Of a stretch of 64,000 nt of DNA, positions 1 through 64,000 are shown piece by piece. The position numbers and the translations under genes are program-made. Every line of letters begins with the position of its first letter. The stretch's first letter is position 1. The notes beneath the pieces were generated by a model that did not search any database, was not told the origin of the DNA, and saw only the letters and a list, made by a program, of their open reading frames with translations. The stretch lies in NCBI RefSeq assembly GCF_000014145.1, contig NC_008255.1, forward strand, positions 993,501 through 1,057,500, in the 5' to 3' direction. Source of the stretch: Cytophaga hutchinsonii ATCC 33406. Its GTDB lineage: Bacteria > Bacteroidota > Bacteroidia > Cytophagales > Cytophagaceae.

Positions 1-287
1 CAGATGTATTTTTATTTCCAACGTTCTCCGATGGGTTTGGATTAACGCAATTAGAATCCATGGCCTGGCAGCTGCCTGTTATAGCAACAACGCATTGCGG
101 TGACGTAGTGCAGCACGGAAAAAATGGCTGGATAATAGAACCGGTAACTAGTAAAGAATTGGCCGCGGTATTAAAAAATATACTGTCTGATCCGGATCTG
201 CTGCGTATGTGTGCAGGTAACTGTCTGAATACCGTTAGCGCATTCAATACAGAAAAATTTACAGCCGATATAGCAAGCATACTATGA
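1..287 (+). CDS. Glycosyltransferase family 4, C-terminal fragment (5' cut by window edge)
   Basis: The frame is open from base 3, so the start lies outside the window. The visible 94 residues are the end of a GT-B fold, GT4 type: the donor-binding motif reads PTFSDGFGLTQLESMA, followed by LPVIAT and a GKNGWII segment. The usual acidic residue of the EGFG motif is Asp here (DGFG). Its stop overlaps the next gene's start by four bases (ATGA, 284-287), which suggests translational coupling. The family transfers a sugar from an NDP-sugar to a growing glycan at the cytoplasmic face; the substrate cannot be told from this part. Confidence 0.85.
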   Translation, partial: DVFLFPTFSDGFGLTQLESMAWQLPVIATTHCGDVVQHGKNGWIIEPVTSKELAAVLKNILSDPDLLRMCAGNCLNTVSAFNTEKFTADIASIL

Positions 288-1360
288 GTCAAGATACTAT
301 ATTATTGATCTGGGACCGGATAGGCGACTATCATCTTTCACGTGTAAAAGCATGTGAAAAATTGCTTGGAGCACCTGTATTTACAGCTGATCTGGCAGGT
401 ACAGATAACCTATATAAATGGGATAGCATTGCAAAAACAACACATACGGTGCTTTCATCAAAACCTGCAGAGCAATCAGATATCTGGAACCGTTTCCGCA
501 CATTCCGCAGGATTATTAAAACACATTCCATTGCTGTGGTTGCAATGCCATACGGGCGTACGGAATATCATATATTTTTATTGTATGCACGATTAAAAGG
601 TATCCGTACAATTATTTTTTCTGAATCCTGGTATTCCAGGGGAAAACTAAAAGATTTCTTAAAATCCCTACTGTTAAAATCACTCGGTAATTACTTCTTT
701 GTTTCCGGGAAAAGAGCGTTTGATCATTTTACAAAAAACTATAAAATCAATCCGGAGAAAATTGAAACGGGTTATAGTGTAGTCGATAATAATCATTTTC
801 AGCGAAGGCTATTTACAGAAAAAAAATATGTCTTAACCATTGCCCGTTACAGTGAAGAAAAAAATCTTTCTTTTCTGATTGATAGTTATGCAAAATCAGT
901 GATCAGCAATACCTACAACTTAATGCTGATAGGTGAAGGGCCGCTTCGCCCTGCATTACAGTCCCAAATTGATATACTCGGCCTTTCAGACCGGGTTCAG
1001 CTGGCAGGCTGGGTGCCTTATGCTGCATTGCCAAAAGCATATGCCGAAGCCGTTGTTTTTGTTTTGCCAAGTTCTTTTGAACCCTGGGGGCTGGTAGTGA
1101 ATGAAGCGATGTCGGCCGGTTTACCCATCCTGGTATCAGATGCCTGTGGGTGTATGCCGGAGTTGGTAGCAGAAGGTGTAAATGGCTGGTCTTTTAATAG
1201 CAATACGCAACAGGAACTGATTGAACGGCTTAATGCTTTTGCGGCCTTGAGTGAAAAGGGGATAGAGATAACAGGAAAAAATTCTATGCAATTGATTCGT
1301 AACTACACACCCGATACATGGGCAGGGTCCATAGCACGGCTGGCACAGGCTGGCAGATAG
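284..1360 (+). CDS. Glycosyltransferase family 4
   Basis: A 358-residue protein. The N-terminal half is unlike typical GT4 acceptor domains. The C-terminal half is clear: a KKYVLTIARYSEEKN segment opens the second Rossmann domain, then VLPSSFEPWGLVVNEAM and a G-P-LVSDACGCMPELV donor-site segment. The start overlaps the upstream GT4 by four bases, so the two are probably cotranslated. Family role: retaining transfer of a sugar from an activated donor during polysaccharide assembly. Sugar and linkage are not predictable. No sign of truncation. Confidence 0.88.
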   Translation: MSQDTILLIWDRIGDYHLSRVKACEKLLGAPVFTADLAGTDNLYKWDSIAKTTHTVLSSKPAEQSDIWNRFRTFRRIIKTHSIAVVAMPYGRTEYHIFLLYARLKGIRTIIFSESWYSRGKLKDFLKSLLLKSLGNYFFVSGKRAFDHFTKNYKINPEKIETGYSVVDNNHFQRRLFTEKKYVLTIARYSEEKNLSFLIDSYAKSVISNTYNLMLIGEGPLRPALQSQIDILGLSDRVQLAGWVPYAALPKAYAEAVVFVLPSSFEPWGLVVNEAMSAGLPILVSDACGCMPELVAEGVNGWSFNSNTQQELIERLNAFAALSEKGIEITGKNSMQLIRNYTPDTWAGSIARLAQAGR

Positions 1361-1574
1361 CGGGAAGAAAAAAAGATTTGTTTTGTAGAAATAGTTTACA
1401 TCGTGTGCAGACAATCTCTACAAAAAAATCAGGTTCCTTGTTTGCCGATTAAAAATCTTGATCAAAGACATGCGTAATTCAACTATTTTTTCGCACTTTT
1501 AGCATATTAATTTAATCTGAGGAATAAAGCGTAAGGTTTTTGCGTTTTCGACGTCTAAAGATGATTGTTCTTGT

Positions 1575-2660
1575 ATGAAAGTGTTGATGATAGGGCCTTT
1601 TCCTCCGGTTGTAAATGGAGTTACTGTAAGTAATGATTTTTTATATCATTCTTTAACAAGTCAAGGTGATCAGGTAAACCGTATTAATACAGAAACCGGT
1701 AAAATTGCCTCCATGCAGGGAGATAAAATAAGCCTCCATAAGATCCTTACTTTTTTATCTATTTATAAAAATATATTCAAGGTTTCCGGAAAGGATGTTG
1801 TGTATATGACCATTGGTCAGACATTCTGGGGTGTTGTAAAATATTCACCTTTTATCTGTTATTGCTGGCTTGCAGGTATTCCGTACGTTTTTCACATTCA
1901 TGGGGGATATTTAAGTAAATCGTACTTGAATATGAGCCGCAGAAAACAACGTATCATAAAAGTCTTATTCTCAAAAAGCAGTTGTGTAATAGCTTTGTCT
2001 GAATCGTTGGCAAAAGACATACAAAATATTTTTACGAAAGTAAATATAGCTGTTGTCGAAAATTTTTACGATCAGGAATTGATTCATCCTGCCTTAGAGC
2101 GCACAGTACATAGTGTTCCTCATTTTTTATTTCTGAGTAATTTAATGTTAGGCAAAGGCATTTTAGAATTTCTGGATGCACTCATTATTTTACAGGATGC
2201 TCACAAACTTCATTTTAAGGTTGCGCTTGCAGGCAATATTGAAAGAGGTATGCAAGCAGAAATACAGAAAAGGATTGACCGCTTAAAAGAAGATAAGGTA
2301 TACTTTTTAGGATTAGCAGATTTGCCCAAGAAAAAGGAACTGCTGTATTGGTCTGATATTTTCGTTTTGCCAACCTGGTATATTATGGAAGGGCAGCCAA
2401 TAAGTATTATTGAAGCATATGTTACCGGAAATGTTGTTGTATCAACACATCAGGGAGGTATTGAGGAAATCAGTGGATACGATACATTTTTCAAAACAGA
2501 AGCGCAGAACCCGGCGCTATTAGCAGAAGTACTGTTTAACTCTGTGCAGCAACTGCCGCAGCTAAAGCAGGCTATTGAACAGACTAAAAAGACAACTCAA
2601 ATACGATTTAATTCTAACAGGTTTGTAGAAGAAATTAAAGAAGTACTGTTGAAAAAATGA
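1575..2660 (+). CDS. Glycosyltransferase family 4
   Basis: A 361-residue GT-B protein. It opens with the usual acceptor-side loop (MIGPFPPVVNGVTVS, residues 5-19). The donor domain has SNLMLGKGILEFLDAL and the motif VLPTWYIMEGQPISIIEA, where EGQP replaces the common EGFG, followed by a GG loop (THQGGIEEI). It is 214 bases past the preceding gene, so it probably has its own promoter. It runs convergently toward the exosortase unit, with 57 bases between them. Probably belongs to surface polysaccharide synthesis; substrate unknown. Confidence 0.88.
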   Translation: MKVLMIGPFPPVVNGVTVSNDFLYHSLTSQGDQVNRINTETGKIASMQGDKISLHKILTFLSIYKNIFKVSGKDVVYMTIGQTFWGVVKYSPFICYCWLAGIPYVFHIHGGYLSKSYLNMSRRKQRIIKVLFSKSSCVIALSESLAKDIQNIFTKVNIAVVENFYDQELIHPALERTVHSVPHFLFLSNLMLGKGILEFLDALIILQDAHKLHFKVALAGNIERGMQAEIQKRIDRLKEDKVYFLGLADLPKKKELLYWSDIFVLPTWYIMEGQPISIIEAYVTGNVVVSTHQGGIEEISGYDTFFKTEAQNPALLAEVLFNSVQQLPQLKQAIEQTKKTTQIRFNSNRFVEEIKEVLLKK

Positions 2661-2717
2661 TGTCACCTGTACGGATGTCAGATCTACAGAGTATAGATAA
2701 ACGCTACTGTTAGCTAT

Positions 2718-3299
2718 TTATTTTTTTCTTATCCAGTACAGGAAGAATAGAAAAATACAGATGTAAGAGGAGTAATTAAAAAAGTCGTGACTGATATTTA
2801 CCATTTCTCTGGTAGTCATTCCCCATTTGTTATTGATGAGTGCAGCCACAATCCCCCATACGCGGAGCAGGTTTATGACCTGAATAAAAAGTAATCCGAG
2901 TGGAATATAGATCCATTTTTTAGTTCCTCTGTAAGCAAACATCAGCGCCAGAAAGCTGATCATGATCTTAAAACCCATACATGGAAAAGCAACCCTTAAC
3001 TGCCATCCGGGAATAATTCCGATAGCACCTCCGTCTCTAAATAAGTCCGGGAAGAAAACGATATATGCATCGTATCCTGAAAGTTCCATCATCCATTCGG
3101 TTGGGTAGAGTAAAAAGCTGAGCACCCATTTAAGTACATTGATGTACTTCAGGAAAGGGAAGTAATAGGTTCCGCGCGGGTCTGCCACGCCTATGTACGC
3201 CCAGAAAAGTGTTGTAAGGATAACATAAAAACAAACCAGTTTAAGCAGGAATAGCCAAACAGGTTTGTTTTTGATAAGAAATGCGTTTAATTTTTCCAG
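2718..3299 (-). CDS. Exosortase family protein (copy 1)
   Basis: An inner-membrane cysteine transpeptidase-like protein, expected to cleave and re-anchor proteins carrying a C-terminal PEP/PID-type sorting signal. The catalytic triad of the family is visible: Cys in FPCMGF (residue 107 of the long form), Arg in NLLRVWGI (146) and His in ISHDFFNYSSY (171), each beside a membrane helix. A GTG at 3186-3188 would give 156 residues, but the frame stays open upstream and encodes a convincing first helix (VWLFLLKLVCFYVILTTLFW). No ATG, GTG or TTG lies in that part; I place the start at CTG 3297-3299, giving 193 residues. It sits two codons after the PID-CTERM stop, in the same frame. Short exosortases of this kind are known in Bacteroidota (XrtX, XrtY, XrtF and XrtN types); which type this is, I cannot say. 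Confidence 0.85.
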   Translation of the reverse strand: MEKLNAFLIKNKPVWLFLLKLVCFYVILTTLFWAYIGVADPRGTYYFPFLKYINVLKWVLSFLLYPTEWMMELSGYDAYIVFFPDLFRDGGAIGIIPGWQLRVAFPCMGFKIMISFLALMFAYRGTKKWIYIPLGLLFIQVINLLRVWGIVAALINNKWGMTTREMVNISHDFFNYSSYICIFLFFLYWIRKK

Positions 3300-3305
3300 A
3301 ACAGA

Positions 3306-3521
3306 TTAGGCGTTGCTGCTGCGTTTTTTTATCATACGTGTTACAACCGCTCCAGCACCTGCCAGTAAAAGGAAAGAGGCCCCCCCGTCAATGGGAATTT
3401 CAGGACAGTCAAACGGATCATCCCCGTCGCAAGGCTGTTCAGCACCGCCGGCCTGTGCAAAAGAGGCAATGCTCATCCCGCAAAGGCATATAAAAAGAAT
3501 TGTTTTAGATAATTTTTTCAT
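3306..3521 (-). CDS. PID-CTERM small exported protein (copy 1)
   Basis: A 71-residue probable exosortase substrate. It has an N-terminal Sec signal (residues 1-22, MKKLSKTILFICLCGMSIAS then FAQ). A short acidic, Cys-containing linker follows. The C-terminal tripartite sorting signal is PIDGGASFLLLAGAGAVVT plus a basic tail (RMIKKRSS). The PID-GG-hydrophobic-basic layout matches the Bacteroidota PID-CTERM domain. Little mature protein would remain (about 25 residues between signal and sorting motif), so it may be a peptide-sized surface element. The exosortase follows directly, and the T9SS protein gene ends upstream of it. Confidence 0.88.
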   Translation of the reverse strand: MKKLSKTILFICLCGMSIASFAQAGGAEQPCDGDDPFDCPEIPIDGGASFLLLAGAGAVVTRMIKKRSSNA

Positions 3522-3587
3522 AGTTTTTATAGCTTGTCGATGAAAAACGGAACGGTTGATACCGTTCCGTAATAAATATACAAATAA

Positions 3588-6500
3588 TTATTTAACTGCT
3601 ATTTTAGTTGTGTACAGGTTATTTTCAGAAAGTACCTTTACCACATAAATACCCGCTTTAGCAGATAATTTAGTAGTGAAGGAACCCGCATCCGTTGTTC
3701 CTTCCGCGATTCTGTTTCCTGTTAGGTCATACACTTCCACCTGCTGAATGTTGCTGTTCATTGTAACAACCAGCATATCTTCATTCATGTAAGCTTTTAA
3801 AGCATTATTTGTTTTTGCTTTAGAAGCTGAAGTAGTAATGTTTTCAGTGCCTACACGTAGTATGTATGGTGTTGCCGGGTTTGTTGCCACGGTTACGGCA
3901 GGGTTCTGTGTTAAGTTGTGCAGTGCTCCATCCGGGAAGATCAGGTATACCGATTTGAAAGTATCAAAAGCGTCTTTGTTTGTGAAAGACAGGGTATAGT
4001 TAGAAGTAGTGGTAGTAGTGATGTTCAAGGGAATATCAACGGTATTTGTAAGGGGCGCCAGGCTGTTAATGATCAGTTTTGTTGTATCGGCTAATGTATA
4101 CAGGTTAGGAGTGTTCGTTCCAGTATTGCGCATTTTACCGGCATCATATCCCAGATCAAAACCATTTGTAGCAGCATCAGTAAACAGGATAACGGTTTCA
4201 TCGGTAAATGTACCGTTTGACGCCTGTAAGCGGATGATGTTATCAGCCACAGCGGTACGGGCATAGGAAGTAGTCTGTGCAACATCTCTGGCACTTGAAG
4301 GGATTGTTACCGAAGCGGTTCCGCCCGTTCCGTCAGTTTCCACCTGGAAGCCCTGCATGGGTGCCACATATCCATTCACAATTACACCAGTACCGATTCC
4401 TGTTACAGAAGAATATACATTGAATGTATTGTTGTTAAACACATAGTAATTACCTGAAGTACCTGATCCGGTAATTCCACCTAAGAATAAGTTAGACGGA
4501 TAAGGGTTACCTGCAAAGAAGTCTTTTACAGAAGTATTTACCGGGCAAGAAGAAGAATAGCTTGCAGCAGCATGATTATAAGTACCCGTGAATGTAACGG
4601 TGTTCACTCCGTTTGCAGGCGTTCCTGAAGCAGGGAAGAACATAGAAAGCGCATCCCCCTGTGCCAGCGGAGTACTCATGTCATAAATACCAAAGAATTT
4701 GTTTGTAGAGCAGTCCAGATCAAGTAAACGGGATTGGCTTCCTGATACTACAGGATATTCATCGGCGATGTCAGCAGCGGTAACACCAGCTAAGGGAGAG
4801 GCAATATAATGCGTTTTGGCCGGTACAAAGTTACGGATCACTTTCATGTTTCCGCTGATCGAACCAGAACCAGCAGCGTCGATTTTAGCTGTTGCCAGGT
4901 TCAGGGTAAGATTTCCGCCGGCGGTAAGTGTACCGGCGGTAAGTGTTACCAGTCCGTTTACGCGCAGCGGAGAAGATAATGTAAGAGAGGAGTTGTTGAG
5001 ATTTAGCCCTTCAAATATTTCACCTCCTGTAGTTGAAAGAGTCTGTGCTGCGGTACCGTTGAATGTTACGGTTTTGCCTGTTTCCGTAAATGCTGCAGCA
5101 GAGTAGCTGGTCCAGTTACCGGCTACACTTAACTCATAAGCAGCAAGTGCTAATACCGAAGTACCGCTCAGGGTAAGGTTGTGTACATCCAGGTTGCCAT
5201 CAGGTGTTTTAGTGCCAGAACCGCTTAATGTAAGGTTTGCATATGGGGTAGGATTGGCAGTAGTGATTGTCTGTGCTGCACCGGCATAGTTTACAGTACT
5301 TGCAGCGCCCAGCGTAAGGGATGTTGCTCCTGCATCAATGGCATTGGATCCTGATGTACCGTAAAGTCCATCAGGATGTACGAGCGAAATTGTTCCATTG
5401 ATTGTTATATCTCCTGTACCGATGATGGTATTGTTTGTTTTAGCAAGAATTAATGTGCCTTCTGAAGTAAGGCTGGAATTATAATCCAGATATAGGAAGA
5501 AATCGTTTGTGCTGTTGATCTCAAGAGTAGAGCCGGATTCAATAGCGATTTCATATCCGGAAAAATCTATAGCATATAAAGTTGTTGGTGCAGATGCACT
5601 TAATATTAAATGTGTATTATTAAAAATAGAAAGTCCGCTAAATACATCCTGATCAGTAACATTTGTCACCGTAATAGTACCGCCGCTGTTAAAGATCAAC
5701 GAATCCGAACCGTCAAAGGCCGGTGAATTTCTGTTAGGTGTCCAGCTTGCAGGATTTGCCCATGATCCGGAACTTCCTGCTGACCAGGTATAAATACCTT
5801 TATTGGTTTTGACGGATGTTGAACCGCCAGGCAGTAAATAGTTTTCAGTATTTGTACCAGCCAGTTTGTTGAATTCAAACACGGAGAAATAATACGTTGT
5901 AGATGGATTTAAGCCGGTAACTGTTACCGCATTTCCAGAACCGATGTAAACAGGGAAAGCTGCACCTCCAATAGGAGTTGAGGATGCTCCGAAAACACTT
6001 GAGGCATTGTAGGAGGTAAGATCAGTCGGTGCAGCGCTGATCGGGCTTGCTTCCTGAGCAAGTACTAAACGTTGAGAACCATTTCCGCCCGTAAAGCTAA
6101 GTGTTGCAGAATTGATTGTAGCTGAAGTAACAGCTATAGAAGATTGCATCGTTGGACTGGCAATGGCAACATTTCCGTCGATTTGAATGTAATCTGTGAT
6201 TAAGGATTTCGGAGAAGTTACTGCACCTGTATATCCATACAAACGGAATGTAACAGTGGAGGTAGACGAGACATCCGGAATATCAAGCGTAAAAGCAAGT
6301 GATGAAGTAGTTACTGTTGCAGGAGCTATAGACGCACTTGTCGCAGTAGAATATCCGGATCCGTTGTCATATGCTACAGTAAGATTTTTTGCGCCACCAT
6401 TTCCCCTGGCTGCTTTTACAATGACCTGACTGATATTTACTTCATATCCAACGGCAGGTGTTACTGAAAATTCTAAGTAAGCATTACTGTTTGCAGGATA

Positions 6501-6749
6501 GGTTAACGACGCTGGCCAGTTAGAGGTGGACGTTAATGTAATTGCTCCTGATCCAATTGTGCAGGTAAGACCTGCACCTGTAGTAGTAGCATTCAATGTT
6601 ACATTTGAAACTGACGCGGTGCCTGTTTGTGTAGAACATGTTCCTGAATTAAAATTGTACGTACCTATTGTCTGTCCATAACCTAATGAGCAGATGGAGG
6701 TAAGTAAAAATAATAACAATAGTTTTTTTGCTGAGTACAAATATTTCAT
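3588..6749 (-). CDS. Large T9SS-sorted surface protein (copy 1)
   Basis: About 1053 residues. The frame runs on to 6779, but I take the ATG at 6747-6749 (MKYLYSAKKLLLLFLL) because it begins a standard signal peptide ending GYGQ and matches the start of the second copy. After the signal come a Ser/Thr-rich beta region, a fibronectin III-like stretch (NPSTTYYFSVFEFN), a region of repeated beta strands with LTLSG-type turns, and a C-terminal T9SS type A sorting domain (VYDLTGNRIAEG ... GIYVVKVLSE). It should cross the outer membrane through T9SS and be anchored or released. No enzymatic motif is recognised. Its C-terminal two-thirds is almost identical to the copy; the N-terminal third differs. 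Confidence 0.9.
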   Translation of the reverse strand: MKYLYSAKKLLLLFLLTSICSLGYGQTIGTYNFNSGTCSTQTGTASVSNVTLNATTTGAGLTCTIGSGAITLTSTSNWPASLTYPANSNAYLEFSVTPAVGYEVNISQVIVKAARGNGGAKNLTVAYDNGSGYSTATSASIAPATVTTSSLAFTLDIPDVSSTSTVTFRLYGYTGAVTSPKSLITDYIQIDGNVAIASPTMQSSIAVTSATINSATLSFTGGNGSQRLVLAQEASPISAAPTDLTSYNASSVFGASSTPIGGAAFPVYIGSGNAVTVTGLNPSTTYYFSVFEFNKLAGTNTENYLLPGGSTSVKTNKGIYTWSAGSSGSWANPASWTPNRNSPAFDGSDSLIFNSGGTITVTNVTDQDVFSGLSIFNNTHLILSASAPTTLYAIDFSGYEIAIESGSTLEINSTNDFFLYLDYNSSLTSEGTLILAKTNNTIIGTGDITINGTISLVHPDGLYGTSGSNAIDAGATSLTLGAASTVNYAGAAQTITTANPTPYANLTLSGSGTKTPDGNLDVHNLTLSGTSVLALAAYELSVAGNWTSYSAAAFTETGKTVTFNGTAAQTLSTTGGEIFEGLNLNNSSLTLSSPLRVNGLVTLTAGTLTAGGNLTLNLATAKIDAAGSGSISGNMKVIRNFVPAKTHYIASPLAGVTAADIADEYPVVSGSQSRLLDLDCSTNKFFGIYDMSTPLAQGDALSMFFPASGTPANGVNTVTFTGTYNHAAASYSSSCPVNTSVKDFFAGNPYPSNLFLGGITGSGTSGNYYVFNNNTFNVYSSVTGIGTGVIVNGYVAPMQGFQVETDGTGGTASVTIPSSARDVAQTTSYARTAVADNIIRLQASNGTFTDETVILFTDAATNGFDLGYDAGKMRNTGTNTPNLYTLADTTKLIINSLAPLTNTVDIPLNITTTTTSNYTLSFTNKDAFDTFKSVYLIFPDGALHNLTQNPAVTVATNPATPYILRVGTENITTSASKAKTNNALKAYMNEDMLVVTMNSNIQQVEVYDLTGNRIAEGTTDAGSFTTKLSAKAGIYVVKVLSENNLYTTKIAVK

Positions 6750-7083
6750 AGCAATACTTTTAAAATAAGATTTTCTCAATAATTGTAATTCAAATGTTTA
6801 TCATACGTTAACACATTTGAATCAATTAATTAACTTATGTTAAAAATACAAATAGATTTTGTTATCTTAAGTTAAATGTGATAAAAATATTACTTTTTAA
6901 ATATCCTGAAAGATTATATATAACAAATCAAATAAATAATATAAATGAGGTTGGATTGAAGTGTTTAGAGCCATATAAATGGTAAATATGGGAATGTGTT
7001 TCTCGTAGTTAAAAAATCATAAAAATACATTAATTCAAATTAATGTATATAATAGATTATCTTATGTTCTTTTTCAGTCCTAT
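6750..7083. other. AT-rich spacer between the two duplicated units
   Basis: No gene seen in 334 bases. It should carry the promoter of the minus-strand surface protein gene (start 6749) and the 3' flank of exosortase copy 2. A palindrome with 11-bp arms and a two-base centre lies at 7025-7048 (atacattaatt / aattaatgtat), just past that exosortase's end; it could be a weak terminator or a protein-binding site. No equivalent sequence follows exosortase copy 1, so this DNA is not part of the duplicated unit. Confidence 0.5.
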
Positions 7084-7665
7084 TTATTTTTTTCTTATCC
7101 AGAACAGGAAGAATAGAAAAATACAGATGTAAGAGGAGTAATTAAAAAAGTCGTGACTGATATTTACCATTTCTCTGGTAGTCATTCCCCATTTGTTATT
7201 GATAAGTGCAGCCACAATCCCCCATACGCGGAGCAGGTTTATGACCTGAATAAAAAGTAATCCGAGTGGAATATAGATCCATTTTTTAGTTCCTCTGTAA
7301 GCAAACATCAGCGCCAGAAAGCTGATCATGATCTTAAAACCCATACATGGAAAAGCAACCCTTAACTGCCATCCGGGAATAATTCCGATAGCACCTCCGT
7401 CTTTAAATAAGTCCGGGAAGAAAACGATATATGCATCGTATCCTGAAAGTTCCATCATCCATTCGGTTGGGTAGAGTAAAAAGCTGAGCACCCATTTAAG
7501 TACATTGATGTACTTCAGGAAAGGGAAGTAATAGGTTCCGCGCGGGTCTGCCACGCCGATATACGCCCAGAAAAGTGTTGTAAGGATAACATAAAAACAA
7601 ACCAGTTTAAGCAGGAATAGCCAAACAGGTTTGTTTTTGATAAGAAATGCGTTTAATTTTTCCAG
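7084..7665 (-). CDS. Exosortase family protein (copy 2)
   Basis: Nearly identical to the exosortase at 2718-3299. The protein differences I see are Lys for Arg in DLFKDG and Phe for Tyr in FWIRKK near the C-terminus. The Cys, Arg and His triad is kept (FPCMGF, NLLRVWGI, ISHDFFNY). The same start problem recurs: a GTG at 7552-7554 would remove the first membrane helix, while an in-frame CTG at 7663-7665 restores it and lies two codons after the PID-CTERM stop. That both copies keep this frame open favours the longer protein. Predicted to process the PID-CTERM protein encoded just upstream. Confidence 0.85.
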   Translation of the reverse strand: MEKLNAFLIKNKPVWLFLLKLVCFYVILTTLFWAYIGVADPRGTYYFPFLKYINVLKWVLSFLLYPTEWMMELSGYDAYIVFFPDLFKDGGAIGIIPGWQLRVAFPCMGFKIMISFLALMFAYRGTKKWIYIPLGLLFIQVINLLRVWGIVAALINNKWGMTTREMVNISHDFFNYSSYICIFLFFLFWIRKK

Positions 7666-7671
7666 AACAGA

Positions 7672-7887
7672 TTAGGCGTTGCTGCTGCGTTTTTTTATCA
7701 TACGTGTTACAACCGCTCCAGCACCTGCCAGTAAAAGGAAAGAGGCCCCCCCGTCAATGGGAATTTCAGGACAGTCAAACGGATCATCCCCGTCGCAAGG
7801 CTGCTCAGCACCGCCGGCCTGTGCAAAAGAGGCAATGCTCATCCCGCAAAGGCATATAAAAAGAATTGTTTTAGATAACTTTTTCAT
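7672..7887 (-). CDS. PID-CTERM small exported protein (copy 2)
   Basis: Its 71 residues are identical in sequence to those encoded at 3306-3521, although the DNA has silent differences. That argues that the peptide, including its acidic linker EQPCDGDDPFDCPE, is under selection or has been homogenised recently. It has a Sec signal at residues 1-22 and, at the C-terminus, PIDGG plus a hydrophobic helix and basic tail. Upstream of it is the stop of the large T9SS protein gene, and downstream is the exosortase, in the same order as copy 1. Confidence 0.88.
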   Translation of the reverse strand: MKKLSKTILFICLCGMSIASFAQAGGAEQPCDGDDPFDCPEIPIDGGASFLLLAGAGAVVTRMIKKRSSNA

Positions 7888-7953
7888 AGTTTTTATAGCT
7901 TGTCAATGAAAAACGGAACGGTTAATACCGTTCCGTAATAAATATACAAATAA

Positions 7954-10900
7954 TTATTTAACTGCTATTTTAGTTGTGTACAGGTTATTTTCAGAAAGCA
8001 CCTTTACCACATAAATACCCGCTTTAGCAGATAATTTAGTAGTGAAGGAACCCGCATCCGTTGTTCCTTCCGCGATTCTGTTTCCTGTTAGGTCATACAC
8101 TTCCACCTGCTGAATGTTGCTGTTCATTGTAACAACCAGCATATCTTCGTTCATGTAAGCTTTTAAAGCATTATTTGTTTTTGCTTTAGAAGCTGAAGTA
8201 GTAATGTTTTCAGTGCCTACACGTAGTATGTATGGTGTTGCCGGGTTTGTTGCCACGGTTACGGCAGGGTTCTGTGTTAAGTTGTGCAGTGCTCCATCCG
8301 GGAAGATCAGGTATACCGATTTGAAAGTATCAAAAGCGTCTTTGTTTGTGAAAGACAGGGTATAGTTAGAAGTAGTGGTAGTAGTGATGTTCAAGGGAAT
8401 ATCAACGGTATTTGTAAGGGGCGCCAGGCTGTTAATGATCAGTTTTGTTGTATCGGCTAATGTATACAGGTTAGGAGTGTTCGTTCCAGTATTGCGCATT
8501 TTACCGGCATCATATCCCAGATCAAAACCATTTGTAGCAGCATCAGTAAACAGGATAACGGTTTCATCGGTAAATGTACCGTTTGACGCCTGTAAGCGGA
8601 TGATGTTATCAGCCACAGCGGTACGGGCATAGGAAGTAGTCTGTGCAACATCTCTGGCACTTGAAGGGATTGTTACCGAAGCGGTTCCGCCCGTTCCGTC
8701 AGTTTCCACCTGGAAGCCCTGCATGGGTGCCACATATCCATTCACAATTACACCAGTACCGATTCCTGTTACAGAAGAATATACATTGAATGTATTGTTG
8801 TTAAACACATAGTAATTACCTGAAGTACCTGATCCGGTAATTCCACCTAAGAATAAGTTAGACGGATAAGGGTTACCTGCAAAGAAGTCTTTTACAGAAG
8901 TATTTACCGGGCAAGAAGAAGAATAGCTTGCAGCAGCATGATTATAAGTACCCGTGAATGTAACGGTGTTCACTCCGTTTGCAGGCGTTCCTGAAGCAGG
9001 GAAGAACATAGAAAGCGCATCCCCCTGTGCCAGCGGAGTACTCATGTCATAAATACCAAAGAATTTGTTTGTAGAGCAGTCCAGATCAAGTAAACGGGAT
9101 TGGCTTCCTGATACTACAGGATATTCATCGGCGATGTCAGCAGCGGTAACACCAGCTAAGGGAGAGGCAATATAATGCGTTTTGGCCGGTACAAAGTTAC
9201 GGATCACTTTCATGTTTCCGCTGATTGAACCAGAACCAGCAGCGTCGATTTTAGCTGTTGCCAGGTTCAGGGTAAGATTTCCGCCGGAAGCAAGTGTACC
9301 GGCGGTAAGTGTTACCAGTCCGTTTACGCGCAGCGGAGAAGATAATGTAAGAGAGGAGTTGTTGAGATTTAGCCCTTCAAATATTTCACCTCCTGTAGTT
9401 GAAAGAGTCTGTGCTGCGGTACCGTTGAATGTTACGGTTTTGCCTGTTTCCGTAAATGCTGCAGCAGAGTAGCTGGTCCAGTTACCGGCTACACTTAACT
9501 CATAAGCAGCAAGTGCTAATACCGAAGTACCGCTCAGGGTAAGGTTGTGTACATCCAGGTTGCCATCAGGTGTTTTAGTGCCAGAACCGCTTAATGTAAG
9601 GTTTGCATATGGGGTAGGATTGGCAGTAGTGATTGTCTGTGCTGCACCGGCATAGTTTACAGTACTTGCAGCGCCCAGCGTAAGGGACGTTGCTCCTGCA
9701 TCAATGGCATTGGATCCTGATGTACCGTAAAGTCCATCAGGATGTACGAGCGAAATTGTTCCATTGATTGTTATATCTCCTGTACCGATGATGGTATTGT
9801 TTGTTTGCGCAAGAGTTAATGTGCCGTTGTTCAGCAACTCCACACCTGTATCCAGATAAAGAAAGAAATCGTTTGTGCTGTTGACTTCCAATTCGGAACC
9901 GGTTTGTACAGATATTTCTGTAGAGTTGAAATCAACTACATAAAGAATTGTCGGTGCGCTGGCTTTTAAAATAACATGCGTATTATTTAAAACACTTAAT
10001 CCGCTCAATACATCCTGGTCTGTTACATTTGTCACCGTAATAGTACCGCCGCTGTTAAAGATCAACGAATCCGAACCGTCAAAGGCCGGTGAATTTCTGT
10101 TAGGTGTCCAGCTTGCAGGATTTGCCCAGGATCCCGAACTTCCTGCTGTCCAGGTGTAAGTGCCTTTATTTGTCTTGCCGGATGTTGAACCGCCAGGCAG
10201 TAAATAGTTTTCAGTATTTGTACCAGCCAGTTTGTTGAATTCAAACACCGAGAAATGATAGGTTGTTGAAGGATTTAATCCGGTAACTGTTACCGCGTTT
10301 CCAGAACCGATGTAAACAGGGAAAGCAGTACCAATAGGTGTTGTAGATGCTCCATATGTACTGGAAGCATTATAGGAGGTGAGATCTACAGGTGTAGCGC
10401 TGATCGGGCTTGCTTCCTGAGCGAGTACTATGCGTTGTGAACCATTGCCACCGGTAAAATTTAACGAGATGGAATTAAGGGTTTTGGATATAACAGAAAT
10501 AGAAGATTGCACCGTTGGACTGGCAATGGCAACATAACCGTCAATTTCAATATAATCTGTAATTAAGGTTTTTGTAGCTGTAACACCTCCATTGTAGCCA
10601 TACAGACGAAAATTAATAGTGGAGGTAGACGAGACATCCGGAATATCAAGAGGAAAAGCTGTTGATGTCAAGGTTACAGCAGTTGCAGCAGTTGAGGCAC
10701 TGGTTATGCTTGAATATCCGGATCCTTTGTCATAAGCTACAGTAAGCGTACGTGGTCCGCCATTACCTCTTGCAGCTTTAACAATGATCTGGCTGATGTT
10801 TACTTCATAGCCGGCAGCTGGAGTGACAGAAAGCTGTAAATAAGTATTTGAATTGTCTGGATATGATAGAGTTCCAGGCCAGCTGGATGATGTTAGCGTA

Positions 10901-11109
10901 ATAGCGCCAGTGCCGATTGCACAAGATAATCCACTTGCTACAGAGGCCGTGTTTAGTGTAACATTTGAGACCGAAGCCGTACCTGTTTGTGTAGAACAGG
11001 TGCCGGAATTGAAATTGTACGTACCTATTGTTTGTCCAAAACTCCATGTGCTCACACAGGCAAGAACGAATAATAGCACTATTTTTTTAGCTGAGTAAAA
11101 ATATTTCAT
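7954..11109 (-). CDS. Large T9SS-sorted surface protein (copy 2)
   Basis: A 1051-residue paralogue of the protein at 3588-6749. The signal peptide (MKYFYSAKKIVLLFVLACVS, then SFGQ) and N-terminal third differ at many positions from copy 1. From roughly residue 440 onward the two are almost identical, including the T9SS type A C-terminal domain (VEVYDLTGNRIAEG ... YTTKIAVK). A fibronectin III-like stretch (NPSTTYHFSVFEFN) precedes the repeated beta-strand region. Expected at the cell surface or released. Function unknown; an adhesin or matrix component is a reasonable guess given the neighbouring polysaccharide genes. Confidence 0.9.
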   Translation of the reverse strand: MKYFYSAKKIVLLFVLACVSTWSFGQTIGTYNFNSGTCSTQTGTASVSNVTLNTASVASGLSCAIGTGAITLTSSSWPGTLSYPDNSNTYLQLSVTPAAGYEVNISQIIVKAARGNGGPRTLTVAYDKGSGYSSITSASTAATAVTLTSTAFPLDIPDVSSTSTINFRLYGYNGGVTATKTLITDYIEIDGYVAIASPTVQSSISVISKTLNSISLNFTGGNGSQRIVLAQEASPISATPVDLTSYNASSTYGASTTPIGTAFPVYIGSGNAVTVTGLNPSTTYHFSVFEFNKLAGTNTENYLLPGGSTSGKTNKGTYTWTAGSSGSWANPASWTPNRNSPAFDGSDSLIFNSGGTITVTNVTDQDVLSGLSVLNNTHVILKASAPTILYVVDFNSTEISVQTGSELEVNSTNDFFLYLDTGVELLNNGTLTLAQTNNTIIGTGDITINGTISLVHPDGLYGTSGSNAIDAGATSLTLGAASTVNYAGAAQTITTANPTPYANLTLSGSGTKTPDGNLDVHNLTLSGTSVLALAAYELSVAGNWTSYSAAAFTETGKTVTFNGTAAQTLSTTGGEIFEGLNLNNSSLTLSSPLRVNGLVTLTAGTLASGGNLTLNLATAKIDAAGSGSISGNMKVIRNFVPAKTHYIASPLAGVTAADIADEYPVVSGSQSRLLDLDCSTNKFFGIYDMSTPLAQGDALSMFFPASGTPANGVNTVTFTGTYNHAAASYSSSCPVNTSVKDFFAGNPYPSNLFLGGITGSGTSGNYYVFNNNTFNVYSSVTGIGTGVIVNGYVAPMQGFQVETDGTGGTASVTIPSSARDVAQTTSYARTAVADNIIRLQASNGTFTDETVILFTDAATNGFDLGYDAGKMRNTGTNTPNLYTLADTTKLIINSLAPLTNTVDIPLNITTTTTSNYTLSFTNKDAFDTFKSVYLIFPDGALHNLTQNPAVTVATNPATPYILRVGTENITTSASKAKTNNALKAYMNEDMLVVTMNSNIQQVEVYDLTGNRIAEGTTDAGSFTTKLSAKAGIYVVKVLSENNLYTTKIAVK

Positions 11110-11507
11110 AGCGTTTTATTTAAAGTTTGAAAGAATTATGCAATTAATGCACGTTGAACTATAGTGTTTTATAGGAGAATTATTATTATAATTTAATTAA
11201 ACAAAAGTTGTAATGTGTAATGATGTTTATATGAATAAAAATACATATTACTTATTTAAAAACCTGATTAGTTTTAGTGAAATTTATTTTTTTAACAATT
11301 GTATTGCATAAATCAAATATAAAATAATGTTTATTTAATATTCCCCAAAAAAGTGCTTGCCGGCACGTTTAAATTTATAATATACTGGTACTTAAAAAAT
11401 ATAAAATCGTGTTGTGCTAAATAGAAGTAATTTTTCATTGGCAGGTCTCCATTTGGATTTTTTTTATATATTTACAGTATGTCTTATTATGCATATATTT
11501 CAAAATA
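11110..11507. other. Divergent AT-rich promoter region
   Basis: 398 bases without a gene, between the minus-strand surface protein gene and the plus-strand polysaccharide export operon. It must hold promoters for both. I could not place a convincing Bacteroidota -33/-7 pair (TTG, TAnnTTTG); the TTG near 11453 and tatattta near 11467 are too close together. No RNA gene or hairpin of note was seen. Confidence 0.45.
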
Positions 11508-12260
11508 ATGAATAATTTAACCATCAGGTATCTATTTTTAATAGCCGTATTTGCGTCTTTTTCCTGCGTATCACATAAAAAAGTGACTTTATTTCAAAAT
11601 AAAACGGTTGAGGTGGGGGATACGCTGTATCAAATGCGTTTTGCCTATAAAATACAGCCAAGAGATGTATTATTTGTAAGCATTACCAGCTACAATCAAA
11701 AAGCCACAGATTTTTTTAACGTGAAAACATCAGCAGAAACGGATGATCCGGTAGGAGTTGGTTATAAAGTTTCCGAAGAAGGATATATTACAATCCCGAT
11801 TCTGGATAGTGTATCAGTAAAAGGATTAAGTGTGCATGAAGTGCAGCAGAAGATTGCGCTGAAATTGAAGGATTATATTTCAGATGCATATGTATTGGTT
11901 GATCTGGCTAATTTTAATTTTACTGTGCTGGGTGATGTGAAATCGCCTGGCATGAAAACAGTATTAAAAGATAAAACCACTCTTATAGAAGCAATTGCTA
12001 TGGGGGGGGATTTTGCAGATTATGGAAACAGAAGAATCGTAAAACTGATACGGACAGAAGGCTCGAACTCTGTGAGCGTACAGTTGGATTTTACCGATAT
12101 TACATTGATAAATTCGCCCTACTATTATATTATGCCCAACGACGTAATATACGTAGAACCGCTGAAGGCAAAGATTGTGCGGTCAAACCTTTCACAGGTA
12201 ACTTTATTAGTAAGTCTTACAAGTCTTGCGGTTGTATTAATTAACATTGTAGGCAGATAG
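11508..12260 (+). CDS. Polysaccharide export outer-membrane lipoprotein, Wza-like
   Basis: 250 residues. The signal ends in a lipobox (FASFSC, Cys 20), so it is a lipoprotein. A polysaccharide export domain follows (YKIQPRDVLFVSITSYNQ through KLKDYISDAYVLVDL), then an SLBB-like domain (NFTVLGDVKSPGMKTVLKDK). The C-terminal hydrophobic segment (LLVSLTSLAVVLINIVG) probably crosses the outer membrane, as in Wza/Kps-type export pores. It starts the main operon; the Wzc-like gene begins 16 bases after its stop, so the two should act as one export machine across the envelope. Confidence 0.92.
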   Translation: MNNLTIRYLFLIAVFASFSCVSHKKVTLFQNKTVEVGDTLYQMRFAYKIQPRDVLFVSITSYNQKATDFFNVKTSAETDDPVGVGYKVSEEGYITIPILDSVSVKGLSVHEVQQKIALKLKDYISDAYVLVDLANFNFTVLGDVKSPGMKTVLKDKTTLIEAIAMGGDFADYGNRRIVKLIRTEGSNSVSVQLDFTDITLINSPYYYIMPNDVIYVEPLKAKIVRSNLSQVTLLVSLTSLAVVLINIVGR

Positions 12261-12276
12261 TATATTATAAGTAAGA

Positions 12277-14637
12277 ATGGCAAAGAAAGAAAATAATACC
12301 ATAGATTTTAAAGGGATTATACAAAAGCTACTATCCTACTGGATGTTTTTTCTGGTTTCTGTAAGTATCTGTTATATAGCGGCACGGGTTTATTTACATT
12401 ATACTACTGCTACATACAGGGCAGCTACCACAATTTTGATCAAAGATGATACAAAATCATTAGGGCTTGAAGAATCATCGTTATTTAATGAGAACAAAAA
12501 GGTAGGGAATGAATTGGCGCTTATAAAATCCTATGATCTTGTTGAAAAGACGATCAATCAGTTGGATTTTGATGTTTCTTATTATCATAAAGGTGATATT
12601 AAAGACGTAGAGCTGTATCACAAAAATCCGTTTACGGTATTACTGGATTCTGGTGCACACCATCACGGTCCTATCTACATCGATTTCAAATCGCCTACAA
12701 CGTTTCAATTGCGAATAGGGGAAAAAAACGTAATCAACGAAATCTATGCCGTTAATACGCCGATACATTCTAATGGGTTAAATTTTACTATCGTATGTGA
12801 CTCATTGAACCAGCACCGCCCGGTAAATTATAATGTATATTTTATCATTCATAAACATGAACAGCTGGTACAGCAATATACCAACTACATGGGCATTGCA
12901 CGTGCAGGTAAAGAAGCACCCGGTATTGTGGAACTTTCTATAATGGGTACCGTGCCCGAAAAATTGGTAGCCTTTTTAAATACGCATACACAAACGTATA
13001 TCAAAAGCGGTATTGATGAAAAAAACATTACAGCTATAAATACGATACGGTTTATTGATGAACAATTAGGAGAGGTTTCAAAATCATTGAACTCTGCTGA
13101 AACGGATTTAGAGTCTTTCCGAAAAAAACATAAAGTGATGGACATCAGTTCATCGGCTGAAGGCATCAAAGCAAACCTGGATGATCTGGAAAAACAAAAA
13201 TCCATGGAGCTGCTCAAAGCCAAATATTACGAATACCTCTATGCGTATCTGAGACAGGATAAAAACTTAAGTGAAGTTATTGCCCCGCATGTAATGGGCA
13301 TCGACGATAATTTATTGACGGAGTTAATCAGCGAGTTGATCGCATTGAATAATGAACGGAATGTAATCATGCGTTCTTCCACTACCAAAAATCCTTATTT
13401 AAAAGAACTGGACGGCAAGATTGCACATACAAAAGAAAGTTTGCTGGAAAGCATACGGAATGTGATCAGTACGGCTCAGATTACGCTTAATGATCTTAAC
13501 CAGCGCTTAGCCAAATATGAAACACAGTTATCTTTTCTGCCGCAAAACGAACGTACGTTAGTTGATATTCAGAGACGATTTAATTTAAATGACAATATTT
13601 ACAATTATTTATTACAAAAACGTGCAGAATCCGGTATTGCCAAAGCGTCAAACATTGCGCAATGTAAAGTAGTAGATGCCGCAAAAATATTTAATGTAGG
13701 TATGGTTGGCCCCAATGGAAATCTTATCCGTTCCCTTGCGCTGTTGATCGGATTTTTGGTTCCTATAGGTTTTATTATTGTACGCGAGGTTTTGAATAAT
13801 AAGGTCATGACTAAAGATGACGTTATCCGCAATACCAATATTCCTATTTTAGGTGTAATCGGTAATACAAATACAAAAGAAAATAATCTGGTTGTTTTGA
13901 ACAGACCCAAATCAGCTATTTCTGAAGCATTCCGTTCTATCCGGATTAACTTACAGTACTTAGCGCCGGATAAAGAACATAAAATAATTCTGGTAACATC
14001 TTCTGTAAGCGGAGAAGGGAAAAGCTTTTTCTCTACAAACTTAGCTTCCATAATGGCTTTGTCCGGCAAAAAAACATTGTTAATAGGTGCCGATTTACGT
14101 AAGCCTAAACTCTTTACTGATTTTGGACTCGACAATACTGTAGGTTTAAGTTCATGGCTCATAAATGCCGTAAAACTGGATGATGTTATTTTTAAAACAC
14201 AACAGGAAAATTTATTTATTCTGCCTGCGGGTCCAATCCCTCCTAATCCAGCTGAACTGTTGTCTGCAGCAAAATTAGACGAATTAGCAGCAGCCGTTCA
14301 AAAAGACTTCGATTATATTATTGTGGATACATCTCCGATCGGTCTTGTTTCGGATAGTCATATGCTGATGAAGTATTCTCATGTGAATTTGTATATTATC
14401 CGTCATAGTGTAACTGAAATTAAATTGCTGGATCGTTTAAACGATTTATACGAGGAGAAAAAAATAAAGAATCTTGCTATTGTTGTCAACGACCTGAAAG
14501 AGAAATCCGGCACATTCGGTTATGGTTACGGTTATGGTTACGGCTATGGTTACGGTTATGGCTATTACGAAGAGGATAAACGTAACACTTCTTTTTTAAA
14601 GAAATTTATCTCGAAATTGCCCTTCAGAAAAAAATAA
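12277..14637 (+). CDS. Wzc-like polysaccharide co-polymerase / tyrosine autokinase
   Basis: 786 residues, full length for a Wzc fusion. The N-terminal Wzz-type domain is bounded by two membrane helices (about 14-38 and 486-508) with a long periplasmic coiled-coil part between them. The cytoplasmic BY-kinase domain shows Walker A (SSVSGEGKS, ~575), Walker A' (IGADLRKPKL, ~602) and Walker B (IIVDTSPIG, ~681). The tail has eight Gly-Tyr pairs plus one extra Tyr (about 748-764), the expected autophosphorylation cluster in an unusually regular form. It controls chain length and export together with the Wza-like lipoprotein upstream. Confidence 0.93.
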   Translation: MAKKENNTIDFKGIIQKLLSYWMFFLVSVSICYIAARVYLHYTTATYRAATTILIKDDTKSLGLEESSLFNENKKVGNELALIKSYDLVEKTINQLDFDVSYYHKGDIKDVELYHKNPFTVLLDSGAHHHGPIYIDFKSPTTFQLRIGEKNVINEIYAVNTPIHSNGLNFTIVCDSLNQHRPVNYNVYFIIHKHEQLVQQYTNYMGIARAGKEAPGIVELSIMGTVPEKLVAFLNTHTQTYIKSGIDEKNITAINTIRFIDEQLGEVSKSLNSAETDLESFRKKHKVMDISSSAEGIKANLDDLEKQKSMELLKAKYYEYLYAYLRQDKNLSEVIAPHVMGIDDNLLTELISELIALNNERNVIMRSSTTKNPYLKELDGKIAHTKESLLESIRNVISTAQITLNDLNQRLAKYETQLSFLPQNERTLVDIQRRFNLNDNIYNYLLQKRAESGIAKASNIAQCKVVDAAKIFNVGMVGPNGNLIRSLALLIGFLVPIGFIIVREVLNNKVMTKDDVIRNTNIPILGVIGNTNTKENNLVVLNRPKSAISEAFRSIRINLQYLAPDKEHKIILVTSSVSGEGKSFFSTNLASIMALSGKKTLLIGADLRKPKLFTDFGLDNTVGLSSWLINAVKLDDVIFKTQQENLFILPAGPIPPNPAELLSAAKLDELAAAVQKDFDYIIVDTSPIGLVSDSHMLMKYSHVNLYIIRHSVTEIKLLDRLNDLYEEKKIKNLAIVVNDLKEKSGTFGYGYGYGYGYGYGYGYYEEDKRNTSFLKKFISKLPFRKK

Positions 14638-14729
14638 AAAAACGTGTAAAGCATAATCAGTTGTATAATATTTAATGGATACAGCAGATTTATGTAAAAC
14701 ATATATCTGGCATTGAATGCTGTTGGAAA

Positions 14730-16025
14730 ATGAGAAGTTATTTATTGAAAATTTATTCTAATAATAAAGTACAGACAGTTATTCATTTCGGAATCGGACA
14801 AGGTATATTGCAATTTTTAAATCTGCTTGTCGGATTTTTGCTTCTCAGATGGTTAACTAAAGAAAATTTCGCTCAGTTCAGTATCGTATTCGGTTTTCAA
14901 TCAATGATTACAACATTGGTAGATCTTGGTATCAGCGGAGCTATTATCGCATTGGTGGCAAACAGAGTGAACGATAAACTGGTTGTAGGCAGTTATATAA
15001 AAGCAGCAAGACAGTATCGTTCATTTTTATCTCTTTTTGTTGTTCCTGCTATAGGTATTGCTTTTTTTTATATCACGGTTAAATATAACTGGGGCTATCA
15101 CATACAATTTTTTTTCTTTTTAAGCTTAGTTGTAACCATTTGGTCTCAGGCTAATTTTGTGTATTACAATTCTGTGCTGCAGATGCATAAAAGAATGAAT
15201 GAATCTTACCGCCCACAGATAGTTGCGGCTTTCGGCAGGTTGATAATTTTAGCAGCGCTTTATTTTTTACAATACATTAATGCAGCATGTGTAATACTTG
15301 TAAATTTAGCAACACAGATATGGAACGGGTTTCAATTTAAAAGACATACAAAGGACAACATAGAAGAACCGGAAGTTGTTGATGCAGAAGTTAAAAGAAG
15401 CCTGATGAAATACATCAAACCGATGTTGCCAAGCGTAATCTTTTTTTCTGTACAATCGCAGATTTCATTATTTATCATAAGTCTGTTTGGTAATATTGAT
15501 TCTGTTGCAGATGTTTCTGCATTAGGGCGGTTGAGTCAGATTTTTATTTTTTTAACTACCTTTAACGGCGTAATCATTACACCTTACATTGCACGTATCG
15601 ATAATAAATCCCTTTTTATTAAACGCTATATACAAATAACTACAGGGGCAATTATTATTGCATGTTTTATGATAGGAGTTAGTTTGTTCTTCCCTAAAAT
15701 TCTCCTATTTATAATCGGAGAAAAATATTATAATCTTGAAAAGGAAATGCAGTTAACAATTATAACAACATGCATTGGATATCTTACCGGAGTTCTATGG
15801 ACAATTCATAGTTCGGCCAGATGGATATTTGTTTGGGCATCTCCATTATTTATCGCCGTTACGCTGGCAAGCCAGGTACTTTCTGTTTTTATCTTTGACT
15901 TATCAAGTACTACGGGAGTTATTAAAATGAATTTGATCGGAACAGTTTTCGCATTGATGGTTCAGCTATTAATATGTTATTTTGGATTTAGAAAACTGAA
16001 ACATAATCCTATTATTACATTATGA
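14730..16025 (+). CDS. Polysaccharide flippase, Wzx/MATE-like membrane protein
   Basis: 431 residues with about twelve predicted hydrophobic helices and few soluble loops. The start (TVIHFGIGQGILQFLNLLVGFLLLRWL) resembles polysaccharide transporter/Wzx proteins, which flip undecaprenyl-linked repeat units to the periplasmic side. It follows the co-polymerase gene by 92 bases and precedes a sugar-transfer gene, the usual place for a flippase. No signal peptide beyond the first helix. Family assignment rests on topology and context, since this family is poorly conserved in sequence. Confidence 0.82.
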   Translation: MRSYLLKIYSNNKVQTVIHFGIGQGILQFLNLLVGFLLLRWLTKENFAQFSIVFGFQSMITTLVDLGISGAIIALVANRVNDKLVVGSYIKAARQYRSFLSLFVVPAIGIAFFYITVKYNWGYHIQFFFFLSLVVTIWSQANFVYYNSVLQMHKRMNESYRPQIVAAFGRLIILAALYFLQYINAACVILVNLATQIWNGFQFKRHTKDNIEEPEVVDAEVKRSLMKYIKPMLPSVIFFSVQSQISLFIISLFGNIDSVADVSALGRLSQIFIFLTTFNGVIITPYIARIDNKSLFIKRYIQITTGAIIIACFMIGVSLFFPKILLFIIGEKYYNLEKEMQLTIITTCIGYLTGVLWTIHSSARWIFVWASPLFIAVTLASQVLSVFIFDLSSTTGVIKMNLIGTVFALMVQLLICYFGFRKLKHNPIITL

Positions 16026-16037
16026 TCATAATATAAG

Positions 16038-16955
16038 ATGAAAAATAAAATAGCTTTTATCATCCCGTATTTTGGAAAACTACCTCAATATTTTCCTTTA
16101 TTTCTTAATTCGATTAAAGATCAACCCTTTGATGTATTATTTTTTTCCGATATAAAAAAGCCGCAAAATCTTACAGATAATATTAAATGGATTTCGTTTT
16201 CATTTTCTGAATTACAGAATATGATTGCCAAAAAAATAAACATAGATATAAATCTGCATAGCCCGTATAAATTATGTGATTACAAACCCAGCTATGGCTT
16301 GTGTTTTGAAGATTACCTTTCAGAATATCAGTTTTGGGGATCTTTGGATGTTGATACAGTTGTAGGGAATTTTGGCGCATTTGTCACAACGGAAAGATTG
16401 CAGGATATTGATATGTACAGTGCCGTGAAAGAATATGTTTCAGGCGCATTGTTTATTATGCGCAACAATGATTACTGTAATAACCTTTTTAAGAAAAGTA
16501 AAGACTGGAAAATAATTTTTCAAAATCCGCTTCATGTAGGTTTTGATGAATGCTGCGGAAGTGTTTATGTAGAGTTGAAAGCGGGTAAGAGTATCTTTGA
16601 ATTAAATATGCCCGCTGAAAGTTTTACTGAAGTTGTTTTTAAAGAACAGGCATTCGGTTTACGGACATTGTTTGAAAACACGATACTTGAACCGCGTGGC
16701 AGAACTCCTGTGGAAATCAATAACAGGAGTGTGAAATACGATGGCGTGGAGTATATTATGGTTCATTTTATTTATTTTAAAGCAAGGTATTACTTCTACA
16801 TAAATCCCTCATTAGTTAAATTACAATCGTATTACCTGAATGGTCTGGGTAATTTTAAAAACAAACCTACATCCCTACGGATGGCATTTTCTAAAAATCT
16901 TCTAAATGCCATCATTAAAAAGATTAACATAAATATTAAAAAGTTAAAATTTTAA
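16038..16955 (+). CDS. DUF6625-like putative glycosyltransferase
   Basis: 305 residues, starting [21 protein letters not shown], a beta-strand opening typical of the DUF6625 family found in polysaccharide loci. A likely metal/nucleotide-sugar site is [14 protein letters not shown] (LDVD, a DxD-like motif), after the CDYKPSYG segment the family shares. No membrane helix seen. It lies 12 bases after the flippase gene and 10 before the acetyltransferase, so it is in the operon. Activity is inferred from fold and context only. Confidence 0.75.
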
Positions 16956-16965
16956 ATTAGACATC

Positions 16966-17457
16966 ATGGGTATTCTTACAAAATTATATTTGAAATTTGA
17001 AGCTACAATGAATGCACAACGCAGACTTGCACTCAAAAAAAGACTGAAATTTTGTGGGGATAATGTGTCCATTGACCCGACCAGTACCATAATGGTGCCT
17101 GGTAAAATGACCATCGGCCACAATAGTATGATATCGTGTTATACTACTATATATGCAACCTTCGGTGTTGAGATCGGTAACAATTCTATGATTTCCAGTA
17201 ATTGCGGAATTTCCTCCTATGGGCATAAGCAACATTCATTAAACAGGCAGGCCGACGTTGCTGAGGATGTTAATTTTTCGAAGCCGGTGATTATTGGAAA
17301 TAATGTTTGGGTAGGAATGAATGCATGTATTTTGCCTGGTGTTTGTATTGGAGATAATTCAATTGTAGGTTCAGGTAGCGTGGTTACTAAAAATGTACCT
17401 GCTAATGAAGTTTGGGCAGGTAATCCAGCCCGGTTTATAAAAAAACTTGATCTTTAA
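16966..17457 (+). CDS. Hexapeptide-repeat O-acetyltransferase
   Basis: 163 residues with left-handed beta-helix hexapeptides from about residue 40 ([19 protein letters not shown], then [18 protein letters not shown] and [16 protein letters not shown]), ending in the usual [11 protein letters not shown]. The catalytic His of this family is likely the one in SSYGHKQH. It should acetylate a sugar of the repeat unit using acetyl-CoA in the cytoplasm. It is tightly packed between the DUF6625-like gene and a GT2 gene (10 and 12 bases). Confidence 0.88.
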
Positions 17458-17469
17458 AATCAATATTAT

Positions 17470-18321
17470 ATGAAGCTTTCAGTTATTATACCCACTTGCA
17501 ACCGTTCTAATCTGTTGATCCATTGTTTGTCTGCATTATATGTTAATGTTTTGTCTATAAACAACCGGTTTGAATGTGAAGTTATTGTAACGGACGATAG
17601 CTCTGATGAAGAAACAAAAACGCTTATACAACAGCAGTACACTTGGGTGAAATGGGTTAAAGGACCGCGAAAAGGACCTGCTGCTAACAGAAATAACGGA
17701 GTTAAAAATGCTGATGGTGACTGGTATCTGTTTATAGATGATGATTGTTTGCCTGATACAGAAATTTTAACTGAATACTACAATGCAATATCGGCGAATC
17801 CTGAAATGCGTGCATTTGAAGGGCGAATTTATGTAGACGGTCCTAAAAAATCGTTTCTGCATGAATCACCCATAAATGAAACCGGAGGTTTTTTCTGGTC
17901 ATGCAATATCTGTATTCAAAAGGATTTATTTTACCAGTTAAAAGGCTTTGATGAGCAGTTTCCTTTTGCTGCTATGGAAGATGTTGATTTGTTCAGACGG
18001 TTGAGACAGATAACGGACAAGCATGCATTTTTATTTAACGCTTCCGTTGTGCATCCATGGAGATTGAATCGCAATCTTATAAAGACAACATTGAAAAGAC
18101 ACGCTTCACAAGAATATTATATACAAAAACATCCTGAAGAAGCCAAGAGACTGAATGCAATGCGCCATTTTCGATATTTTGTAAAAAATAATCTGTACTT
18201 GGTTACACATGCCTGGAAATACCGTTTTTCCGGCTTTGGTACGTTATTGTATTGTAATTTCCTGCAATTGTATTTCTGTTTTAAAACGCTGTTAAAATCG
18301 CGCCCGGACAAAGCTTCTTAA
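17470..18321 (+). CDS. Glycosyltransferase family 2
   Basis: 283 residues, GT-A fold. Visible motifs: SVIIPTCNRSNLL at the N-terminus, VTDDSSDEETK (first Asp pair), FIDDDCLPD (the DxD that binds Mn and UDP-sugar) and AMEDVDLFRRL (the ED base motif). No membrane segment, so it acts on the lipid-linked glycan from the cytosol. It sits in the same run as the acetyltransferase (12 bases) and the next GT4 (21 bases). Sugar specificity unknown. Confidence 0.9.
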   Translation: MKLSVIIPTCNRSNLLIHCLSALYVNVLSINNRFECEVIVTDDSSDEETKTLIQQQYTWVKWVKGPRKGPAANRNNGVKNADGDWYLFIDDDCLPDTEILTEYYNAISANPEMRAFEGRIYVDGPKKSFLHESPINETGGFFWSCNICIQKDLFYQLKGFDEQFPFAAMEDVDLFRRLRQITDKHAFLFNASVVHPWRLNRNLIKTTLKRHASQEYYIQKHPEEAKRLNAMRHFRYFVKNNLYLVTHAWKYRFSGFGTLLYCNFLQLYFCFKTLLKSRPDKAS

Positions 18322-18342
18322 TATAATCCATAACAACAGAAC

Positions 18343-19497
18343 GTGCACATACTATTTATATCAAAGAACTTTCCGCCTGCAGTATGTGGTGTAGGGGATT
18401 ATACATTCCAGCTGGCAAAAGAATTTATAAAAAATGGTCATGCCGTTACTGTACTTACGCAGAAAACGGATAATACTATAGCTGTACAGGGTATGAATAT
18501 TCTGCCTGTAATTTCCTCTTGGAACATAAAAGCTGTTTTTAAAATAGCCGCTATCTGCAAAACAGTAAAGCCGGATTATATATCCATGCAATACGTACCG
18601 TATAGTTTTAATGCTAAAGGGATGCCTTTTTGGCTAATCCTGCTTTATATGGTATTGAAAATAAAAGGGTTTAAAATTGTTACAACATTTCATGAAGTAG
18701 GTATCAGATATACGGCAAAAAGTTTCAAGCGGAAAATAATTGCAGCTGCTCAGTTTTTTATTGCACGTATCTTGTCCCGGTATTCCTTCAAAAACATTAC
18801 CAGCATTGATCTGTATGTCAATTACCTGAAAAGATATACCGACGCTGTATTTAAAATACCTGTTGGTGCAAATATTCTCCCCTATACGGTTGACTCAAGC
18901 ACGATCAGCCAATTGAGAAATACAATTGCACATCCGGAATCCTTTATTCTTTCAACCTTCGGGACACGAATTTCAGATACGATTCTAATGGCTTTTGCGG
19001 AAGTTAAAAAGCAACATCCCGATACTGTATTAATCATATTAGGAAATATACCGAAAGCTACAAAACAGCATTTTACATCTAAATCTCAGGAGCTGGGTAT
19101 TGATGCAAGTATTCATATTACAGGATATCTGTCTGATGAAGCACTCTATACACATTTAAAGCTTTCTTCTTTATTTGTAATGGCTGAGTATGTAAGTGAA
19201 AAAGGCGAAGGTGGGATTGCTACAAAAAGCGGTTCGCTGGCGGCAGCTTTTGCAGCAGGTATTCCTGTTCTGGGTACACGCGGCGATACTACAGATGCCG
19301 TATTCAGGGATAATGAGAATATATTTTTAATGAATGATTACTCTGTTGACCAAACAGCTAAACGTATTTCTGAAATTATCAATAATCAGGCGTGGTTACA
19401 GACTATCGCTGCGGAGGCTCGGAAAACGTTTGCGTCAGAATTCTCATGGGAGAAAATTTATGAAAGGTATTGGGAAGTGTATTCGATGCCTGATTGA
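18343..19497 (+). CDS. Glycosyltransferase family 4
   Basis: 384 residues, starting with GTG (MHILFISKNFPPAVCGVGDY). That N-terminal loop, PPAVCGVGDYT, is the usual acceptor-side glycine loop of GT4 enzymes. The donor domain reads ILSTFGTRISDTIL, IHITGYLSDEALY and EKGEGGIATKSGSLAAAFA, where the E-x7-E pattern is modified. No ATG fits the N-terminus as well. Part of the operon beginning at 11508; likely adds one sugar of the repeat unit. Confidence 0.86.
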   Translation: MHILFISKNFPPAVCGVGDYTFQLAKEFIKNGHAVTVLTQKTDNTIAVQGMNILPVISSWNIKAVFKIAAICKTVKPDYISMQYVPYSFNAKGMPFWLILLYMVLKIKGFKIVTTFHEVGIRYTAKSFKRKIIAAAQFFIARILSRYSFKNITSIDLYVNYLKRYTDAVFKIPVGANILPYTVDSSTISQLRNTIAHPESFILSTFGTRISDTILMAFAEVKKQHPDTVLIILGNIPKATKQHFTSKSQELGIDASIHITGYLSDEALYTHLKLSSLFVMAEYVSEKGEGGIATKSGSLAAAFAAGIPVLGTRGDTTDAVFRDNENIFLMNDYSVDQTAKRISEIINNQAWLQTIAAEARKTFASEFSWEKIYERYWEVYSMPD

Positions 19498-19521
19498 TTA
19501 AGCTAAAACCGAATTTAAGTA

Positions 19522-20598
19522 ATGAACAGGAACACTTCTATCTATCTTGATTTTCTCAGAGTAATCTCTGCTTTAGGTGTAGTAATATGTCATGCAAACA
19601 TGTCTTTTTTTTCAATAGGCTTAAATCTTTGTAATGGCGAGTTTGGACATAAAATGGTAGTGGTCTTTTTCGTATTGTCAGGTTTTCTTATTGCCTATAC
19701 TACAGAAGTGAAAAATAAAGATTTACATGGATACATTATTGACCGTATATCCCGCTTATATCCTGTAATAATTCCTGCATTGCTTTTAACATTTATTATT
19801 GATCAGATCGGATACCAGTTTGATCCAGGTTACTATGGTCCGTATATACATACTGCATCATATTACGCTAAATACTTTATAACTTTTTTTAATCTGAATG
19901 AGATTTGGTTTTCATCTGCCAAGCCTCCTACAAATGCACCTTTCTGGTCATTAGCATATGAAGTCTGGTACTATATTATTTTTGCTGTATGGATCTATGC
20001 CGTTAAGTGGAAACGGTATATTTTACTTGCCTTAATATTTTTATGTATTGGATACAAAATAGTATTATTATTCCCAATCTGGTTAATGGGAGTTGCTCTT
20101 TTTAAACTTTCAAAGCATACTGTTTCAACTATTTTTTCTGTTTTATTATTTGTTGCAACCAGTATATTAATCATTGGTTTGGTTACTGAAAACATACATC
20201 CTGTATTTCCTGTAGTAAGCAGGATTGGAGATCCATATTTCTTTTATTCATATGATTTTTTAAATGATATTTTGTTAGGGGCGATTGTATGCCTGAATAT
20301 ATTTGCAGTGAATTCGTTCAACAGAAGTCTAATAGATGAAAATAATTTTTTGATCGTAAAAATAAAATGGTTTTCATCTGTAACTTTTTCTGTATACCTG
20401 TTCCATTTTCCAGTAATGATTTTATTCGGGGTTTTAGGATTTTATAATAAAGAGAGTGTATTGGAAGTCCTAATATTAGTATTGGGGATTGTAGTATTCT
20501 GCTGTTTTTTGGGGTATTATACCGAACAAAAAAGATTTGTGTTTAAAAAAATTCTGGAAGAAAAATACCGCAAGTATTTATTGAAAATAAATCAATAG
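19522..20598 (+). CDS. Acyltransferase family 3 membrane protein
   Basis: 358 residues with about ten membrane helices. The N-terminal helix carries the family signature (YLDFLRVISALGVVICHANM, with the conserved His), then VVFFVLSGFLIAY and FWSLAYEVWYYI. Such proteins acylate (often O-acetylate) sugars of exported glycans, taking the acyl group from cytoplasmic acyl-CoA. It ends the first plus-strand run of the locus; the next three genes are on the opposite strand. Target sugar unknown. Confidence 0.9.
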   Translation: MNRNTSIYLDFLRVISALGVVICHANMSFFSIGLNLCNGEFGHKMVVVFFVLSGFLIAYTTEVKNKDLHGYIIDRISRLYPVIIPALLLTFIIDQIGYQFDPGYYGPYIHTASYYAKYFITFFNLNEIWFSSAKPPTNAPFWSLAYEVWYYIIFAVWIYAVKWKRYILLALIFLCIGYKIVLLFPIWLMGVALFKLSKHTVSTIFSVLLFVATSILIIGLVTENIHPVFPVVSRIGDPYFFYSYDFLNDILLGAIVCLNIFAVNSFNRSLIDENNFLIVKIKWFSSVTFSVYLFHFPVMILFGVLGFYNKESVLEVLILVLGIVVFCCFLGYYTEQKRFVFKKILEEKYRKYLLKINQ

Positions 20599-20744
20599 TT
20601 GGTTGAATACTGTATCGAGTTTAAAATAATATTAGTTGTAGTAATTCAGGTTATAAGAATTGTTCGGGATTTTTATAAGTTTTGATCTCTCCATTTTGTA
20701 AACGGGAGAAGGACTTTCGAATGTATAAAGGTGTATGTCGGATA

Positions 20745-21737
20745 TTAACTAAGTTTAATGCCTGTCAGTTTGTCAATCGTATGGATAATAAAAAAGTCAA
20801 TCAGCAAACAAATACAAATGATCAGCAAGGTTGATATAAACGGCAAAATGATTTTTGAAATGTCTGTTGTTGATGTGATGTTCTTAAATAAAAATGTTTG
20901 CAAAAGGAATATGACAACAGGATTGGCCAGAAAAATGATCATAGTGTTGTTGCCCATGTAGGTAATAACTGCTCTTGCTTTTTCTGATGTTATAGAAATG
21001 CTATTCTGTAATATTGTGCCGCAGAATAATATAGAGCCAACTAAAATTCCCGGTGTTATATAGGCAGAATGAGACAAGGCGAACTGTTCCAGAACATAAA
21101 ACTCTAGCGGTATAAGAAAAACGAAACAGATATATATAAGCGGTAACCTGATAAAAGTATTGTTTGCAAGTGCTATTCCGCAAAACACATAAGGAAGCCA
21201 AAAAATAAAAGGCCTGTCTCCAAGTTTTTTTAATAATTCAGGAATAATATCATAATAGTAGCCCCAATACACATAAGCGATAATACAAAAGAGTAATATA
21301 CTGTAACGTAGTATATGGTGTATGTAGCATCTTCTCAATAGCGGATACAACAGCAAAAGCTGAAATAATATTATAAAAAAGTATTGGCCAGACCAGCCAT
21401 AGCCGGAAAAATGAATGGTTATCATTTTACTGACAGACAATGTGGTCCAGTCAACCAGAAGTAAAAAGTATAATAAGCTCCATGCAAAAAAAAGTATCAG
21501 CAGATGAATAAATCGTTTTTTGATATATTGAATACGTTCCGTATTGTTTTTCGCAGCAAATGATTTTTCAAAAAAATAGGCCCAGAGTATAATGAAACAG
21601 GGTACACAAAAACGAAACCATGCAGATGCATATGTCTGAAAATCTGAGCTTGTTCCCAACAGAGATGAGCCGTGAATAAAAACTACTCCGATTATTGATC
21701 CTGTTTTAATTAAATCAGCAGATATTGAACGGCTCAT
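20745..21737 (-). CDS. Acyltransferase family 3 membrane protein
   Basis: 330 residues and about ten helices. The first helix (SADLIKTGSIIGVVFIHGSS) has the conserved His; RFCVPCFIILWAYFFEKSF and YGWSGQYFFIILFQLLLLYP follow. It is more like the OpgC/OafA-type stand-alone membrane acyltransferases than its neighbours are. It starts 36 bases after the minus-strand GT2 gene ends, so it is the last gene of a three-gene minus-strand group. Probably modifies the same or a related glycan. Confidence 0.86.
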   Translation of the reverse strand: MSRSISADLIKTGSIIGVVFIHGSSLLGTSSDFQTYASAWFRFCVPCFIILWAYFFEKSFAAKNNTERIQYIKKRFIHLLILFFAWSLLYFLLLVDWTTLSVSKMITIHFSGYGWSGQYFFIILFQLLLLYPLLRRCYIHHILRYSILLFCIIAYVYWGYYYDIIPELLKKLGDRPFIFWLPYVFCGIALANNTFIRLPLIYICFVFLIPLEFYVLEQFALSHSAYITPGILVGSILFCGTILQNSISITSEKARAVITYMGNNTMIIFLANPVVIFLLQTFLFKNITSTTDISKIILPFISTLLIICICLLIDFFIIHTIDKLTGIKLS

Positions 21738-21773
21738 AATCAGAACAATTTTACAAATGTTGTATGGATCTAT

Positions 21774-22775
21774 TTACTTTTTCAATAAATAGATTGCAGA
21801 TTTCAATCGGTCTTTAAACGCTACTTTTACAGAGCGTAATCCTTCCACCAGCCAGAACAAACGGGACTCAATCAGCCATATTTTAACTTGCAATAACTTA
21901 CTTGAAGTAAATTTAGATAATAAAGACTTTATTATATGCTTGTCGTCTTCGGTGAAATTTGTCTGGGTAAGGCAGATACTGTGATGCAGCGCATAAGAAG
22001 TTAATTGCCGTTTAACAGGGTTGATGCTCCAGTTTCTTTTTTTATATACAGGCAAATAGGTGTTTTGGTATAAATCATAGGCCCCGTTAATTTCCGTTAC
22101 TTTTCGGCTGGCACGCACATTTCCCTGGTCTGTCCAGACACGATAACAGGCAAGCGGTTCAGAACAATAAATATTTCCATAACCTGCATCGGCTATACGG
22201 ACAGATAGTTCCCAGTCCTCACAGAAATTCATATCTGGCTTATAAAAATTCATTTCATGCAATACATGACGTTTGAACATGCAGATATTTGCAGCAACTC
22301 TATAGCCGGTAAGCCCCGCTTTCAGAGCCGTTACAGCATCCTGATATTCTTTTCTGCCAAACAGGCGTCTGATCCTGCGTTGATTATTTTTCGAATCGAT
22401 TTCATTTACGGCAGCATGCGCATAGCCTGCTTCAGGATAACGCGAAAACAGATTCAGCAATGTCTCTGTATATGCGGGCAGCAACAGGTCATCAGAATCC
22501 AGGCGGATGATATATTCGGTTTGAGGCTGACTGAGCAGCCAGTTATTGTTAGCAGAAATGCCCAGGTTTTGTGGCTGACGGTAATAACGGATCTGCGGAT
22601 GATTTTCATATTGCTTCATCAACACAGGGGTGTCATCCGTACTCGCGTCATCTGAGACAAGTATAGATATATTCGAATGCGTTTGCGCAAGTGCACTTTC
22701 GATAGCCTGGATAAGGAATGGTGCCTGATTGAAAGTTGGGATACAAACGGTTACAGATGGATAGGTAGTATGCAT
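21774..22775 (-). CDS. Glycosyltransferase family 2
   Basis: 333 residues. GT-A motifs: SVTVCIPTFNQAPFLIQAI at the N-terminus, LVSDDASTDDTPVL, and the DxD-type site IIRLDSDDLLLPA. NFCEDWELSVRIA carries the acidic base motif. C-terminal part is basic and soluble. Three bases separate it from the upstream GT4 gene's stop, so the two are surely cotranscribed. Acts in the cytoplasm on a lipid-linked acceptor; sugar unknown. Confidence 0.9.
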   Translation of the reverse strand: MHTTYPSVTVCIPTFNQAPFLIQAIESALAQTHSNISILVSDDASTDDTPVLMKQYENHPQIRYYRQPQNLGISANNNWLLSQPQTEYIIRLDSDDLLLPAYTETLLNLFSRYPEAGYAHAAVNEIDSKNNQRRIRRLFGRKEYQDAVTALKAGLTGYRVAANICMFKRHVLHEMNFYKPDMNFCEDWELSVRIADAGYGNIYCSEPLACYRVWTDQGNVRASRKVTEINGAYDLYQNTYLPVYKKRNWSINPVKRQLTSYALHHSICLTQTNFTEDDKHIIKSLLSKFTSSKLLQVKIWLIESRLFWLVEGLRSVKVAFKDRLKSAIYLLKK

Positions 22776-22778
22776 AAC

Positions 22779-23876
22779 CTATGAATTATAGACCTGTTCA
22801 GCCATTGAGATAAATTTTTGAGTAAGCATGTCAGGATTAAATGTATTATTAATATGAACAGCTACTTCATTTCCTTTGATGGTTAAATCGGTTTTTCTGA
22901 AAGCCTCAATTTTTTTTGCAAGGTTACCTTTTATTGAAAGGTCTGTTAATCCATCATACTCTTCACCAAATATATATAATGCAGAATCATAGGGATGACA
23001 CAGTACAGGTAATTTATGAAATCCTGCTTCAATAAGCACGGCTCCAAGTCCTTCTTTTAAACTGGGTAGCACGAAGATATCTGCTGCAAAATATGCTTTT
23101 GTAAGTTCTGATGGAGGTAATGTAACCCATTTTGTTTTAATGCCAAGTTGTTTTGCCAAATCTTTAAGCATCACAGTTTCTGCTTCGGGCTGTCCGCATA
23201 ATAAAAGGGTTACATCATCTTGACCAAGTAAGGCAATTTCATTGAGTAGATAATCAATTCTTTTGTGATGTGTATTCCAGGCGGCAACGCAGATGATTAC
23301 AAAGTCGTTTTCAGGAAGGCCGAATAATGCTCTTGCATCTTTTTTTTCAATAAAGGTTTTAGGTGTCAGGCAAATGTAGGGAATAACAGAAATTTTTTCA
23401 GTCGGTACTCCATCATTAAGAGCCTTTTGCGCAGCAAATTTTTCAAGAAAAACAATGTGGTCAAATTGTTTGGCAAATTGATGTCCAACAGGAGCGCCAT
23501 CACAAAAAACTATTTTATATGAAAATCTGAATATTTTTTTAAACTTCAATGCCATTTGCGCAAGCGTTGCCTCCTGAACCCAAAGTATATCCGGTTTAAA
23601 TCCAATCATATAAATTAAAAAGCTAAGGCTGAATGTTAGTTGTTCAAGCCGGCAGCCATCTTTAATTAATTGTAATCGTTTCAGTATGTTGGCTAGTGTG
23701 CTATTTCTGGAAATATTAGGTATTCGTACTGCGTTTTTATATTGCCCTCCTGCAAAAAGTCTGCAATCGATCAGGTTTGCTCCGTGTAAATATTCAAACC
23801 ATGTTGCAGCCGATGTTTCAAACCCTCTTGAGACATTTCCTAATCCGGCACTTAATAAAGCTACTTTGATTTTCAT
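22779..23876 (-). CDS. Glycosyltransferase family 4
   Basis: 365 residues. It starts with KIKVALLSAGLGNVSRGFET, whose glycine loop is the GT4 acceptor-side loop. The donor domain has VIICVAAWNTHHKRIDYLL and ADIFVLPSLKEGLGAVLIEA (E-x7-E present), then LPVLCHP. First gene of the minus-strand group 20745-23876; the 117-base gap to the divergent gene at 23994 should carry promoters for both directions. Confidence 0.88.
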   Translation of the reverse strand: MKIKVALLSAGLGNVSRGFETSAATWFEYLHGANLIDCRLFAGGQYKNAVRIPNISRNSTLANILKRLQLIKDGCRLEQLTFSLSFLIYMIGFKPDILWVQEATLAQMALKFKKIFRFSYKIVFCDGAPVGHQFAKQFDHIVFLEKFAAQKALNDGVPTEKISVIPYICLTPKTFIEKKDARALFGLPENDFVIICVAAWNTHHKRIDYLLNEIALLGQDDVTLLLCGQPEAETVMLKDLAKQLGIKTKWVTLPPSELTKAYFAADIFVLPSLKEGLGAVLIEAGFHKLPVLCHPYDSALYIFGEEYDGLTDLSIKGNLAKKIEAFRKTDLTIKGNEVAVHINNTFNPDMLTQKFISMAEQVYNS

Positions 23877-23993
23877 AAATATTTAATTGAGCCGGAAATT
23901 ATACTTTTTTTATCCGTCTTGTTGAATAATATCAAAAATATTATTTTTAAGATGATTTAAAAAGATATAAATTGTAAAAAAGTAAGTTTCTGC

Positions 23994-25256
23994 ATGCCCA
24001 TCCGAAAAATAAATCTGATACACCCTGTAAAAAATGCGTTTGCCTTGCAGGCTGCCAATGCATTTAAAAAAGCCGGGATTCTGAATAGACTTTATACGAC
24101 ATATTTTTACAAGGAATCAGTGGTATTGAAGCTTTTAAAAAAAATAAGCCCCGGGATATATACAAATATTCATAATGAATTGAAACGCAGAGACTGGCAG
24201 GTGGATGCCAGTTATATTGTTAGTAAACCGTGGATTGAATACAAACGGATTTTTTTATTAAAATCAGGTCTAAGCAAAAGACTGAAACTTAGTTCACATA
24301 CGTTAAACAGCCGTATGTATGACGATTTTGATAAAACAGTATCTGCAATGAAATGGGATACCATTGATGCTGTTTATGCATATGAGGATTGTTCATTACG
24401 TTCCTTTAGAAAAGCGAAGAAGCTTGGCGTTGTATGTCTGTATGATTTGCCTATTGTACATCATGAAACGGCAAAAGAAATATTAGGAAGGGAAGTGGAA
24501 CTGTTTCCTGAATTCAAATCCTGCCTGGCTACAGTGAATGAACCGGACTGGAAAATCAAAAAGAAAGAAGAAGAGTTGGCAATGGCAGATCTTATTTTTG
24601 TACCTTCTGATTTTGTAAAGAATTCTGTAACACGCTTAGGTATTCCATCTGAAAAGGTTAAAGTTAATGTATTTGGAGCACCGATAGAAAAATTCACTCC
24701 GCTTGAGAAAACAGATAACATCTTTCGTCCAATTTTTGTTGGCGGGATAGGGCCCCGAAAAGGCGTGCATTATCTGATACAGGCGTGGAAAGAGTTGAAT
24801 CTTCCGGGTGCAGAATTACTTTTGGTAGGAATTGACCTGTTTCCGCAAGGCTGGCTGAAAGAGCAGATAAAAGATGCGAATATTCGTTTTGTAGCTTCAG
24901 TACCGCATCATCAGTTGCCGCAGTATTACGCCTCTGCAGATTGTTTCGTTTTTCCGTCGCTTGCTGAAGGGTTGGCGTTGGTTCAGCTTGAGGCTATGGC
25001 TTGTGGTTTGCCTGTTATTACTACACCAAATGCCGGAGCTGAAAATATTATTAAAGAGGGTGAAAATGGTTTTTTAATTCCTGTACGCAACATAGAAGCC
25101 TTAAAAGAAAAAATTTTATATCTATATGAACACCCGCATGAAAAACAGCAGATGAGGTTGGCTGCACGCAAAACGGCGGAATATTTTACCTGGGAACGGT
25201 ATCAGAATTTCCTCCTTCAGAGCATTGAACAATACGATTCCTCCAAACGTCCGTGA
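23994..25256 (+). CDS. Glycosyltransferase family 4
   Basis: 420 residues, a canonical GT4: FRPIFVGGIGPRKGVHYLI, FVASVPHHQLPQYYASAD, FVFPSLAEGLALVQLEAMA and GLPVITTPNAGAENII. The N-terminal domain starts INLIHPVKNAFALQAANAF. It is longer than its neighbours by an extended N-terminal half. Its stop overlaps the GTG of the next gene (25253), which suggests coupled expression with the Wzy-like polymerase. Confidence 0.9.
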   Translation: MPIRKINLIHPVKNAFALQAANAFKKAGILNRLYTTYFYKESVVLKLLKKISPGIYTNIHNELKRRDWQVDASYIVSKPWIEYKRIFLLKSGLSKRLKLSSHTLNSRMYDDFDKTVSAMKWDTIDAVYAYEDCSLRSFRKAKKLGVVCLYDLPIVHHETAKEILGREVELFPEFKSCLATVNEPDWKIKKKEEELAMADLIFVPSDFVKNSVTRLGIPSEKVKVNVFGAPIEKFTPLEKTDNIFRPIFVGGIGPRKGVHYLIQAWKELNLPGAELLLVGIDLFPQGWLKEQIKDANIRFVASVPHHQLPQYYASADCFVFPSLAEGLALVQLEAMACGLPVITTPNAGAENIIKEGENGFLIPVRNIEALKEKILYLYEHPHEKQQMRLAARKTAEYFTWERYQNFLLQSIEQYDSSKRP

Positions 25257-26590
25257 GTATATCTGCAGACATAGTCGATTTGAATAAAGATGATCGTTTT
25301 GTTAATAATATTAACAAAGCAATCATGGTTTTCTATGTTTTATTATTTCTGGAAGGTATTTTACGAAAATGGATCTTGCCTCAATTGAGTTCTCCGATTT
25401 TTTTTATCAAGGATCCTGTATTGGTTTATATGTATATAATGTGCTGGAGTCAGGACAAATTTCCTAAGTCTGTTTTGTTTCAGGTTTCCATGATGCTGGC
25501 TGTTATTTTTTTAATTCTAACATTTATTCAATTAGTAATGTATACTTCCCCTTTTATTGCTGGGTTGTATGGATGGCGCAATTATTTTTTTTATATGCCG
25601 CTGGCATTTATTATGGAACACTATATGAGAAAGCCAGACCTTATTCGGTTTGCACGTTTTACGTGTTATATAGGTATCCCAATTGCAGTATTAACATATT
25701 TTCAATTTTTAAGTCCGCCAGATGCATTCATCAATAGAAATGCCGGAGAAGATGGGGGAGTTGGCTTTGCTGTATTTGGAGATATTGTTCGTCCCTATGG
25801 GCCGTTCTCTTTTGTTTCAGGGATGGTTTTTTTTACACCAAGTCTATTTTGTTTTTTGATGCTCAATTATTTTCTTCCTAAAGAAGAAAAATTTTTATCC
25901 ATGTTTTGGTTTATTATTTGTTTAGGTGCTTTTGCATCAAATCTGGCAGTAAGCGGTTCAAGAGGAACATATGGAAATGTTTTCGTATTATTTGCTTCAC
26001 TGCTTTGTAGTTTACTTTTGTTGATACGGCATAAAAAAATACTGAAATCTCTTTTAATTATTATTATTTCAGCATGCCTGGGATTACTTATTTATAAAGT
26101 TGTTTTTGCAAGGCAGATTGAGATTATCAGTCAACGTGTTGAAAATGCAAAAGGCGAATCAGTAGGTCACAGAGTTACTTCCGGTTTTGTTGCATTCAAC
26201 GAAATTGATCCTGATTTAAACTTTTGGGGAGAAGGGATTGGGAAAGGTTCTGCGGGCACAGCTTATCTAACTACAGGTAAAGCAGTATTCTCAATCGCTG
26301 AATCAGATTGGGGAAGAAATGTGGTAGAATGCGGAGTGTTTTTCGGTTTTTTATTTATCATATACCGGATAATACTTTGCTTATATATGCTTTTCGGAGG
26401 TTTAGTAGCTACCTTGAATTCTGCGGTACCCATTCCGTTATTATTTGTTGGCTATGAAATTCAAAATTTGTTTTTCGGACAGATGGTTTCTGTAGGTACC
26501 AATCTATCCTATGGATGGCTATTTCTAGGCATTTCTCTTGCAATAAATAAAATATATAACAACCAAACAGAAGAAACTAATGTTGGATAG
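25253..26590 (+). CDS. Wzy/O-antigen ligase-like polysaccharide polymerase
   Basis: 445 residues with about eleven helices. The large periplasmic loop region holds AVSGSRGTYGN (Arg of the ligase/polymerase signature) and ESVGHRVTSGFVAFNEIDP followed by FWGEGIGKGSAG, which resembles the conserved Wzy_C/O-antigen ligase core. Start is GTG, overlapping the previous stop by four bases. It is the only clear polymerase candidate in the window, so it probably joins the repeat units flipped by the Wzx-like protein. A ligase role is the alternative. Confidence 0.8.
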   Translation: MSISADIVDLNKDDRFVNNINKAIMVFYVLLFLEGILRKWILPQLSSPIFFIKDPVLVYMYIMCWSQDKFPKSVLFQVSMMLAVIFLILTFIQLVMYTSPFIAGLYGWRNYFFYMPLAFIMEHYMRKPDLIRFARFTCYIGIPIAVLTYFQFLSPPDAFINRNAGEDGGVGFAVFGDIVRPYGPFSFVSGMVFFTPSLFCFLMLNYFLPKEEKFLSMFWFIICLGAFASNLAVSGSRGTYGNVFVLFASLLCSLLLLIRHKKILKSLLIIIISACLGLLIYKVVFARQIEIISQRVENAKGESVGHRVTSGFVAFNEIDPDLNFWGEGIGKGSAGTAYLTTGKAVFSIAESDWGRNVVECGVFFGFLFIIYRIILCLYMLFGGLVATLNSAVPIPLLFVGYEIQNLFFGQMVSVGTNLSYGWLFLGISLAINKIYNNQTEETNVG

Positions 26591-27599
26591 AATAGGGCCG
26601 GGTTATTTTAGATATTTCTTATGTATCGTTGTGGTTTTATTTCATTCCACAAACTACATCGCACTGGGAGAATGGGCTGTTCACGTCTTTTTTATTCTGA
26701 GTGGGTACTGGGTAGTAAAGATGTATAAGGAAAAATACATACTGTTTAAATATCCTGTTTCTTCGTTTTTATCCAGCCGTTTATTAAGGCTGCTGCCCGT
26801 TTTTTATATCAATGTAATACTCATGATTGCCGTGATTTGTTTTGTCAAACAACAAAGCTTACATGAATATATCCGTGTATTAAATCCGGATGTACCGTTT
26901 GTGTTATCGCATATTTTTATTTTGGGCTTATGTACTACAGGTATGATTATTCCGCCATCCTGGTCGTTGGATATTGAAATGCAGTTTTATATAATTGTCC
27001 CTGCACTTTTATTTGTGCTTGCAAAATTACAAAACAGGAAAATAGTTTTTCTGTCTGTTTTCTTTATTTTATTTAGCATTCTTTATTTTCTTCATCAGAA
27101 TTTACATTTTCCTCCTTCAATTGCAAATTACCTTTGCTTTTTTCTTGTTGGTGTTTTGTTGTACCAGACAGATTACCATGCAAGTAAAAAAGTTGCTGCT
27201 TTAAGTATTTGCATCGCTGTTTTTTTAGTTGCTCTAACCTATATTATTCCGCATCTGTTTGAAAATGTTGTGCAGTCAAACAAACTTAAAGTAGGAGGCA
27301 TCTTATTCCGAATTATATTCGACTATCTACTGGCACTTATCATTATCCCTTTTATTTCAAGAAACATTAGAAATAGAGGAGGAAGATGGGATAGGGATCT
27401 TGCTAATTTATCTTATATAACCTATTTGTTTCATCGTGTAACCATGTATCCATGGGGATACTACTATGGTAACGTGTCTTTTGCCGAACGTTTACCCTCC
27501 TTTGTAGTATACTTGATTGCTACTTTTATAGGCTCACTGATTATTTATTATCTGGTTGATATACCATTTGAAAAACTGCGAAAGAAATGGGTGGCGTAA
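26580..27599 (+). CDS. Acyltransferase family 3 membrane protein
   Basis: 339 residues, multi-helix. The first helix is short (YFLCIVVVLFHSTNYIAL, conserved His); AVHVFFILSGYWVVKMY and PPSWSLDIEMQFYIIVPALL are the other family landmarks. It overlaps the polymerase gene by 11 bases and the next acyltransferase by 13, so three genes are translationally packed. Two different acyltransferase-3 proteins in a row suggests two acylation sites or acyl groups. Confidence 0.88.
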   Translation: MLDRIGPGYFRYFLCIVVVLFHSTNYIALGEWAVHVFFILSGYWVVKMYKEKYILFKYPVSSFLSSRLLRLLPVFYINVILMIAVICFVKQQSLHEYIRVLNPDVPFVLSHIFILGLCTTGMIIPPSWSLDIEMQFYIIVPALLFVLAKLQNRKIVFLSVFFILFSILYFLHQNLHFPPSIANYLCFFLVGVLLYQTDYHASKKVAALSICIAVFLVALTYIIPHLFENVVQSNKLKVGGILFRIIFDYLLALIIIPFISRNIRNRGGRWDRDLANLSYITYLFHRVTMYPWGYYYGNVSFAERLPSFVVYLIATFIGSLIIYYLVDIPFEKLRKKWVA

Positions 27600-28723
27600 T
27601 AACAAAACAAAAGATCCGCGGGCTTGATGAATTAAGAGGTATTGCAGCCGTGATGATTGTGATCTATCATATTTATCAATCCTATTTCAGAGGCATACCT
27701 AATTATAATGCAGAAGGTGTTCTGGTTTTTCCGGAAACATTCAACCCCAATTACAACATATTGAATGAATTGAGCGCCGGTGTAAATCTTTTTTTTGTAC
27801 TGAGCGGATTCCTTATTCATTTATTATATGCCAATAAATATTTTGACTGGCAGGCTTCAAAAGTATTTCTATCAAAACGCTTATTCCGGATTCTGCCCCC
27901 TTATTATGCCTCTGTAGCTATAGCTCTGGCAGGCGGCTTGGTGATCAGTTATTTGAAAATAGACATATGGAATGTGCTTATGCATGTGCTTTGCATTCAT
28001 AATTTTGATTATGGATATGCTTTCAGCATTCAGGCAGTTTACTGGTCTATTGCTGTAGAAGTACAATTTTATATTCTGTATTGCATGTATCGTTTTATAG
28101 CCGACAGATATACAATTGAACATAAACTTTTATGGTTTTTTGCATTCTGCTTAACTGTTTCAGTAATATATAAATTAGTGCTTTATCTGAGCATTGATAA
28201 TGTAACAATAAGTAATGCAGGAATGCGATGGCTAATGTTGTATAACACAATACTTCGTTTTCCGGAATGGTTACTAGGCGCATTGTTTTTTGAATACTTG
28301 CCGCTTATAAAAAAAATCAAATATAAATATGTGTGGATTTTGCTACTGTTAGTTTTTACAACAGTATTGAACCATTATTTTGTGTGGCATGTATTCGGAT
28401 CCGATCTGGTGTATTCAATTGCATTTTCTTTACTTATTGTATCGTTAACAGATTTGAAAAAGGATGTGGCTCTGTTTGTGTTCCTTGGCAATATTTCATA
28501 TTCACTTTATTTAAATCATTTTCTTATTTATTCAGTGTGGGATACAGCATGGCTCCGATTACTTCATCTGCCTCGCGTTGCTTCTGCAGAGCGTATATTG
28601 ATTATGGTTTCAGGGTTCTTTGTATGTATTGCAGGAAGTTATATACTGTACAGGCTTATTGAAAAACCTGCCATGAATTTGAAATCAGTATGGGTAGATG
28701 CTAAATCAGAAAAAAAATCGTAA
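27587..28723 (+). CDS. Acyltransferase family 3 membrane protein
   Basis: 378 residues. Signature first helix IRGLDELRGIAAVMIVIYHI with R-x10-H-type spacing, GVNLFFVLSGFLIHLLY, and YWSIAVEVQFYILYCMYRF. About ten helices. The start overlaps the preceding acyltransferase by 13 bases. Similar in layout to OafA-type O-acetyltransferases without the C-terminal SGNH domain. Target sugar unknown. Confidence 0.9.
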   Translation: MGGVITKQKIRGLDELRGIAAVMIVIYHIYQSYFRGIPNYNAEGVLVFPETFNPNYNILNELSAGVNLFFVLSGFLIHLLYANKYFDWQASKVFLSKRLFRILPPYYASVAIALAGGLVISYLKIDIWNVLMHVLCIHNFDYGYAFSIQAVYWSIAVEVQFYILYCMYRFIADRYTIEHKLLWFFAFCLTVSVIYKLVLYLSIDNVTISNAGMRWLMLYNTILRFPEWLLGALFFEYLPLIKKIKYKYVWILLLLVFTTVLNHYFVWHVFGSDLVYSIAFSLLIVSLTDLKKDVALFVFLGNISYSLYLNHFLIYSVWDTAWLRLLHLPRVASAERILIMVSGFFVCIAGSYILYRLIEKPAMNLKSVWVDAKSEKKS

Positions 28724-28730
28724 CACGCCT

Positions 28731-29840
28731 ATGAATATATTGTTTTTATATATCAATGCATATTCTTCTGTAGGCGGCATACAAAAATTCAATCAGAATT
28801 TTTTACATGCCTTAAAGCAACTGAATGCAGCTGACAATACTATAACGAGCCTCTCTTTATCTGATAAAACAGAAGATCTTCCACATGCCGCACACACACA
28901 TTTTAACACTGCGGATGGAAGCCGTATGAAATTTTTAATGAAAGCAGTGAAACTTTCATTAAAATCGGATGTTGTCGTTTTCGGACATATAAATTTATTT
29001 TTTCCTCTGATATTGATTTTGAAAATTTTATTAAGAAAAAAAATCGTATTGATTACACATGGGATAGAGATTTGGCGACCATTGGGTTTTTTTACAAAAA
29101 AATGCCTGTCTCTGATTGATACGGTTATAACAGTAAGTAATTTCACTAAAAATAAAATAATAGAAATACATAATGTTCCTGCACATAAGATAAAAATCCT
29201 TTGGAATACGCTGGATCCGGAATTTGATGCGTCTGTAAAAAATGAAAAGCCTGAATATCTCATGCAACGTTTTGGAATTGCTCCGTCAGATAAGGTAATT
29301 CTGACAGTTTGCAGATTGGTAGCCGGAGAAAAAAACAAAGGCTACGACAAAGTAATTCAAAGCCTGAAAGAAATAAAAAAACAAATACCGGGCGTGAAAT
29401 ATTTGTTAGCCGGCAAATACGATCTGATAGAAAAACAACGTCTGGATAATCTCATAGAAGAACATGCCTTACAGCAACAGGTGATATTTTCCGGATATAT
29501 TAAAACAGAAGAGCTTCCGGATATATATAGCTTATGTGATGTTTTTATTATGCCTTCTTCTAAAGAAGGTTTTGGAATTGTATTTCTTGAGGCATTGGTA
29601 AAAGGAAAACCTGTGATAGCGGGAAATAAAGACGGCAGTGTGGATGCTTTATTGAATGGTGAACTAGGGTTGCTTATTGATCCGGAGGACCAGTATGCAA
29701 TTACTACTGCACTGGTAGATACATTGAGCATGAAAGCGGATAGTCGCTTTTATAATGTCAATGAACTTCACGATAAAACAATCAACACATTTGGTATGAA
29801 AGCATTCACCAATCGCATAAACGATATTTTAATTAGTTAA
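28731..29840 (+). CDS. Glycosyltransferase family 4
   Basis: 369 residues from ATG 28731. The frame is open from 28698, inside the previous gene, but ATG 28731 lies seven bases after that stop and begins the standard strand MNILFLYINAYSSVGGIQKF. Donor domain: VILTVCRLVAGEKNKGYDK, IFSGYIKTEELPDIYSLCD and FIMPSSKEGFGIVFLEALV (E-x7-E), then KPVIAGNKDGS. A normal-length GT4 of the repeat-unit assembly set. Confidence 0.9.
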   Translation: MNILFLYINAYSSVGGIQKFNQNFLHALKQLNAADNTITSLSLSDKTEDLPHAAHTHFNTADGSRMKFLMKAVKLSLKSDVVVFGHINLFFPLILILKILLRKKIVLITHGIEIWRPLGFFTKKCLSLIDTVITVSNFTKNKIIEIHNVPAHKIKILWNTLDPEFDASVKNEKPEYLMQRFGIAPSDKVILTVCRLVAGEKNKGYDKVIQSLKEIKKQIPGVKYLLAGKYDLIEKQRLDNLIEEHALQQQVIFSGYIKTEELPDIYSLCDVFIMPSSKEGFGIVFLEALVKGKPVIAGNKDGSVDALLNGELGLLIDPEDQYAITTALVDTLSMKADSRFYNVNELHDKTINTFGMKAFTNRINDILIS

Positions 29841-29842
29841 CT

Positions 29843-31015
29843 ATGAAGATAGCTGTTGTCATACCATCTTTTTATCCGGCAGTTGTTTATGGAGGTACTA
29901 TATTTTCTTCCCTGAATACGTGTAAGGAACTTGTGAAGCTAGGTCAAGAAGTATTTGTAAGTACAACAAATACAAATATGTACAAACGCCTCGAAGTTCC
30001 TCGCAATAAATGGACAGAGCTTCAGGGAATACATGTTAAATATTATAATGAAACAATCGTAGATAAATTATCACTGCGCCTGATAACGTCTGTATGGAAG
30101 GATATAAGAAATGCAGACGTGATACATGTTCAGGCAATATACAATACACCTGTTCCTGCATCTCTTTTTTATGCCAGAATGCTGGGTAAGCCGGTATTAC
30201 TATCTCCAAGAGGTGTAATGGGGGATTGGATAATGAATCAGGGAAATAGTTTCAAAAAAACGTGGTTGAAATTTCTGATCAAACCGTTTGCAAACCGTGT
30301 AACATGGCATGCTACAGCTGATCAGGAAGCGCAGGAAATCCGTTCGAGATTTCCCAATGCCAAAATTGCTATTATTCCGAATGGTATAGATACAGAATAT
30401 TTTGCAGCTACACCTTGGTTAAGCCGTATAGATTTTTTAAAACAGTTTACAGGAAAAGAATTCAATGGTGATACAAAGGTAATTGTATCCATGGGAAGAA
30501 TCCATAAAAAGAAAGGATTGGATTTATTGATAGATGCCTTTGATCAGGTACTTAAAACCCTACCCGATACAGTGTTGCTGATTGCCGGTCAGGATGAAGG
30601 TGAATTAGCACAATTGCAGCAACGCATTGATAAATACAGATTACAGGATAAAATTATTTTTACCGGAGCATTAAATGACGCAGATAAAAAAACTTTTTTA
30701 ATACATGCAGATTTATTTGCACTCACTTCACATAATGAGAATTTTGGAAATGTATATGCAGAAGCCCTTGCTTCAGGTTTGCCTGTTGTGACATCAATAT
30801 ATACCCCCTGGCTGGATCTGGAACAGAATGGCTGCGGAAAAGCTGTTGGATTAAATGTTGATGAGATAAAGCAGGCATTGCTCGACTATTTGAATATAGA
30901 TAAAACATTGGTTGCATCCGCTGCACGTTCGTATATTGCAGCATATAGCTGGGAGAGTATTGGTAAAAGGTTTCAAAAAGTATTTGAAGATTTAAAGAAT
31001 AACGAAAATGAATAA
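29843..31015 (+). CDS. Glycosyltransferase family 4
   Basis: 390 residues, starting KIAVVIPSFYPAVVYGGTIF. The donor domain has VIVSMGRIHKKKGLDLLID, LIAGQDEGELAQLQQRIDK, IIFTGALNDADKK and HNENFGNVYAEALASGLPVV, where N-F-G replaces the common G-F-G. Two bases after the previous GT4 stop; overlaps the following GT2 gene by eight bases. Clearly one transcription unit. Sugar unknown. Confidence 0.9.
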   Translation: MKIAVVIPSFYPAVVYGGTIFSSLNTCKELVKLGQEVFVSTTNTNMYKRLEVPRNKWTELQGIHVKYYNETIVDKLSLRLITSVWKDIRNADVIHVQAIYNTPVPASLFYARMLGKPVLLSPRGVMGDWIMNQGNSFKKTWLKFLIKPFANRVTWHATADQEAQEIRSRFPNAKIAIIPNGIDTEYFAATPWLSRIDFLKQFTGKEFNGDTKVIVSMGRIHKKKGLDLLIDAFDQVLKTLPDTVLLIAGQDEGELAQLQQRIDKYRLQDKIIFTGALNDADKKTFLIHADLFALTSHNENFGNVYAEALASGLPVVTSIYTPWLDLEQNGCGKAVGLNVDEIKQALLDYLNIDKTLVASAARSYIAAYSWESIGKRFQKVFEDLKNNENE

Positions 31016-31799
31016 TCTTACTGTATTAATCATTACGTATAATGAAGACCCGAATATTCATCGGGTGCTGGAAAAGCTGCGTTGGGCTGAAAAAATAGTG
31101 TTGCTCGATAGCGGAAGTACAGATGAAACATTGTCTATAGCCGGTACATTTTCAAACGTAGAGGTTGTTTACAGAAAATTTGATTCTTTTGCTGAACAAT
31201 GCAATTTTGGGTTAAGTCTGATAAAAACAGAATGGGTGTTGTCTCTTGATGCAGATTATGTATTAACGGAGCCATTAATTGCAGAAATAAAGCATGCTGT
31301 TACTGACACAACAGTGGATGCCTGGAACGTATGTTTTCGCTTTTGTGTATATGGATATCCGCTACGTTCAGATAACACAACACCCAGGCCAATACTATTT
31401 CGTACATTGAAAGGTAATTATTATAATGATGGTCACGCACACAGACTTGCCGTTCAGGGCAAGGAAAGTAATTTTAAAAATAAAATTTTACATGATGATC
31501 GTAAAGATCTGAGTCGCTGGTTTAAAAACCAGGATAGTTACGCTCTAAAGGAGTGTCAGAAGCTTATTCAAAAACCATACGAGGAACTACGCCCTATTGA
31601 TAAGATCCGAAAATTGAAATGGATTGCACCGTTTATGGTGTTCTTTTATTCTCTATTTATAAAAGGGTTAATTCTTGATGGTTGGCACGGGTGGTATTAT
31701 ACATTACAACGTACCATGGTAGAAATTATGTTTACGCTGCGTTTAATTGAAGCAGAAAAAATTAATAAGCAAGCAAAAGAATACGCTAAGACAAAATAG
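31008..31799 (+). CDS. Glycosyltransferase family 2 (WaaE/KdtX-like)
   Basis: 263 residues. It begins NLTVLIITYNEDPNIHRVLE; then KIVLLDSGSTDETLSIA and the metal site WVLSLDADYVL (DAD). This short form, with D-S-G-S-T-D and a Trp-rich C-terminal half (FMVFFYSLFIKGLILDGWHGWYY broken over a helix), resembles the WaaE/KdtX and LpsE-like GT2 group. The C-terminal hydrophobic stretch may contact the membrane. Overlaps the preceding GT4 gene by eight bases. Confidence 0.88.
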   Translation: MNNLTVLIITYNEDPNIHRVLEKLRWAEKIVLLDSGSTDETLSIAGTFSNVEVVYRKFDSFAEQCNFGLSLIKTEWVLSLDADYVLTEPLIAEIKHAVTDTTVDAWNVCFRFCVYGYPLRSDNTTPRPILFRTLKGNYYNDGHAHRLAVQGKESNFKNKILHDDRKDLSRWFKNQDSYALKECQKLIQKPYEELRPIDKIRKLKWIAPFMVFFYSLFIKGLILDGWHGWYYTLQRTMVEIMFTLRLIEAEKINKQAKEYAKTK

Positions 31800-31812
31800 A
31801 TTGTACAGTATA

Positions 31813-32871
31813 ATGAATAATGATTTGAAACAACCAGCAGCAGACAATAAGTTTTATTTCTTAGAACTTATGCGCACATTAGCTGCATTATATGTTGTTG
31901 GTGTTCATATCCATCAGATTGTTGATTTTGGCAAGATCGGCTCAATGCTTTTTGCATTTGGACAGGAGGCGGTTATGATTTTTTTTGTGTTATCAGGCTT
32001 TGTAATTTATTATTCTGCAGAAAATAAAAAAACACTTACAATTCCTCAATATTTCAAAGCGCGTTTTCTACGTATTTACCCTGTATTTATTCTTGCATGT
32101 TTGTTAACCTACGTTGCTAAATCTTTTATATCAGATGAGTGGCTGGATTTTCAATGGATTTCATTTCTTGAGAACATATGTATGCTTCAGGATTTTTCAA
32201 CCGGTAAGCCTGGCGTATGGATACAGCCATTTATGGGTAATACACCTTTATGGTCATTGAGTTATGAATGGTGGTTCTATATGCTTTTTATTCCCATCTA
32301 TTTTTATATTCCTGAAAATCGGAGGTATTTATATGTTGGGATAATTTCCTCCGCGGCATTGGTCGTTTATCTGATTTTTCCCAATCAGATTTGTCTTTGG
32401 CTTAGTTACTTCATATTATGGTGGCTTGGAGCAGAAGTATCAAGGAAGCATATGCAGCCTGATTCTGTAAACCTCAACACACTTAAAAAAACACTTTTTA
32501 TCACAGCTGCCTTACTGGTTTTATTGCTTGTATATCTGCTATACTGGAAAACAGACCACACAATTTTATTTGGATTATTTCCTGTATTATTTATAAGACA
32601 TTTTGTAGCTTCTATGATCTTTGTTACGGTATTGTGGAACATATCAAAGAATACGTTTAATATCGGTTCTGCAAACCTGCTGGTCCGTCTTGCTCCATAT
32701 ACCTATGCGATATATGTTTTCCATTACCCGGTCTTGTTGATGTTCGAAAAAACAGGATGGATATTCAGCATCTGGGGAATGGCTGCTTCTTTAGTTGCCA
32801 TGCTTTTATTAGCAATAATTGCAGAAGAGGTTTTTCAGAAGAATATTGTTCGGTGGTTTAAGAAGATATAA
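31813..32871 (+). CDS. Acyltransferase family 3 membrane protein
   Basis: 352 residues from ATG 31813. The frame opens earlier (31747), inside the GT2 gene, but those 22 residues are lysine-rich and unlike the family, so the later ATG is preferred. Landmarks: FLELMRTLAALYVVGVHIHQ, AVMIFFVLSGFVIYYSA, PLWSLSYEWWFYMLFIPIYF. About ten helices. It shares the SYEWWFY motif with the acyltransferase at 41444, so those two are probably closer relatives. Confidence 0.9.
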   Translation: MNNDLKQPAADNKFYFLELMRTLAALYVVGVHIHQIVDFGKIGSMLFAFGQEAVMIFFVLSGFVIYYSAENKKTLTIPQYFKARFLRIYPVFILACLLTYVAKSFISDEWLDFQWISFLENICMLQDFSTGKPGVWIQPFMGNTPLWSLSYEWWFYMLFIPIYFYIPENRRYLYVGIISSAALVVYLIFPNQICLWLSYFILWWLGAEVSRKHMQPDSVNLNTLKKTLFITAALLVLLLVYLLYWKTDHTILFGLFPVLFIRHFVASMIFVTVLWNISKNTFNIGSANLLVRLAPYTYAIYVFHYPVLLMFEKTGWIFSIWGMAASLVAMLLLAIIAEEVFQKNIVRWFKKI

Positions 32872-33068
32872 AAACATCTGTATGAATTATATTGAATGAG
32901 TAAAATATTTATTTGAATTCCTTTATCTTGACGGTGGCAGAGGCATTCAATTTTATATGTTACCTGTCTTAGCTGAATAATACATAATATTCAGTACAAG
33001 ATTCTGATTTGGAATCATGTTAATAATATTTGTTAATAGTTGTAAACTTTCTTGTTTTAAATTGTAAT

Positions 33069-34133
33069 ATGAATCGTATACCATATCTAGACGGAATCCG
33101 CGGCGTTGCAATTATTCTTGTATTAATAGGTCATGGATTTTATTCTATAGGAATATCAAATGAATTGATCCGGATTATTTTTGGTAACGCACATTTGGGA
33201 GTAATGATTTTTTTTTCTTTAAGTGGTTATCTTATTACCAATTTGTTACTGAATGAACAGGAAAAAACAGGGACGATTCATCTTGGTAAATTTTACCTTA
33301 GAAGAGCGATCAGAATTTTTCCTGTGTTTTATCTTTATTTATCGATTATAGCAGTATTGGTATTTGTTTTCAGGTATCTGGAAATAGATATAATTGATCT
33401 TGTATTTGCCTCAGTATATCTTACTAATTATAAAAATCTGATTGGCGGAGAATCTTTCTCGCCTGATTATTGGTATATAGGGCATTTCTGGACTCTTTCA
33501 TTGGAAGAACAGTTTTACCTTGTATGGCCATCATTATTGTTTTTCTGTAGTTTAAAATGGCTGCGTCGTATCCTTCCCATAGTTTTGTTTATGTTTCCGA
33601 TTGTACGGGTTGTTTCTTATGCCCTGTTTGAGGATCAGCGTGGACAGATTGGAATGATGCTGCATACAATGAGTGACGCAATATTCTGGGGATGCTACAT
33701 GGCTTTACTGGAAAGATATAATAAGGAGAGCGTTAAAAAAGTATTAACCGTACTGAAAGAAAATATATATATCCCAATCGGCCTTCTGCTATTTATATTT
33801 ATACTATCGCCTGTTATGGCAATGCTTTTTAAAGGTGCATACAATCTCTCTATAGGCTTCACCCTGGAAAGTATTTCAATCGGAATATTGTTGCTATTTA
33901 TAATTCATGAAAAACCGTCTTTTGCAGGATTTCTGAATGGTAAAATTATAAGCTACATAGGGGTGCTTTCTTATAGTTTATACATATGGCAACAGCTATT
34001 TTTAAACCATTCAGCTACGGGAATTATTTATATGTTCCCGTTGAATATTATCCTGGCAGCAGGTGCTGCATACATATCGTATACATGTGTTGAAAAACCA
34101 ATATTACAATTAAAGAAAAAAATTAATTCTTAA
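33069..34133 (+). CDS. Acyltransferase family 3 membrane protein
   Basis: 354 residues from ATG 33069 (MNRIPYLDGIRGVAIILVLIG, then HG with the conserved His). A TTG 13 codons upstream (33030) is open but adds nothing family-like. Other landmarks: LGVMIFFSLSGYLITNLLLN, FYLRRAIRIFPVFYLYL and HFWTLSLEEQFYLVWPSLLF, which are textbook OafA-like motifs. It is 197 bases from the previous gene and so may have its own promoter. It ends in a strong bidirectional hairpin at 34125-34173. Confidence 0.92.
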   Translation: MNRIPYLDGIRGVAIILVLIGHGFYSIGISNELIRIIFGNAHLGVMIFFSLSGYLITNLLLNEQEKTGTIHLGKFYLRRAIRIFPVFYLYLSIIAVLVFVFRYLEIDIIDLVFASVYLTNYKNLIGGESFSPDYWYIGHFWTLSLEEQFYLVWPSLLFFCSLKWLRRILPIVLFMFPIVRVVSYALFEDQRGQIGMMLHTMSDAIFWGCYMALLERYNKESVKKVLTVLKENIYIPIGLLLFIFILSPVMAMLFKGAYNLSIGFTLESISIGILLLFIIHEKPSFAGFLNGKIISYIGVLSYSLYIWQQLFLNHSATGIIYMFPLNIILAAGAAYISYTCVEKPILQLKKKINS

Positions 34134-34173
34134 TGCATCATTTGTATCGGATACAAATGATGCATTAAGAATT
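34125..34173. terminator. Perfect 24-bp inverted repeat, bidirectional terminator
   Basis: aattcttaatgcatcatttg... at 34125-34148 is exactly complementary to 34150-34173, with one base between. It lies between convergent genes and includes the stop codon of the acyltransferase (34131-34133). Weak poly-U on both sides, but the stem is long and perfect. Confidence 0.75.
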
Positions 34174-34175
34174 AT

Positions 34176-35168
34176 CTATTTTGCACCTAGCAGTCCTTTT
34201 ATTTTACTGAAAATCCGTTGAGACAAGAGCCAGTTATTTTGTTTTCGGAACGCCTTACTATACCAGCGTTTTGTGAAAGATTCAATGTTAGCAGGATAGG
34301 GCCTTTGGTCTGCAAAATCAACCATATGATTTAATAAAACAGAATATCTGATATGTGATTCAAAATATTTTTTATACACATCAGAAACATTGTTTCTCAG
34401 ATTTTCATAGTCTGTTTGTTTTGCTTTTAATATTGCATAAATGTTTTCTACGTCTGATTCTGCTATTCGTACATAGTAATTATCTTCTTCGATACTGAAA
34501 GGAACCCACTCATCAGCAATAATAACAGGAACGCTGCCAAGAGCCATCGTTTCTATTATTCTGTGAGAGTAGGAGGCAATGCCTCTCGGACACAGTACAA
34601 AATAACTGGACAATATATCTTCTAAGTACGTTTCTTTTTCAAAATCAGAATGATTGTACCAACGTTTAATTTCAGCTACTTTATATTCACTCGATTCATT
34701 TCTGTACGCATTAAATAATTTTATTCTGAACGGATGTGAGCAAGAACCGGAAAATGTAAAAAGTAATTTTTTATTCTGAATCGTGGAATGATTAACTGCT
34801 TCTATCTTATCATTTGGCAAAGATAAATGCGGCCAGGAACGATGTATTTCCGGATTAAACTTATGTTTTTCAAGTGATGTATAAAATCCGGGCAGAAAGC
34901 CCGGAGGACAATCTTCATAGTTTATGCTATAAAGTGGAATGTTTTTTTTGAGATAAAAATTAACAAGATTCTGATAACTGGGAATGTCCTTCCATGTTTT
35001 AAAAGAAGCTGATTCTAAAATTATAACCAATTCAGCGTCATTAATATTTGTAGTTAGTTCAAAGTTGTTAAATGAAGGAACTTTATTAATTAATCCCGAA
35101 ATCCTCGGAAGTTCATTGCGTTCAAAATCTTTCAATTCTGCAGGTTGAACAAGTAATATTTTTTTCAT
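34176..35168 (-). CDS. Exostosin-family (GT47-like) glycosyltransferase
   Basis: 330 residues. The C-terminal half has the exostosin signature: LLFTFSGSCSHPFRIKLFNA, later SSYFVLCPRGIASYSHRIIE, TMALGSVPVIIADEWVPF and DNYYVRI. This domain, best known from animal heparan sulfate polymerases and plant GT47 enzymes, is also found in bacterial polysaccharide loci. No signal peptide or membrane helix, so it acts in the cytoplasm. It stands beside genes that make UDP-GlcA and UDP-Xyl, which fits the type of donor used by GT47 enzymes; that link is inference. Confidence 0.82.
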   Translation of the reverse strand: MKKILLVQPAELKDFERNELPRISGLINKVPSFNNFELTTNINDAELVIILESASFKTWKDIPSYQNLVNFYLKKNIPLYSINYEDCPPGFLPGFYTSLEKHKFNPEIHRSWPHLSLPNDKIEAVNHSTIQNKKLLFTFSGSCSHPFRIKLFNAYRNESSEYKVAEIKRWYNHSDFEKETYLEDILSSYFVLCPRGIASYSHRIIETMALGSVPVIIADEWVPFSIEEDNYYVRIAESDVENIYAILKAKQTDYENLRNNVSDVYKKYFESHIRYSVLLNHMVDFADQRPYPANIESFTKRWYSKAFRKQNNWLLSQRIFSKIKGLLGAK

Positions 35169-35333
35169 ATTTCTTAATGTATTAAAAAAATCTGTTAGAA
35201 TAAAATATTAAAACAAACACCTTAATATATTCTAAAAATCTTTTTAGTTCGTAACAGATGCGCTATGATAATTTTATCATAGCGCATTACTTTCAGCACA
35301 TATCAATGCCTGATAATGATTTCGGAATTATGA

Positions 35334-36314
35334 TCAGTTCTTTTTAAATTCTTTTGGCAAGACATCCCAGTCTTCCTTAGGAAGTGATTTGAAATAGTCG
35401 TAGGTAATTTTCAAACCTTCTTCTCTGGAAACCTTAGGTTCCCAGCCTAATAGTTCTTTTGCTTTTGTGATATCCGGCTTGCGCTGTTTGGGATCATCTG
35501 TAGGCAATGGTTTAAAAGTAATTTTTACATTTGAACCGGTAAGCTTAATGATTTCCTGTGCAAAATCGTTGATGGTGATCTCTACCGGATTCCCGATGTT
35601 TACCGGATACGCATAATCACTCATCAATAAGCGGTAAATACCTTCAACCAGATCACTCACATAACAGAATGAACGCGTCTGTGTACCATCACCAAAAGAA
35701 GTAAGATCTTCTCCTCTTAACGCCTGGCCAATGAATGCAGGCAATACACGTCCGTCATTGAGACGCATTCTCGGGCCATAGGTATTGAAGATACGTACAA
35801 TACGTGTCTCTACCTGATGATACGTGTGGTAAGCCATCGTAATAGCTTCCTGAAAACGTTTTGCTTCATCGTATACACCACGCGGACCAATCGGGTTTAC
35901 ATTACCCCAGTAGTCTTCTGTCTGTGGGTGAATCAGCGGATCACCATATACTTCAGAAGTAGAAGCAATCAGCATACGTGCTTTTTTAGCACGCGCCAAT
36001 CCCAGTAAATTATGTGTTCCCAAAGAACCAACTTTCAAGGTCTGGATCGGAATCTTTAAATAGTCAATCGGACTTGCCGGTGATGCAAAATGAAGGATAT
36101 AATCTAAATCACCTGCAACATGCACAAACTTGGAAACGTCGTGATTATAAAATTCGAAATTTTCCAGCGGAAATAAATGTTCAATATTTTTAAGATTTCC
36201 TGTAATAAGGTTATCCATCCCGATTACATGATAGCCTTCTTTAATAAAACGGTCACATAAGTGTGATCCTAAAAAACCGGCCGCTCCGGTGATAAGTACT
36301 CTTTTTTTAGCCAT
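35334..36314 (-). CDS. UDP-glucuronate decarboxylase (UDP-xylose synthase)
   Basis: 326 residues, extended SDR. NAD-binding [11 protein letters not shown] (Gly 10, 13, 16), [15 protein letters not shown], the substrate loop [20 protein letters not shown], the [10 protein letters not shown] strand, and catalytic Tyr 148 / Lys 152 (YDEAK). DTRRPDI-type C-terminal features appear as [29 protein letters not shown] is the hallmark of UXS rather than epimerases. It converts UDP-GlcA to UDP-xylose in the cytosol. The dehydrogenase that makes UDP-GlcA is encoded 209 bases upstream on the same strand. Confidence 0.93.
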
Positions 36315-36353
36315 TAGTATTTGTGTATTTTGAATGATAAAGTACTAATTATG

Positions 36354-36503
36354 AAATTCCAAATAACAAAAAACAAATTCCAAACCTACTTAAAGTATAT
36401 TCCAAATAACAAATTCCAAAACAGAAACAACTATTCGTTGTAGCTTACCTAATGAATTAGACATTTTTTCCGTTTGAAATTTGTTATTTGTATTTTGGAA
36501 TTT
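36354..36503. repeat. Inverted repeat with CCAAATAACAAA units
   Basis: Arms 36354-36385 and 36472-36503 match in 28 of 32 positions as inverted copies (aaattccaaa...caaac). A third, shorter direct copy (attccaaataacaaattcc...) is at 36399-36422. Lies between the decarboxylase and dehydrogenase genes. Could be a dispersed intergenic repeat or fold in the shared transcript. Confidence 0.7.
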
Positions 36504-36523
36504 ATTCTGAAATGTTAATTGTT

Positions 36524-37846
36524 TTATTCTGCTTTTAGTCCGATGCAGTAGTAATCAAATCCCAGTGTTTTCATTTCTTTGGGATCATAAATATTTCTTC
36601 CGTCGAAAATTGCCTTACCCTTCATTTTGCTTTTTACCACGTCAAAATCCGGAGAACGGAATTCAGACCATTCGGTAACGATCAGTAATCCATCAATACC
36701 CTCCAATACTTCCAGCGGATCCTGTGCATAGGTGATGGTGTCTTTTAATGTATGAGATGCTTCATGCATGGCAACCGGGTCATATGCAATAACGCTTGCG
36801 CCTGCTTTTAATAACTCCGGAATGATTACCAATGATGGCGCCTCACGCATATCATCTGTCTTTGGTTTGAAAGATAAACCCCAAACGCCGAATTTCTTTC
36901 CTTTCAGATCGTTGTTGAAATACTTGTTTACTTTTTTAACAAGTACGTATTTCTGATCGTCATTTACATCTTCAACAGCGCTTAACACGCGCATGTCGTA
37001 CCCGTTTTGTTTCGCTGTCTTGATCAGTGCTTTCACATCTTTTGGAAAACAGGAACCGCCATAACCTACACCCGGATAAATGAATTTATTTCCGATACGT
37101 GCATCCGAACCGATTCCTTTGCGAACCAGATTAACATCTGCACCTACGATCTCACATAAGTTTGCAATGTCGTTCATAAAGCTGATCTTAGTTGCAAGCA
37201 TAGAGTTTGCCGCATACTTAGTCATTTCAGCTGAAGGAATATCCATGAAGAAAATCGGGTGACCGTTTAACAGGAACGGCTTGTATAATTTGCGCATGGT
37301 TTCTTCTGCCTGAGGAGCATCTATACCAACCACAATACGGTCAGGTTTCATGAAGTCATCAATAGCGGCACCTTCTTTTAAGAATTCGGGGTTGGAAGAT
37401 ACATATGCCGTTAAGGAAGCATTACGTTTTCCCAGTTCTTCCTGAAGTGCTTTTTTAACTTTTAAGGAAGTACCTACCGGAACCGTACTTTTTGTAACAA
37501 CAACAATATCATTTTTCATAGATTGTCCGATTGCAGTTGCAACAGCCAATACATATTTCAGATCCGCGCTTCCATCCTCTCCGGGAGGGGTACCAACAGC
37601 AATAAAGGCTACTTCTGCATCAACAATGCTTTGAGATAAATCTGTAGAAAACTTCAAACGCCCCTTTTTAACGTTGCGTTCTACCATTTCTTCCAGGCCT
37701 GGCTCGTATATCGGTAAAATCCCGTTTTTAAGATTGTCTATTTTTTTCTGATCGATATCTACACATACAACTTCGATACCTACTTCTGCAAAACACGTTC
37801 CCGTTACTAAACCAACGTATCCCGTTCCTACTATTACTATTTTCAT
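36524..37846 (-). CDS. ugd: UDP-glucose 6-dehydrogenase
   Basis: 440 residues. N-terminal NAD site [18 protein letters not shown], then [23 protein letters not shown], the substrate helix [20 protein letters not shown], and the catalytic Cys 266 in [15 protein letters not shown]-terminal [14 protein letters not shown] and DPVA segments complete the family pattern. It oxidises UDP-Glc to UDP-GlcA with two NAD. Paired with the UDP-xylose synthase downstream, it feeds the glycosyltransferases of this locus. Length and motifs are normal. Confidence 0.96.
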
Positions 37847-38383
37847 GTAAGCTGTTTAAAAGGTAAAATTAATTTTTTTTATATTACTAAATTAGGACAA
37901 AAAAAATAATAAACGCTAATATTAATGATGTTTTAAATAGTATTATTTAATGAATTTATTGATTGAGTCGTTGATGAGAGAATTTAAAATGCATTTTAAA
38001 AGTTAATTTTAAAACAGTGGTAAGTATTTAATATTTATTTTGAATGATGATATAGTTGGTATGATTTGGACTATTTTAAGAGTTGTCTATTGCTGTTTGA
38101 GATGTAATTATACACGTATATCTTCGTGTAGCACAGGCAGAAAAATCAGGTATACATTCATTAACATGTGAGCAAGTACACTGGGTAAAATGCTTTAGTA
38201 TTTAATTCTTTTAACAATTGTTAGATAAATATTAGCAATTGTTAAATAATCATCCGGCATGACCAATACAAATACATAAATATTTGTTTTATATCGTATT
38301 GTATTTATTTTTAAATATACAGGCTTACACTTTTTAGTCTGTTAGCTATCTATTTTAACTATCTTTTACCAAACAGCCAGCGT
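37847..38383. promoter_or_regulatory. Long divergent AT-rich region with paired operator-like sites
   Basis: 537 bases without a gene between divergent genes. Two copies of caattgtta (38215-38223 and 38236-38244) are spaced 21 bases apart, two helical turns; the first is inside a perfect palindrome (taacaattgtta). Such a layout could bind a regulator of the T9SS gene at 38384. No Bacteroidota promoter could be fixed by eye. Confidence 0.4.
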
Positions 38384-40021
38384 ATGAAAAAATCAATACC
38401 AGAGATCCGGTACACGCGTTTATTTATGCTTTTTCAAAAATTGCACACGCGTCTGAACAGAAACATTGATCAGGGCAAATTTACCCAATTCACACAGAAG
38501 CAACGTACGCGTTTGCTGAATCGTCTGCACAAAATTAAACTGCAGCTGCAGGTATTTGCGCAGGATGTTAAATGGACAGGTTCTGCACTTGCCTTGAGTA
38601 TCGCGTGTTATGCATTTCCGGGACAAGCCCAGTTTCTTCCGGCAGGAGCAGAATTCAAAGTAAACAACGTAACCACATGGGACCAGAAAAAAGCTTCAAT
38701 TGCGATGGACGACAATGGAGACTTTATTATTACCTGGCAAAGCGACTCAGATGAATATGGTTTCTATTACGATATTTATGGTCAGCGGTATACTGCCGCC
38801 GGAGCGGTACAGGGAAGTGCTTTTATGATCAATGCGCCATCTTCAGAAGACCAGAGCCATCCATCCGTTGCAATTAATCCCAATGGTGGATTCATCATTA
38901 CGTATGAACGCTACCAGGTAGACAACCGGAATATCTATGTACGCAGATACGATGCTGCAGGTGCTTTGATAGGGTCAGAGATTATGGTGAGCAGCAATAC
39001 AGAAGTGATTCAGAAAAACCCCGTAATTGCTATTGATAGCGACGGGGATTTTGTGATCAGCTGGGATGCATATCAGGATGGGGATGGATTCGGGATCTAT
39101 GCCCGCAGGTATAACGCCTCCGGAGTTGCACAGGGAGGCGAATTCCAGGTGAACACGTACACTGCCGGACAACAAAAAAACACCGCCGTGGCTATGGACG
39201 ATGCAGGTAATTTTGTTATTACCTGGCAAAGTGATAAACAGGATGGCGACTCCTATGGCGTTTATGCACAGCGTTACAATGCGGCAGGTGCAGCCCAGGG
39301 AACAGAGTTCAGGGTAAATACAGTTACTGAAAATCAACAGCAGTATCCTGCTATAGGTATGGATAGTGATGGAGACTTTGCTATTGTCTGGGAAACCGTT
39401 ACCGATTCCTACGATGTATATGTGCAGCGGTATAATGCAGCAGGTGTGCCACAGGGAACAGAATTTAATGCTACCGCAGATCAATTGTACGGAGGTAACC
39501 GTGCTTCAATAGCGATGGATAGCGATGGAGATTTTGTACTCGCATGGCAAACCTACCTGGACTATGATCTGGATATATATGCCAAACGCTATACGGCAGC
39601 AGGCGCAGCTGTTGGCAGCGAAATAAAAGTAAATACATTTACGGACGGGTATCAGCAGAACCCGCATGTAGTAATGGATAACAGCGGAGACATCGTTGTG
39701 ATCTGGGAGAGTGAAGGTCAGGATGGATCCGGATATGGAATTTATGGGCAGCGGTATACAGCAGAGAATATAACAACTGCTGCGCAAAAAAAGACAGATG
39801 CTGTACTGTTCAATATGTACCCTAATCCGGCTAAAGGAGAAGTATATCTTTCTGCCGGGGCCGGAGCTTATGTAAAAATTACTGATCTGTCCGGACATGC
39901 AGTCAAAGAACAATACCTTAACGGAAATAGAATAGATATTGCTGATCTCACAGCCGGAATGTATGTAGTAACCATCAACAGCGACGGAAAGGAAGAAATA
40001 AAAAAACTTATCGTAGAATAA
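38384..40021 (+). CDS. T9SS-sorted protein with seven repeats and an extended signal region
   Basis: 545 residues. The N-terminus is odd: about 63 basic, helical residues (TRLFMLFQKLHTRLNRNID, QKQRTRLLNRLHKIKLQLQ) precede a hydrophobic segment (66-80) and a likely cleavage after GQAQ (~83). Then come seven tandem repeats of ~52 residues, each with a [ND]xxGDFVITW strand, a short acidic loop and an IYAQRYNAAGxxxGxEFxVN strand; seven such units could close a beta-propeller. The last ~75 residues are a T9SS type A sorting domain (MYPNPAKGEVYL ... GMYVVTINSDG). Expected at the cell surface; function unknown. Confidence 0.9.
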   Translation: MKKSIPEIRYTRLFMLFQKLHTRLNRNIDQGKFTQFTQKQRTRLLNRLHKIKLQLQVFAQDVKWTGSALALSIACYAFPGQAQFLPAGAEFKVNNVTTWDQKKASIAMDDNGDFIITWQSDSDEYGFYYDIYGQRYTAAGAVQGSAFMINAPSSEDQSHPSVAINPNGGFIITYERYQVDNRNIYVRRYDAAGALIGSEIMVSSNTEVIQKNPVIAIDSDGDFVISWDAYQDGDGFGIYARRYNASGVAQGGEFQVNTYTAGQQKNTAVAMDDAGNFVITWQSDKQDGDSYGVYAQRYNAAGAAQGTEFRVNTVTENQQQYPAIGMDSDGDFAIVWETVTDSYDVYVQRYNAAGVPQGTEFNATADQLYGGNRASIAMDSDGDFVLAWQTYLDYDLDIYAKRYTAAGAAVGSEIKVNTFTDGYQQNPHVVMDNSGDIVVIWESEGQDGSGYGIYGQRYTAENITTAAQKKTDAVLFNMYPNPAKGEVYLSAGAGAYVKITDLSGHAVKEQYLNGNRIDIADLTAGMYVVTINSDGKEEIKKLIVE

Positions 40022-40032
40022 CACTCTGTCAC

Positions 40033-40064
40033 AACCATCAGCCGGCTTTTACCGGCTGGTGGTT
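40033..40064 (+). terminator. Hairpin terminator
   Basis: aaccatcagccgg (40033-40045) pairs with ccggctggtggtt (40052-40064) with one G-U pair and a six-base loop, just after the T9SS gene. The U run is poor, so termination may be partial. Confidence 0.6.
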
Positions 40065-40098
40065 CTTATAATGTTTATTTAATCCAACATTAAAAACA

Positions 40099-41172
40099 AT
40101 GAACAGTCAAACAGCACCTCCGTTTACATGTACGATGTCTCCCAATATGCCGGAATTACTTTGGGAATTAGGCGGAACACTTGTATTAAGTACGTACCAG
40201 GCAGGTAAAATAATATTTATGAGTGCTCCGGATAGAGAAGGGATTGTACAGCTGCCGCGCCAGTTCGATAAGGCAATGGGCGTAGCGGTGCAGGGTGACA
40301 AGTTAGCCGTTGCTACAAGAAGTGAAGTACAGGTGCTTGCAAATGCTCCTTTGCTGGCCCGGCAATACGGCACAGCGCCAGGAATGTATGATGGCTTATA
40401 TCTTCCGCGCGCTACCTACTATAGCGGCGAAATAGATCTGCATGACATGGGATGGGGAAAAGAAGGATTGTGGGCAGTAAATACCCGCTTTTCATGCCTG
40501 AGCATTATCGACGATGATTTTAGTTTCCGCAAAAAATGGACACCGCCTTTTATTACCGATCATACACCCGATGACCGGTGCCATCTAAATGGAATGGCAA
40601 TGCAGGACGGCAGCCCGAAATATGTTACGGCACTTGGTACTTCTAACATAGAAAAAGGATGGCGGACGAATATACAGCAGGGTGGTGTGCTGATAGATGT
40701 ACCGTCTAAAGAAATTTGTGTAGAAGGTTTGGCGATGCCGCATTCGCCGCGACTTTTTGATGGGAAATTATACGTACTGTGTTCCGCAACCGGTGAAGTT
40801 ATCTCTGCTGATCCGGATACAGGCAAATACGAAGTAATAACAAAATTGCAGGGTTTTGTAAGGGGAATGTGCCGTCAGGGAGACTTTATATTCGTAGGGC
40901 TTTCAAAATTAAGAAAAAATTCAAGTACGTTCCGGGATCTGCCGATAGCACGCACTTCCATGTTTTGTGGTATATCAGTCATACATCTGCCTACAGGTAA
41001 TCAGGTAGGTTTTATAAAATATGAAAACAGTGTGGAGGAAATATATGATGTGCAGTTTCTGCCTGGTTTAAAAAGACCCGCTATTTTGAATACGCTTCGT
41101 GAAGAACATCGCAGAGCACTTGTAACGGAAAGTGATGGATGGTGGTCACAGCCTGCGGCACAGGCAACATAG
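40099..41172 (+). CDS. TIGR03032-like protein (beta-propeller-like, unknown function)
   Basis: 357 residues with no signal peptide or membrane helix. Recognisable parts: FTCTMSPNMPELLWELGGTL, STYQAGKIIFMSA, FDKAMGVAV, DLHDMGWGKEGLWAVNTRFS, CLSIIDDDFSFRKKW, DRCHLNGMAM and FVGLSKLR, which match the TIGR03032 family as I recall it. Repeated short beta motifs suggest a propeller fold. Members occur near surface-polysaccharide and large repeat-protein genes, but no activity is established to my knowledge. It stands alone between two terminator-like hairpins. Confidence 0.75.
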   Translation: MNSQTAPPFTCTMSPNMPELLWELGGTLVLSTYQAGKIIFMSAPDREGIVQLPRQFDKAMGVAVQGDKLAVATRSEVQVLANAPLLARQYGTAPGMYDGLYLPRATYYSGEIDLHDMGWGKEGLWAVNTRFSCLSIIDDDFSFRKKWTPPFITDHTPDDRCHLNGMAMQDGSPKYVTALGTSNIEKGWRTNIQQGGVLIDVPSKEICVEGLAMPHSPRLFDGKLYVLCSATGEVISADPDTGKYEVITKLQGFVRGMCRQGDFIFVGLSKLRKNSSTFRDLPIARTSMFCGISVIHLPTGNQVGFIKYENSVEEIYDVQFLPGLKRPAILNTLREEHRRALVTESDGWWSQPAAQAT

Positions 41173-41182
41173 ATTGATCCGT

Positions 41183-41209
41183 AAATAGCTAATTTTTGAT
41201 CAGCTATTT
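41183..41209 (+). terminator. Hairpin terminator
   Basis: aaatagct (41183-41190) and agctattt (41202-41209) pair over an 11-base loop, followed by a T-rich stretch. Lies 11 bases past the TIGR03032-like gene. Confidence 0.6.
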
Positions 41210-41443
41210 TTATAAGAGTTGCTGTACATCAAAGTACCTTGTCTAAGTATTTCATATGTGAACTTTTAATATAGTACGACTGATTTTTTGAGAGAAGGAT
41301 GAAGCTATACAAGTAACAGCAGTGATAATGCGTTTAATTTTGTATTTTTAATGCTTTAATACACAGAGAACATCTTTAGATGCGCAGGTTACGTACTGTT
41401 TTGTACAAGATAACAGGCCATCGTTATTGAGTTCATATTTGTC

Positions 41444-42577
41444 ATGCTAAACGATACGTCAGGCCTTATATTGAGAAAAACTTTTTTTCTGGATATCTTA
41501 AGAGGATTGGCAGCACTTTATGTGCTGATCGGTCATGCACGCTGGCTCCTTTGGGAAGGCTACACGGAAGGTTATAAACTCCATCCGGCAGAATATGGAT
41601 TATTTGATACCATACAGGTATACGTTTTGAACCTGTTTGCATTTGGCCACCAGGCAGTAATGCTTTTTTTTGTATTGTCGGGTTTTGTTATTCAGTACAG
41701 TTCATACAATCAAGCGGTAAAATCGGGTACATTTTCTATTCGTGTTTATTTAATAAAAAGAATCAGACGTATTTATCCGCCATTTCTTTTTGCGTTGCTG
41801 CTAACCTTTGTACTAGATACTATTGGAAAACAATCAGGCTATACGATCTACTCCGGAACAACAAATTTTGTGATACTGAATAAGAGTATTTTTTCTGATC
41901 TGTCAACACAAACGTTGTTTGGGAACATCGGCATGCTGCAGACACTTGTTACTCCGGTATGGGGCAGCAACGGGCCTTTGTGGTCGCTCATGTATGAATG
42001 GTGGTTTTATCTACTGTATATTCCGGTTTTTTTTATAAATAAACGAAATCCGCTGGTTACGGCTTATTTAATAGGCATACTTTTCATTGCATCGTTATTT
42101 TTGTCAGTCGAACATTACCGATGGGCTACTGTTGCTAATTATTTTTTCATCTGGTATCTGGGAGTGATTGCAGCAGATTGGTATATGGGAAGAATCGGAA
42201 ATCAAAAAACTAAAACAGCATTAGTGATATACCTGTTACTGGTTTTTATTACGGCAAGTTATCTGGTTGGCTTCGCGCATATGACAGACTATTATACCGC
42301 TGCTTTTTTTATTGTGCTTATATATGTGTCTATACAATCTTACAGGTATCTTGAAGGCTTTCGGATGTTACAGCCGCTGAGTGATTTCTCCTATACCTTA
42401 TATGTTACTCATATGCCTGTTCTGGTATTGCTGTCCGGGTGGCTGCAGCACCGATTTTCAGGGGCATTGCCAATGCATCTGGCTTATGTATATAGTGGTA
42501 TTTTTATTTGTTTACTTATTGCATGGTTATGCCATTTTATCGTTGAAGTACCTTTTATTAAAAGGAGCAAACACTGA
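41444..42577 (+). CDS. Acyltransferase family 3 membrane protein
   Basis: 377 residues. Landmarks: FFLDILRGLAALYVLIGHAR, AVMLFFVLSGFVIQYSS, RIRRIYPPFLFALLLTF and PLWSLMYEWWFYLLYIPVFF. About ten helices. Seventh acyltransferase-3 gene in the window and away from the main cluster; it shares the YEWWFY form with the one at 31813. Preceded by 271 bases with no gene other than the hairpin near 41200, so probably transcribed alone. Confidence 0.9.
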   Translation: MLNDTSGLILRKTFFLDILRGLAALYVLIGHARWLLWEGYTEGYKLHPAEYGLFDTIQVYVLNLFAFGHQAVMLFFVLSGFVIQYSSYNQAVKSGTFSIRVYLIKRIRRIYPPFLFALLLTFVLDTIGKQSGYTIYSGTTNFVILNKSIFSDLSTQTLFGNIGMLQTLVTPVWGSNGPLWSLMYEWWFYLLYIPVFFINKRNPLVTAYLIGILFIASLFLSVEHYRWATVANYFFIWYLGVIAADWYMGRIGNQKTKTALVIYLLLVFITASYLVGFAHMTDYYTAAFFIVLIYVSIQSYRYLEGFRMLQPLSDFSYTLYVTHMPVLVLLSGWLQHRFSGALPMHLAYVYSGIFICLLIAWLCHFIVEVPFIKRSKH

Positions 42578-42673
42578 AATTCATGGGTATTCTGATACAT
42601 TTTTGTAAAATGACGTAACTGCCTGTAAATAAGTCTTTATTATTTTTACATGTAAACATGTAAGAATAAGAAT

Positions 42674-43144
42674 ATGATACAGAGAAAAACAATAATAGAA
42701 AAAATAATAATGATTCTGATATCTTGTTTGGCATTGGCAAGCATTGTATTTCTTGAGTTTTATTTTATTGAAAAACAATTATTTCACGATTTTCCTAATA
42801 TAGGTATTGCCTTTCATTTCTTTGGAGGATTTTTTGTTTCTGTAATTGTGTATTACACATTTATTTCTTCATTGGTGAAATTAGAGTGGTACCTGATTGC
42901 AACCTTTCTTCTGGGAGTTGTATGCATGGCTGCTATGGGCTGGGAAGGCTTTGAATGGATACTGGGAAGAATAACAGGCTCTTTGTATCAGGCAGATCTT
43001 GATAATACAATGGAAGATTTATTTGTCGGACTTGCAGGTGGTTTAATATCATGCCCGGTTTTGTTGCTGCGTAATTTTACACTCGTAAAATATTTTATGA
43101 CAATGGCTCAGCCGAATAAAGAAGCACATAATATATTCGCTTAA
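42674..43144 (+). CDS. Small membrane protein, paralogue A (unknown family)
   Basis: 156 residues with about four helices. Conserved with the gene at 43524: a first helix ending FLEFYFIEKQLF, then PNIGIAFHFFGGFFVSVIVYY, a LEWYLIATFLLGVVCMAAMG helix, WEGFEWILGRITGSLYQ, DNTMEDLFVGLAGG. The pattern H-x-GG-F ... WE-x-FEW ... D-x-x-x-D recalls YjdF/DUF2238-like or VanZ-like membrane proteins; that is only a resemblance. The polar residues lie near helix ends and could form an active or metal site. Start is ATG in a T-rich leader. Confidence 0.75.
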   Translation: MIQRKTIIEKIIMILISCLALASIVFLEFYFIEKQLFHDFPNIGIAFHFFGGFFVSVIVYYTFISSLVKLEWYLIATFLLGVVCMAAMGWEGFEWILGRITGSLYQADLDNTMEDLFVGLAGGLISCPVLLLRNFTLVKYFMTMAQPNKEAHNIFA

Positions 43145-43523
43145 AACGATCACAGTACGCACATCGTACAGCGTTAGTTTTATTCTGTCATTTCAGATAG
43201 ATTTAATAGGTAGATTTTAATTCAACATAGATTTTAATCGTTGAATTAAAATCTATTGCTTTTTAATGCGTTCAGCGCAACCTGTGTATAACAATTTAAT
43301 ATTCAATTCAACCTATTGAAATAAATTGAGACAGAGATAAGTGCTGTTAGTTTTGCTTGTACAATACGGTCACAAATAGGTGCCGTAAGGTGTGTAGTTG
43401 TTGCACAAGAGTGTGGAGTAGTTCTACATATATATTATTTCGAAAGGATGTATATTATTGATTATTAAATATTTGCATTTATGGTATAATATTTCTTAGA
43501 GCTAATCAGTAAACATTTGTACT
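43145..43523. other. Intergenic region with long hairpin
   Basis: 379 bases between the two paralogous membrane-protein genes. A perfect 16-bp inverted repeat (43211-43226 with 43240-43255, tagattttaattcaac and its complement) spaced by 13 bases probably ends the first transcript. The rest is AT-rich; the second gene's promoter should be near 43400-43510 but I cannot place it. No RNA gene seen. Confidence 0.5.
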
Positions 43524-43973
43524 ATGGAAAAGAAAATCGCTATAAAACTATCTGTTGCAGCTCTTGCCGCTATTGTGTTTCTTGAGTTTCTGTTCATCGA
43601 AGTTGAACTGTTTGAATATCTGCCCAACATCGGGATTTTCTTCCATTTATTCGGTGGTTTTTTTGTTGCATTATTTACGTATTACTTTTTTCAAAAATCT
43701 TTACTGAAATTACCCTGGTACCTTATTGGAATTTTCATTGTAGGTGTAGTGTGTATGGCAGCTGTTGGCTGGGAAGGTTTTGAATGGGTATTGGGAAGAA
43801 TAACAGGTTCATTATATCAGGCTAGTTTAGATAATACAATGGAAGACTTATTTGTGGGGCTTGCAGGAGGATTGCTTGCATGTCCTCTTGTATTGACACG
43901 TAATTCCATACTTGTAAAATCGTTGGGTCTCATTACATCCAAACAGGTTGATGAGGCAAGAATGGTAGCGTAG
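43524..43973 (+). CDS. Small membrane protein, paralogue B (unknown family)
   Basis: 149 residues. Very similar to the protein at 42674-43144, chiefly in the middle: PNIGIFFHLFGGFFVALFTY, GVVCMAAVGWEGFEWVLGRI, TGSLYQASLDNTMEDLFVGL and AGGLLACP. The N-terminal and C-terminal ends differ. About four helices, no signal cleavage site. The strict conservation of His, the two Glu/Trp pairs and the Asp residues suggests an enzyme or transporter rather than a structural peptide. It has its own hairpin terminator at 44050. Confidence 0.75.
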   Translation: MEKKIAIKLSVAALAAIVFLEFLFIEVELFEYLPNIGIFFHLFGGFFVALFTYYFFQKSLLKLPWYLIGIFIVGVVCMAAVGWEGFEWVLGRITGSLYQASLDNTMEDLFVGLAGGLLACPLVLTRNSILVKSLGLITSKQVDEARMVA

Positions 43974-44049
43974 TTTTTACAATTAACGTAACAAACAAAT
44001 AATAAAGAAGATCGTATTGAATCAATACTATTCAATTTAATACTATATT

Positions 44050-44082
44050 AAATGCTGGTGATTTATATAATCATCAGCATTT
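44050..44082 (+). terminator. Rho-independent terminator
   Basis: aaatgctggtgat (44050-44062) pairs with atcatcagcattt (44070-44082), one G-U pair, seven-base loop, followed by a T-rich run to about 44092. Confidence 0.75.
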
Positions 44083-44161
44083 TTATTTTTTCAAAATCAC
44101 TAAACTGGTACCTCGCGGCTTTTTTTCTTATATTGGTTTTATAATTAAAAGATAAAAGAAC

Positions 44162-44704
44162 GTGTATCAGGATCTTTCTCGTTTTTCAATGCCTGCTGAT
44201 TTCAGAGGTAAACCCGGTTGGTATGTACAGTTGTGGTGGGTTGTTCAGGCGCTCTTATTTCATCCTTCGCCTCAAATTATGTATGGCTGGCGCCGGTTAT
44301 TACTGCGGGCTTTTGGAGCGCAGATCGGTAAAGGTGTAATCATACGTCCTTCTGCACAAATCACCTATCCATGGAAATTAGCTATTGGAGATTATGCATG
44401 GATAGGGGATGAAGTTGTGTTATATACGCTGGGTAATATAACAATCGGTAAGAATGCTGTAGTATCCCAACGTTCATACATTTGTACGGGCAGCCATGAT
44501 TTCAAAAAAGAAGCATTTGATATTTTTTCAAAACCAATAATTATTGACGATGAATGCTGGCTGGCGACAGATGTGTTTGTTGGTCCCGGTGTTAAAATTA
44601 GTAAGGGAATAGTAATTGGTGCGCGCAGCAGTGTATACAAAAATATTGAAGCCACACCCGGTATTTATACAGGAAACCCCGCAACCCGTGTTGGGGATCG
44701 GTAG
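44162..44704 (+). CDS. wcaF: WcaF-like colanic-acid type acetyltransferase
   Basis: 180 residues with a GTG start. The GTG is favoured over ATG 44189 because the product then begins YQDLSRFSMPADFRG, which matches WcaF proteins. Next come VQLWWVVQALLFHPSPQ, YGWRRLLLRAFGAQIGKGV, and hexapeptide repeats (ITYPWKLAIGDYAWIGDEVV, ITIGKNAVVSQRSYICTGSH with the likely catalytic His). The end is YTGNPATRVGDR. It acetylates a sugar of an exported polysaccharide. It stands apart from the main clusters, directly before a palindrome-rich stretch. Confidence 0.88.
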   Translation: MYQDLSRFSMPADFRGKPGWYVQLWWVVQALLFHPSPQIMYGWRRLLLRAFGAQIGKGVIIRPSAQITYPWKLAIGDYAWIGDEVVLYTLGNITIGKNAVVSQRSYICTGSHDFKKEAFDIFSKPIIIDDECWLATDVFVGPGVKISKGIVIGARSSVYKNIEATPGIYTGNPATRVGDR

Positions 44705-44898
44705 GGGCGTATTGAATACGCCCTTATGCGTATTGCATACGCACCCTGTGTGACATTGCATACGCACCCTGTGTACATTGCATGCCCCATCGTATTTATG
44801 CATCCCATGTATATGTATTGCATCCGTCGCTGTATGCAAACGCATACAACGACGGATGCACGGCTGCGCCGTAGGGGCTTATGCAATAAGCCCCTACG
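44701..44898. repeat. Palindrome-rich repeat mosaic
   Basis: A dense run of small palindromes and direct repeats: gggcgtatt/aatacgccc (44705-44723), tgcgtat/atacgca (44727-44743), a 20-base direct repeat attgcatacgcaccctgtgt at 44732 and 44755, a 17-bp hairpin with one mismatch (44821-44837 with 44842-44858), and a perfect 12-bp hairpin (44870-44881 with 44887-44898). It starts in the WcaF-like stop region and ends over the stop codon of the M50 gene, so it also sits where a bidirectional terminator is expected. Confidence 0.85.
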
Positions 44899-46162
44899 GG
44901 CGGATCAATTCAAATGAAACAACCTCAGGTGTAAAACACAGCACGAAGATGCCTAAGGCAATCCAGCCTAATACTTTCCGTTTCGTATCAAGCGGTTGTT
45001 CGCTCAATGCCGGTGGATGATATACACCCAGATAACGACCGATTAAAAACGCATATAACAACCAAAATCCATAACCGGTAATTTCCGGAAAAAGAAATTC
45101 AACCAGGAATTGAAACGTGAATACTGCAACTGCTGTGAGCAGTGCATTCAAAAACGTTTCAAACATTTTTGCAAAAATCAGATACAGAAATATCAAATAG
45201 AAAAAAGCAAATTCTAATTGATCTGCTGCATTAGCGGTAAAGAAATTAATCTGCAGGATATTTTCTTTGAACATACCAACGCCTGCAATAGATACAAACA
45301 GAATGAAAAACACCGCAGATATTTTTTTACTTCGTTCATATCCAAATAGTCCATACGTAACGTGGCCGCCATCAAGCTGACCGACAGGTATAAGATTCAA
45401 TGCGGTGAAAAAAAGCGCTAAATAACCCGCAAATATAAATGGGTAATGATACAGCTCATGCGGATCGGGTAAACGATCACCCTGATAGGAGAATAGTTTT
45501 TCAAACAGCAGGAATAATAAATTCTTACCGACAACAATAACTTCAAATTCTGTTTCATATGCTTTAACAGGTTTTTTCAGCTCCGGAATGGAGTCATGGT
45601 GTTGCAGGTAATAAATAGAGTCCTGAATAAAAGTTAACTCTGTATGTAAATCACTTCGTTTCTTTATAAAATCATAGGTGTATGCTTCATGTCGGTAATC
45701 GCCTTGTATTGCAGCGTATTCAGGATGGATACGAAATAAATAAGACTTTTCCGGAAGGGTTGCAAAACCATATACTAATAATAAAATGGCAGCAACAAAG
45801 CCCGCCAATGGTCCGGCAATGCCGATATCAAACATTGTTCTTCTGGAATGAATGATACCTTTCATCCGGATAAATGCACCAAACGTACCTATTGAGGGTA
45901 TGCCGGGAAAATAGAAAGGGATGTAGTAGGGGAGCGTTGCATCAACATTATTTTTTCTGGCAAAGTAATAATGCCCCATTTCATGAATAGTTAAAATGCC
46001 CAGAAAAGTAATGGAGTAATCTAATCCGCTCCAGACGAAATCCCAGCCGTTTAAATAATGTTTGCCCGTCCACTCAGCACCAGCAAGCGTTGTCGTTACA
46101 AGCGTAAGCAGAAATAATGCCGTATGAAGAATGTATTGTTTGTATGTAGTATTATTACGCAT
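44894..46162 (-). CDS. Site-2 protease-like M50 membrane metalloprotease
   Basis: 422 residues with several helices. The zinc site is complete: HEMGH at residues 60-64 within a helix, and LIPVGQLDGGH near residue 264, whose Asp is the third ligand. A ~100-residue insertion between them (SLFRIHPEYAAIQG... region) has no clear PDZ signature. Members cut membrane proteins within the bilayer, often to release a regulator. It overlaps the HAD gene by eight bases. Substrate unknown. Confidence 0.88.
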   Translation of the reverse strand: MRNNTTYKQYILHTALFLLTLVTTTLAGAEWTGKHYLNGWDFVWSGLDYSITFLGILTIHEMGHYYFARKNNVDATLPYYIPFYFPGIPSIGTFGAFIRMKGIIHSRRTMFDIGIAGPLAGFVAAILLLVYGFATLPEKSYLFRIHPEYAAIQGDYRHEAYTYDFIKKRSDLHTELTFIQDSIYYLQHHDSIPELKKPVKAYETEFEVIVVGKNLLFLLFEKLFSYQGDRLPDPHELYHYPFIFAGYLALFFTALNLIPVGQLDGGHVTYGLFGYERSKKISAVFFILFVSIAGVGMFKENILQINFFTANAADQLEFAFFYLIFLYLIFAKMFETFLNALLTAVAVFTFQFLVEFLFPEITGYGFWLLYAFLIGRYLGVYHPPALSEQPLDTKRKVLGWIALGIFVLCFTPEVVSFELIRP

Positions 46163-46790
46163 GTTTCAAGAGTTCCAGGAAAGTAGAGTGTTCTGTTACG
46201 TGTACTGTTTGAATGCCAACCCGGGCTGCACCTTCAATGTTATCTTTGTTATCGTCCAGAAAAAGCGTTTCATGTGGCAGCAATGATTTACGCTTTAATA
46301 CCTCTTCATAAATAGAAGTGTTTGGTTTAATCAGGCCCAGATCATAGGAATACCAGGTGTGTTCGAACAAGCGTTCCAGACAATCCACCTGCGCAGAAGT
46401 ATATAAGATACGTTGTACTTCATGTATGTGAATCGGATTGGTATTGCTCAATAAAAATAAACGGTATTTTGAAGCCAATGACTGTATACGTGCAATACGC
46501 TCCTTAGGAATTGGAAGCAGCAGGGTATTCCAGGCATCAATCAACTGCTGATCGGTTACGGTTTTATCAACTCCTAATAATGCTCTGAGTTGTTGTAAGA
46601 AGCTGAAATTTCCGATCAGTCCTTTTTCAAAATCAACAAAAAAAGAACTGTCCGCATACTTCTTTTTTACAGACTCCTTCGGAAGCTTGCTAAGGAGGGC
46701 AAAGGCGTCAAATGTTTTTTCAAAATCAATCGGAATAATAACTGCACCCAGATCGAAAATAATATTTTTAATGCGTGTGAAATCGTTCAT
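46155..46790 (-). CDS. HAD-superfamily hydrolase (phosphatase-like)
   Basis: 211 residues, HAD subfamily IA. Motif I is NIIFDLGAVIIPID (nucleophile Asp 13; the usual second Asp is Gly, as in the YihX/DLGGV-type group), motif II is LFLLSNTNPIH, motif III the Lys in GLIKPNTSIYEEVLK, and motif IV LFLDDNKDNIEGA. A helical cap lies between I and II. Likely a small-molecule phosphatase. The following M50 gene overlaps it by eight bases, so both are on one transcript. Confidence 0.88.
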   Translation of the reverse strand: MNDFTRIKNIIFDLGAVIIPIDFEKTFDAFALLSKLPKESVKKKYADSSFFVDFEKGLIGNFSFLQQLRALLGVDKTVTDQQLIDAWNTLLLPIPKERIARIQSLASKYRLFLLSNTNPIHIHEVQRILYTSAQVDCLERLFEHTWYSYDLGLIKPNTSIYEEVLKRKSLLPHETLFLDDNKDNIEGAARVGIQTVHVTEHSTFLELLKHA

Positions 46791-46927
46791 CTATTGTATT
46801 CGAAATAATTGTAAAGGTACAATGGATTAAAGGAATAAAGAAAAGTATTCGTGTGTAGTTCTTAAGCGGTAATACAACCTGAGTGAAACTATATAGATGT
46901 AAACGACATATCAAGGGCTATACAGAA

Positions 46928-46954
46928 ACAAAAAAACCCCGCAAAAGCGAGGTT
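46928..46954 (-). terminator. Rho-independent terminator of the tRNA gene
   Basis: On the minus strand, aacctcgc and gcggggtt pair (one G-U) over a four-base loop and run straight into seven Ts. It begins four bases after the tRNA. Confidence 0.88.
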
Positions 46955-46958
46955 TCTG

Positions 46959-47032
46959 TGGGCCCTGTTGGGATCGAACCAACGACCCCCTGATTATGAG
47001 TCAGATGCTCTAACCGTCTGAGCTAAGGGCCC
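46959..47032 (-). tRNA. tRNA with CAT anticodon (tRNA-Ile2 or tRNA-Met)
   Basis: 74 bases folding as a cloverleaf. The acceptor stem gggccct is paired by agggccc; the D arm is agctcagacggttagagc; the anticodon loop ctcataa gives CAT, stem ctga/tcag; the T arm holds ggttcgatcc. Discriminator base A, no encoded CCA. The acceptor stem and D arm are closer to the Ile(CAT) type, whose C34 is modified to lysidine, than to elongator Met, but I cannot settle it by eye. It is followed at once by a terminator. Confidence 0.92.
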
Positions 47033-47351
47033 TGAAAGGAATAATCTTCCGTTTCGGAGTGCAATGTTACTGAAATGTGCTCAATTAAACAAGTACTGGG
47101 CAAAAGATCGTTTGATTCATACATACGGTTATGTATAAGTATATAAATGTCATTTAGTTAAGTTGCTGCTTAATCAGTGTGTGCTGAGCGTGCTGAAAGG
47201 GGGTTGTTTAGCAAGCTGCAGCTGAAACACTACGGAGTCTGTACGGAAGGGGCGGGTAAAACCATCCGGTCCTGCACAGCAGCATAATATGCTAAGCATG
47301 CTATGCACTGCGAAAGACCGGATCAGCAAATGTGTTATGTTGGACAATCCC
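47033..47351. other. Intergenic region with nested palindromes
   Basis: 319 bases: the 3' flank of the minus-strand gene at 47352 and the tRNA promoter. 47264-47271 (atccggtc) pairs with 47316-47323 across a segment that contains further small palindromes (gcataatatgc, agcatgct). This cruciform-like structure probably ends the 47352 transcript. Less AT-rich than other gaps here. No open frame of note. Confidence 0.4.
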
Positions 47352-48869
47352 TTATTTTGTTTTTGAAAACTGCTCCCCGAAGGCCTTGGTATTATTGCTG
47401 GTGAGGTTATACGTAATGCTGAAGAAATAACCCAGGCGGAATGCTTCTTCGGTTACAGGAGCGTCCGGCAGGCTGGATGTTAAATACGCTTTGTTTGTAT
47501 CATAATTGCCGGACAATATATTAACCTGTCCGCCGGCAAGCCCTCCTGAAAAGACAATCCTGTCCTGATTGCCGATTACCATGCAGCCGCCCAGGTAGTA
47601 CCGCAGATCTTTCAGATCCGTGCTTACGCCAATACATACACCCGGACTGAATGGGGCGCGCCAGGGTTTATTTGCATACACATTCAGCTGCGTGCCCACA
47701 AAAGGTATGTAGCTATTGCGGTTTTTGGCCCGAACAATGATGGATGTATCGGATGCAAAACCTGAAGAATCGTAATAATAAGAGCGGTCGTTCAGATTCA
47801 TATTGAACATCAGTCCGGCACTTACATCAAACCGCAAACCGCCATAGGTGCGGATTATACTGGAGAACTTTTCTTTTCGTGACTTATACCCCAGCGCATT
47901 ATTTTTGGGTTCAATGGTTACATCCAGCTTTACGACATCTATATTTCTCAGGTCATATTCTTTAATATGAACTTCATAATTACTCTTTTCGAAACTCATG
48001 TAGGCTTTCTGAATGTTGCTGGCGAAGATGTCTATTTTATCTGAAGAGAGTGTCTGAAGAATTTTTCTATACTCGTTTTGCAGATCAATGACAATTGTTT
48101 TAAGAAGATCGAACTGATTTTTATTTAAAGCAAACACTTTTGCTTTAGCTTTGTCTGTACTTTCCAGCAAAGAAGATTCAACAAAATTTATTTCATTGAT
48201 CAGTTGCTGTGTATAGCTGATTTTATTAGAAATAGCTTCTATTACCCTCTGGCGAATAGATGTAACCTGATTATAAGCTATTACAGACCTGAATGCGTTA
48301 TTATTATTTTCTAAAGCATTTCTATAAAAAACAGTTGTAATTGAATCACGTTTGCTGATCAGAGCATGCATATCTTCCTCTGTCTGCAGTAAAACTGAAA
48401 GATTTTTATAGTATAATACAGCTTGATGCAACCATTCTACGTAAATAGGTTCTTGTTTTTGGAAAATTTTTTTACTAAAAGATGTTCTTATGTTATCCTG
48501 TAAATAAAACTTTTCTATAATAAGATCCAGCCTTCCCTGCAATATATTTACCTGACTGACTTCGGTTACAAAATCTGTATTAATACTTTCTATAGTAAAA
48601 AGATTATTGTATTGATTTTCAGGTGAAGCAGTGTTGGTATTATTGAGGTAATCTTCTTTCGAATTATTAATAGTTATATTGTAATTAAAGAGATTTATGT
48701 TTCTGATCCTGAATTCTATACCATACTTCTCTTTTACCCAATAAGTTTTTTTTGATTTGTTGGATCCTATAGTATTATTTCCAAAATCATAATCAATTAT
48801 TAATGTGTCATCTTGCGCAAATGCGGCCAGAAAGCCTAATCCAAATACAATTGTTAAAAGTGATTTCAT
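47352..48869 (-). CDS. Exported protein of unknown function
   Basis: 505 residues; I do not recognise a family. A signal peptide (MKSLLTIVFGLGFLAAFAQD) is followed by a ~300-residue mostly helical region with coiled-coil character (NKISYTQQLINEINFVESSL, LQNEYRKILQTLSSDKIDIF). The last ~170 residues alternate beta strands ending in aromatic residues (GGLRFDVSAGLMFNMNL, FVGTQLNVYANKPW, LGGCMVIGNQDRIVFSGGLA), like a small outer-membrane barrel. So it is probably a periplasmic helical domain joined to an outer-membrane part. No partner gene is evident; the neighbours are a tRNA and a divergent lipoprotein. Confidence 0.8.
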   Translation of the reverse strand: MKSLLTIVFGLGFLAAFAQDDTLIIDYDFGNNTIGSNKSKKTYWVKEKYGIEFRIRNINLFNYNITINNSKEDYLNNTNTASPENQYNNLFTIESINTDFVTEVSQVNILQGRLDLIIEKFYLQDNIRTSFSKKIFQKQEPIYVEWLHQAVLYYKNLSVLLQTEEDMHALISKRDSITTVFYRNALENNNNAFRSVIAYNQVTSIRQRVIEAISNKISYTQQLINEINFVESSLLESTDKAKAKVFALNKNQFDLLKTIVIDLQNEYRKILQTLSSDKIDIFASNIQKAYMSFEKSNYEVHIKEYDLRNIDVVKLDVTIEPKNNALGYKSRKEKFSSIIRTYGGLRFDVSAGLMFNMNLNDRSYYYDSSGFASDTSIIVRAKNRNSYIPFVGTQLNVYANKPWRAPFSPGVCIGVSTDLKDLRYYLGGCMVIGNQDRIVFSGGLAGGQVNILSGNYDTNKAYLTSSLPDAPVTEEAFRLGYFFSITYNLTSNNTKAFGEQFSKTK

Positions 48870-49025
48870 ACGTGTGGGGTTAAAAGTATAAATAAAATTT
48901 ACTGTTTTATTAAACTAAAATGTATTTTAATGATATTATAGTATTATTAAATAAAAATAATGGCTATAATAGATAATTATTATTGAAATTGCCAATGGAA
49001 AATATTTTATAGTTTTAAAGACAAT

Positions 49026-49604
49026 ATGAAAAACGTATACTGTTTGTTTTCAGTACTTCTGATTGCAGTGTGTTCCTGTCAGCGGCCGGATAGTACTTCC
49101 GGTTCTTCCCCTCAAACCCATGTCAGAAACTATTCGTCCGAATGTCAGCATTTTATAAATACATTTAGCGAAGTAAGTATATATAAAATCACCCGCCAGC
49201 TTCAACAGGTGAATGAACGCCGGAACGCAATTCCCGAAGATCTGAAGGCACTTTATCCGGATGCGAGAGACGCATGGAATGATGCTCTTGGTGCGCTCTC
49301 CAGCAGTAGCCTGGAGACATATCAGGGCTCATACAGGGATAGGGGTTGGGAAGATACATATTTAAGCAATAGCCAGAAATTCTTTTTTTTGCTTACAGAA
49401 TATGCAGAAGGGAACTATCCACAAGGGTCAAAAGATACGTTCAAACAGGCAGCATGGGTTGAAAGTGCAGACATTAAAAAAAGGTTTGATGCCTTGCTGA
49501 GTTACGCTGAGCGCAGTTGTTTGCCGGTACACCTGTCTGAGATAAAAGCGCAGCTGCATCCCAAGAAACTTCCGGAAAAGATAGAAGATTGCCTGGTTGA
49601 ATAA
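49026..49604 (+). CDS. Putative lipoprotein of unknown function
   Basis: 192 residues. The signal ends in LIAVCSC, giving a lipobox with the second Cys likely lipidated. The mature part is mostly helical and charged, with a Ser/Thr-rich linker first and then conserved-looking ARDAWNDALGALSSSSLE and YRDRGWEDTYLSNSQKFFFL. No known family recognised. It runs divergently from the exported protein at 47352 and converges on a GT2 gene. Confidence 0.75.
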   Translation: MKNVYCLFSVLLIAVCSCQRPDSTSGSSPQTHVRNYSSECQHFINTFSEVSIYKITRQLQQVNERRNAIPEDLKALYPDARDAWNDALGALSSSSLETYQGSYRDRGWEDTYLSNSQKFFFLLTEYAEGNYPQGSKDTFKQAAWVESADIKKRFDALLSYAERSCLPVHLSEIKAQLHPKKLPEKIEDCLVE

Positions 49605-49643
49605 TATTAACCTTCGTGCAACGAATACATATGGAGCAAACAG

Positions 49644-50648
49644 TTAATTGGACTGAAGCCACGGCAACCAGGAATGTTTATTGATAAAAAGTTTCCTGTT
49701 GGCAAACAGGCTTTGTATACTTCCTAAACGTGCCTGCCTGTCTAATACTATGTCGGTTTTAAAATCTGTTGCTGCAAACGGGTATCGCACATATCCGTTT
49801 AAGAAATAGAAACATTCCGACAGCATTTTTTTTGTCCAGCTAAATGTACTTTTTTTATTGAGCAGCCGCTCGTTTCTTCGCTCCTTATATGGAATTAATA
49901 AAGCAGCACTGTAAGCCACTGATTTTTTTAACCGTTTTATATACGCCCACGTTAGCCGGCTTTCTGAAAGTACATGTATAAATGTGAGTTCCGGATTTGA
50001 ATGAATTTGATAACCGATTAATGATACGGCGTAACCAAGTTCATTGTCTTCCCCGGGAATAATTATGCCATTTCTCCTGCCAGTAAGGGTATACTGAAAT
50101 CCTTTTTTTTTCAGGGTTAAATACGCTTCTTTTTTCAGAATGCTTCCTGCTCCATATACATATCCACGTTCAAGCGTAATATCCCTCCTAGCGCGTGTGT
50201 GCTGAGGGCCTAGTGCATATTGATACGCATACCGTTCAAACCAGGGTGGCGGTGCGATTGTGAGACGAGGAATGCCGAACCCGCCTAATAAACCCAGTGC
50301 GGGATGTTGTAAGAAATACGTATAACCTCGTTGAATATAATCGGCAGATAATAAATTGTCGTCATCGCAGAATAAAATCAAATCATATGCAGCGGCAGAA
50401 ATGCCGGTTTCAATGGCATAGTTTTTACCCGGTATTGTTTCGGAAATAATACGTAATGGATAAGGCGCTTTCACTTGTTCCCAGTATGCGGATGCTACTG
50501 CACATGTAGTATCCGTAGATCCATTATCAACAAGGATTACTTCTACCGGCAGTTCAGCTGTTAGTTGCTGCTGGCTTATATGATATAATGTTTCAGGTAA
50601 TTTATCTGAACTGTTGTAACAACAAATGATCACACTTACGCCGTTCAT
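49644..50648 (-). CDS. Glycosyltransferase family 2
   Basis: 334 residues, GT-A fold: VSVIICCYNSSDKLPETLYH, VILVDNGSTDTTCAVAS, GKNYAIETGISAA, and the DxD site LILFCDDDNLLSADYI. EDNELGYAVSLIGY is the acidic base region. No membrane segment. It follows the WcaI-like gene by 59 bases on the same strand, so the two may form a small second polysaccharide operon. Confidence 0.9.
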   Translation of the reverse strand: MNGVSVIICCYNSSDKLPETLYHISQQQLTAELPVEVILVDNGSTDTTCAVASAYWEQVKAPYPLRIISETIPGKNYAIETGISAAAYDLILFCDDDNLLSADYIQRGYTYFLQHPALGLLGGFGIPRLTIAPPPWFERYAYQYALGPQHTRARRDITLERGYVYGAGSILKKEAYLTLKKKGFQYTLTGRRNGIIIPGEDNELGYAVSLIGYQIHSNPELTFIHVLSESRLTWAYIKRLKKSVAYSAALLIPYKERRNERLLNKKSTFSWTKKMLSECFYFLNGYVRYPFAATDFKTDIVLDRQARLGSIQSLFANRKLFINKHSWLPWLQSN

Positions 50649-50707
50649 ACCGTAATATTCCTGAGTAGTAAAAACAATAGAAACTAATCGCTCTTAGGTA
50701 CGAATGA

Positions 50708-51928
50708 TTAGTTGGATAGTTCCTGCGAAAAACGATTCAGTATGCTGTCAATGCTCAAATGTTTTTCTGCATATAAACGCGCTTTAGCAGACACATCGTT
50801 ACAATCGGTTTGTAGTACATGCCTTACTGTTGTTACAAATGCAGCCAGGTTTTCCGGTTCACAAATAAAACCCACCTGATGTGTATCAACCAATTCGTAC
50901 AGGCTTGTGTTTGGTTCTGCTGTTACAACAGCCACGCCGCCAGCCGACAATATGCTCATAAACTTGGAAGGTAATACCAGGTCAGCAGCGGATTTTTTTT
51001 GTAAAACAAGATGTACATCCGCAATGGCCAGAAAGGATGCTAACTTATTATATGGCTGTAAAGCTAAAAAGCGGATGTTGTTCAGATTTTTGGCAGCAGC
51101 ATATTCCATCAAACGGACTTTGGATGCACCTTCGCCGGCAATAATAAATAAAATATCTGTCTGGTCCTTTAATTCAAGAGCGGCGTCAATGATCATATCA
51201 ACCCCTTGCTTTTCGCCGAGGTTGCCCGAATACAATACAACTTTTTTATCCGGGTCGATACCCAGTTCAGCACGCAGTGATTCAGCCCTGGATAAGGGTT
51301 TAACATAATCTGTTTCCGCCCAGTTGGGCAGCATGATATACCTTTTTTCCGGAACACCTTTTGATAAGATGCGCTCTTTCATGCCCGTACTGATAGAGGA
51401 TACGTACGTTGCTTTTTTTAGCCAGAACAATTCTATTTTTGTTAAAGCAGCGAGCAGTTTTTTATTTTTGATTAAACCTAATTCACGTGCAGCATCTACC
51501 TGAAGATCCTGAATGTGAAACACCCAGATTGTTTTAGGGTGAAACAATTTATATACCCATGGCCATATGCCGATGATCAATGGTGGATAGGGAGTGATGA
51601 TAACATCGTATGAGTTAAAAAAAGTAGGAAACCAGTAGAAAAAAGAAGAAAGTAAAAAACTGAATTCATGAATCATGCGGGAAGAGCCGGTAACGTTTTC
51701 CGGAACATATAACGGACAACGTTTAACGGTTGCTTTTGCAACGTGTTCTTTGAACCATAGTTTCCCTTTGTAGTTATCTGCTTTTTTCCAGTTAGGGTAA
51801 TAGGGCATGGCAGTTATAACATCCACCTTGTTATTATTTTTAGCCAGCCAGGCACCCATTTCACCCGTGTACTTTCCTATTCCCGTAAGTTCTGGCGTAT
51901 AGTTAATGCCGTAAATTAAAATCTTCAT
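50708..51928 (-). CDS. wcaI: WcaI-like glycosyltransferase family 4
   Basis: 406 residues with the features of the colanic-acid WcaI group: ILIYGINYTPELTGIGKYTG, VDVITAMPYYPNWKKAD, KRCPLYVPEN, HEFSFLLSSFFYW, VWVFHIQDLQVDAARELG. The donor domain has VVLYSGNLGEKQGVDMIID, LVLQKKSAADLVLPSKFM and SAGGVAVVTAEP. The WcaI-type loop replaces the EGFG motif, as is usual there. Likely transfers fucose or a similar sugar in the E. coli pathway; the sugar here is unknown. Confidence 0.88.
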   Translation of the reverse strand: MKILIYGINYTPELTGIGKYTGEMGAWLAKNNNKVDVITAMPYYPNWKKADNYKGKLWFKEHVAKATVKRCPLYVPENVTGSSRMIHEFSFLLSSFFYWFPTFFNSYDVIITPYPPLIIGIWPWVYKLFHPKTIWVFHIQDLQVDAARELGLIKNKKLLAALTKIELFWLKKATYVSSISTGMKERILSKGVPEKRYIMLPNWAETDYVKPLSRAESLRAELGIDPDKKVVLYSGNLGEKQGVDMIIDAALELKDQTDILFIIAGEGASKVRLMEYAAAKNLNNIRFLALQPYNKLASFLAIADVHLVLQKKSAADLVLPSKFMSILSAGGVAVVTAEPNTSLYELVDTHQVGFICEPENLAAFVTTVRHVLQTDCNDVSAKARLYAEKHLSIDSILNRFSQELSN

Positions 51929-52085
51929 TATTTCAAAGATATGAATTAGTTTTTAAAATTAGTAGATAGTGAAGAGTGTTCAGACTGCTCTCTTTATTAT
52001 TCCTTAATTTATTTACCTGCTGAACAATATCCATCTCAGCTGTCAGATCACTTACTTCTCTTCAAACATTGACCACAGTCACTGC

Positions 52086-53459
52086 CTACTGTTCATTAAC
52101 CCAATACGTTTTTACATTTACAAATTCCTGCAAGCCAAATACAGATAGTTCTCTGCCAAAACCTGATTGTTTGATACCTCCAAAAGGAAGGCGGGCATCA
52201 GAGCGCGTTATCCCATTGATGAATACAGAACCTGCTTCAATATGTTGAGACAGCTTTTCAGCTTCTGTAATAGTATTGCTCCATATACTGGCGCCCAGTC
52301 CAAAGCGTGTTTCATTTGCAACCGCAATCGCTTCATTCGTATCTGTTACACGTATGCAGCTAAATACAGGTCCGAACAGTTCTTCGGCACGGGCAGGGCT
52401 GTTTGCCGGAATGTTTTCAAGTATCAGCGGAGAAAAGAAATTTGAATTTGAATCGTCAAACGGATGTTTGTAGGTACAGTCAGCACCTGCTGCTACAGAG
52501 CTCTGCACCTGTTTTGATAATTGTTCTTTCAGATCAGCACGCGCCATGGGGCCAAGGTGCGTTTCTTTAAGCATCGGGTCACCGATAATGCGAGCGTTTA
52601 GCTGCTCTTTAAGTTCTTTTAAAAAAGCGTCATAACACTGTTCGTGAATAATAAACCGTTTTGCAGCAATACAGCTTTGTCCGTTGTTTTGCAATCGGCC
52701 TTTAATTGCTTCCGCAACAGTTTGTTTAATCGGTGCATCAGCGAGAACAATAAACGGATCACTGCCGCCAAGTTCAAGCACGCATTTTTTTAAGTGTTTT
52801 CCTGCAAGGCTAGCCACAGAACGGCCCGCACGTTCACTGCCTGTAACAGTTACAGCCTGCACGGCAGGTGAGGCAATGATATATTCAATATCTTCAACAG
52901 CCGGGTACAGAGAAAGAAACAGGTCATCTGGAAATCCGGCCAGTTTAAATATTTTTTCCAGCGATTGCGCACAACCGGGTACATTGGGCGCATGTTTCAG
53001 CAGAACCGTATTTCCGATAAGCAGCGTTGGAATAGCATACCGGAAAACCTGCCAGTATGGAAAGTTCCAGGGCATAATGCCAAGTACGGCACCAATAGGT
53101 TCAAATGCTATTTGACTTTTGATATGTTCAATGGAAACAGTTGGCAGATGTTGTTGTATAATCGCATCAACATTATTGAGATACCATTCTGTTGTACCGA
53201 TACATTTATCTATTTCTGCAATGCTTTCCAGCAGGGGTTTTCCCATCTCTAACGTAATCTCACGCGCCAATAGTTCTTTTTCTTTTGTAAGAACTGAAAT
53301 GAGATTTTTAAAATAAGGTTTACGGTCGTTGATGGAATATTTCCTCCAGTTTTTGTAAGCCGAATCAGATCTGATCAGTTTTTCATTCAAGGATTCAATC
53401 GATTCAAACGCGAGGTTTTGTATGTTTTCCTTTGAAAAGGGATTGATGGATTGATACAT
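52086..53459 (-). CDS. NAD(P)-dependent aldehyde dehydrogenase (succinate-semialdehyde type)
   Basis: 457 residues from ATG 53457-53459; a TTG two codons earlier is open but less likely. Motifs: GIMPWNFPYWQVFRYAIPTL, the cofactor loop TVTGSERAGRSVA, LELGGSDPFIVL with the general base Glu, and the nucleophile Cys 263 in NNGQSCIAAKRF. C-terminal FGGIKQSGFGREL is typical of succinate-semialdehyde/GabD-like enzymes. It oxidises an aldehyde to its acid in the cytosol. Not obviously linked to the polysaccharide genes. Confidence 0.92.
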   Translation of the reverse strand: MYQSINPFSKENIQNLAFESIESLNEKLIRSDSAYKNWRKYSINDRKPYFKNLISVLTKEKELLAREITLEMGKPLLESIAEIDKCIGTTEWYLNNVDAIIQQHLPTVSIEHIKSQIAFEPIGAVLGIMPWNFPYWQVFRYAIPTLLIGNTVLLKHAPNVPGCAQSLEKIFKLAGFPDDLFLSLYPAVEDIEYIIASPAVQAVTVTGSERAGRSVASLAGKHLKKCVLELGGSDPFIVLADAPIKQTVAEAIKGRLQNNGQSCIAAKRFIIHEQCYDAFLKELKEQLNARIIGDPMLKETHLGPMARADLKEQLSKQVQSSVAAGADCTYKHPFDDSNSNFFSPLILENIPANSPARAEELFGPVFSCIRVTDTNEAIAVANETRFGLGASIWSNTITEAEKLSQHIEAGSVFINGITRSDARLPFGGIKQSGFGRELSVFGLQEFVNVKTYWVNEQ

Positions 53460-53954
53460 AATCAAAATTTATAACTGTATCCAGGCAAGTTACCAGTCCG
53501 GGGCGTAAATCCCAATCCAATCCGGGAAGAGTTTGCGCTATCGTTCAGTACATAGAAAAAATTATATTAATAATAAATACTTTCAGACCGCAACTGTCTT
53601 ATTTTTTACCAGTTTTACATAAATTCGTAATTAATAAAAGTGTTATTATTAACTTAATTTTGAAGGCGATTTAAGTTAAATACTACATAAATACATAATT
53701 AATGGTTTAAAAATTAATGTTAGTATTAATTAATTATATTAAATAGAGATAAATGCTATTGTACGTAATAATGAATTAGATCTGACCTAAATAGAATTTT
53801 TAGTACATTATATTGTTTTTTATATAGAATATTGATAATCAGATCTTGTTTTTTTTATAAGATTAGTACAATTTATGTATAAATACATATGTTAGCAGTA
53901 TAGATAATCAATCCCCTTTTTTATCTTGAATTAATAACTAAACCTAATTGATTT
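53460..53954. other. Long AT-rich divergent region upstream of the nitrogen genes
   Basis: 495 bases, very AT-rich, with runs of ttaatt and tatat. It should hold promoters of the aldehyde dehydrogenase and of the PII-amt operon. I looked for a sigma-54 box (TGGCAC-N5-TTGC) and did not see one. tatcttg near 53925 is a weak match to a Bacteroidota -7 element. No RNA gene seen. Confidence 0.4.
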
Positions 53955-54293
53955 ATGAAAAAAATTGAAGCCGTTATTCGAACGTCTAAATTTCTGGAGT
54001 TAAAAGAAGCCCTTAATAAAATGGGGATTCAGTTCTTCACGTATGCAGATGTTAAAGGTGTTGGACATCAAGCGACTGAAAAAGCAGTTTACAGAGGTGT
54101 TCAATATGACCTTGGTTATATAGCAAGAACAAAGCTTGATATTATTGTAAGCGAAAAAGTTGAAGAAGTAATTAAATGCATTGTTGATACCTGTAAAACC
54201 GGGGAACTTGGAGATGGGAAAATCTTTGTTTCCAATATAGAGGAATGTGTGCGTATCCGTACAGGCGAAAGAGGCGTTCCCGCGCTGCAATAA
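53955..54293 (+). CDS. glnK: PII nitrogen regulatory protein
   Basis: 112 residues, PII fold. KKIEAVIRTSKFLELKEALN at the start, T-loop GVGHQATEKAVYRGVQYDLG with the modifiable Tyr in place (VYRG), then LDIIVSEKVEEVIKCIVDTC, TGELGDGKIFVSNIEECVRI and RTGERG (ATP/2-oxoglutarate site). The T-loop sequence differs from proteobacterial GlnB/GlnK, so control by uridylylation is uncertain. It is 46 bases before amt and should bind and block the transporter when nitrogen is ample. Confidence 0.94.
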   Translation: MKKIEAVIRTSKFLELKEALNKMGIQFFTYADVKGVGHQATEKAVYRGVQYDLGYIARTKLDIIVSEKVEEVIKCIVDTCKTGELGDGKIFVSNIEECVRIRTGERGVPALQ

Positions 54294-54339
54294 TACCCAT
54301 AACCCTTTTATCAACTAAACTAAACGAACTTAAGATACT

Positions 54340-55728
54340 ATGGAAACAGCAGTATTAGATACAATAGAAGCGGCAGTACCGGCGATTGATTCGATCAAAG
54401 CGGTTGCTGCCATTACAGTAGATACGTTGGCTTCGAAATCCTCGTTAGCGGCCACAGATGCCGCTGTTTCTCAGCTTGGACTTACAGCAAACAATATCTG
54501 GATGATGCTTTGTACCGCTCTGGTATTTATTATGAATTTAGGGTTTGCTACGGTAGAATCGGGGTTGGCCCGTTCTAAAAATACGACCAATATTCTATTC
54601 AAAAATACCATTACACCTGCAATCGGAATCATAATATTCTGTTTATGGGGATTTAATCTGATGTACCCGGGTGGTGCTTATGAAGGTGGGTTCTTTGGAT
54701 TCGGTGGTTTTGGACTGACAGCGCCGGCAGCTGAAAGCGGAGGATTGGATTTAACATATGCGGGTGGTTATACATACTGGACAGATTTTCTTTTCCAGGC
54801 AATGTTTGCTGCAACAGCAGCAACAATTGTATCCGGTGCAGTTGCTGAGCGTATCAAACTGACAAGTTACATTATCTTTACCTGTATCATTATCGGTGTC
54901 ATTTATCCGGTTGTAGGCATGTGGAACTGGGGTGGAGGCTGGCTGAAATCCTTAGGTTTTTATGATTTTGCGGGTTCTACAATGGTTCATAGCCTTGGTG
55001 GCTGGGCTGCATTGGCAGGCGTTATTGTTCTTGGTCCGCGGATCGGCAAATACGTAGATGGCAAAATCAACCCGATTCCCGGGCATAGTTTGCCTTTGGC
55101 AACCATTGGGGTATTCCTGTTGTGGTTAGGCTGGTTTGGTTTTAACGGAGGCTCCGTTTTGTCGGCAGATCCCGCATTAACCTCGCTCGTACTGGTTACA
55201 ACTTCATTAGCGGCTGCTGCCGGTGCAATAGGAGCATTGCTTGCTTCTGTTATATATTTGAAGACACTCGATCTGTCTATGGTTTTAAACGGTATTCTGG
55301 GAGGATTGGTAGGAATTACTGCAGGCGCTGATTTAATGAGCCCGAACGATGCAATACTGATCGGATTAATTTCCGGTGCTGCAGTTGTATTTGCTGTTAT
55401 CTTCTTTGATAAAATTAAAGTAGATGATCCGGTAGGTGCTACTTCCGTTCACTTGGTATGCGGTATACTCGGAACCCTGTTTGTTGGAATATTCGGGGAT
55501 AAAGGTTTTGGCGGTTCAGCTGAAGGAGCCGGAATGTCTCAATTAATCAAACAATTAATTGGTGTAGGAGCTGCAGCTTCATTAGTTTTCCCCGCTTCCT
55601 ATGTAATTTTTACAATCATTTCAAAGACAGTAGGTTTGAGGGTTGCCGCTAAGGAAGAAATCGAAGGATTGGATATTGCTGAACACGGAATGAAGGCTTA
55701 TAATATCGATGTAGATAAAGAATATTAA
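54340..55728 (+). CDS. amt: Ammonium transporter
   Basis: 462 residues, about eleven helices. An unusual N-terminal lead of ~45 Ala/Ser/Thr-rich residues comes first, perhaps a signal sequence. The core follows: NLGFATVESGLARSKNTTNI, AATAATIVSGAVAERIKL, the pore histidines in TMVHSLGGWAALAG and TSVHLVCGILGTL, and FGFNGGSVLSADP. It carries ammonium across the inner membrane, with PII as its expected regulator encoded just upstream. C-terminal tail EEIEGLDIAEHG is the usual regulatory part. Confidence 0.95.
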   Translation: METAVLDTIEAAVPAIDSIKAVAAITVDTLASKSSLAATDAAVSQLGLTANNIWMMLCTALVFIMNLGFATVESGLARSKNTTNILFKNTITPAIGIIIFCLWGFNLMYPGGAYEGGFFGFGGFGLTAPAAESGGLDLTYAGGYTYWTDFLFQAMFAATAATIVSGAVAERIKLTSYIIFTCIIIGVIYPVVGMWNWGGGWLKSLGFYDFAGSTMVHSLGGWAALAGVIVLGPRIGKYVDGKINPIPGHSLPLATIGVFLLWLGWFGFNGGSVLSADPALTSLVLVTTSLAAAAGAIGALLASVIYLKTLDLSMVLNGILGGLVGITAGADLMSPNDAILIGLISGAAVVFAVIFFDKIKVDDPVGATSVHLVCGILGTLFVGIFGDKGFGGSAEGAGMSQLIKQLIGVGAAASLVFPASYVIFTIISKTVGLRVAAKEEIEGLDIAEHGMKAYNIDVDKEY

Positions 55729-55745
55729 TATTAATAATGTTAATA

Positions 55746-55788
55746 ATGCAAAATTTGCATCAGTTGCAGGTTTTGCATTATTTTTTTT
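55746..55788 (+). terminator. Rho-independent terminator of the amt transcript
   Basis: aatgcaaaa (55746-55754) pairs with ttttgcatt (55772-55780) over a 17-base loop, followed by an 8-T run. Confidence 0.75.
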
Positions 55789-55892
55789 AAAATTCTTAGG
55801 TAAATAAATGCTTAAATTTAGTACCTTTCATAATTGAATAATTAAACTGTACGGCTACCCCACGAACAGTATGTTTATTATATATTATAACT

Positions 55893-56804
55893 ATGTTTAA
55901 ATCATTATTTGTTAGGTTGGTTTTTTTATTTTTATGTATTGTTGCTGTTGATGCTGCTGCACAAACACAAAGAAAAATATATAAAGGACAATATCACAGA
56001 GGTAAAGCAACTCCGGATATATCATTAAAAAATATTTCTAAAAATGAACTGCTGACAATTTACGGTACGCTAGGTTTAGCTTCATACAACGGTGATTTAT
56101 CGGGCTATCTCTGGCAGGTAGGATCTAACTCATACAGGCCTCAGGCAGGCGGAGGGGTAATATTGCGTACCGCTTATTTAGGCAAACGTTTAAATCTGAG
56201 AGCAGATGTACGTTGTTTCAGATTATATTCCAATGATGTGCATGAGGGGCGTAATTTAAATTTCAGATCAACAAATTGGGAATTTTTAGCCTTGGGACAG
56301 TTTGATATTTTCCCATATGAAAAACTCATGCGCAGAAGGACAAAAATAAATCCATACGTATATGGCGGGATTGGTTTAATGACATATGATCCATGGGGAC
56401 AGCTTCCAAATGGCAGATGGCATCAATTAAGACCCTTAGAAACAGAAAATGTGAAATATGGTAACGTAGCTTTTGTTTATACAGTAGGATTAGGTTTCAA
56501 GTATAACTACAGTTACCGGTGGAACTTTATGTTGGAGGCAGGATACCGTTTTACCACAACGGATTATATTGATGATGTAAGCAGTGAAGAGTATCCTGAT
56601 CCGGCGTCTCTGCAAAATTCTATATCAAGGATTATGTCTAACAAGTCATTTAATAAATCTGCACAAACAGGCAGAGGAAACCCCAAATATAAAGACGGAT
56701 ATGCAATCGTTTCAGTAGGCTTAACATATACCTTTACAAGACATCATGCTACGAAAAATAGAAAAGGTGGATTACTGGACAAAAACTTATTGCGCAAAAA
56801 TTAA
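55893..56804 (+). CDS. Outer-membrane beta-barrel protein, paralogue A (DUF6089-like)
   Basis: 303 residues. Signal peptide to AAAQ (about 24). Then a basic KGQYHRGKATPDISLKNISK linker and a barrel built of alternating strands: IYGTLGLASYNGDLSG, GKRLNLRADVRCFRLYSND, INPYVYGGIGLMTYDPWGQL, VAFVYTVGLGFKYNYSYRWN, and a terminal YAIVSVGLTYTFTRHH. The GDL motif and first strands are like DUF6089 proteins of Bacteroidota. Probably monomeric in the outer membrane; function unknown. Its paralogue is the next gene. Confidence 0.82.
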   Translation: MFKSLFVRLVFLFLCIVAVDAAAQTQRKIYKGQYHRGKATPDISLKNISKNELLTIYGTLGLASYNGDLSGYLWQVGSNSYRPQAGGGVILRTAYLGKRLNLRADVRCFRLYSNDVHEGRNLNFRSTNWEFLALGQFDIFPYEKLMRRRTKINPYVYGGIGLMTYDPWGQLPNGRWHQLRPLETENVKYGNVAFVYTVGLGFKYNYSYRWNFMLEAGYRFTTTDYIDDVSSEEYPDPASLQNSISRIMSNKSFNKSAQTGRGNPKYKDGYAIVSVGLTYTFTRHHATKNRKGGLLDKNLLRKN

Positions 56805-56934
56805 CATAGTTATATTTTATAATTGTTATATCTATTATTTTGCCGGTTAGTATAAAATATGTACAAAAAAGTATGGTGAAATTTGCAATCATTCACTTGA
56901 ATTATTACTTTCAAGTGTTATATAAATTAAGATC

Positions 56935-57846
56935 ATGAGATTTCGGAAGTTTTCAATACCTCTTCTAGTACTTTTCTGTGTTTTTTTGTCATTTGTTACA
57001 AATGGTCAATCAAGACGCATCTACAAAGGGCAATATCATAAAGGTAAATCGCAGCCTAGTATATCATTGAAAAAAATATCCAAAAATGAACTGCTAAGTA
57101 TTTTCGGAACGGTTGGATATGCTACCTATTATGGTGATTTGTGTGATGGAATTGATTGTTTTAAATTCAGACCCCAAATAGGAGCCGGTGCACTGTTAAG
57201 AACAAATTACCTGGGCAAACGCTTGAATATAAGAGGTGATGTTCGCTTTTTTAAATTGTATTCAGATGATTATTATAAATACCGCAATTTAAATTTCAGA
57301 TCAACAAACTGGGAATTTATTCTTTCCGGCCAGTTTGATTTTTACCCGTATGAAAAAATGATGCGCAGAAGACCACGTATCAATCCATATATTTACGCAG
57401 GGATTGGTTTAATGACATTTGATCCATGGGGACAATTCCCTGATGGTAAATGGCATCAGCTGCGTCAGTTAGAAACAGAACATACAAAATATGGAAATGT
57501 TGCATTTTTATATACAGCCGGTTTCGGTTTGAAATTCCGATACAGCTATAAATGGAGTTTCATGGTAGAAGGTGGGTATCGGTATACAACAACAGATCAT
57601 ATCGATGACGTCAGTATTCAGGATTATCCGGATGCAAGTTCATTCAATAATTCAATAGCTGGTCAGATGTCTAATAAATCAACCAACTTTCCTTATAATG
57701 GAAGTGATGCACAAACACCTCAGGATTACAGAGGAAATCCTAAAAATAAGGACGGTTATTTTATTTTTTCTGCCGGGGTGGTATACCACTTTACAAAGAA
57801 TCACAAACCTAAGTTTAAAGGTAATGATCAGTTATTACGTAAATAA
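56935..57846 (+). CDS. Outer-membrane beta-barrel protein, paralogue B (DUF6089-like)
   Basis: 303 residues, the same length as and roughly two-thirds alike by eye to the preceding protein. Shared: KGQYHKG near the signal, ISKNELLSIFGTVGYATYYG, LNFRSTNWEFILSGQFDFYP, YEKMMRRRPRINPYIYAGIG, TTTDHIDDVS. It differs in an early Cys pair (GDLCDGIDCF) that may form an extracellular disulfide. A tandem duplicate now diverged. The downstream hairpin at 57867 ends the pair. Confidence 0.82.
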   Translation: MRFRKFSIPLLVLFCVFLSFVTNGQSRRIYKGQYHKGKSQPSISLKKISKNELLSIFGTVGYATYYGDLCDGIDCFKFRPQIGAGALLRTNYLGKRLNIRGDVRFFKLYSDDYYKYRNLNFRSTNWEFILSGQFDFYPYEKMMRRRPRINPYIYAGIGLMTFDPWGQFPDGKWHQLRQLETEHTKYGNVAFLYTAGFGLKFRYSYKWSFMVEGGYRYTTTDHIDDVSIQDYPDASSFNNSIAGQMSNKSTNFPYNGSDAQTPQDYRGNPKNKDGYFIFSAGVVYHFTKNHKPKFKGNDQLLRK

Positions 57847-57866
57847 CGTAATCTGCTTAAAACATT

Positions 57867-57897
57867 AAAAGAGTATCTAAAACGGATACTCTTTTTT
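57867..57897 (+). terminator. Rho-independent terminator
   Basis: aaaagagtatc (57867-57877) pairs with gatactctttt (57885-57895) over a seven-base loop and continues into a T run. Confidence 0.85.
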
Positions 57898-57980
57898 TAT
57901 GTCCTTAACACACCCAGACGTGTATATTAAGAGTGGATTTGGTTTCTTGTAGGATGCAAGAGCAGTTTTCCCGAGTTATA

Positions 57981-58024
57981 AAGTCAAAGAGCTTCATTGA
58001 TATTTCAATGAAGCTCTTTGACTT
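57981..58024. terminator. Perfect 20-bp inverted repeat, likely terminator
   Basis: 57981-58000 and 58005-58024 are exact complements (aagtcaaagagcttcattga) with a tatt loop. Sits 20 bases past the end of the minus-strand Wzi/RemB-like gene and so most likely ends that transcript. Confidence 0.75.
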
Positions 58025-58044
58025 ATATAGTAAATTCAGTATGA

Positions 58045-59661
58045 CTAAAAATCGTAGTATTTATTAAATAGCGCTGTTTTGAAACTGAATCCGATAAGTT
58101 TGTCAACGATATTTTCATCTGTATTTTTCTGCGAACGGTAGGTAAAGGAGGCTTCTAAACGCATATTAACTTTGGGATTAATGATATATGCTGCTGTTAG
58201 CGTATTATATATAAGCGTGTTTTTGTATCCCTGAACAATCTGGTTCCCCTGGTAATAATTTGGATATTGGCTTATATCTGCAAATATATTGTGGCCGTAA
58301 TTCGTGGCAGCTGTTTTGTCTGCCCCATAATTACAATAAACCAGTCTATTCGAAAAAGACCATCTTTTTCTGTTGTAATCAATGATGCCTATCCATTCAA
58401 TAAAATTCGCATTTTGCGGATGCGCCAGCGATTGATTATAATGAGAATAGTTTTGTAATGAAAGACGGTGCGAATAGGTATACGGCATAACGTAATTGAA
58501 TTCTCCCTGAACAGCCAGACCTTTGATCTTTGCAATGTCAAAATATCTTGCACCTAATTGGAAGCCATATTTTTGAGGGTATTTAGAGTTTTTCTTTTTT
58601 AACTCATCAAACTTCAAATCATCCAGGATAATTTGTCCATACGCATACATATTATGCAATATCTGATATTTCAGATTGATGCCCATTAATGCATTATCAG
58701 CGGAGCCATTATAAAACTCAGTAGGCCGTAAAAAAATTACAGGATTTAAGTATGCCCAGTCAAATCCGCGTACACCATTTGAATCAGCGGCTTGCCAGAC
58801 AATAGATTCAAAAAGCCCAAATTCAAATGATTTTGATACTTTCCAGCTTAAATAATGAGTCGTGGAATATTTTTTCGGATAGCCTTTCCCTAAAACAGTA
58901 ATCTGTTCGGCATGCACATCCATAAATTGTTCATACAAAACCATGTATTTAATATGCCAGAAAGATGTTTGAAGTTTAAAAAAAGGATTATTCATCGTGT
59001 TGTCAGACCGTAATAAGGAACGGTATCCATTACCAATAAAGTTTTTGTCCTGCCCGAATTGTACCGTCAGGTATCTGTTGGGATTATAGCAAACATAACC
59101 AAAAGGCAAACCAAAATCCTGTCCTTTATCTCCTTTAAAGCTTTTTGTTAATCCCTGTCCGGGAACTACCAGATTGCTATCAATGAATGTATTTATGTAT
59201 CCGGGGAACGAGGCCTGGTTTTCATAAAAGCCTGTATAGAATGAAAACTTTTGTCCAAAATCCCCATAGATTAAAACACCACGGGTATTTCTATAATATT
59301 GCTGTTTTTTGCTGGGGTCATATGATAATTCTAAATCAAACAGGGGAGTAGCACGGATAGAAACAATGCCCGAATCTACAGGAACCAGATAATTATTGCT
59401 GAAATTATCTGCGACTTTATTTATAAAATTTTTTCTTTTTATAGTATAATGAACACCCTCGCACAGACTATCCATATTGAATAATGATTTTGTTTCATTA
59501 ATAAAATATGGCTGGATAGATGTGTGCAGATTGTTTTCTTTAGAATGAATCTGCGCCTCTTCACTTAACAGATATTGTCGCTCAAGCGGACTGAACCTGC
59601 TTTGCGCTGCCGTTGAAAAAATGGCAAGGAAAAAAAGTATACCCGTTAGTCTAAAATGCAT
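58045..59661 (-). CDS. Wzi/RemB-like outer-membrane protein
   Basis: 538 residues with a signal peptide (cleaved near TAAQ, residue 19). The N-terminal ~100 residues are periplasmic. The rest alternates aromatic-ended strands of a large barrel, with the segment FGQDKNFIGNGYRSLLRSDN followed by NPFFKLQTSFWHIKY, which resembles the Wzi capsule-assembly domain and the gliding protein RemB. Its start overlaps the end of the priming-transferase gene by 11 bases, and it ends an operon that includes it, so a role in holding or assembling the exported polysaccharide is likely. A gliding role is the alternative. Confidence 0.7.
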   Translation of the reverse strand: MHFRLTGILFFLAIFSTAAQSRFSPLERQYLLSEEAQIHSKENNLHTSIQPYFINETKSLFNMDSLCEGVHYTIKRKNFINKVADNFSNNYLVPVDSGIVSIRATPLFDLELSYDPSKKQQYYRNTRGVLIYGDFGQKFSFYTGFYENQASFPGYINTFIDSNLVVPGQGLTKSFKGDKGQDFGLPFGYVCYNPNRYLTVQFGQDKNFIGNGYRSLLRSDNTMNNPFFKLQTSFWHIKYMVLYEQFMDVHAEQITVLGKGYPKKYSTTHYLSWKVSKSFEFGLFESIVWQAADSNGVRGFDWAYLNPVIFLRPTEFYNGSADNALMGINLKYQILHNMYAYGQIILDDLKFDELKKKNSKYPQKYGFQLGARYFDIAKIKGLAVQGEFNYVMPYTYSHRLSLQNYSHYNQSLAHPQNANFIEWIGIIDYNRKRWSFSNRLVYCNYGADKTAATNYGHNIFADISQYPNYYQGNQIVQGYKNTLIYNTLTAAYIINPKVNMRLEASFTYRSQKNTDENIVDKLIGFSFKTALFNKYYDF

Positions 59662-60220
59662 TTTTGTCGCCTCGTATCATTGTATAAGCAGTCATTACTA
59701 TAATTTGCAGGTCCAGCAAAAAGGTCCAGTTTTCAATATACCATAAATCGTAACGAACACGCTTCATCATATATCTCGGTTGGATGGTAGCACCTCTAAA
59801 GCCATTTACCTGTGCCCAGCCTGTTATGCCGGGTTTAATTAAATGCCTAACCATAAATTTATCAATAATAGCAGAATAATCAGCCGTATGTTTCAGCATG
59901 TGCGGACGCGGCCCGACAACAGACATATTCCCGATCAATACATTTATAAACTGTGGCAGTTCATCCAGATTTGATTTTCGGAGAAATTTACCAATAGCAG
60001 TTACCCGTGAATCATTTACCGTTGCCTGAACTTTATCAGAATCTTTATTCACACTCATGCTTCTGAATTTATAACAATCAAATTCTTCATTATTTCGGCC
60101 GCTTCTTTTCTGTATAAAGAATACCGGCCCCGGTGAACTTAATTTTATTATAATAGCAAGTAATGGGAATAACCATGAACACAGCAATATCAATACTAAA
60201 AGTGAAAATACAATAATCAA
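59651..60220 (-). CDS. wcaJ: WcaJ-like priming sugar transferase, C-terminal part (split by frameshift)
   Basis: 189 residues from a TTG at 60220; this is the bacterial sugar-transferase domain of a WcaJ-type protein. It has the last helix ([20 protein letters not shown]), [40 protein letters not shown], the conserved [25 protein letters not shown], and [15 protein letters not shown]. The catalytic Asp-Glu pair lies in LDELPQ. It should transfer a hexose-1-phosphate to undecaprenyl phosphate. Its own start is weak; the natural N-terminal half is in the frame at 60090-61055. See that entry. Confidence 0.8.
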
Positions 60221-61055
60221 ATATCCGTTTTAACATTCGGCTAAAGATACTTTCTAACGGTTCTTTCCGAATGTTTAATACCGGTACATGATCATAAAAT
60301 TCAAGATCTACTTTTTTATTTAAAAAGCCTCTGAAGTCAGGAACCAGGTGCACACGGATCAAATGGTTATCGCCATATTCAATAATGGAACGGATTTTTT
60401 TAGACGATGTAAATGGAAGTGTACAGAAGATCTCATCAATTTTAAACCTGCTTTCACAAATTTCTTTTAACGCATCAACATTACCTAAAACCAATTCTTT
60501 GTGTTTTACATGTTGCGTGGCATCATCCAGAAATCCTAAAAATCTATATCCCGAATTGTCTTTCGAAATGATATAGCGCATTACCTGTAAACCAACCGGT
60601 CCTGCACCAATAATCAATACATTTCTAAAATTAGAACCAGTTTTACGGTACCAATTAAGGAACAGAATAAAAAGCAGACGCCATGCAAAAAGACTGATGC
60701 CTAAAATCAGATACGTCATTAAGAGCATTTGTCTGGAATAATACGACTCTTTTAAGGCGCCGATAAAAGTAAATATAATAAGTACATGCAAGGCAACAAT
60801 TTTTATCAGATTCCATACAACTAATTCTAATTTCCGCCGCCGGACAGTTGAATATATATAGATGTTAAAGCTAACCGCAAGAATAATCCACGACATATTA
60901 AAAATAATATGCAGGGTAATATAGTGGTCCGTAATGTGGGAAAAAGGTGGTGTTTGATCAGAAAATAAATAGGAAATAAAAAATGCGATATTTAATAATG
61001 ATACATCTCCTATAAATTGTATTAACCATAAGAACTTACTGTATCTGGAATTCAT
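60090..61055 (-). CDS. wcaJ: WcaJ-like priming sugar transferase, N-terminal part (split by frameshift)
   Basis: 321 residues in the frame. Residues 1-~130 form four helices (FLWLIQFIGDVSLLNIAFFI and following), then a Rossmann-like domain (NVLIIGAGPVGLQVMRYI, YRFLGFLDDATQHVKH) typical of WcaJ/WbaP N-terminal halves. At [11 protein letters not shown], where the catalytic domain begins, the frame leaves the coding path: it ends in junk ([18 protein letters not shown]), while the correct continuation sits in the next frame from about 60215. A one-base gain or two-base loss near 60200-60220 would explain it. Sequencing error, a real mutation, or translational slippage are all possible. Confidence 0.8.
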   Translation of the reverse strand: MNSRYSKFLWLIQFIGDVSLLNIAFFISYLFSDQTPPFSHITDHYITLHIIFNMSWIILAVSFNIYIYSTVRRRKLELVVWNLIKIVALHVLIIFTFIGALKESYYSRQMLLMTYLILGISLFAWRLLFILFLNWYRKTGSNFRNVLIIGAGPVGLQVMRYIISKDNSGYRFLGFLDDATQHVKHKELVLGNVDALKEICESRFKIDEIFCTLPFTSSKKIRSIIEYGDNHLIRVHLVPDFRGFLNKKVDLEFYDHVPVLNIRKEPLESIFSRMLKRIFDYCIFTFSIDIAVFMVIPITCYYNKIKFTGAGILYTEKKRPK

Positions 61056-61127
61056 AATTTTGTATTGGTAATTTACATGTAGACGAAATTACGAAAAGTA
61101 ATTACATCTTTTGAATTGAGAATAATT

Positions 61128-63320
61128 TTATTTTTGAACGGCAAGACGTTTAGTTTCTGAATAATCGGCCTTTTGCAGAACTACTACATATAAACCATTG
61201 TTCAGCGCGGAAATATCAAGCAAATCTGTTTCTTTCACATGAGTTGTTTGAATTAATTTACCCGTTAAGTCATAAATCGATATATATTCAGGTGCACCGG
61301 TAAAATGTAACTCTCCGGCAGACGGATTGGGATAAAGAATAAATGTATTGGATGTTTCGGATGCTGCTTGATCTTCAATATCAGTAACAAGCAATGGTTT
61401 TCCTTTAAATACCGGTCTTATCATCAACGTACCTGTTAACGCATTCGCATTTGTATTGAAAGCAGTCCAGGTAGTATTCGTACTGCTGCTGGTAACTATT
61501 TTATCCAGGTTATCATTATTTCTATCATAACCTACAAATAAGCTTCCGGCAATAAAATGTTTAAAACCAAAATAATAGGTGCCCGCAGCTAACTTCGCTT
61601 TATCTGAAGGTGTTACTGCATAACGTACAAATCCATTAACAATCGTGCTGTATTTTACGGTTATTTGCTGACTTAGTTGTTCTTCAATGGCTGTTCCATC
61701 TTTCCAAACAGCCATTGTAATGATTGAGTTTTCCACACTGGGGCCGAAGTTTTTGATAAAGCAGAAGTCTATGTGCGTAAGCGAATCCTCTTTTAAAATG
61801 TCGAATTTATTGGCGCATAAGATTCCTTCACCGTTTCGCTGATATGCTTCAAATGCATCTTCCGGTATGCCGTCATCATAGGCATAGTAATCGTAGAAAT
61901 ATGTTTCTATGGCCTTAAAGTTATTGAAAGATAAATCAATCGGAGCTTTATAATCTACAATGTTGTAGGAATACTCTTGTTTTACGACATATGGAGTATC
62001 CATTTTTAGAGGATCTAATACCGGAGAAGGGAAAGACCATCTTGATATAACACCCGTAGTTATATCAGCATGATTATCATTCGAAATAGTATTGCCTAAA
62101 TTATCCCGGACAAGAAGATTGTTTTTAGAAGATAGGGCAGGGCCGCCAAATCTTAAATCTCTTAATGTGAAAAAAAGATCCTGATTGATGAGATCTGCTT
62201 GATCAGATGAGGACAATGAAATGAAATGTTTATAAGGTATAGATGTGTACTCCGTAAGAATACTTCTGCTTGTATTTACAATACACAGATCTCCTGTTTG
62301 AGCTGCATTTACCGTGCGTTTTGAATTGATATAAATGTAATCGATGTTCCACACATTAAACCGTCCGCTTAACAAACCATAATTTCTGAACCGGTATTGA
62401 AACCCTTTGTGCCGGTAAAGAGTGTCTTTTAAAGGTATATTAACAACACGGAAGGTATCAATTGTTTGTGTCGGGTCGCCATATTTACGCCATACTTCCT
62501 GCCATACGTTATTGCGGTTTTTAAATTCCAGAATTAAATAGGCAGAACTTTCCGGTGTATCTCCGAAGCTTTTTGATTGCCAGTAAAAGCTGAAATAAAC
62601 AGAGTCTTTTGCTTTATAGGAAGATAAATTAAAGGGCAATGAGGTTAATTTATCAGCATACCCGTTAACATTAGCATTTGAATACGGAAATCCCGTATAC
62701 TTTATCGCATCAAAAGAGGCAACCCCGATGCTTACAGGATTTAAAGACATGTTGTCATTAATATACACACCACCGCTATCGTCAAGAAAACCTAACACAT
62801 CGGGTTTTGTACTGTAGCCATTAATACCCAGTTTATACCAGTTGCAATATTGCATCTGAGCTAACGGGTCAGCATTAACAGTGGTTGGAACCGTTAAAAG
62901 CCTGTCATTAAATAGCTGAAAGGTATATTTATCAAGAACTTTTACAAATCGTTTACCTAAAATATTATAAGCTGTAGTATCAAATTTTTCCCCGCTTCCG
63001 AATGCATTTAAAATACGGATACTATCTCCGCTAAGCAGCGGATGAAGCTTTAATTGTTTGATCTCGTATATATTTTCTGTTGAAGTAAAGGCAACTATTT
63101 TAATGGTATCAATAGGTAATTGTGGCCCTGAAAAATCTTCAATATAGGGAAGTTTTAACGTATCTGTTTGAGTGAGTGCTGCAGTACGTGCATCGGAGGC
63201 TGAATATTCAGCTGTTTCACCAACATTATATTGGGTCAATGGTACAATGGATACCTGTGCCAATACAGGCATAGAACCAATCAACACAAAAAGCAGACAC
63301 GGAAAAAAAAGTTTTTTCAT
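61128..63320 (-). CDS. T9SS-sorted secreted protein of unknown function
   Basis: 730 residues with a signal peptide ending PVLAQ (22). The body is beta-rich, with a FSGPQLPIDT start, YFSFYWQSKSFGDTPESSAY, VWNIDYIYIN and AYDDGIPEDAFEAYQRNGEG, which look like a lamin/jelly-roll-type or MAM-like carbohydrate- or protein-binding region. The last ~75 residues are a T9SS type A domain (LYPNPSAGELHFTG ... NGLYVVVLQKADYSETKRL). It should be surface-exposed. It follows the PASTA gene by 16 bases and precedes the WcaJ pair by 72, so it may be in the same transcript. Confidence 0.85.
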   Translation of the reverse strand: MKKLFFPCLLFVLIGSMPVLAQVSIVPLTQYNVGETAEYSASDARTAALTQTDTLKLPYIEDFSGPQLPIDTIKIVAFTSTENIYEIKQLKLHPLLSGDSIRILNAFGSGEKFDTTAYNILGKRFVKVLDKYTFQLFNDRLLTVPTTVNADPLAQMQYCNWYKLGINGYSTKPDVLGFLDDSGGVYINDNMSLNPVSIGVASFDAIKYTGFPYSNANVNGYADKLTSLPFNLSSYKAKDSVYFSFYWQSKSFGDTPESSAYLILEFKNRNNVWQEVWRKYGDPTQTIDTFRVVNIPLKDTLYRHKGFQYRFRNYGLLSGRFNVWNIDYIYINSKRTVNAAQTGDLCIVNTSRSILTEYTSIPYKHFISLSSSDQADLINQDLFFTLRDLRFGGPALSSKNNLLVRDNLGNTISNDNHADITTGVISRWSFPSPVLDPLKMDTPYVVKQEYSYNIVDYKAPIDLSFNNFKAIETYFYDYYAYDDGIPEDAFEAYQRNGEGILCANKFDILKEDSLTHIDFCFIKNFGPSVENSIITMAVWKDGTAIEEQLSQQITVKYSTIVNGFVRYAVTPSDKAKLAAGTYYFGFKHFIAGSLFVGYDRNNDNLDKIVTSSSTNTTWTAFNTNANALTGTLMIRPVFKGKPLLVTDIEDQAASETSNTFILYPNPSAGELHFTGAPEYISIYDLTGKLIQTTHVKETDLLDISALNNGLYVVVLQKADYSETKRLAVQK

Positions 63321-63336
63321 ACGCTGGATAAATGAA

Positions 63337-64000
63337 TTATTGAGGAATTACCGGATCGCTTCCCGCTACAACAAGATCGATTATATCTCCAGAACGAAGT
63401 TTTTGCCCCGATTGGTATGCAGGTTTTTGATTGCATACTGTTCCTTCTGCTAATTTTGAATTTGTATCATAATTAACAAGCCCAACCACCAGGCCCATAC
63501 TGCTGATGGTGGATTTCGCCTCATCTAAAGACATATTTACCAAATTGGGAATTTCAACATCCGTTTCACCTCTGCCGGTACCTACCAACAGGTCAATTTT
63601 AGAGCCTTTGGGAATAGAAGTACCTTCTTTTACGGGAGCACCATTTATAAACTGCCCTAAAACAGTAGGGTATGGATGTGGAGCTGTTTTAATTTCGCCC
63701 ATCTGTAAACCTAGGCTTTTAAGAATCATTTCAGCTCCTCTGGGAGATTCATCAATCAGTTTAGGCATTTTAATATTGGGCGGGTGCTGAGCTGCAATAC
63801 TCAAATAGATCCTTCTGTTTTCTTTTACTTCATTGCCCGGCAGCGGATGTTGTGTTAAAACAGTTAATGGTGTAATACCCGGCTTAAATGTTGAATCACT
63901 GATTTCATAACGCAAACCCAGGTCATTTAATTTCTGTTCAACCTGGCTGATCGACAGGCCTTCTAATTTAGGTACACTGATGTATTCTCCGTGCTTGGTT
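63337..64000 (-). CDS. PASTA-repeat protein, C-terminal part (5' cut by window edge)
   Basis: The frame is open to the window end, so the start is outside; 220 residues are visible. Three PASTA-like units appear: around YISVPKLEGLSISQVEQKL, then MPKLIDESPRGAEMILKSLG, and EIPNLVNMSLDEAKSTISSM, each with a following NxKxGxxIxLVV-type strand (PKGSKIDLLVGTG, RSGDIIDLVVAG). PASTA domains bind cell-wall muropeptides or act as spacers; in Bacteroidota they occur in membrane-anchored proteins without a kinase. An N-terminal membrane helix would be expected upstream. It leads the operon containing the T9SS protein. Confidence 0.82.
   Translation of the reverse strand, partial: TKHGEYISVPKLEGLSISQVEQKLNDLGLRYEISDSTFKPGITPLTVLTQHPLPGNEVKENRRIYLSIAAQHPPNIKMPKLIDESPRGAEMILKSLGLQMGEIKTAPHPYPTVLGQFINGAPVKEGTSIPKGSKIDLLVGTGRGETDVEIPNLVNMSLDEAKSTISSMGLVVGLVNYDTNSKLAEGTVCNQKPAYQSGQKLRSGDIIDLVVAGSDPVIPQ

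Follow-up and report, generated by a model that had tools for sequence, protein, structure and literature searches.

Evolutionary coupling of three protein families, a PID-CTERM peptide, an exosortase and a large RemA-like T9SS protein, is well supported. In the window (the whole stretch of 64,000 nucleotides of Cytophaga hutchinsonii ATCC 33406 that was analysed), all three are encoded in each of two side-by-side units of 4.37 kb on the reverse strand, with a repeat spacing of 4,366 and in a constant order: a T9SS protein of about 1,050 residues, a 71-residue PID-CTERM peptide and an exosortase. The two units, their gene order, their strand and their protein classes are all present as given in the original prediction. 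In copy 1, the large T9SS protein is encoded at 3588..6749 (1,053 residues from an ATG start; TIGR04183 at 32.6 bits against a cut-off of 23, as scored on the reading from TTG 6779, which merely lengthens the ATG-started reading), the PID-CTERM microprotein at 3306..3521 (71 residues; NF046080 at 33.1 bits against a cut-off of 26) and the exosortase at 2718..3299 (193 residues from CTG 3299, or 156 residues from GTG 3188). In copy 2, the corresponding genes are located at 7954..11109 (1,051 residues; TIGR04183 at 32.6 bits against 23), 7672..7887 (NF046080) and 7084..7665 (193 residues from CTG 7665, or 156 residues from GTG 7554). The next-best match of the copy 2 T9SS protein in its own genome is copy 1. 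This genome is closed (4,433,218 bases) and contains three PID-CTERM genes and three exosortase genes, the third set of the same kind being located 26 kb beyond the window. The neighbouring genes on the forward strand encode a Wza-like polysaccharide export protein (11508..12260; PF02563, E 1.5e-14) and a Wzc-like chain-length and tyrosine-kinase protein (12277..14637; PF13807 and PF13614 above the cut-off, PF02706 just below).

The large T9SS proteins have a common C-terminal module of about 380 residues (GNPYPS) and a variable N-terminal part. The module, a RemA/RemZ-like region that excludes the T9SS tail, is placed at 8242..9384 (reverse strand) in copy 2 by alignment, and at 3876..5018 (reverse strand) in copy 1 by way of copy 2 and the offset of 4,366. 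It matches no Pfam family when searched as an alignment of 39 rows. A module profile of 44 rows, with the window protein first, matches RemA (8gl6_D, 5.5e-31) and RemZ (8gl8_D, 6.6e-31) in the PDB over a span that covers the module and the tail. The link to RemA and RemZ depends on this profile, which consists of the window protein and 43 sequences mostly from Hymenobacter; single-sequence PDB searches with three T9SS proteins, the window protein among them, give no match at E 0.01. The solved structures of RemA and RemZ contain a model of the tail alone (76 and 75 residues). The AlphaFold model of residues 571-1051 of the window protein (481 residues, mean pLDDT 73.8, pTM 0.56) is covered by VIA-align mainly at the T9SS tail, with the tails of RemA (Z 10.5) and RemZ (Z 9.8) as the best matches and many unrelated Ig-like domains at Z 8-9.5. 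Foldseek searches with this model give low TM-scores. Scanning the window proteins with Pfam reveals no lectin family, and the phrogs scan of T9SS copy 1 detects no family. Judged by the family profile, the large protein belongs with the RemA-like type A T9SS proteins, and it has the same arrangement of a C-terminal module and a T9SS signal as RemA and RemZ of Flavobacterium johnsoniae. RemA is a gliding adhesin and RemZ is a RemA homologue trapped in the T9SS translocon, according to the available part of PMC10994853. Unlike the exosortase-linked window cassette, RemA and RemZ are described without mention of an exosortase in the available parts of PMC10994853 and PMC12618676. In the second contig scan, the best 80 of 502 relatives all belong to Hymenobacter, Hymenobacteraceae, Adhaeribacter or Rufibacter.

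The C-terminus of the PID-CTERM peptide reads PIDGG, followed by a hydrophobic stretch and RMIKKR. The exosortase frame opens straight after the stop codon of the peptide gene, in the same frame. The exosortases of copies 1 and 2 belong to the exosortase/archaeosortase superfamily, because they match TIGR04178 (42.6 and 42.2 bits, cut-off 23); PF09721, which was run for copy 1 only, gives 29.9 bits against a cut-off of 25.7. Cys107 and Arg146 (193-residue numbering) are invariant among 24 aligned sequences, two of which are the window copies, and His171 is conserved in at least 90% of them. These three residues are presumably the catalytic residues. The scores against the Exosortase X model NF046081 (44.3 and 43.9 bits, or 38.1 bits for the 193-residue reading) and the Exosortase Y model NF046083 (49.6 and 50.3 bits, or 62.2 bits for the 193-residue reading) are far below the cut-offs of 170 and 160, indicating that the window enzymes are outside both curated families. 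Both models are nevertheless matched at E 0.001 or better by all 24 enzymes adjacent to PID genes. The window cassette resembles the Exosortase X/PID-CTERM system (NF046081, NF046080, NF046082) in its PID-CTERM signal, exosortase family and catalytic residues, but differs from it in that the model names include no T9SS partner. The exosortase most likely starts at an unusual codon, CTG at 3299 and 7665, because the 37 codons upstream of the GTG that starts the mechanical 156-residue reading correspond, in the alignment, to the first membrane segment of the relatives and contain no ATG, GTG or TTG in either copy. A scan of genome contigs with the exosortase finds no relative, and the exosortase profile has no match among PDB sequences at E 0.1.

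Small PID-CTERM genes number 98 at 122 loci of the order; 71 of them, spread over 50 of 63 genomes, have a T9SS gene immediately upstream. Two further small PID genes directly precede a T9SS gene, and 25 of the 98 have no recognised T9SS gene on either side. In contrast, a T9SS gene is immediately upstream of only 27 of the 463 other small genes, a control frequency that is if anything too high, because it is taken from the same loci. Genes are mechanical open reading frames, and a neighbour is a same-strand frame of at least 300 residues located between an overlap of 200 bp and a gap of 450 bp. The loci represent part of the listed places only; loci L021-L140 were picked from hit lists, first from the same family and then by high scores across genera, and L141-L180 were picked likewise. 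TIGR04183 was run separately, because the in-house T9SS and PID profiles are built partly from the same loci, and at E 0.01 it recognises the tail in 78 of the 86 neighbouring proteins. By BLAST, 78 of the 86 neighbouring proteins form one component, with alignments of more than 120 residues, which is longer than the T9SS tail. Outside the order, where a neighbour is a frame of at least 250 residues with an overlap of up to 150 bp or a gap of up to 450 bp, 20 of the 40 PID genes come after a gene for a T9SS protein or a module protein, 18 come before an exosortase gene and six do both. Viewed from the module, at least 74 of 150 module genes have a PID gene within 1.3 kb downstream among the matches listed, and a PID gene is beside the module gene in 32 of 80 named loci. 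The generality of the link between the peptide and the T9SS protein is new.

The exosortase is the loosely linked part of the cassette. The three-gene order, which had been proposed to form a module, does recur: at the order-level loci, 26 PID genes are immediately followed by an exosortase gene, and 20 of these (17 genomes, the three sets of the own genome included) are also immediately preceded by a T9SS gene. Adjacency to the exosortase is mostly absent, however, and of the 72 PID genes that lack such a downstream neighbour, 51 come right after a T9SS gene all the same. Likewise, PID and exosortase genes are equal in number in the own genome, but a rule of one exosortase per peptide does not hold, as 12 PID matches accompany one exosortase gene in genome G213 and seven accompany one in G144. 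A large gene unlinked to the exosortase had been considered a sign of mere chance duplication. Such genes are frequent, yet the peptide stays beside the large gene, an arrangement that in our reading points to an enzyme that works in trans rather than to chance.

Co-occurrence points in the same direction. Among 242 genomes of the order, 75 of 77 PID-positive genomes have an exosortase and 72 of 77 have the module. Among 296 genomes of the class, which we take to be the Bacteroidia of GTDB, PID occurs with an exosortase in 131 of 134 genomes and with the module in 129 of 134, and the exosortase occurs with the module in 163 of 184, so that the module is absent from five PID-positive and 21 exosortase-positive genomes. 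The module is present in 176 genomes of the class, of which 13 have no exosortase and 47 show no PID match; an exosortase is present in 36 of these 47. Part of these PID-less genomes may represent missed peptides; three f18 genomes without an NF046080 match contain PID-like genes of weak score. In the 17 families that vary for the exosortase, the module is present in 63 of 79 exosortase-positive genomes but in only 7 of 60 negative genomes, and the p value for co-occurrence within families is about 2e-16. The presence of the T9SS is rejected as the hidden cause, because SprA is present in 288 of the 296 genomes and the association hardly changes inside these 288. Relatedness as a cause is reduced, though not removed, by draws of one genome per family (73 families) and by the within-family tables. 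Peptide identity tracks module identity (Spearman 0.81) in 33 within-genome locus comparisons; these are not independent, as they include sister species and copies that are almost identical, and genes that are linked co-diverge anyway.

The tandem unit is an old duplication, of which the last 2.7 kb or so was later homogenised. The copies form a mosaic: they are 98-100% identical per 100 columns (96% at one point) over 5445-2746 and 9811-7112, but only 62-79% identical in the first 430 or so codons of the T9SS gene, except for a patch of 300 bp at 5944-5645 with 91-97% identity. Beyond the three genes they are no longer alike (27-54% identity, gaps counted). By identity per 100 columns, the homogenised tract of copy 1 extends over 2720..5446 (partner 7086-9812), with approximate borders. 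The suggested comparison of dN and dS between the copies confirms old divergence in the N-terminal part of the T9SS protein, because dS in its first two-fifths reaches 1.35 (codons 31-206, the highest value, with dN 0.17), and a homogenised remainder. The original prediction emphasized that the peptide is identical in both copies despite silent changes. The identity is real, with two silent DNA differences, but silent changes with an identical protein are the pattern of the whole homogenised tract, not of the peptide alone. Because the peptide is inside this tract, its identity by itself is no sign of selection, and selection is not needed to explain it.

We tentatively propose, at somewhat less than even probability, that the unit is a surface-display cassette in which the peptide is the dedicated partner of the RemA-like T9SS protein, serving as an anchor or docking piece and thus as a sorting tag in trans. 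In this proposal, the large protein would present its variable N-terminal part on the conserved C-terminal module and be exported by its T9SS signal, and the PID-CTERM peptide would be a nearly cargo-less exosortase substrate produced beside it. Cleavage by signal peptidase I and by the exosortase, putatively at PIDGG, would leave a short Pro/Gly/Asp-rich stretch, which a simple rule predicts to have a median length of 22.5 residues (range 12-68). By analogy with sortases, the exosortase may join this peptide to an envelope molecule, and the adhesin may bind it. The tag would be supplied in trans because the C-terminus of the adhesin itself is occupied by the T9SS signal. The more specific form of this idea, two-chain sorting, is somewhat doubtful: the tag on a separate, nearly cargo-less microprotein would be the membrane or polysaccharide anchor in trans of a RemA-like T9SS adhesin, uniting two incompatible C-terminal signals in one surface complex. 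The earlier view of a self-contained surface-display module is upheld in part by the recurrence of the three-gene order, but weakened by the fact that neither the exosortase nor the polysaccharide genes are always next door.

The results connect two envelope sorting systems. They provide Bacteroidota exosortases with candidate substrates, the nearly cargo-less PID-CTERM peptides, and with candidate partners, the RemA-like T9SS proteins. In F. johnsoniae, deletion of xrtF or Fjoh_1449 greatly reduces biofilm and abolishes zorbs, as do porU, porV and porZ deletions, whereas spreading is lost solely in the sprA mutant of nine (available part of PMC10936215); these phenotypes concern XrtF, an enzyme other than those of the window, and the substrates of XrtF are deferred there to later work. 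If the peptide is the anchor of the adhesin, surface retention of such type A proteins is testable by single gene deletions. As far as the available parts of the sources extend, known systems share some features with the window cassette. The PEP-CTERM/EpsH system (Haft 2006, PMC1569441) also combines a tripartite C-terminal tag with a membrane exosortase, and polysaccharide export genes adjoin the window locus, but its tag is fused to cargo, whereas the tagged protein of the window is almost pure tag and the T9SS protein is a chain of its own. The type B T9SS adhesin SprB likewise has a cognate partner, SprF, that is encoded immediately downstream and decides its fate (PMC12618676), but as a shuttle SprF serves a type B signal, whereas the window partner is an exosortase-tagged microprotein beside a type A signal. 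GlyGly-CTERM and rhombosortase form many-to-one pairings in which dedicated enzyme-substrate pairs are often neighbours, as here (PMC3237569), but rhombosortase is a rhomboid-family protease that acts on a tag fused to cargo. No paper on GNPYPS, on PID-CTERM or on an exosortase of Cytophaga hutchinsonii was found in the literature searched, which excludes most subscription journals.

A rather doubtful alternative is that the exosortase and the peptide serve the assembly or attachment of exopolysaccharide, and that the RemA-like T9SS proteins bind it as lectins, so that the genes share regulation without contact between peptide and T9SS protein. Wza-like genes adjoin both the window cassette and the third set, the Wzc gene adjoins the former, exosortases are tied to exopolysaccharide loci by Haft 2006 (PMC1569441, available part), and RemA is titled a mobile cell surface lectin in a reference cited by PMC10994853. 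The polysaccharide locus that had been noted next door does diverge from the cassette here, but it is not general, because, of 60 loci each, a Wza-like gene is present at only eight in L021-L080 and five in L081-L140, far below the rate of T9SS neighbours when neighbouring genes are counted. It is unlikely that the uncut microprotein is instead an inner-membrane chaperone or hand-over factor for the T9SS precursor, which cleavage by the exosortase switches off or recycles. The compactness of the pair (64 of 71 gaps are at most 120 bp) and the N-terminal hydrophobic signal and C-terminal hydrophobic stretch with a basic tail of the PID protein are consistent with this role, but for roughly half of the module genes listed, no PID gene is listed as a neighbour, and reporters with the type A signal of RemA or AmyB are secreted without a co-expressed partner, native partners, if any, being present (available part of PMC12618676). 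Quite unlikely, too, is a role of the processed peptide on its own, in signalling, protection or adhesion after its release or display, with the T9SS protein merely in the same surface regulon. Its mature part is tiny and contains neither Lys nor Arg in 101 of 112 peptides, and the cut is predicted before Gln in 112 of 138 proteins by a simple rule, but such a role leaves the regular neighbourhood with one T9SS protein family unexplained. Chance duplication in a chance neighbourhood is hardly credible, even though tandem duplications are common and a quarter or so of the small PID genes are without a recognised T9SS neighbour, because the excess over the control, the within-family co-occurrence and the renewed adjacency outside the order all argue against it.

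A 979-residue PID-tagged protein at locus L135 was considered as a fused form and set aside; its N-terminal part is long and hydrophobic, and the scan shows no T9SS family in it and a VIT domain only weakly (23.0 bits, cut-off 26.5). In G071, a genome of the same genus, the locus with matching neighbours retains the module, the peptide and the exosortase, and the N-terminal half of the T9SS protein has no BLAST match there. The N-terminal part of the T9SS protein is the region of difference in G071 and between the tandem copies alike.

The cassette of a large T9SS protein gene, a PID-CTERM peptide gene and an exosortase gene is present twice in the window, head to tail on the minus strand, with a length of 4.37 kb each. 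The large T9SS proteins of copies 1 and 2 (3588-6749 and 7954-11109, both -) pass TIGR04183, the PID-CTERM proteins of 71 aa (3306-3521 and 7672-7887, both -) pass NF046080, and the exosortases (2718-3299 and 7084-7665, both -) pass TIGR04178. The exosortase of copy 1, the only one scanned with PF09721 (Pfam), passes this model as well. The original prediction of two three-gene units side by side in the same order is real and informative. All three NCBIfam models are passed in both units. A Wzc-like protein encoded at 12277-14637 (+) contains a long Gly-Tyr repeat close to its C-terminus.

The identity profile between the two units is a mosaic. The copies are nearly identical from about T9SS codon 441 through the exosortase end, with 5 silent and 2 replacement changes in T9SS codons 441-1051 and 3 silent and 2 replacement changes in the exosortase gene. 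The PID-CTERM gene differs by 2 silent changes and no replacement, as had been noticed from the sequence. The dS and dN values between the copies are 1.35 and 0.17 for T9SS codons 31-206, 0.80 and 0.11 for codons 207-290, 0.36 and 0.11 for codons 291-400, and 0.72 and 0.36 for codons 401-440; dN is lower than dS in all T9SS blocks outside the near-identical tract, including codons 1-30. A 300-bp patch within the diverged T9SS part shows 91-97% identity, and the likeness between the units is lost outside the three genes. Because of this mosaic, the dS pattern and the unlike flanks, we read the sequences as an old three-gene duplication, followed by gene conversion of the T9SS C-terminal part, the peptide and the enzyme.

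The exosortases of the window score 38-44 bits against the exosortase X model (cut-off 170) and 50-62 bits against the exosortase Y model (cut-off 160), and fall outside both curated families. The exosortase frame of both copies is that of the PID-CTERM gene and opens immediately past its stop codon. In the alignment, the 37 codons upstream of the mechanically chosen GTG fall on the first membrane segment of the relatives, and neither copy contains ATG, GTG or TTG among these codons. The exosortase is likely translated either from a CTG start (3299 and 7665, -) or by translational coupling to the peptide gene.

The large proteins share a region of approximately 380 residues upstream of the T9SS tail, termed the module. 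One BLAST component takes in 78 of 86 neighbouring large proteins, and matches to the window protein lie mainly within its residues 440-1051. Of 90 neighbours, 67 have a GNPYPS-like motif at 295-354 residues from the C-terminus and 58 carry the stricter GNP[YF]P[SA]; Gly145, Asn171 and Pro172 (first-row numbering) are invariant across 39 aligned module rows. These rows match no Pfam family at E 0.01, and their NCBIfam scan yields a single weak match of one row to an unrelated enzyme. A profile of the window protein and 43 relatives matches RemA (8gl6) and RemZ (8gl8) of Flavobacterium johnsoniae with E about 6e-31, covering module and tail; its remaining matches are a glycoside hydrolase (38.5 bits) and seven below 30 bits, mostly in the tail.

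The C. hutchinsonii genome contains 3 PID-CTERM matches above cut-off and 3 exosortases, and every pair is adjacent. The third pair lies downstream of a 2,424-aa T9SS protein gene ending at genome position 966,942 and upstream of a Wza-like gene. Five further T9SS paralogues precede this gene in series, giving six large T9SS proteins, each a match of the window protein and 909-2,424 aa long, at genome positions 940976-966942 (loci L017 and L018), outside the window. Only the last T9SS gene of this series has a PID-CTERM gene and an exosortase immediately downstream. The large window protein has 8 matches in the genome at E 0.001, all at the window cassette or this third site.

To the level of the order, 242 genomes were searched, and 120 loci and two C. 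hutchinsonii stretches were retrieved. An in-house profile recognises 99 PID-CTERM genes in them, of which one of 979 aa was excluded. Of the remaining 98 small genes, 71 come immediately after a gene whose product has a T9SS tail, 2 immediately before a T9SS gene, 14 after another large gene and 11 after none, as compared with 27 of 463 other small genes downstream of a T9SS gene. These 71 pairs are spread over 50 of 63 genomes, with a gap of 120 bp or less in 64 (median 49), and 78 of 86 neighbouring tails match TIGR04183 at E 0.01. The three-gene order recurs at 20 of the 26 PID genes that are directly followed by an exosortase. Even among the other 72 of 98, with no exosortase directly downstream, 51 are preceded by the T9SS gene. 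Among 40 PID genes at 40 loci elsewhere in the class, a T9SS or module gene comes before 20, an exosortase comes after 18, and 6 have both neighbours. At 80 loci sampled by module, the peptide is directly downstream in 32 and not in 46; 2 end too early. Weak-scoring PID-like peptides are present at L049, L052 and L059, the latter two directly downstream of a T9SS gene. NF046080 gives no match in these genomes (G018, G216 and G060 respectively), for which it may be too strict.

Exosortase, PID and module are found in 105, 77 and 97 of the 242 genomes of the order (PID with exosortase 75, PID with module 72, exosortase with module 83), and in 184, 134 and 176 of 296 genomes of the class (131, 129 and 163). 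In the class, all three are present in 127 genomes and none in 98. The T9SS marker SprA is present in 288 of the 296, and the tables are almost unchanged within these 288. When one genome is drawn per family (73 families, 200 draws), the median exosortase-module table is 38, 4, 4, 27. Within 17 families variable for exosortase, the module is present in 63 of 79 exosortase-positive versus 7 of 60 exosortase-negative genomes. Across the class, RemA-like T9SS proteins evolve as a group together with exosortases and the nearly cargo-less PID-CTERM peptides, a grouping that is new as far as the literature searched shows.

Because a T9SS signal and an exosortase tag each belong at the protein C-terminus, a single chain can hardly bear both, and a T9SS protein would have to receive such a tag by way of a second chain. 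The linkage and co-occurrence counts fit such a division of tag and adhesin over two chains. The tag is encoded as a separate tiny protein next to the large T9SS protein and is possibly served by one exosortase, nearby or distant, which may join the processed peptide to another molecule; the contact between peptide and adhesin is putative. The peptide diverges in step with the large protein (Spearman 0.81 between peptide and module identity in 33 within-genome comparisons, not all independent). The N-terminal region of the large protein is the variable part between the tandem copies, and also differs between C. hutchinsonii and the congeneric genome G071 at a site with matching neighbours. A role of the processed PID peptide as a partner or anchor of the T9SS adhesin is favoured from these sequence comparisons, because of the two-chain division, the in-step divergence and the confinement of variability to the N-terminal region. 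Such a tag-in-trans mechanism, if true, would be categorically new beside known sorting systems. Deletion of F. johnsoniae xrtF or Fjoh_1449 strongly reduces biofilm and abolishes zorbs, like deletion of porU, porV or porZ (PMC10936215). These phenotypes hint in the direction of the same role.

The PID-CTERM peptide is almost entirely tag. Of 138 small PID proteins, 112 have a signal peptidase cut placed before Gln by a simple rule. Counted to the motif end, their predicted mature part measures 12-68 residues (median 22.5); wrong start codons probably account for the longest. Pro, Gly and Asp make up 24%, 22% and 10% of it, and 101 of the 112 contain neither Lys nor Arg. A CWPPPC-like stretch precedes the motif in 18 of 138, the inspected examples being from several loci outside the order (within L142-L180), and could form a disulfide loop close to the cleavage site. 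The 979-aa protein, encoded at 2001-4937 (-) of L135 (G197), differs from these microproteins; it has a hydrophobic N-terminal part, a weak VIT-domain match and a PID-like tag at its end.
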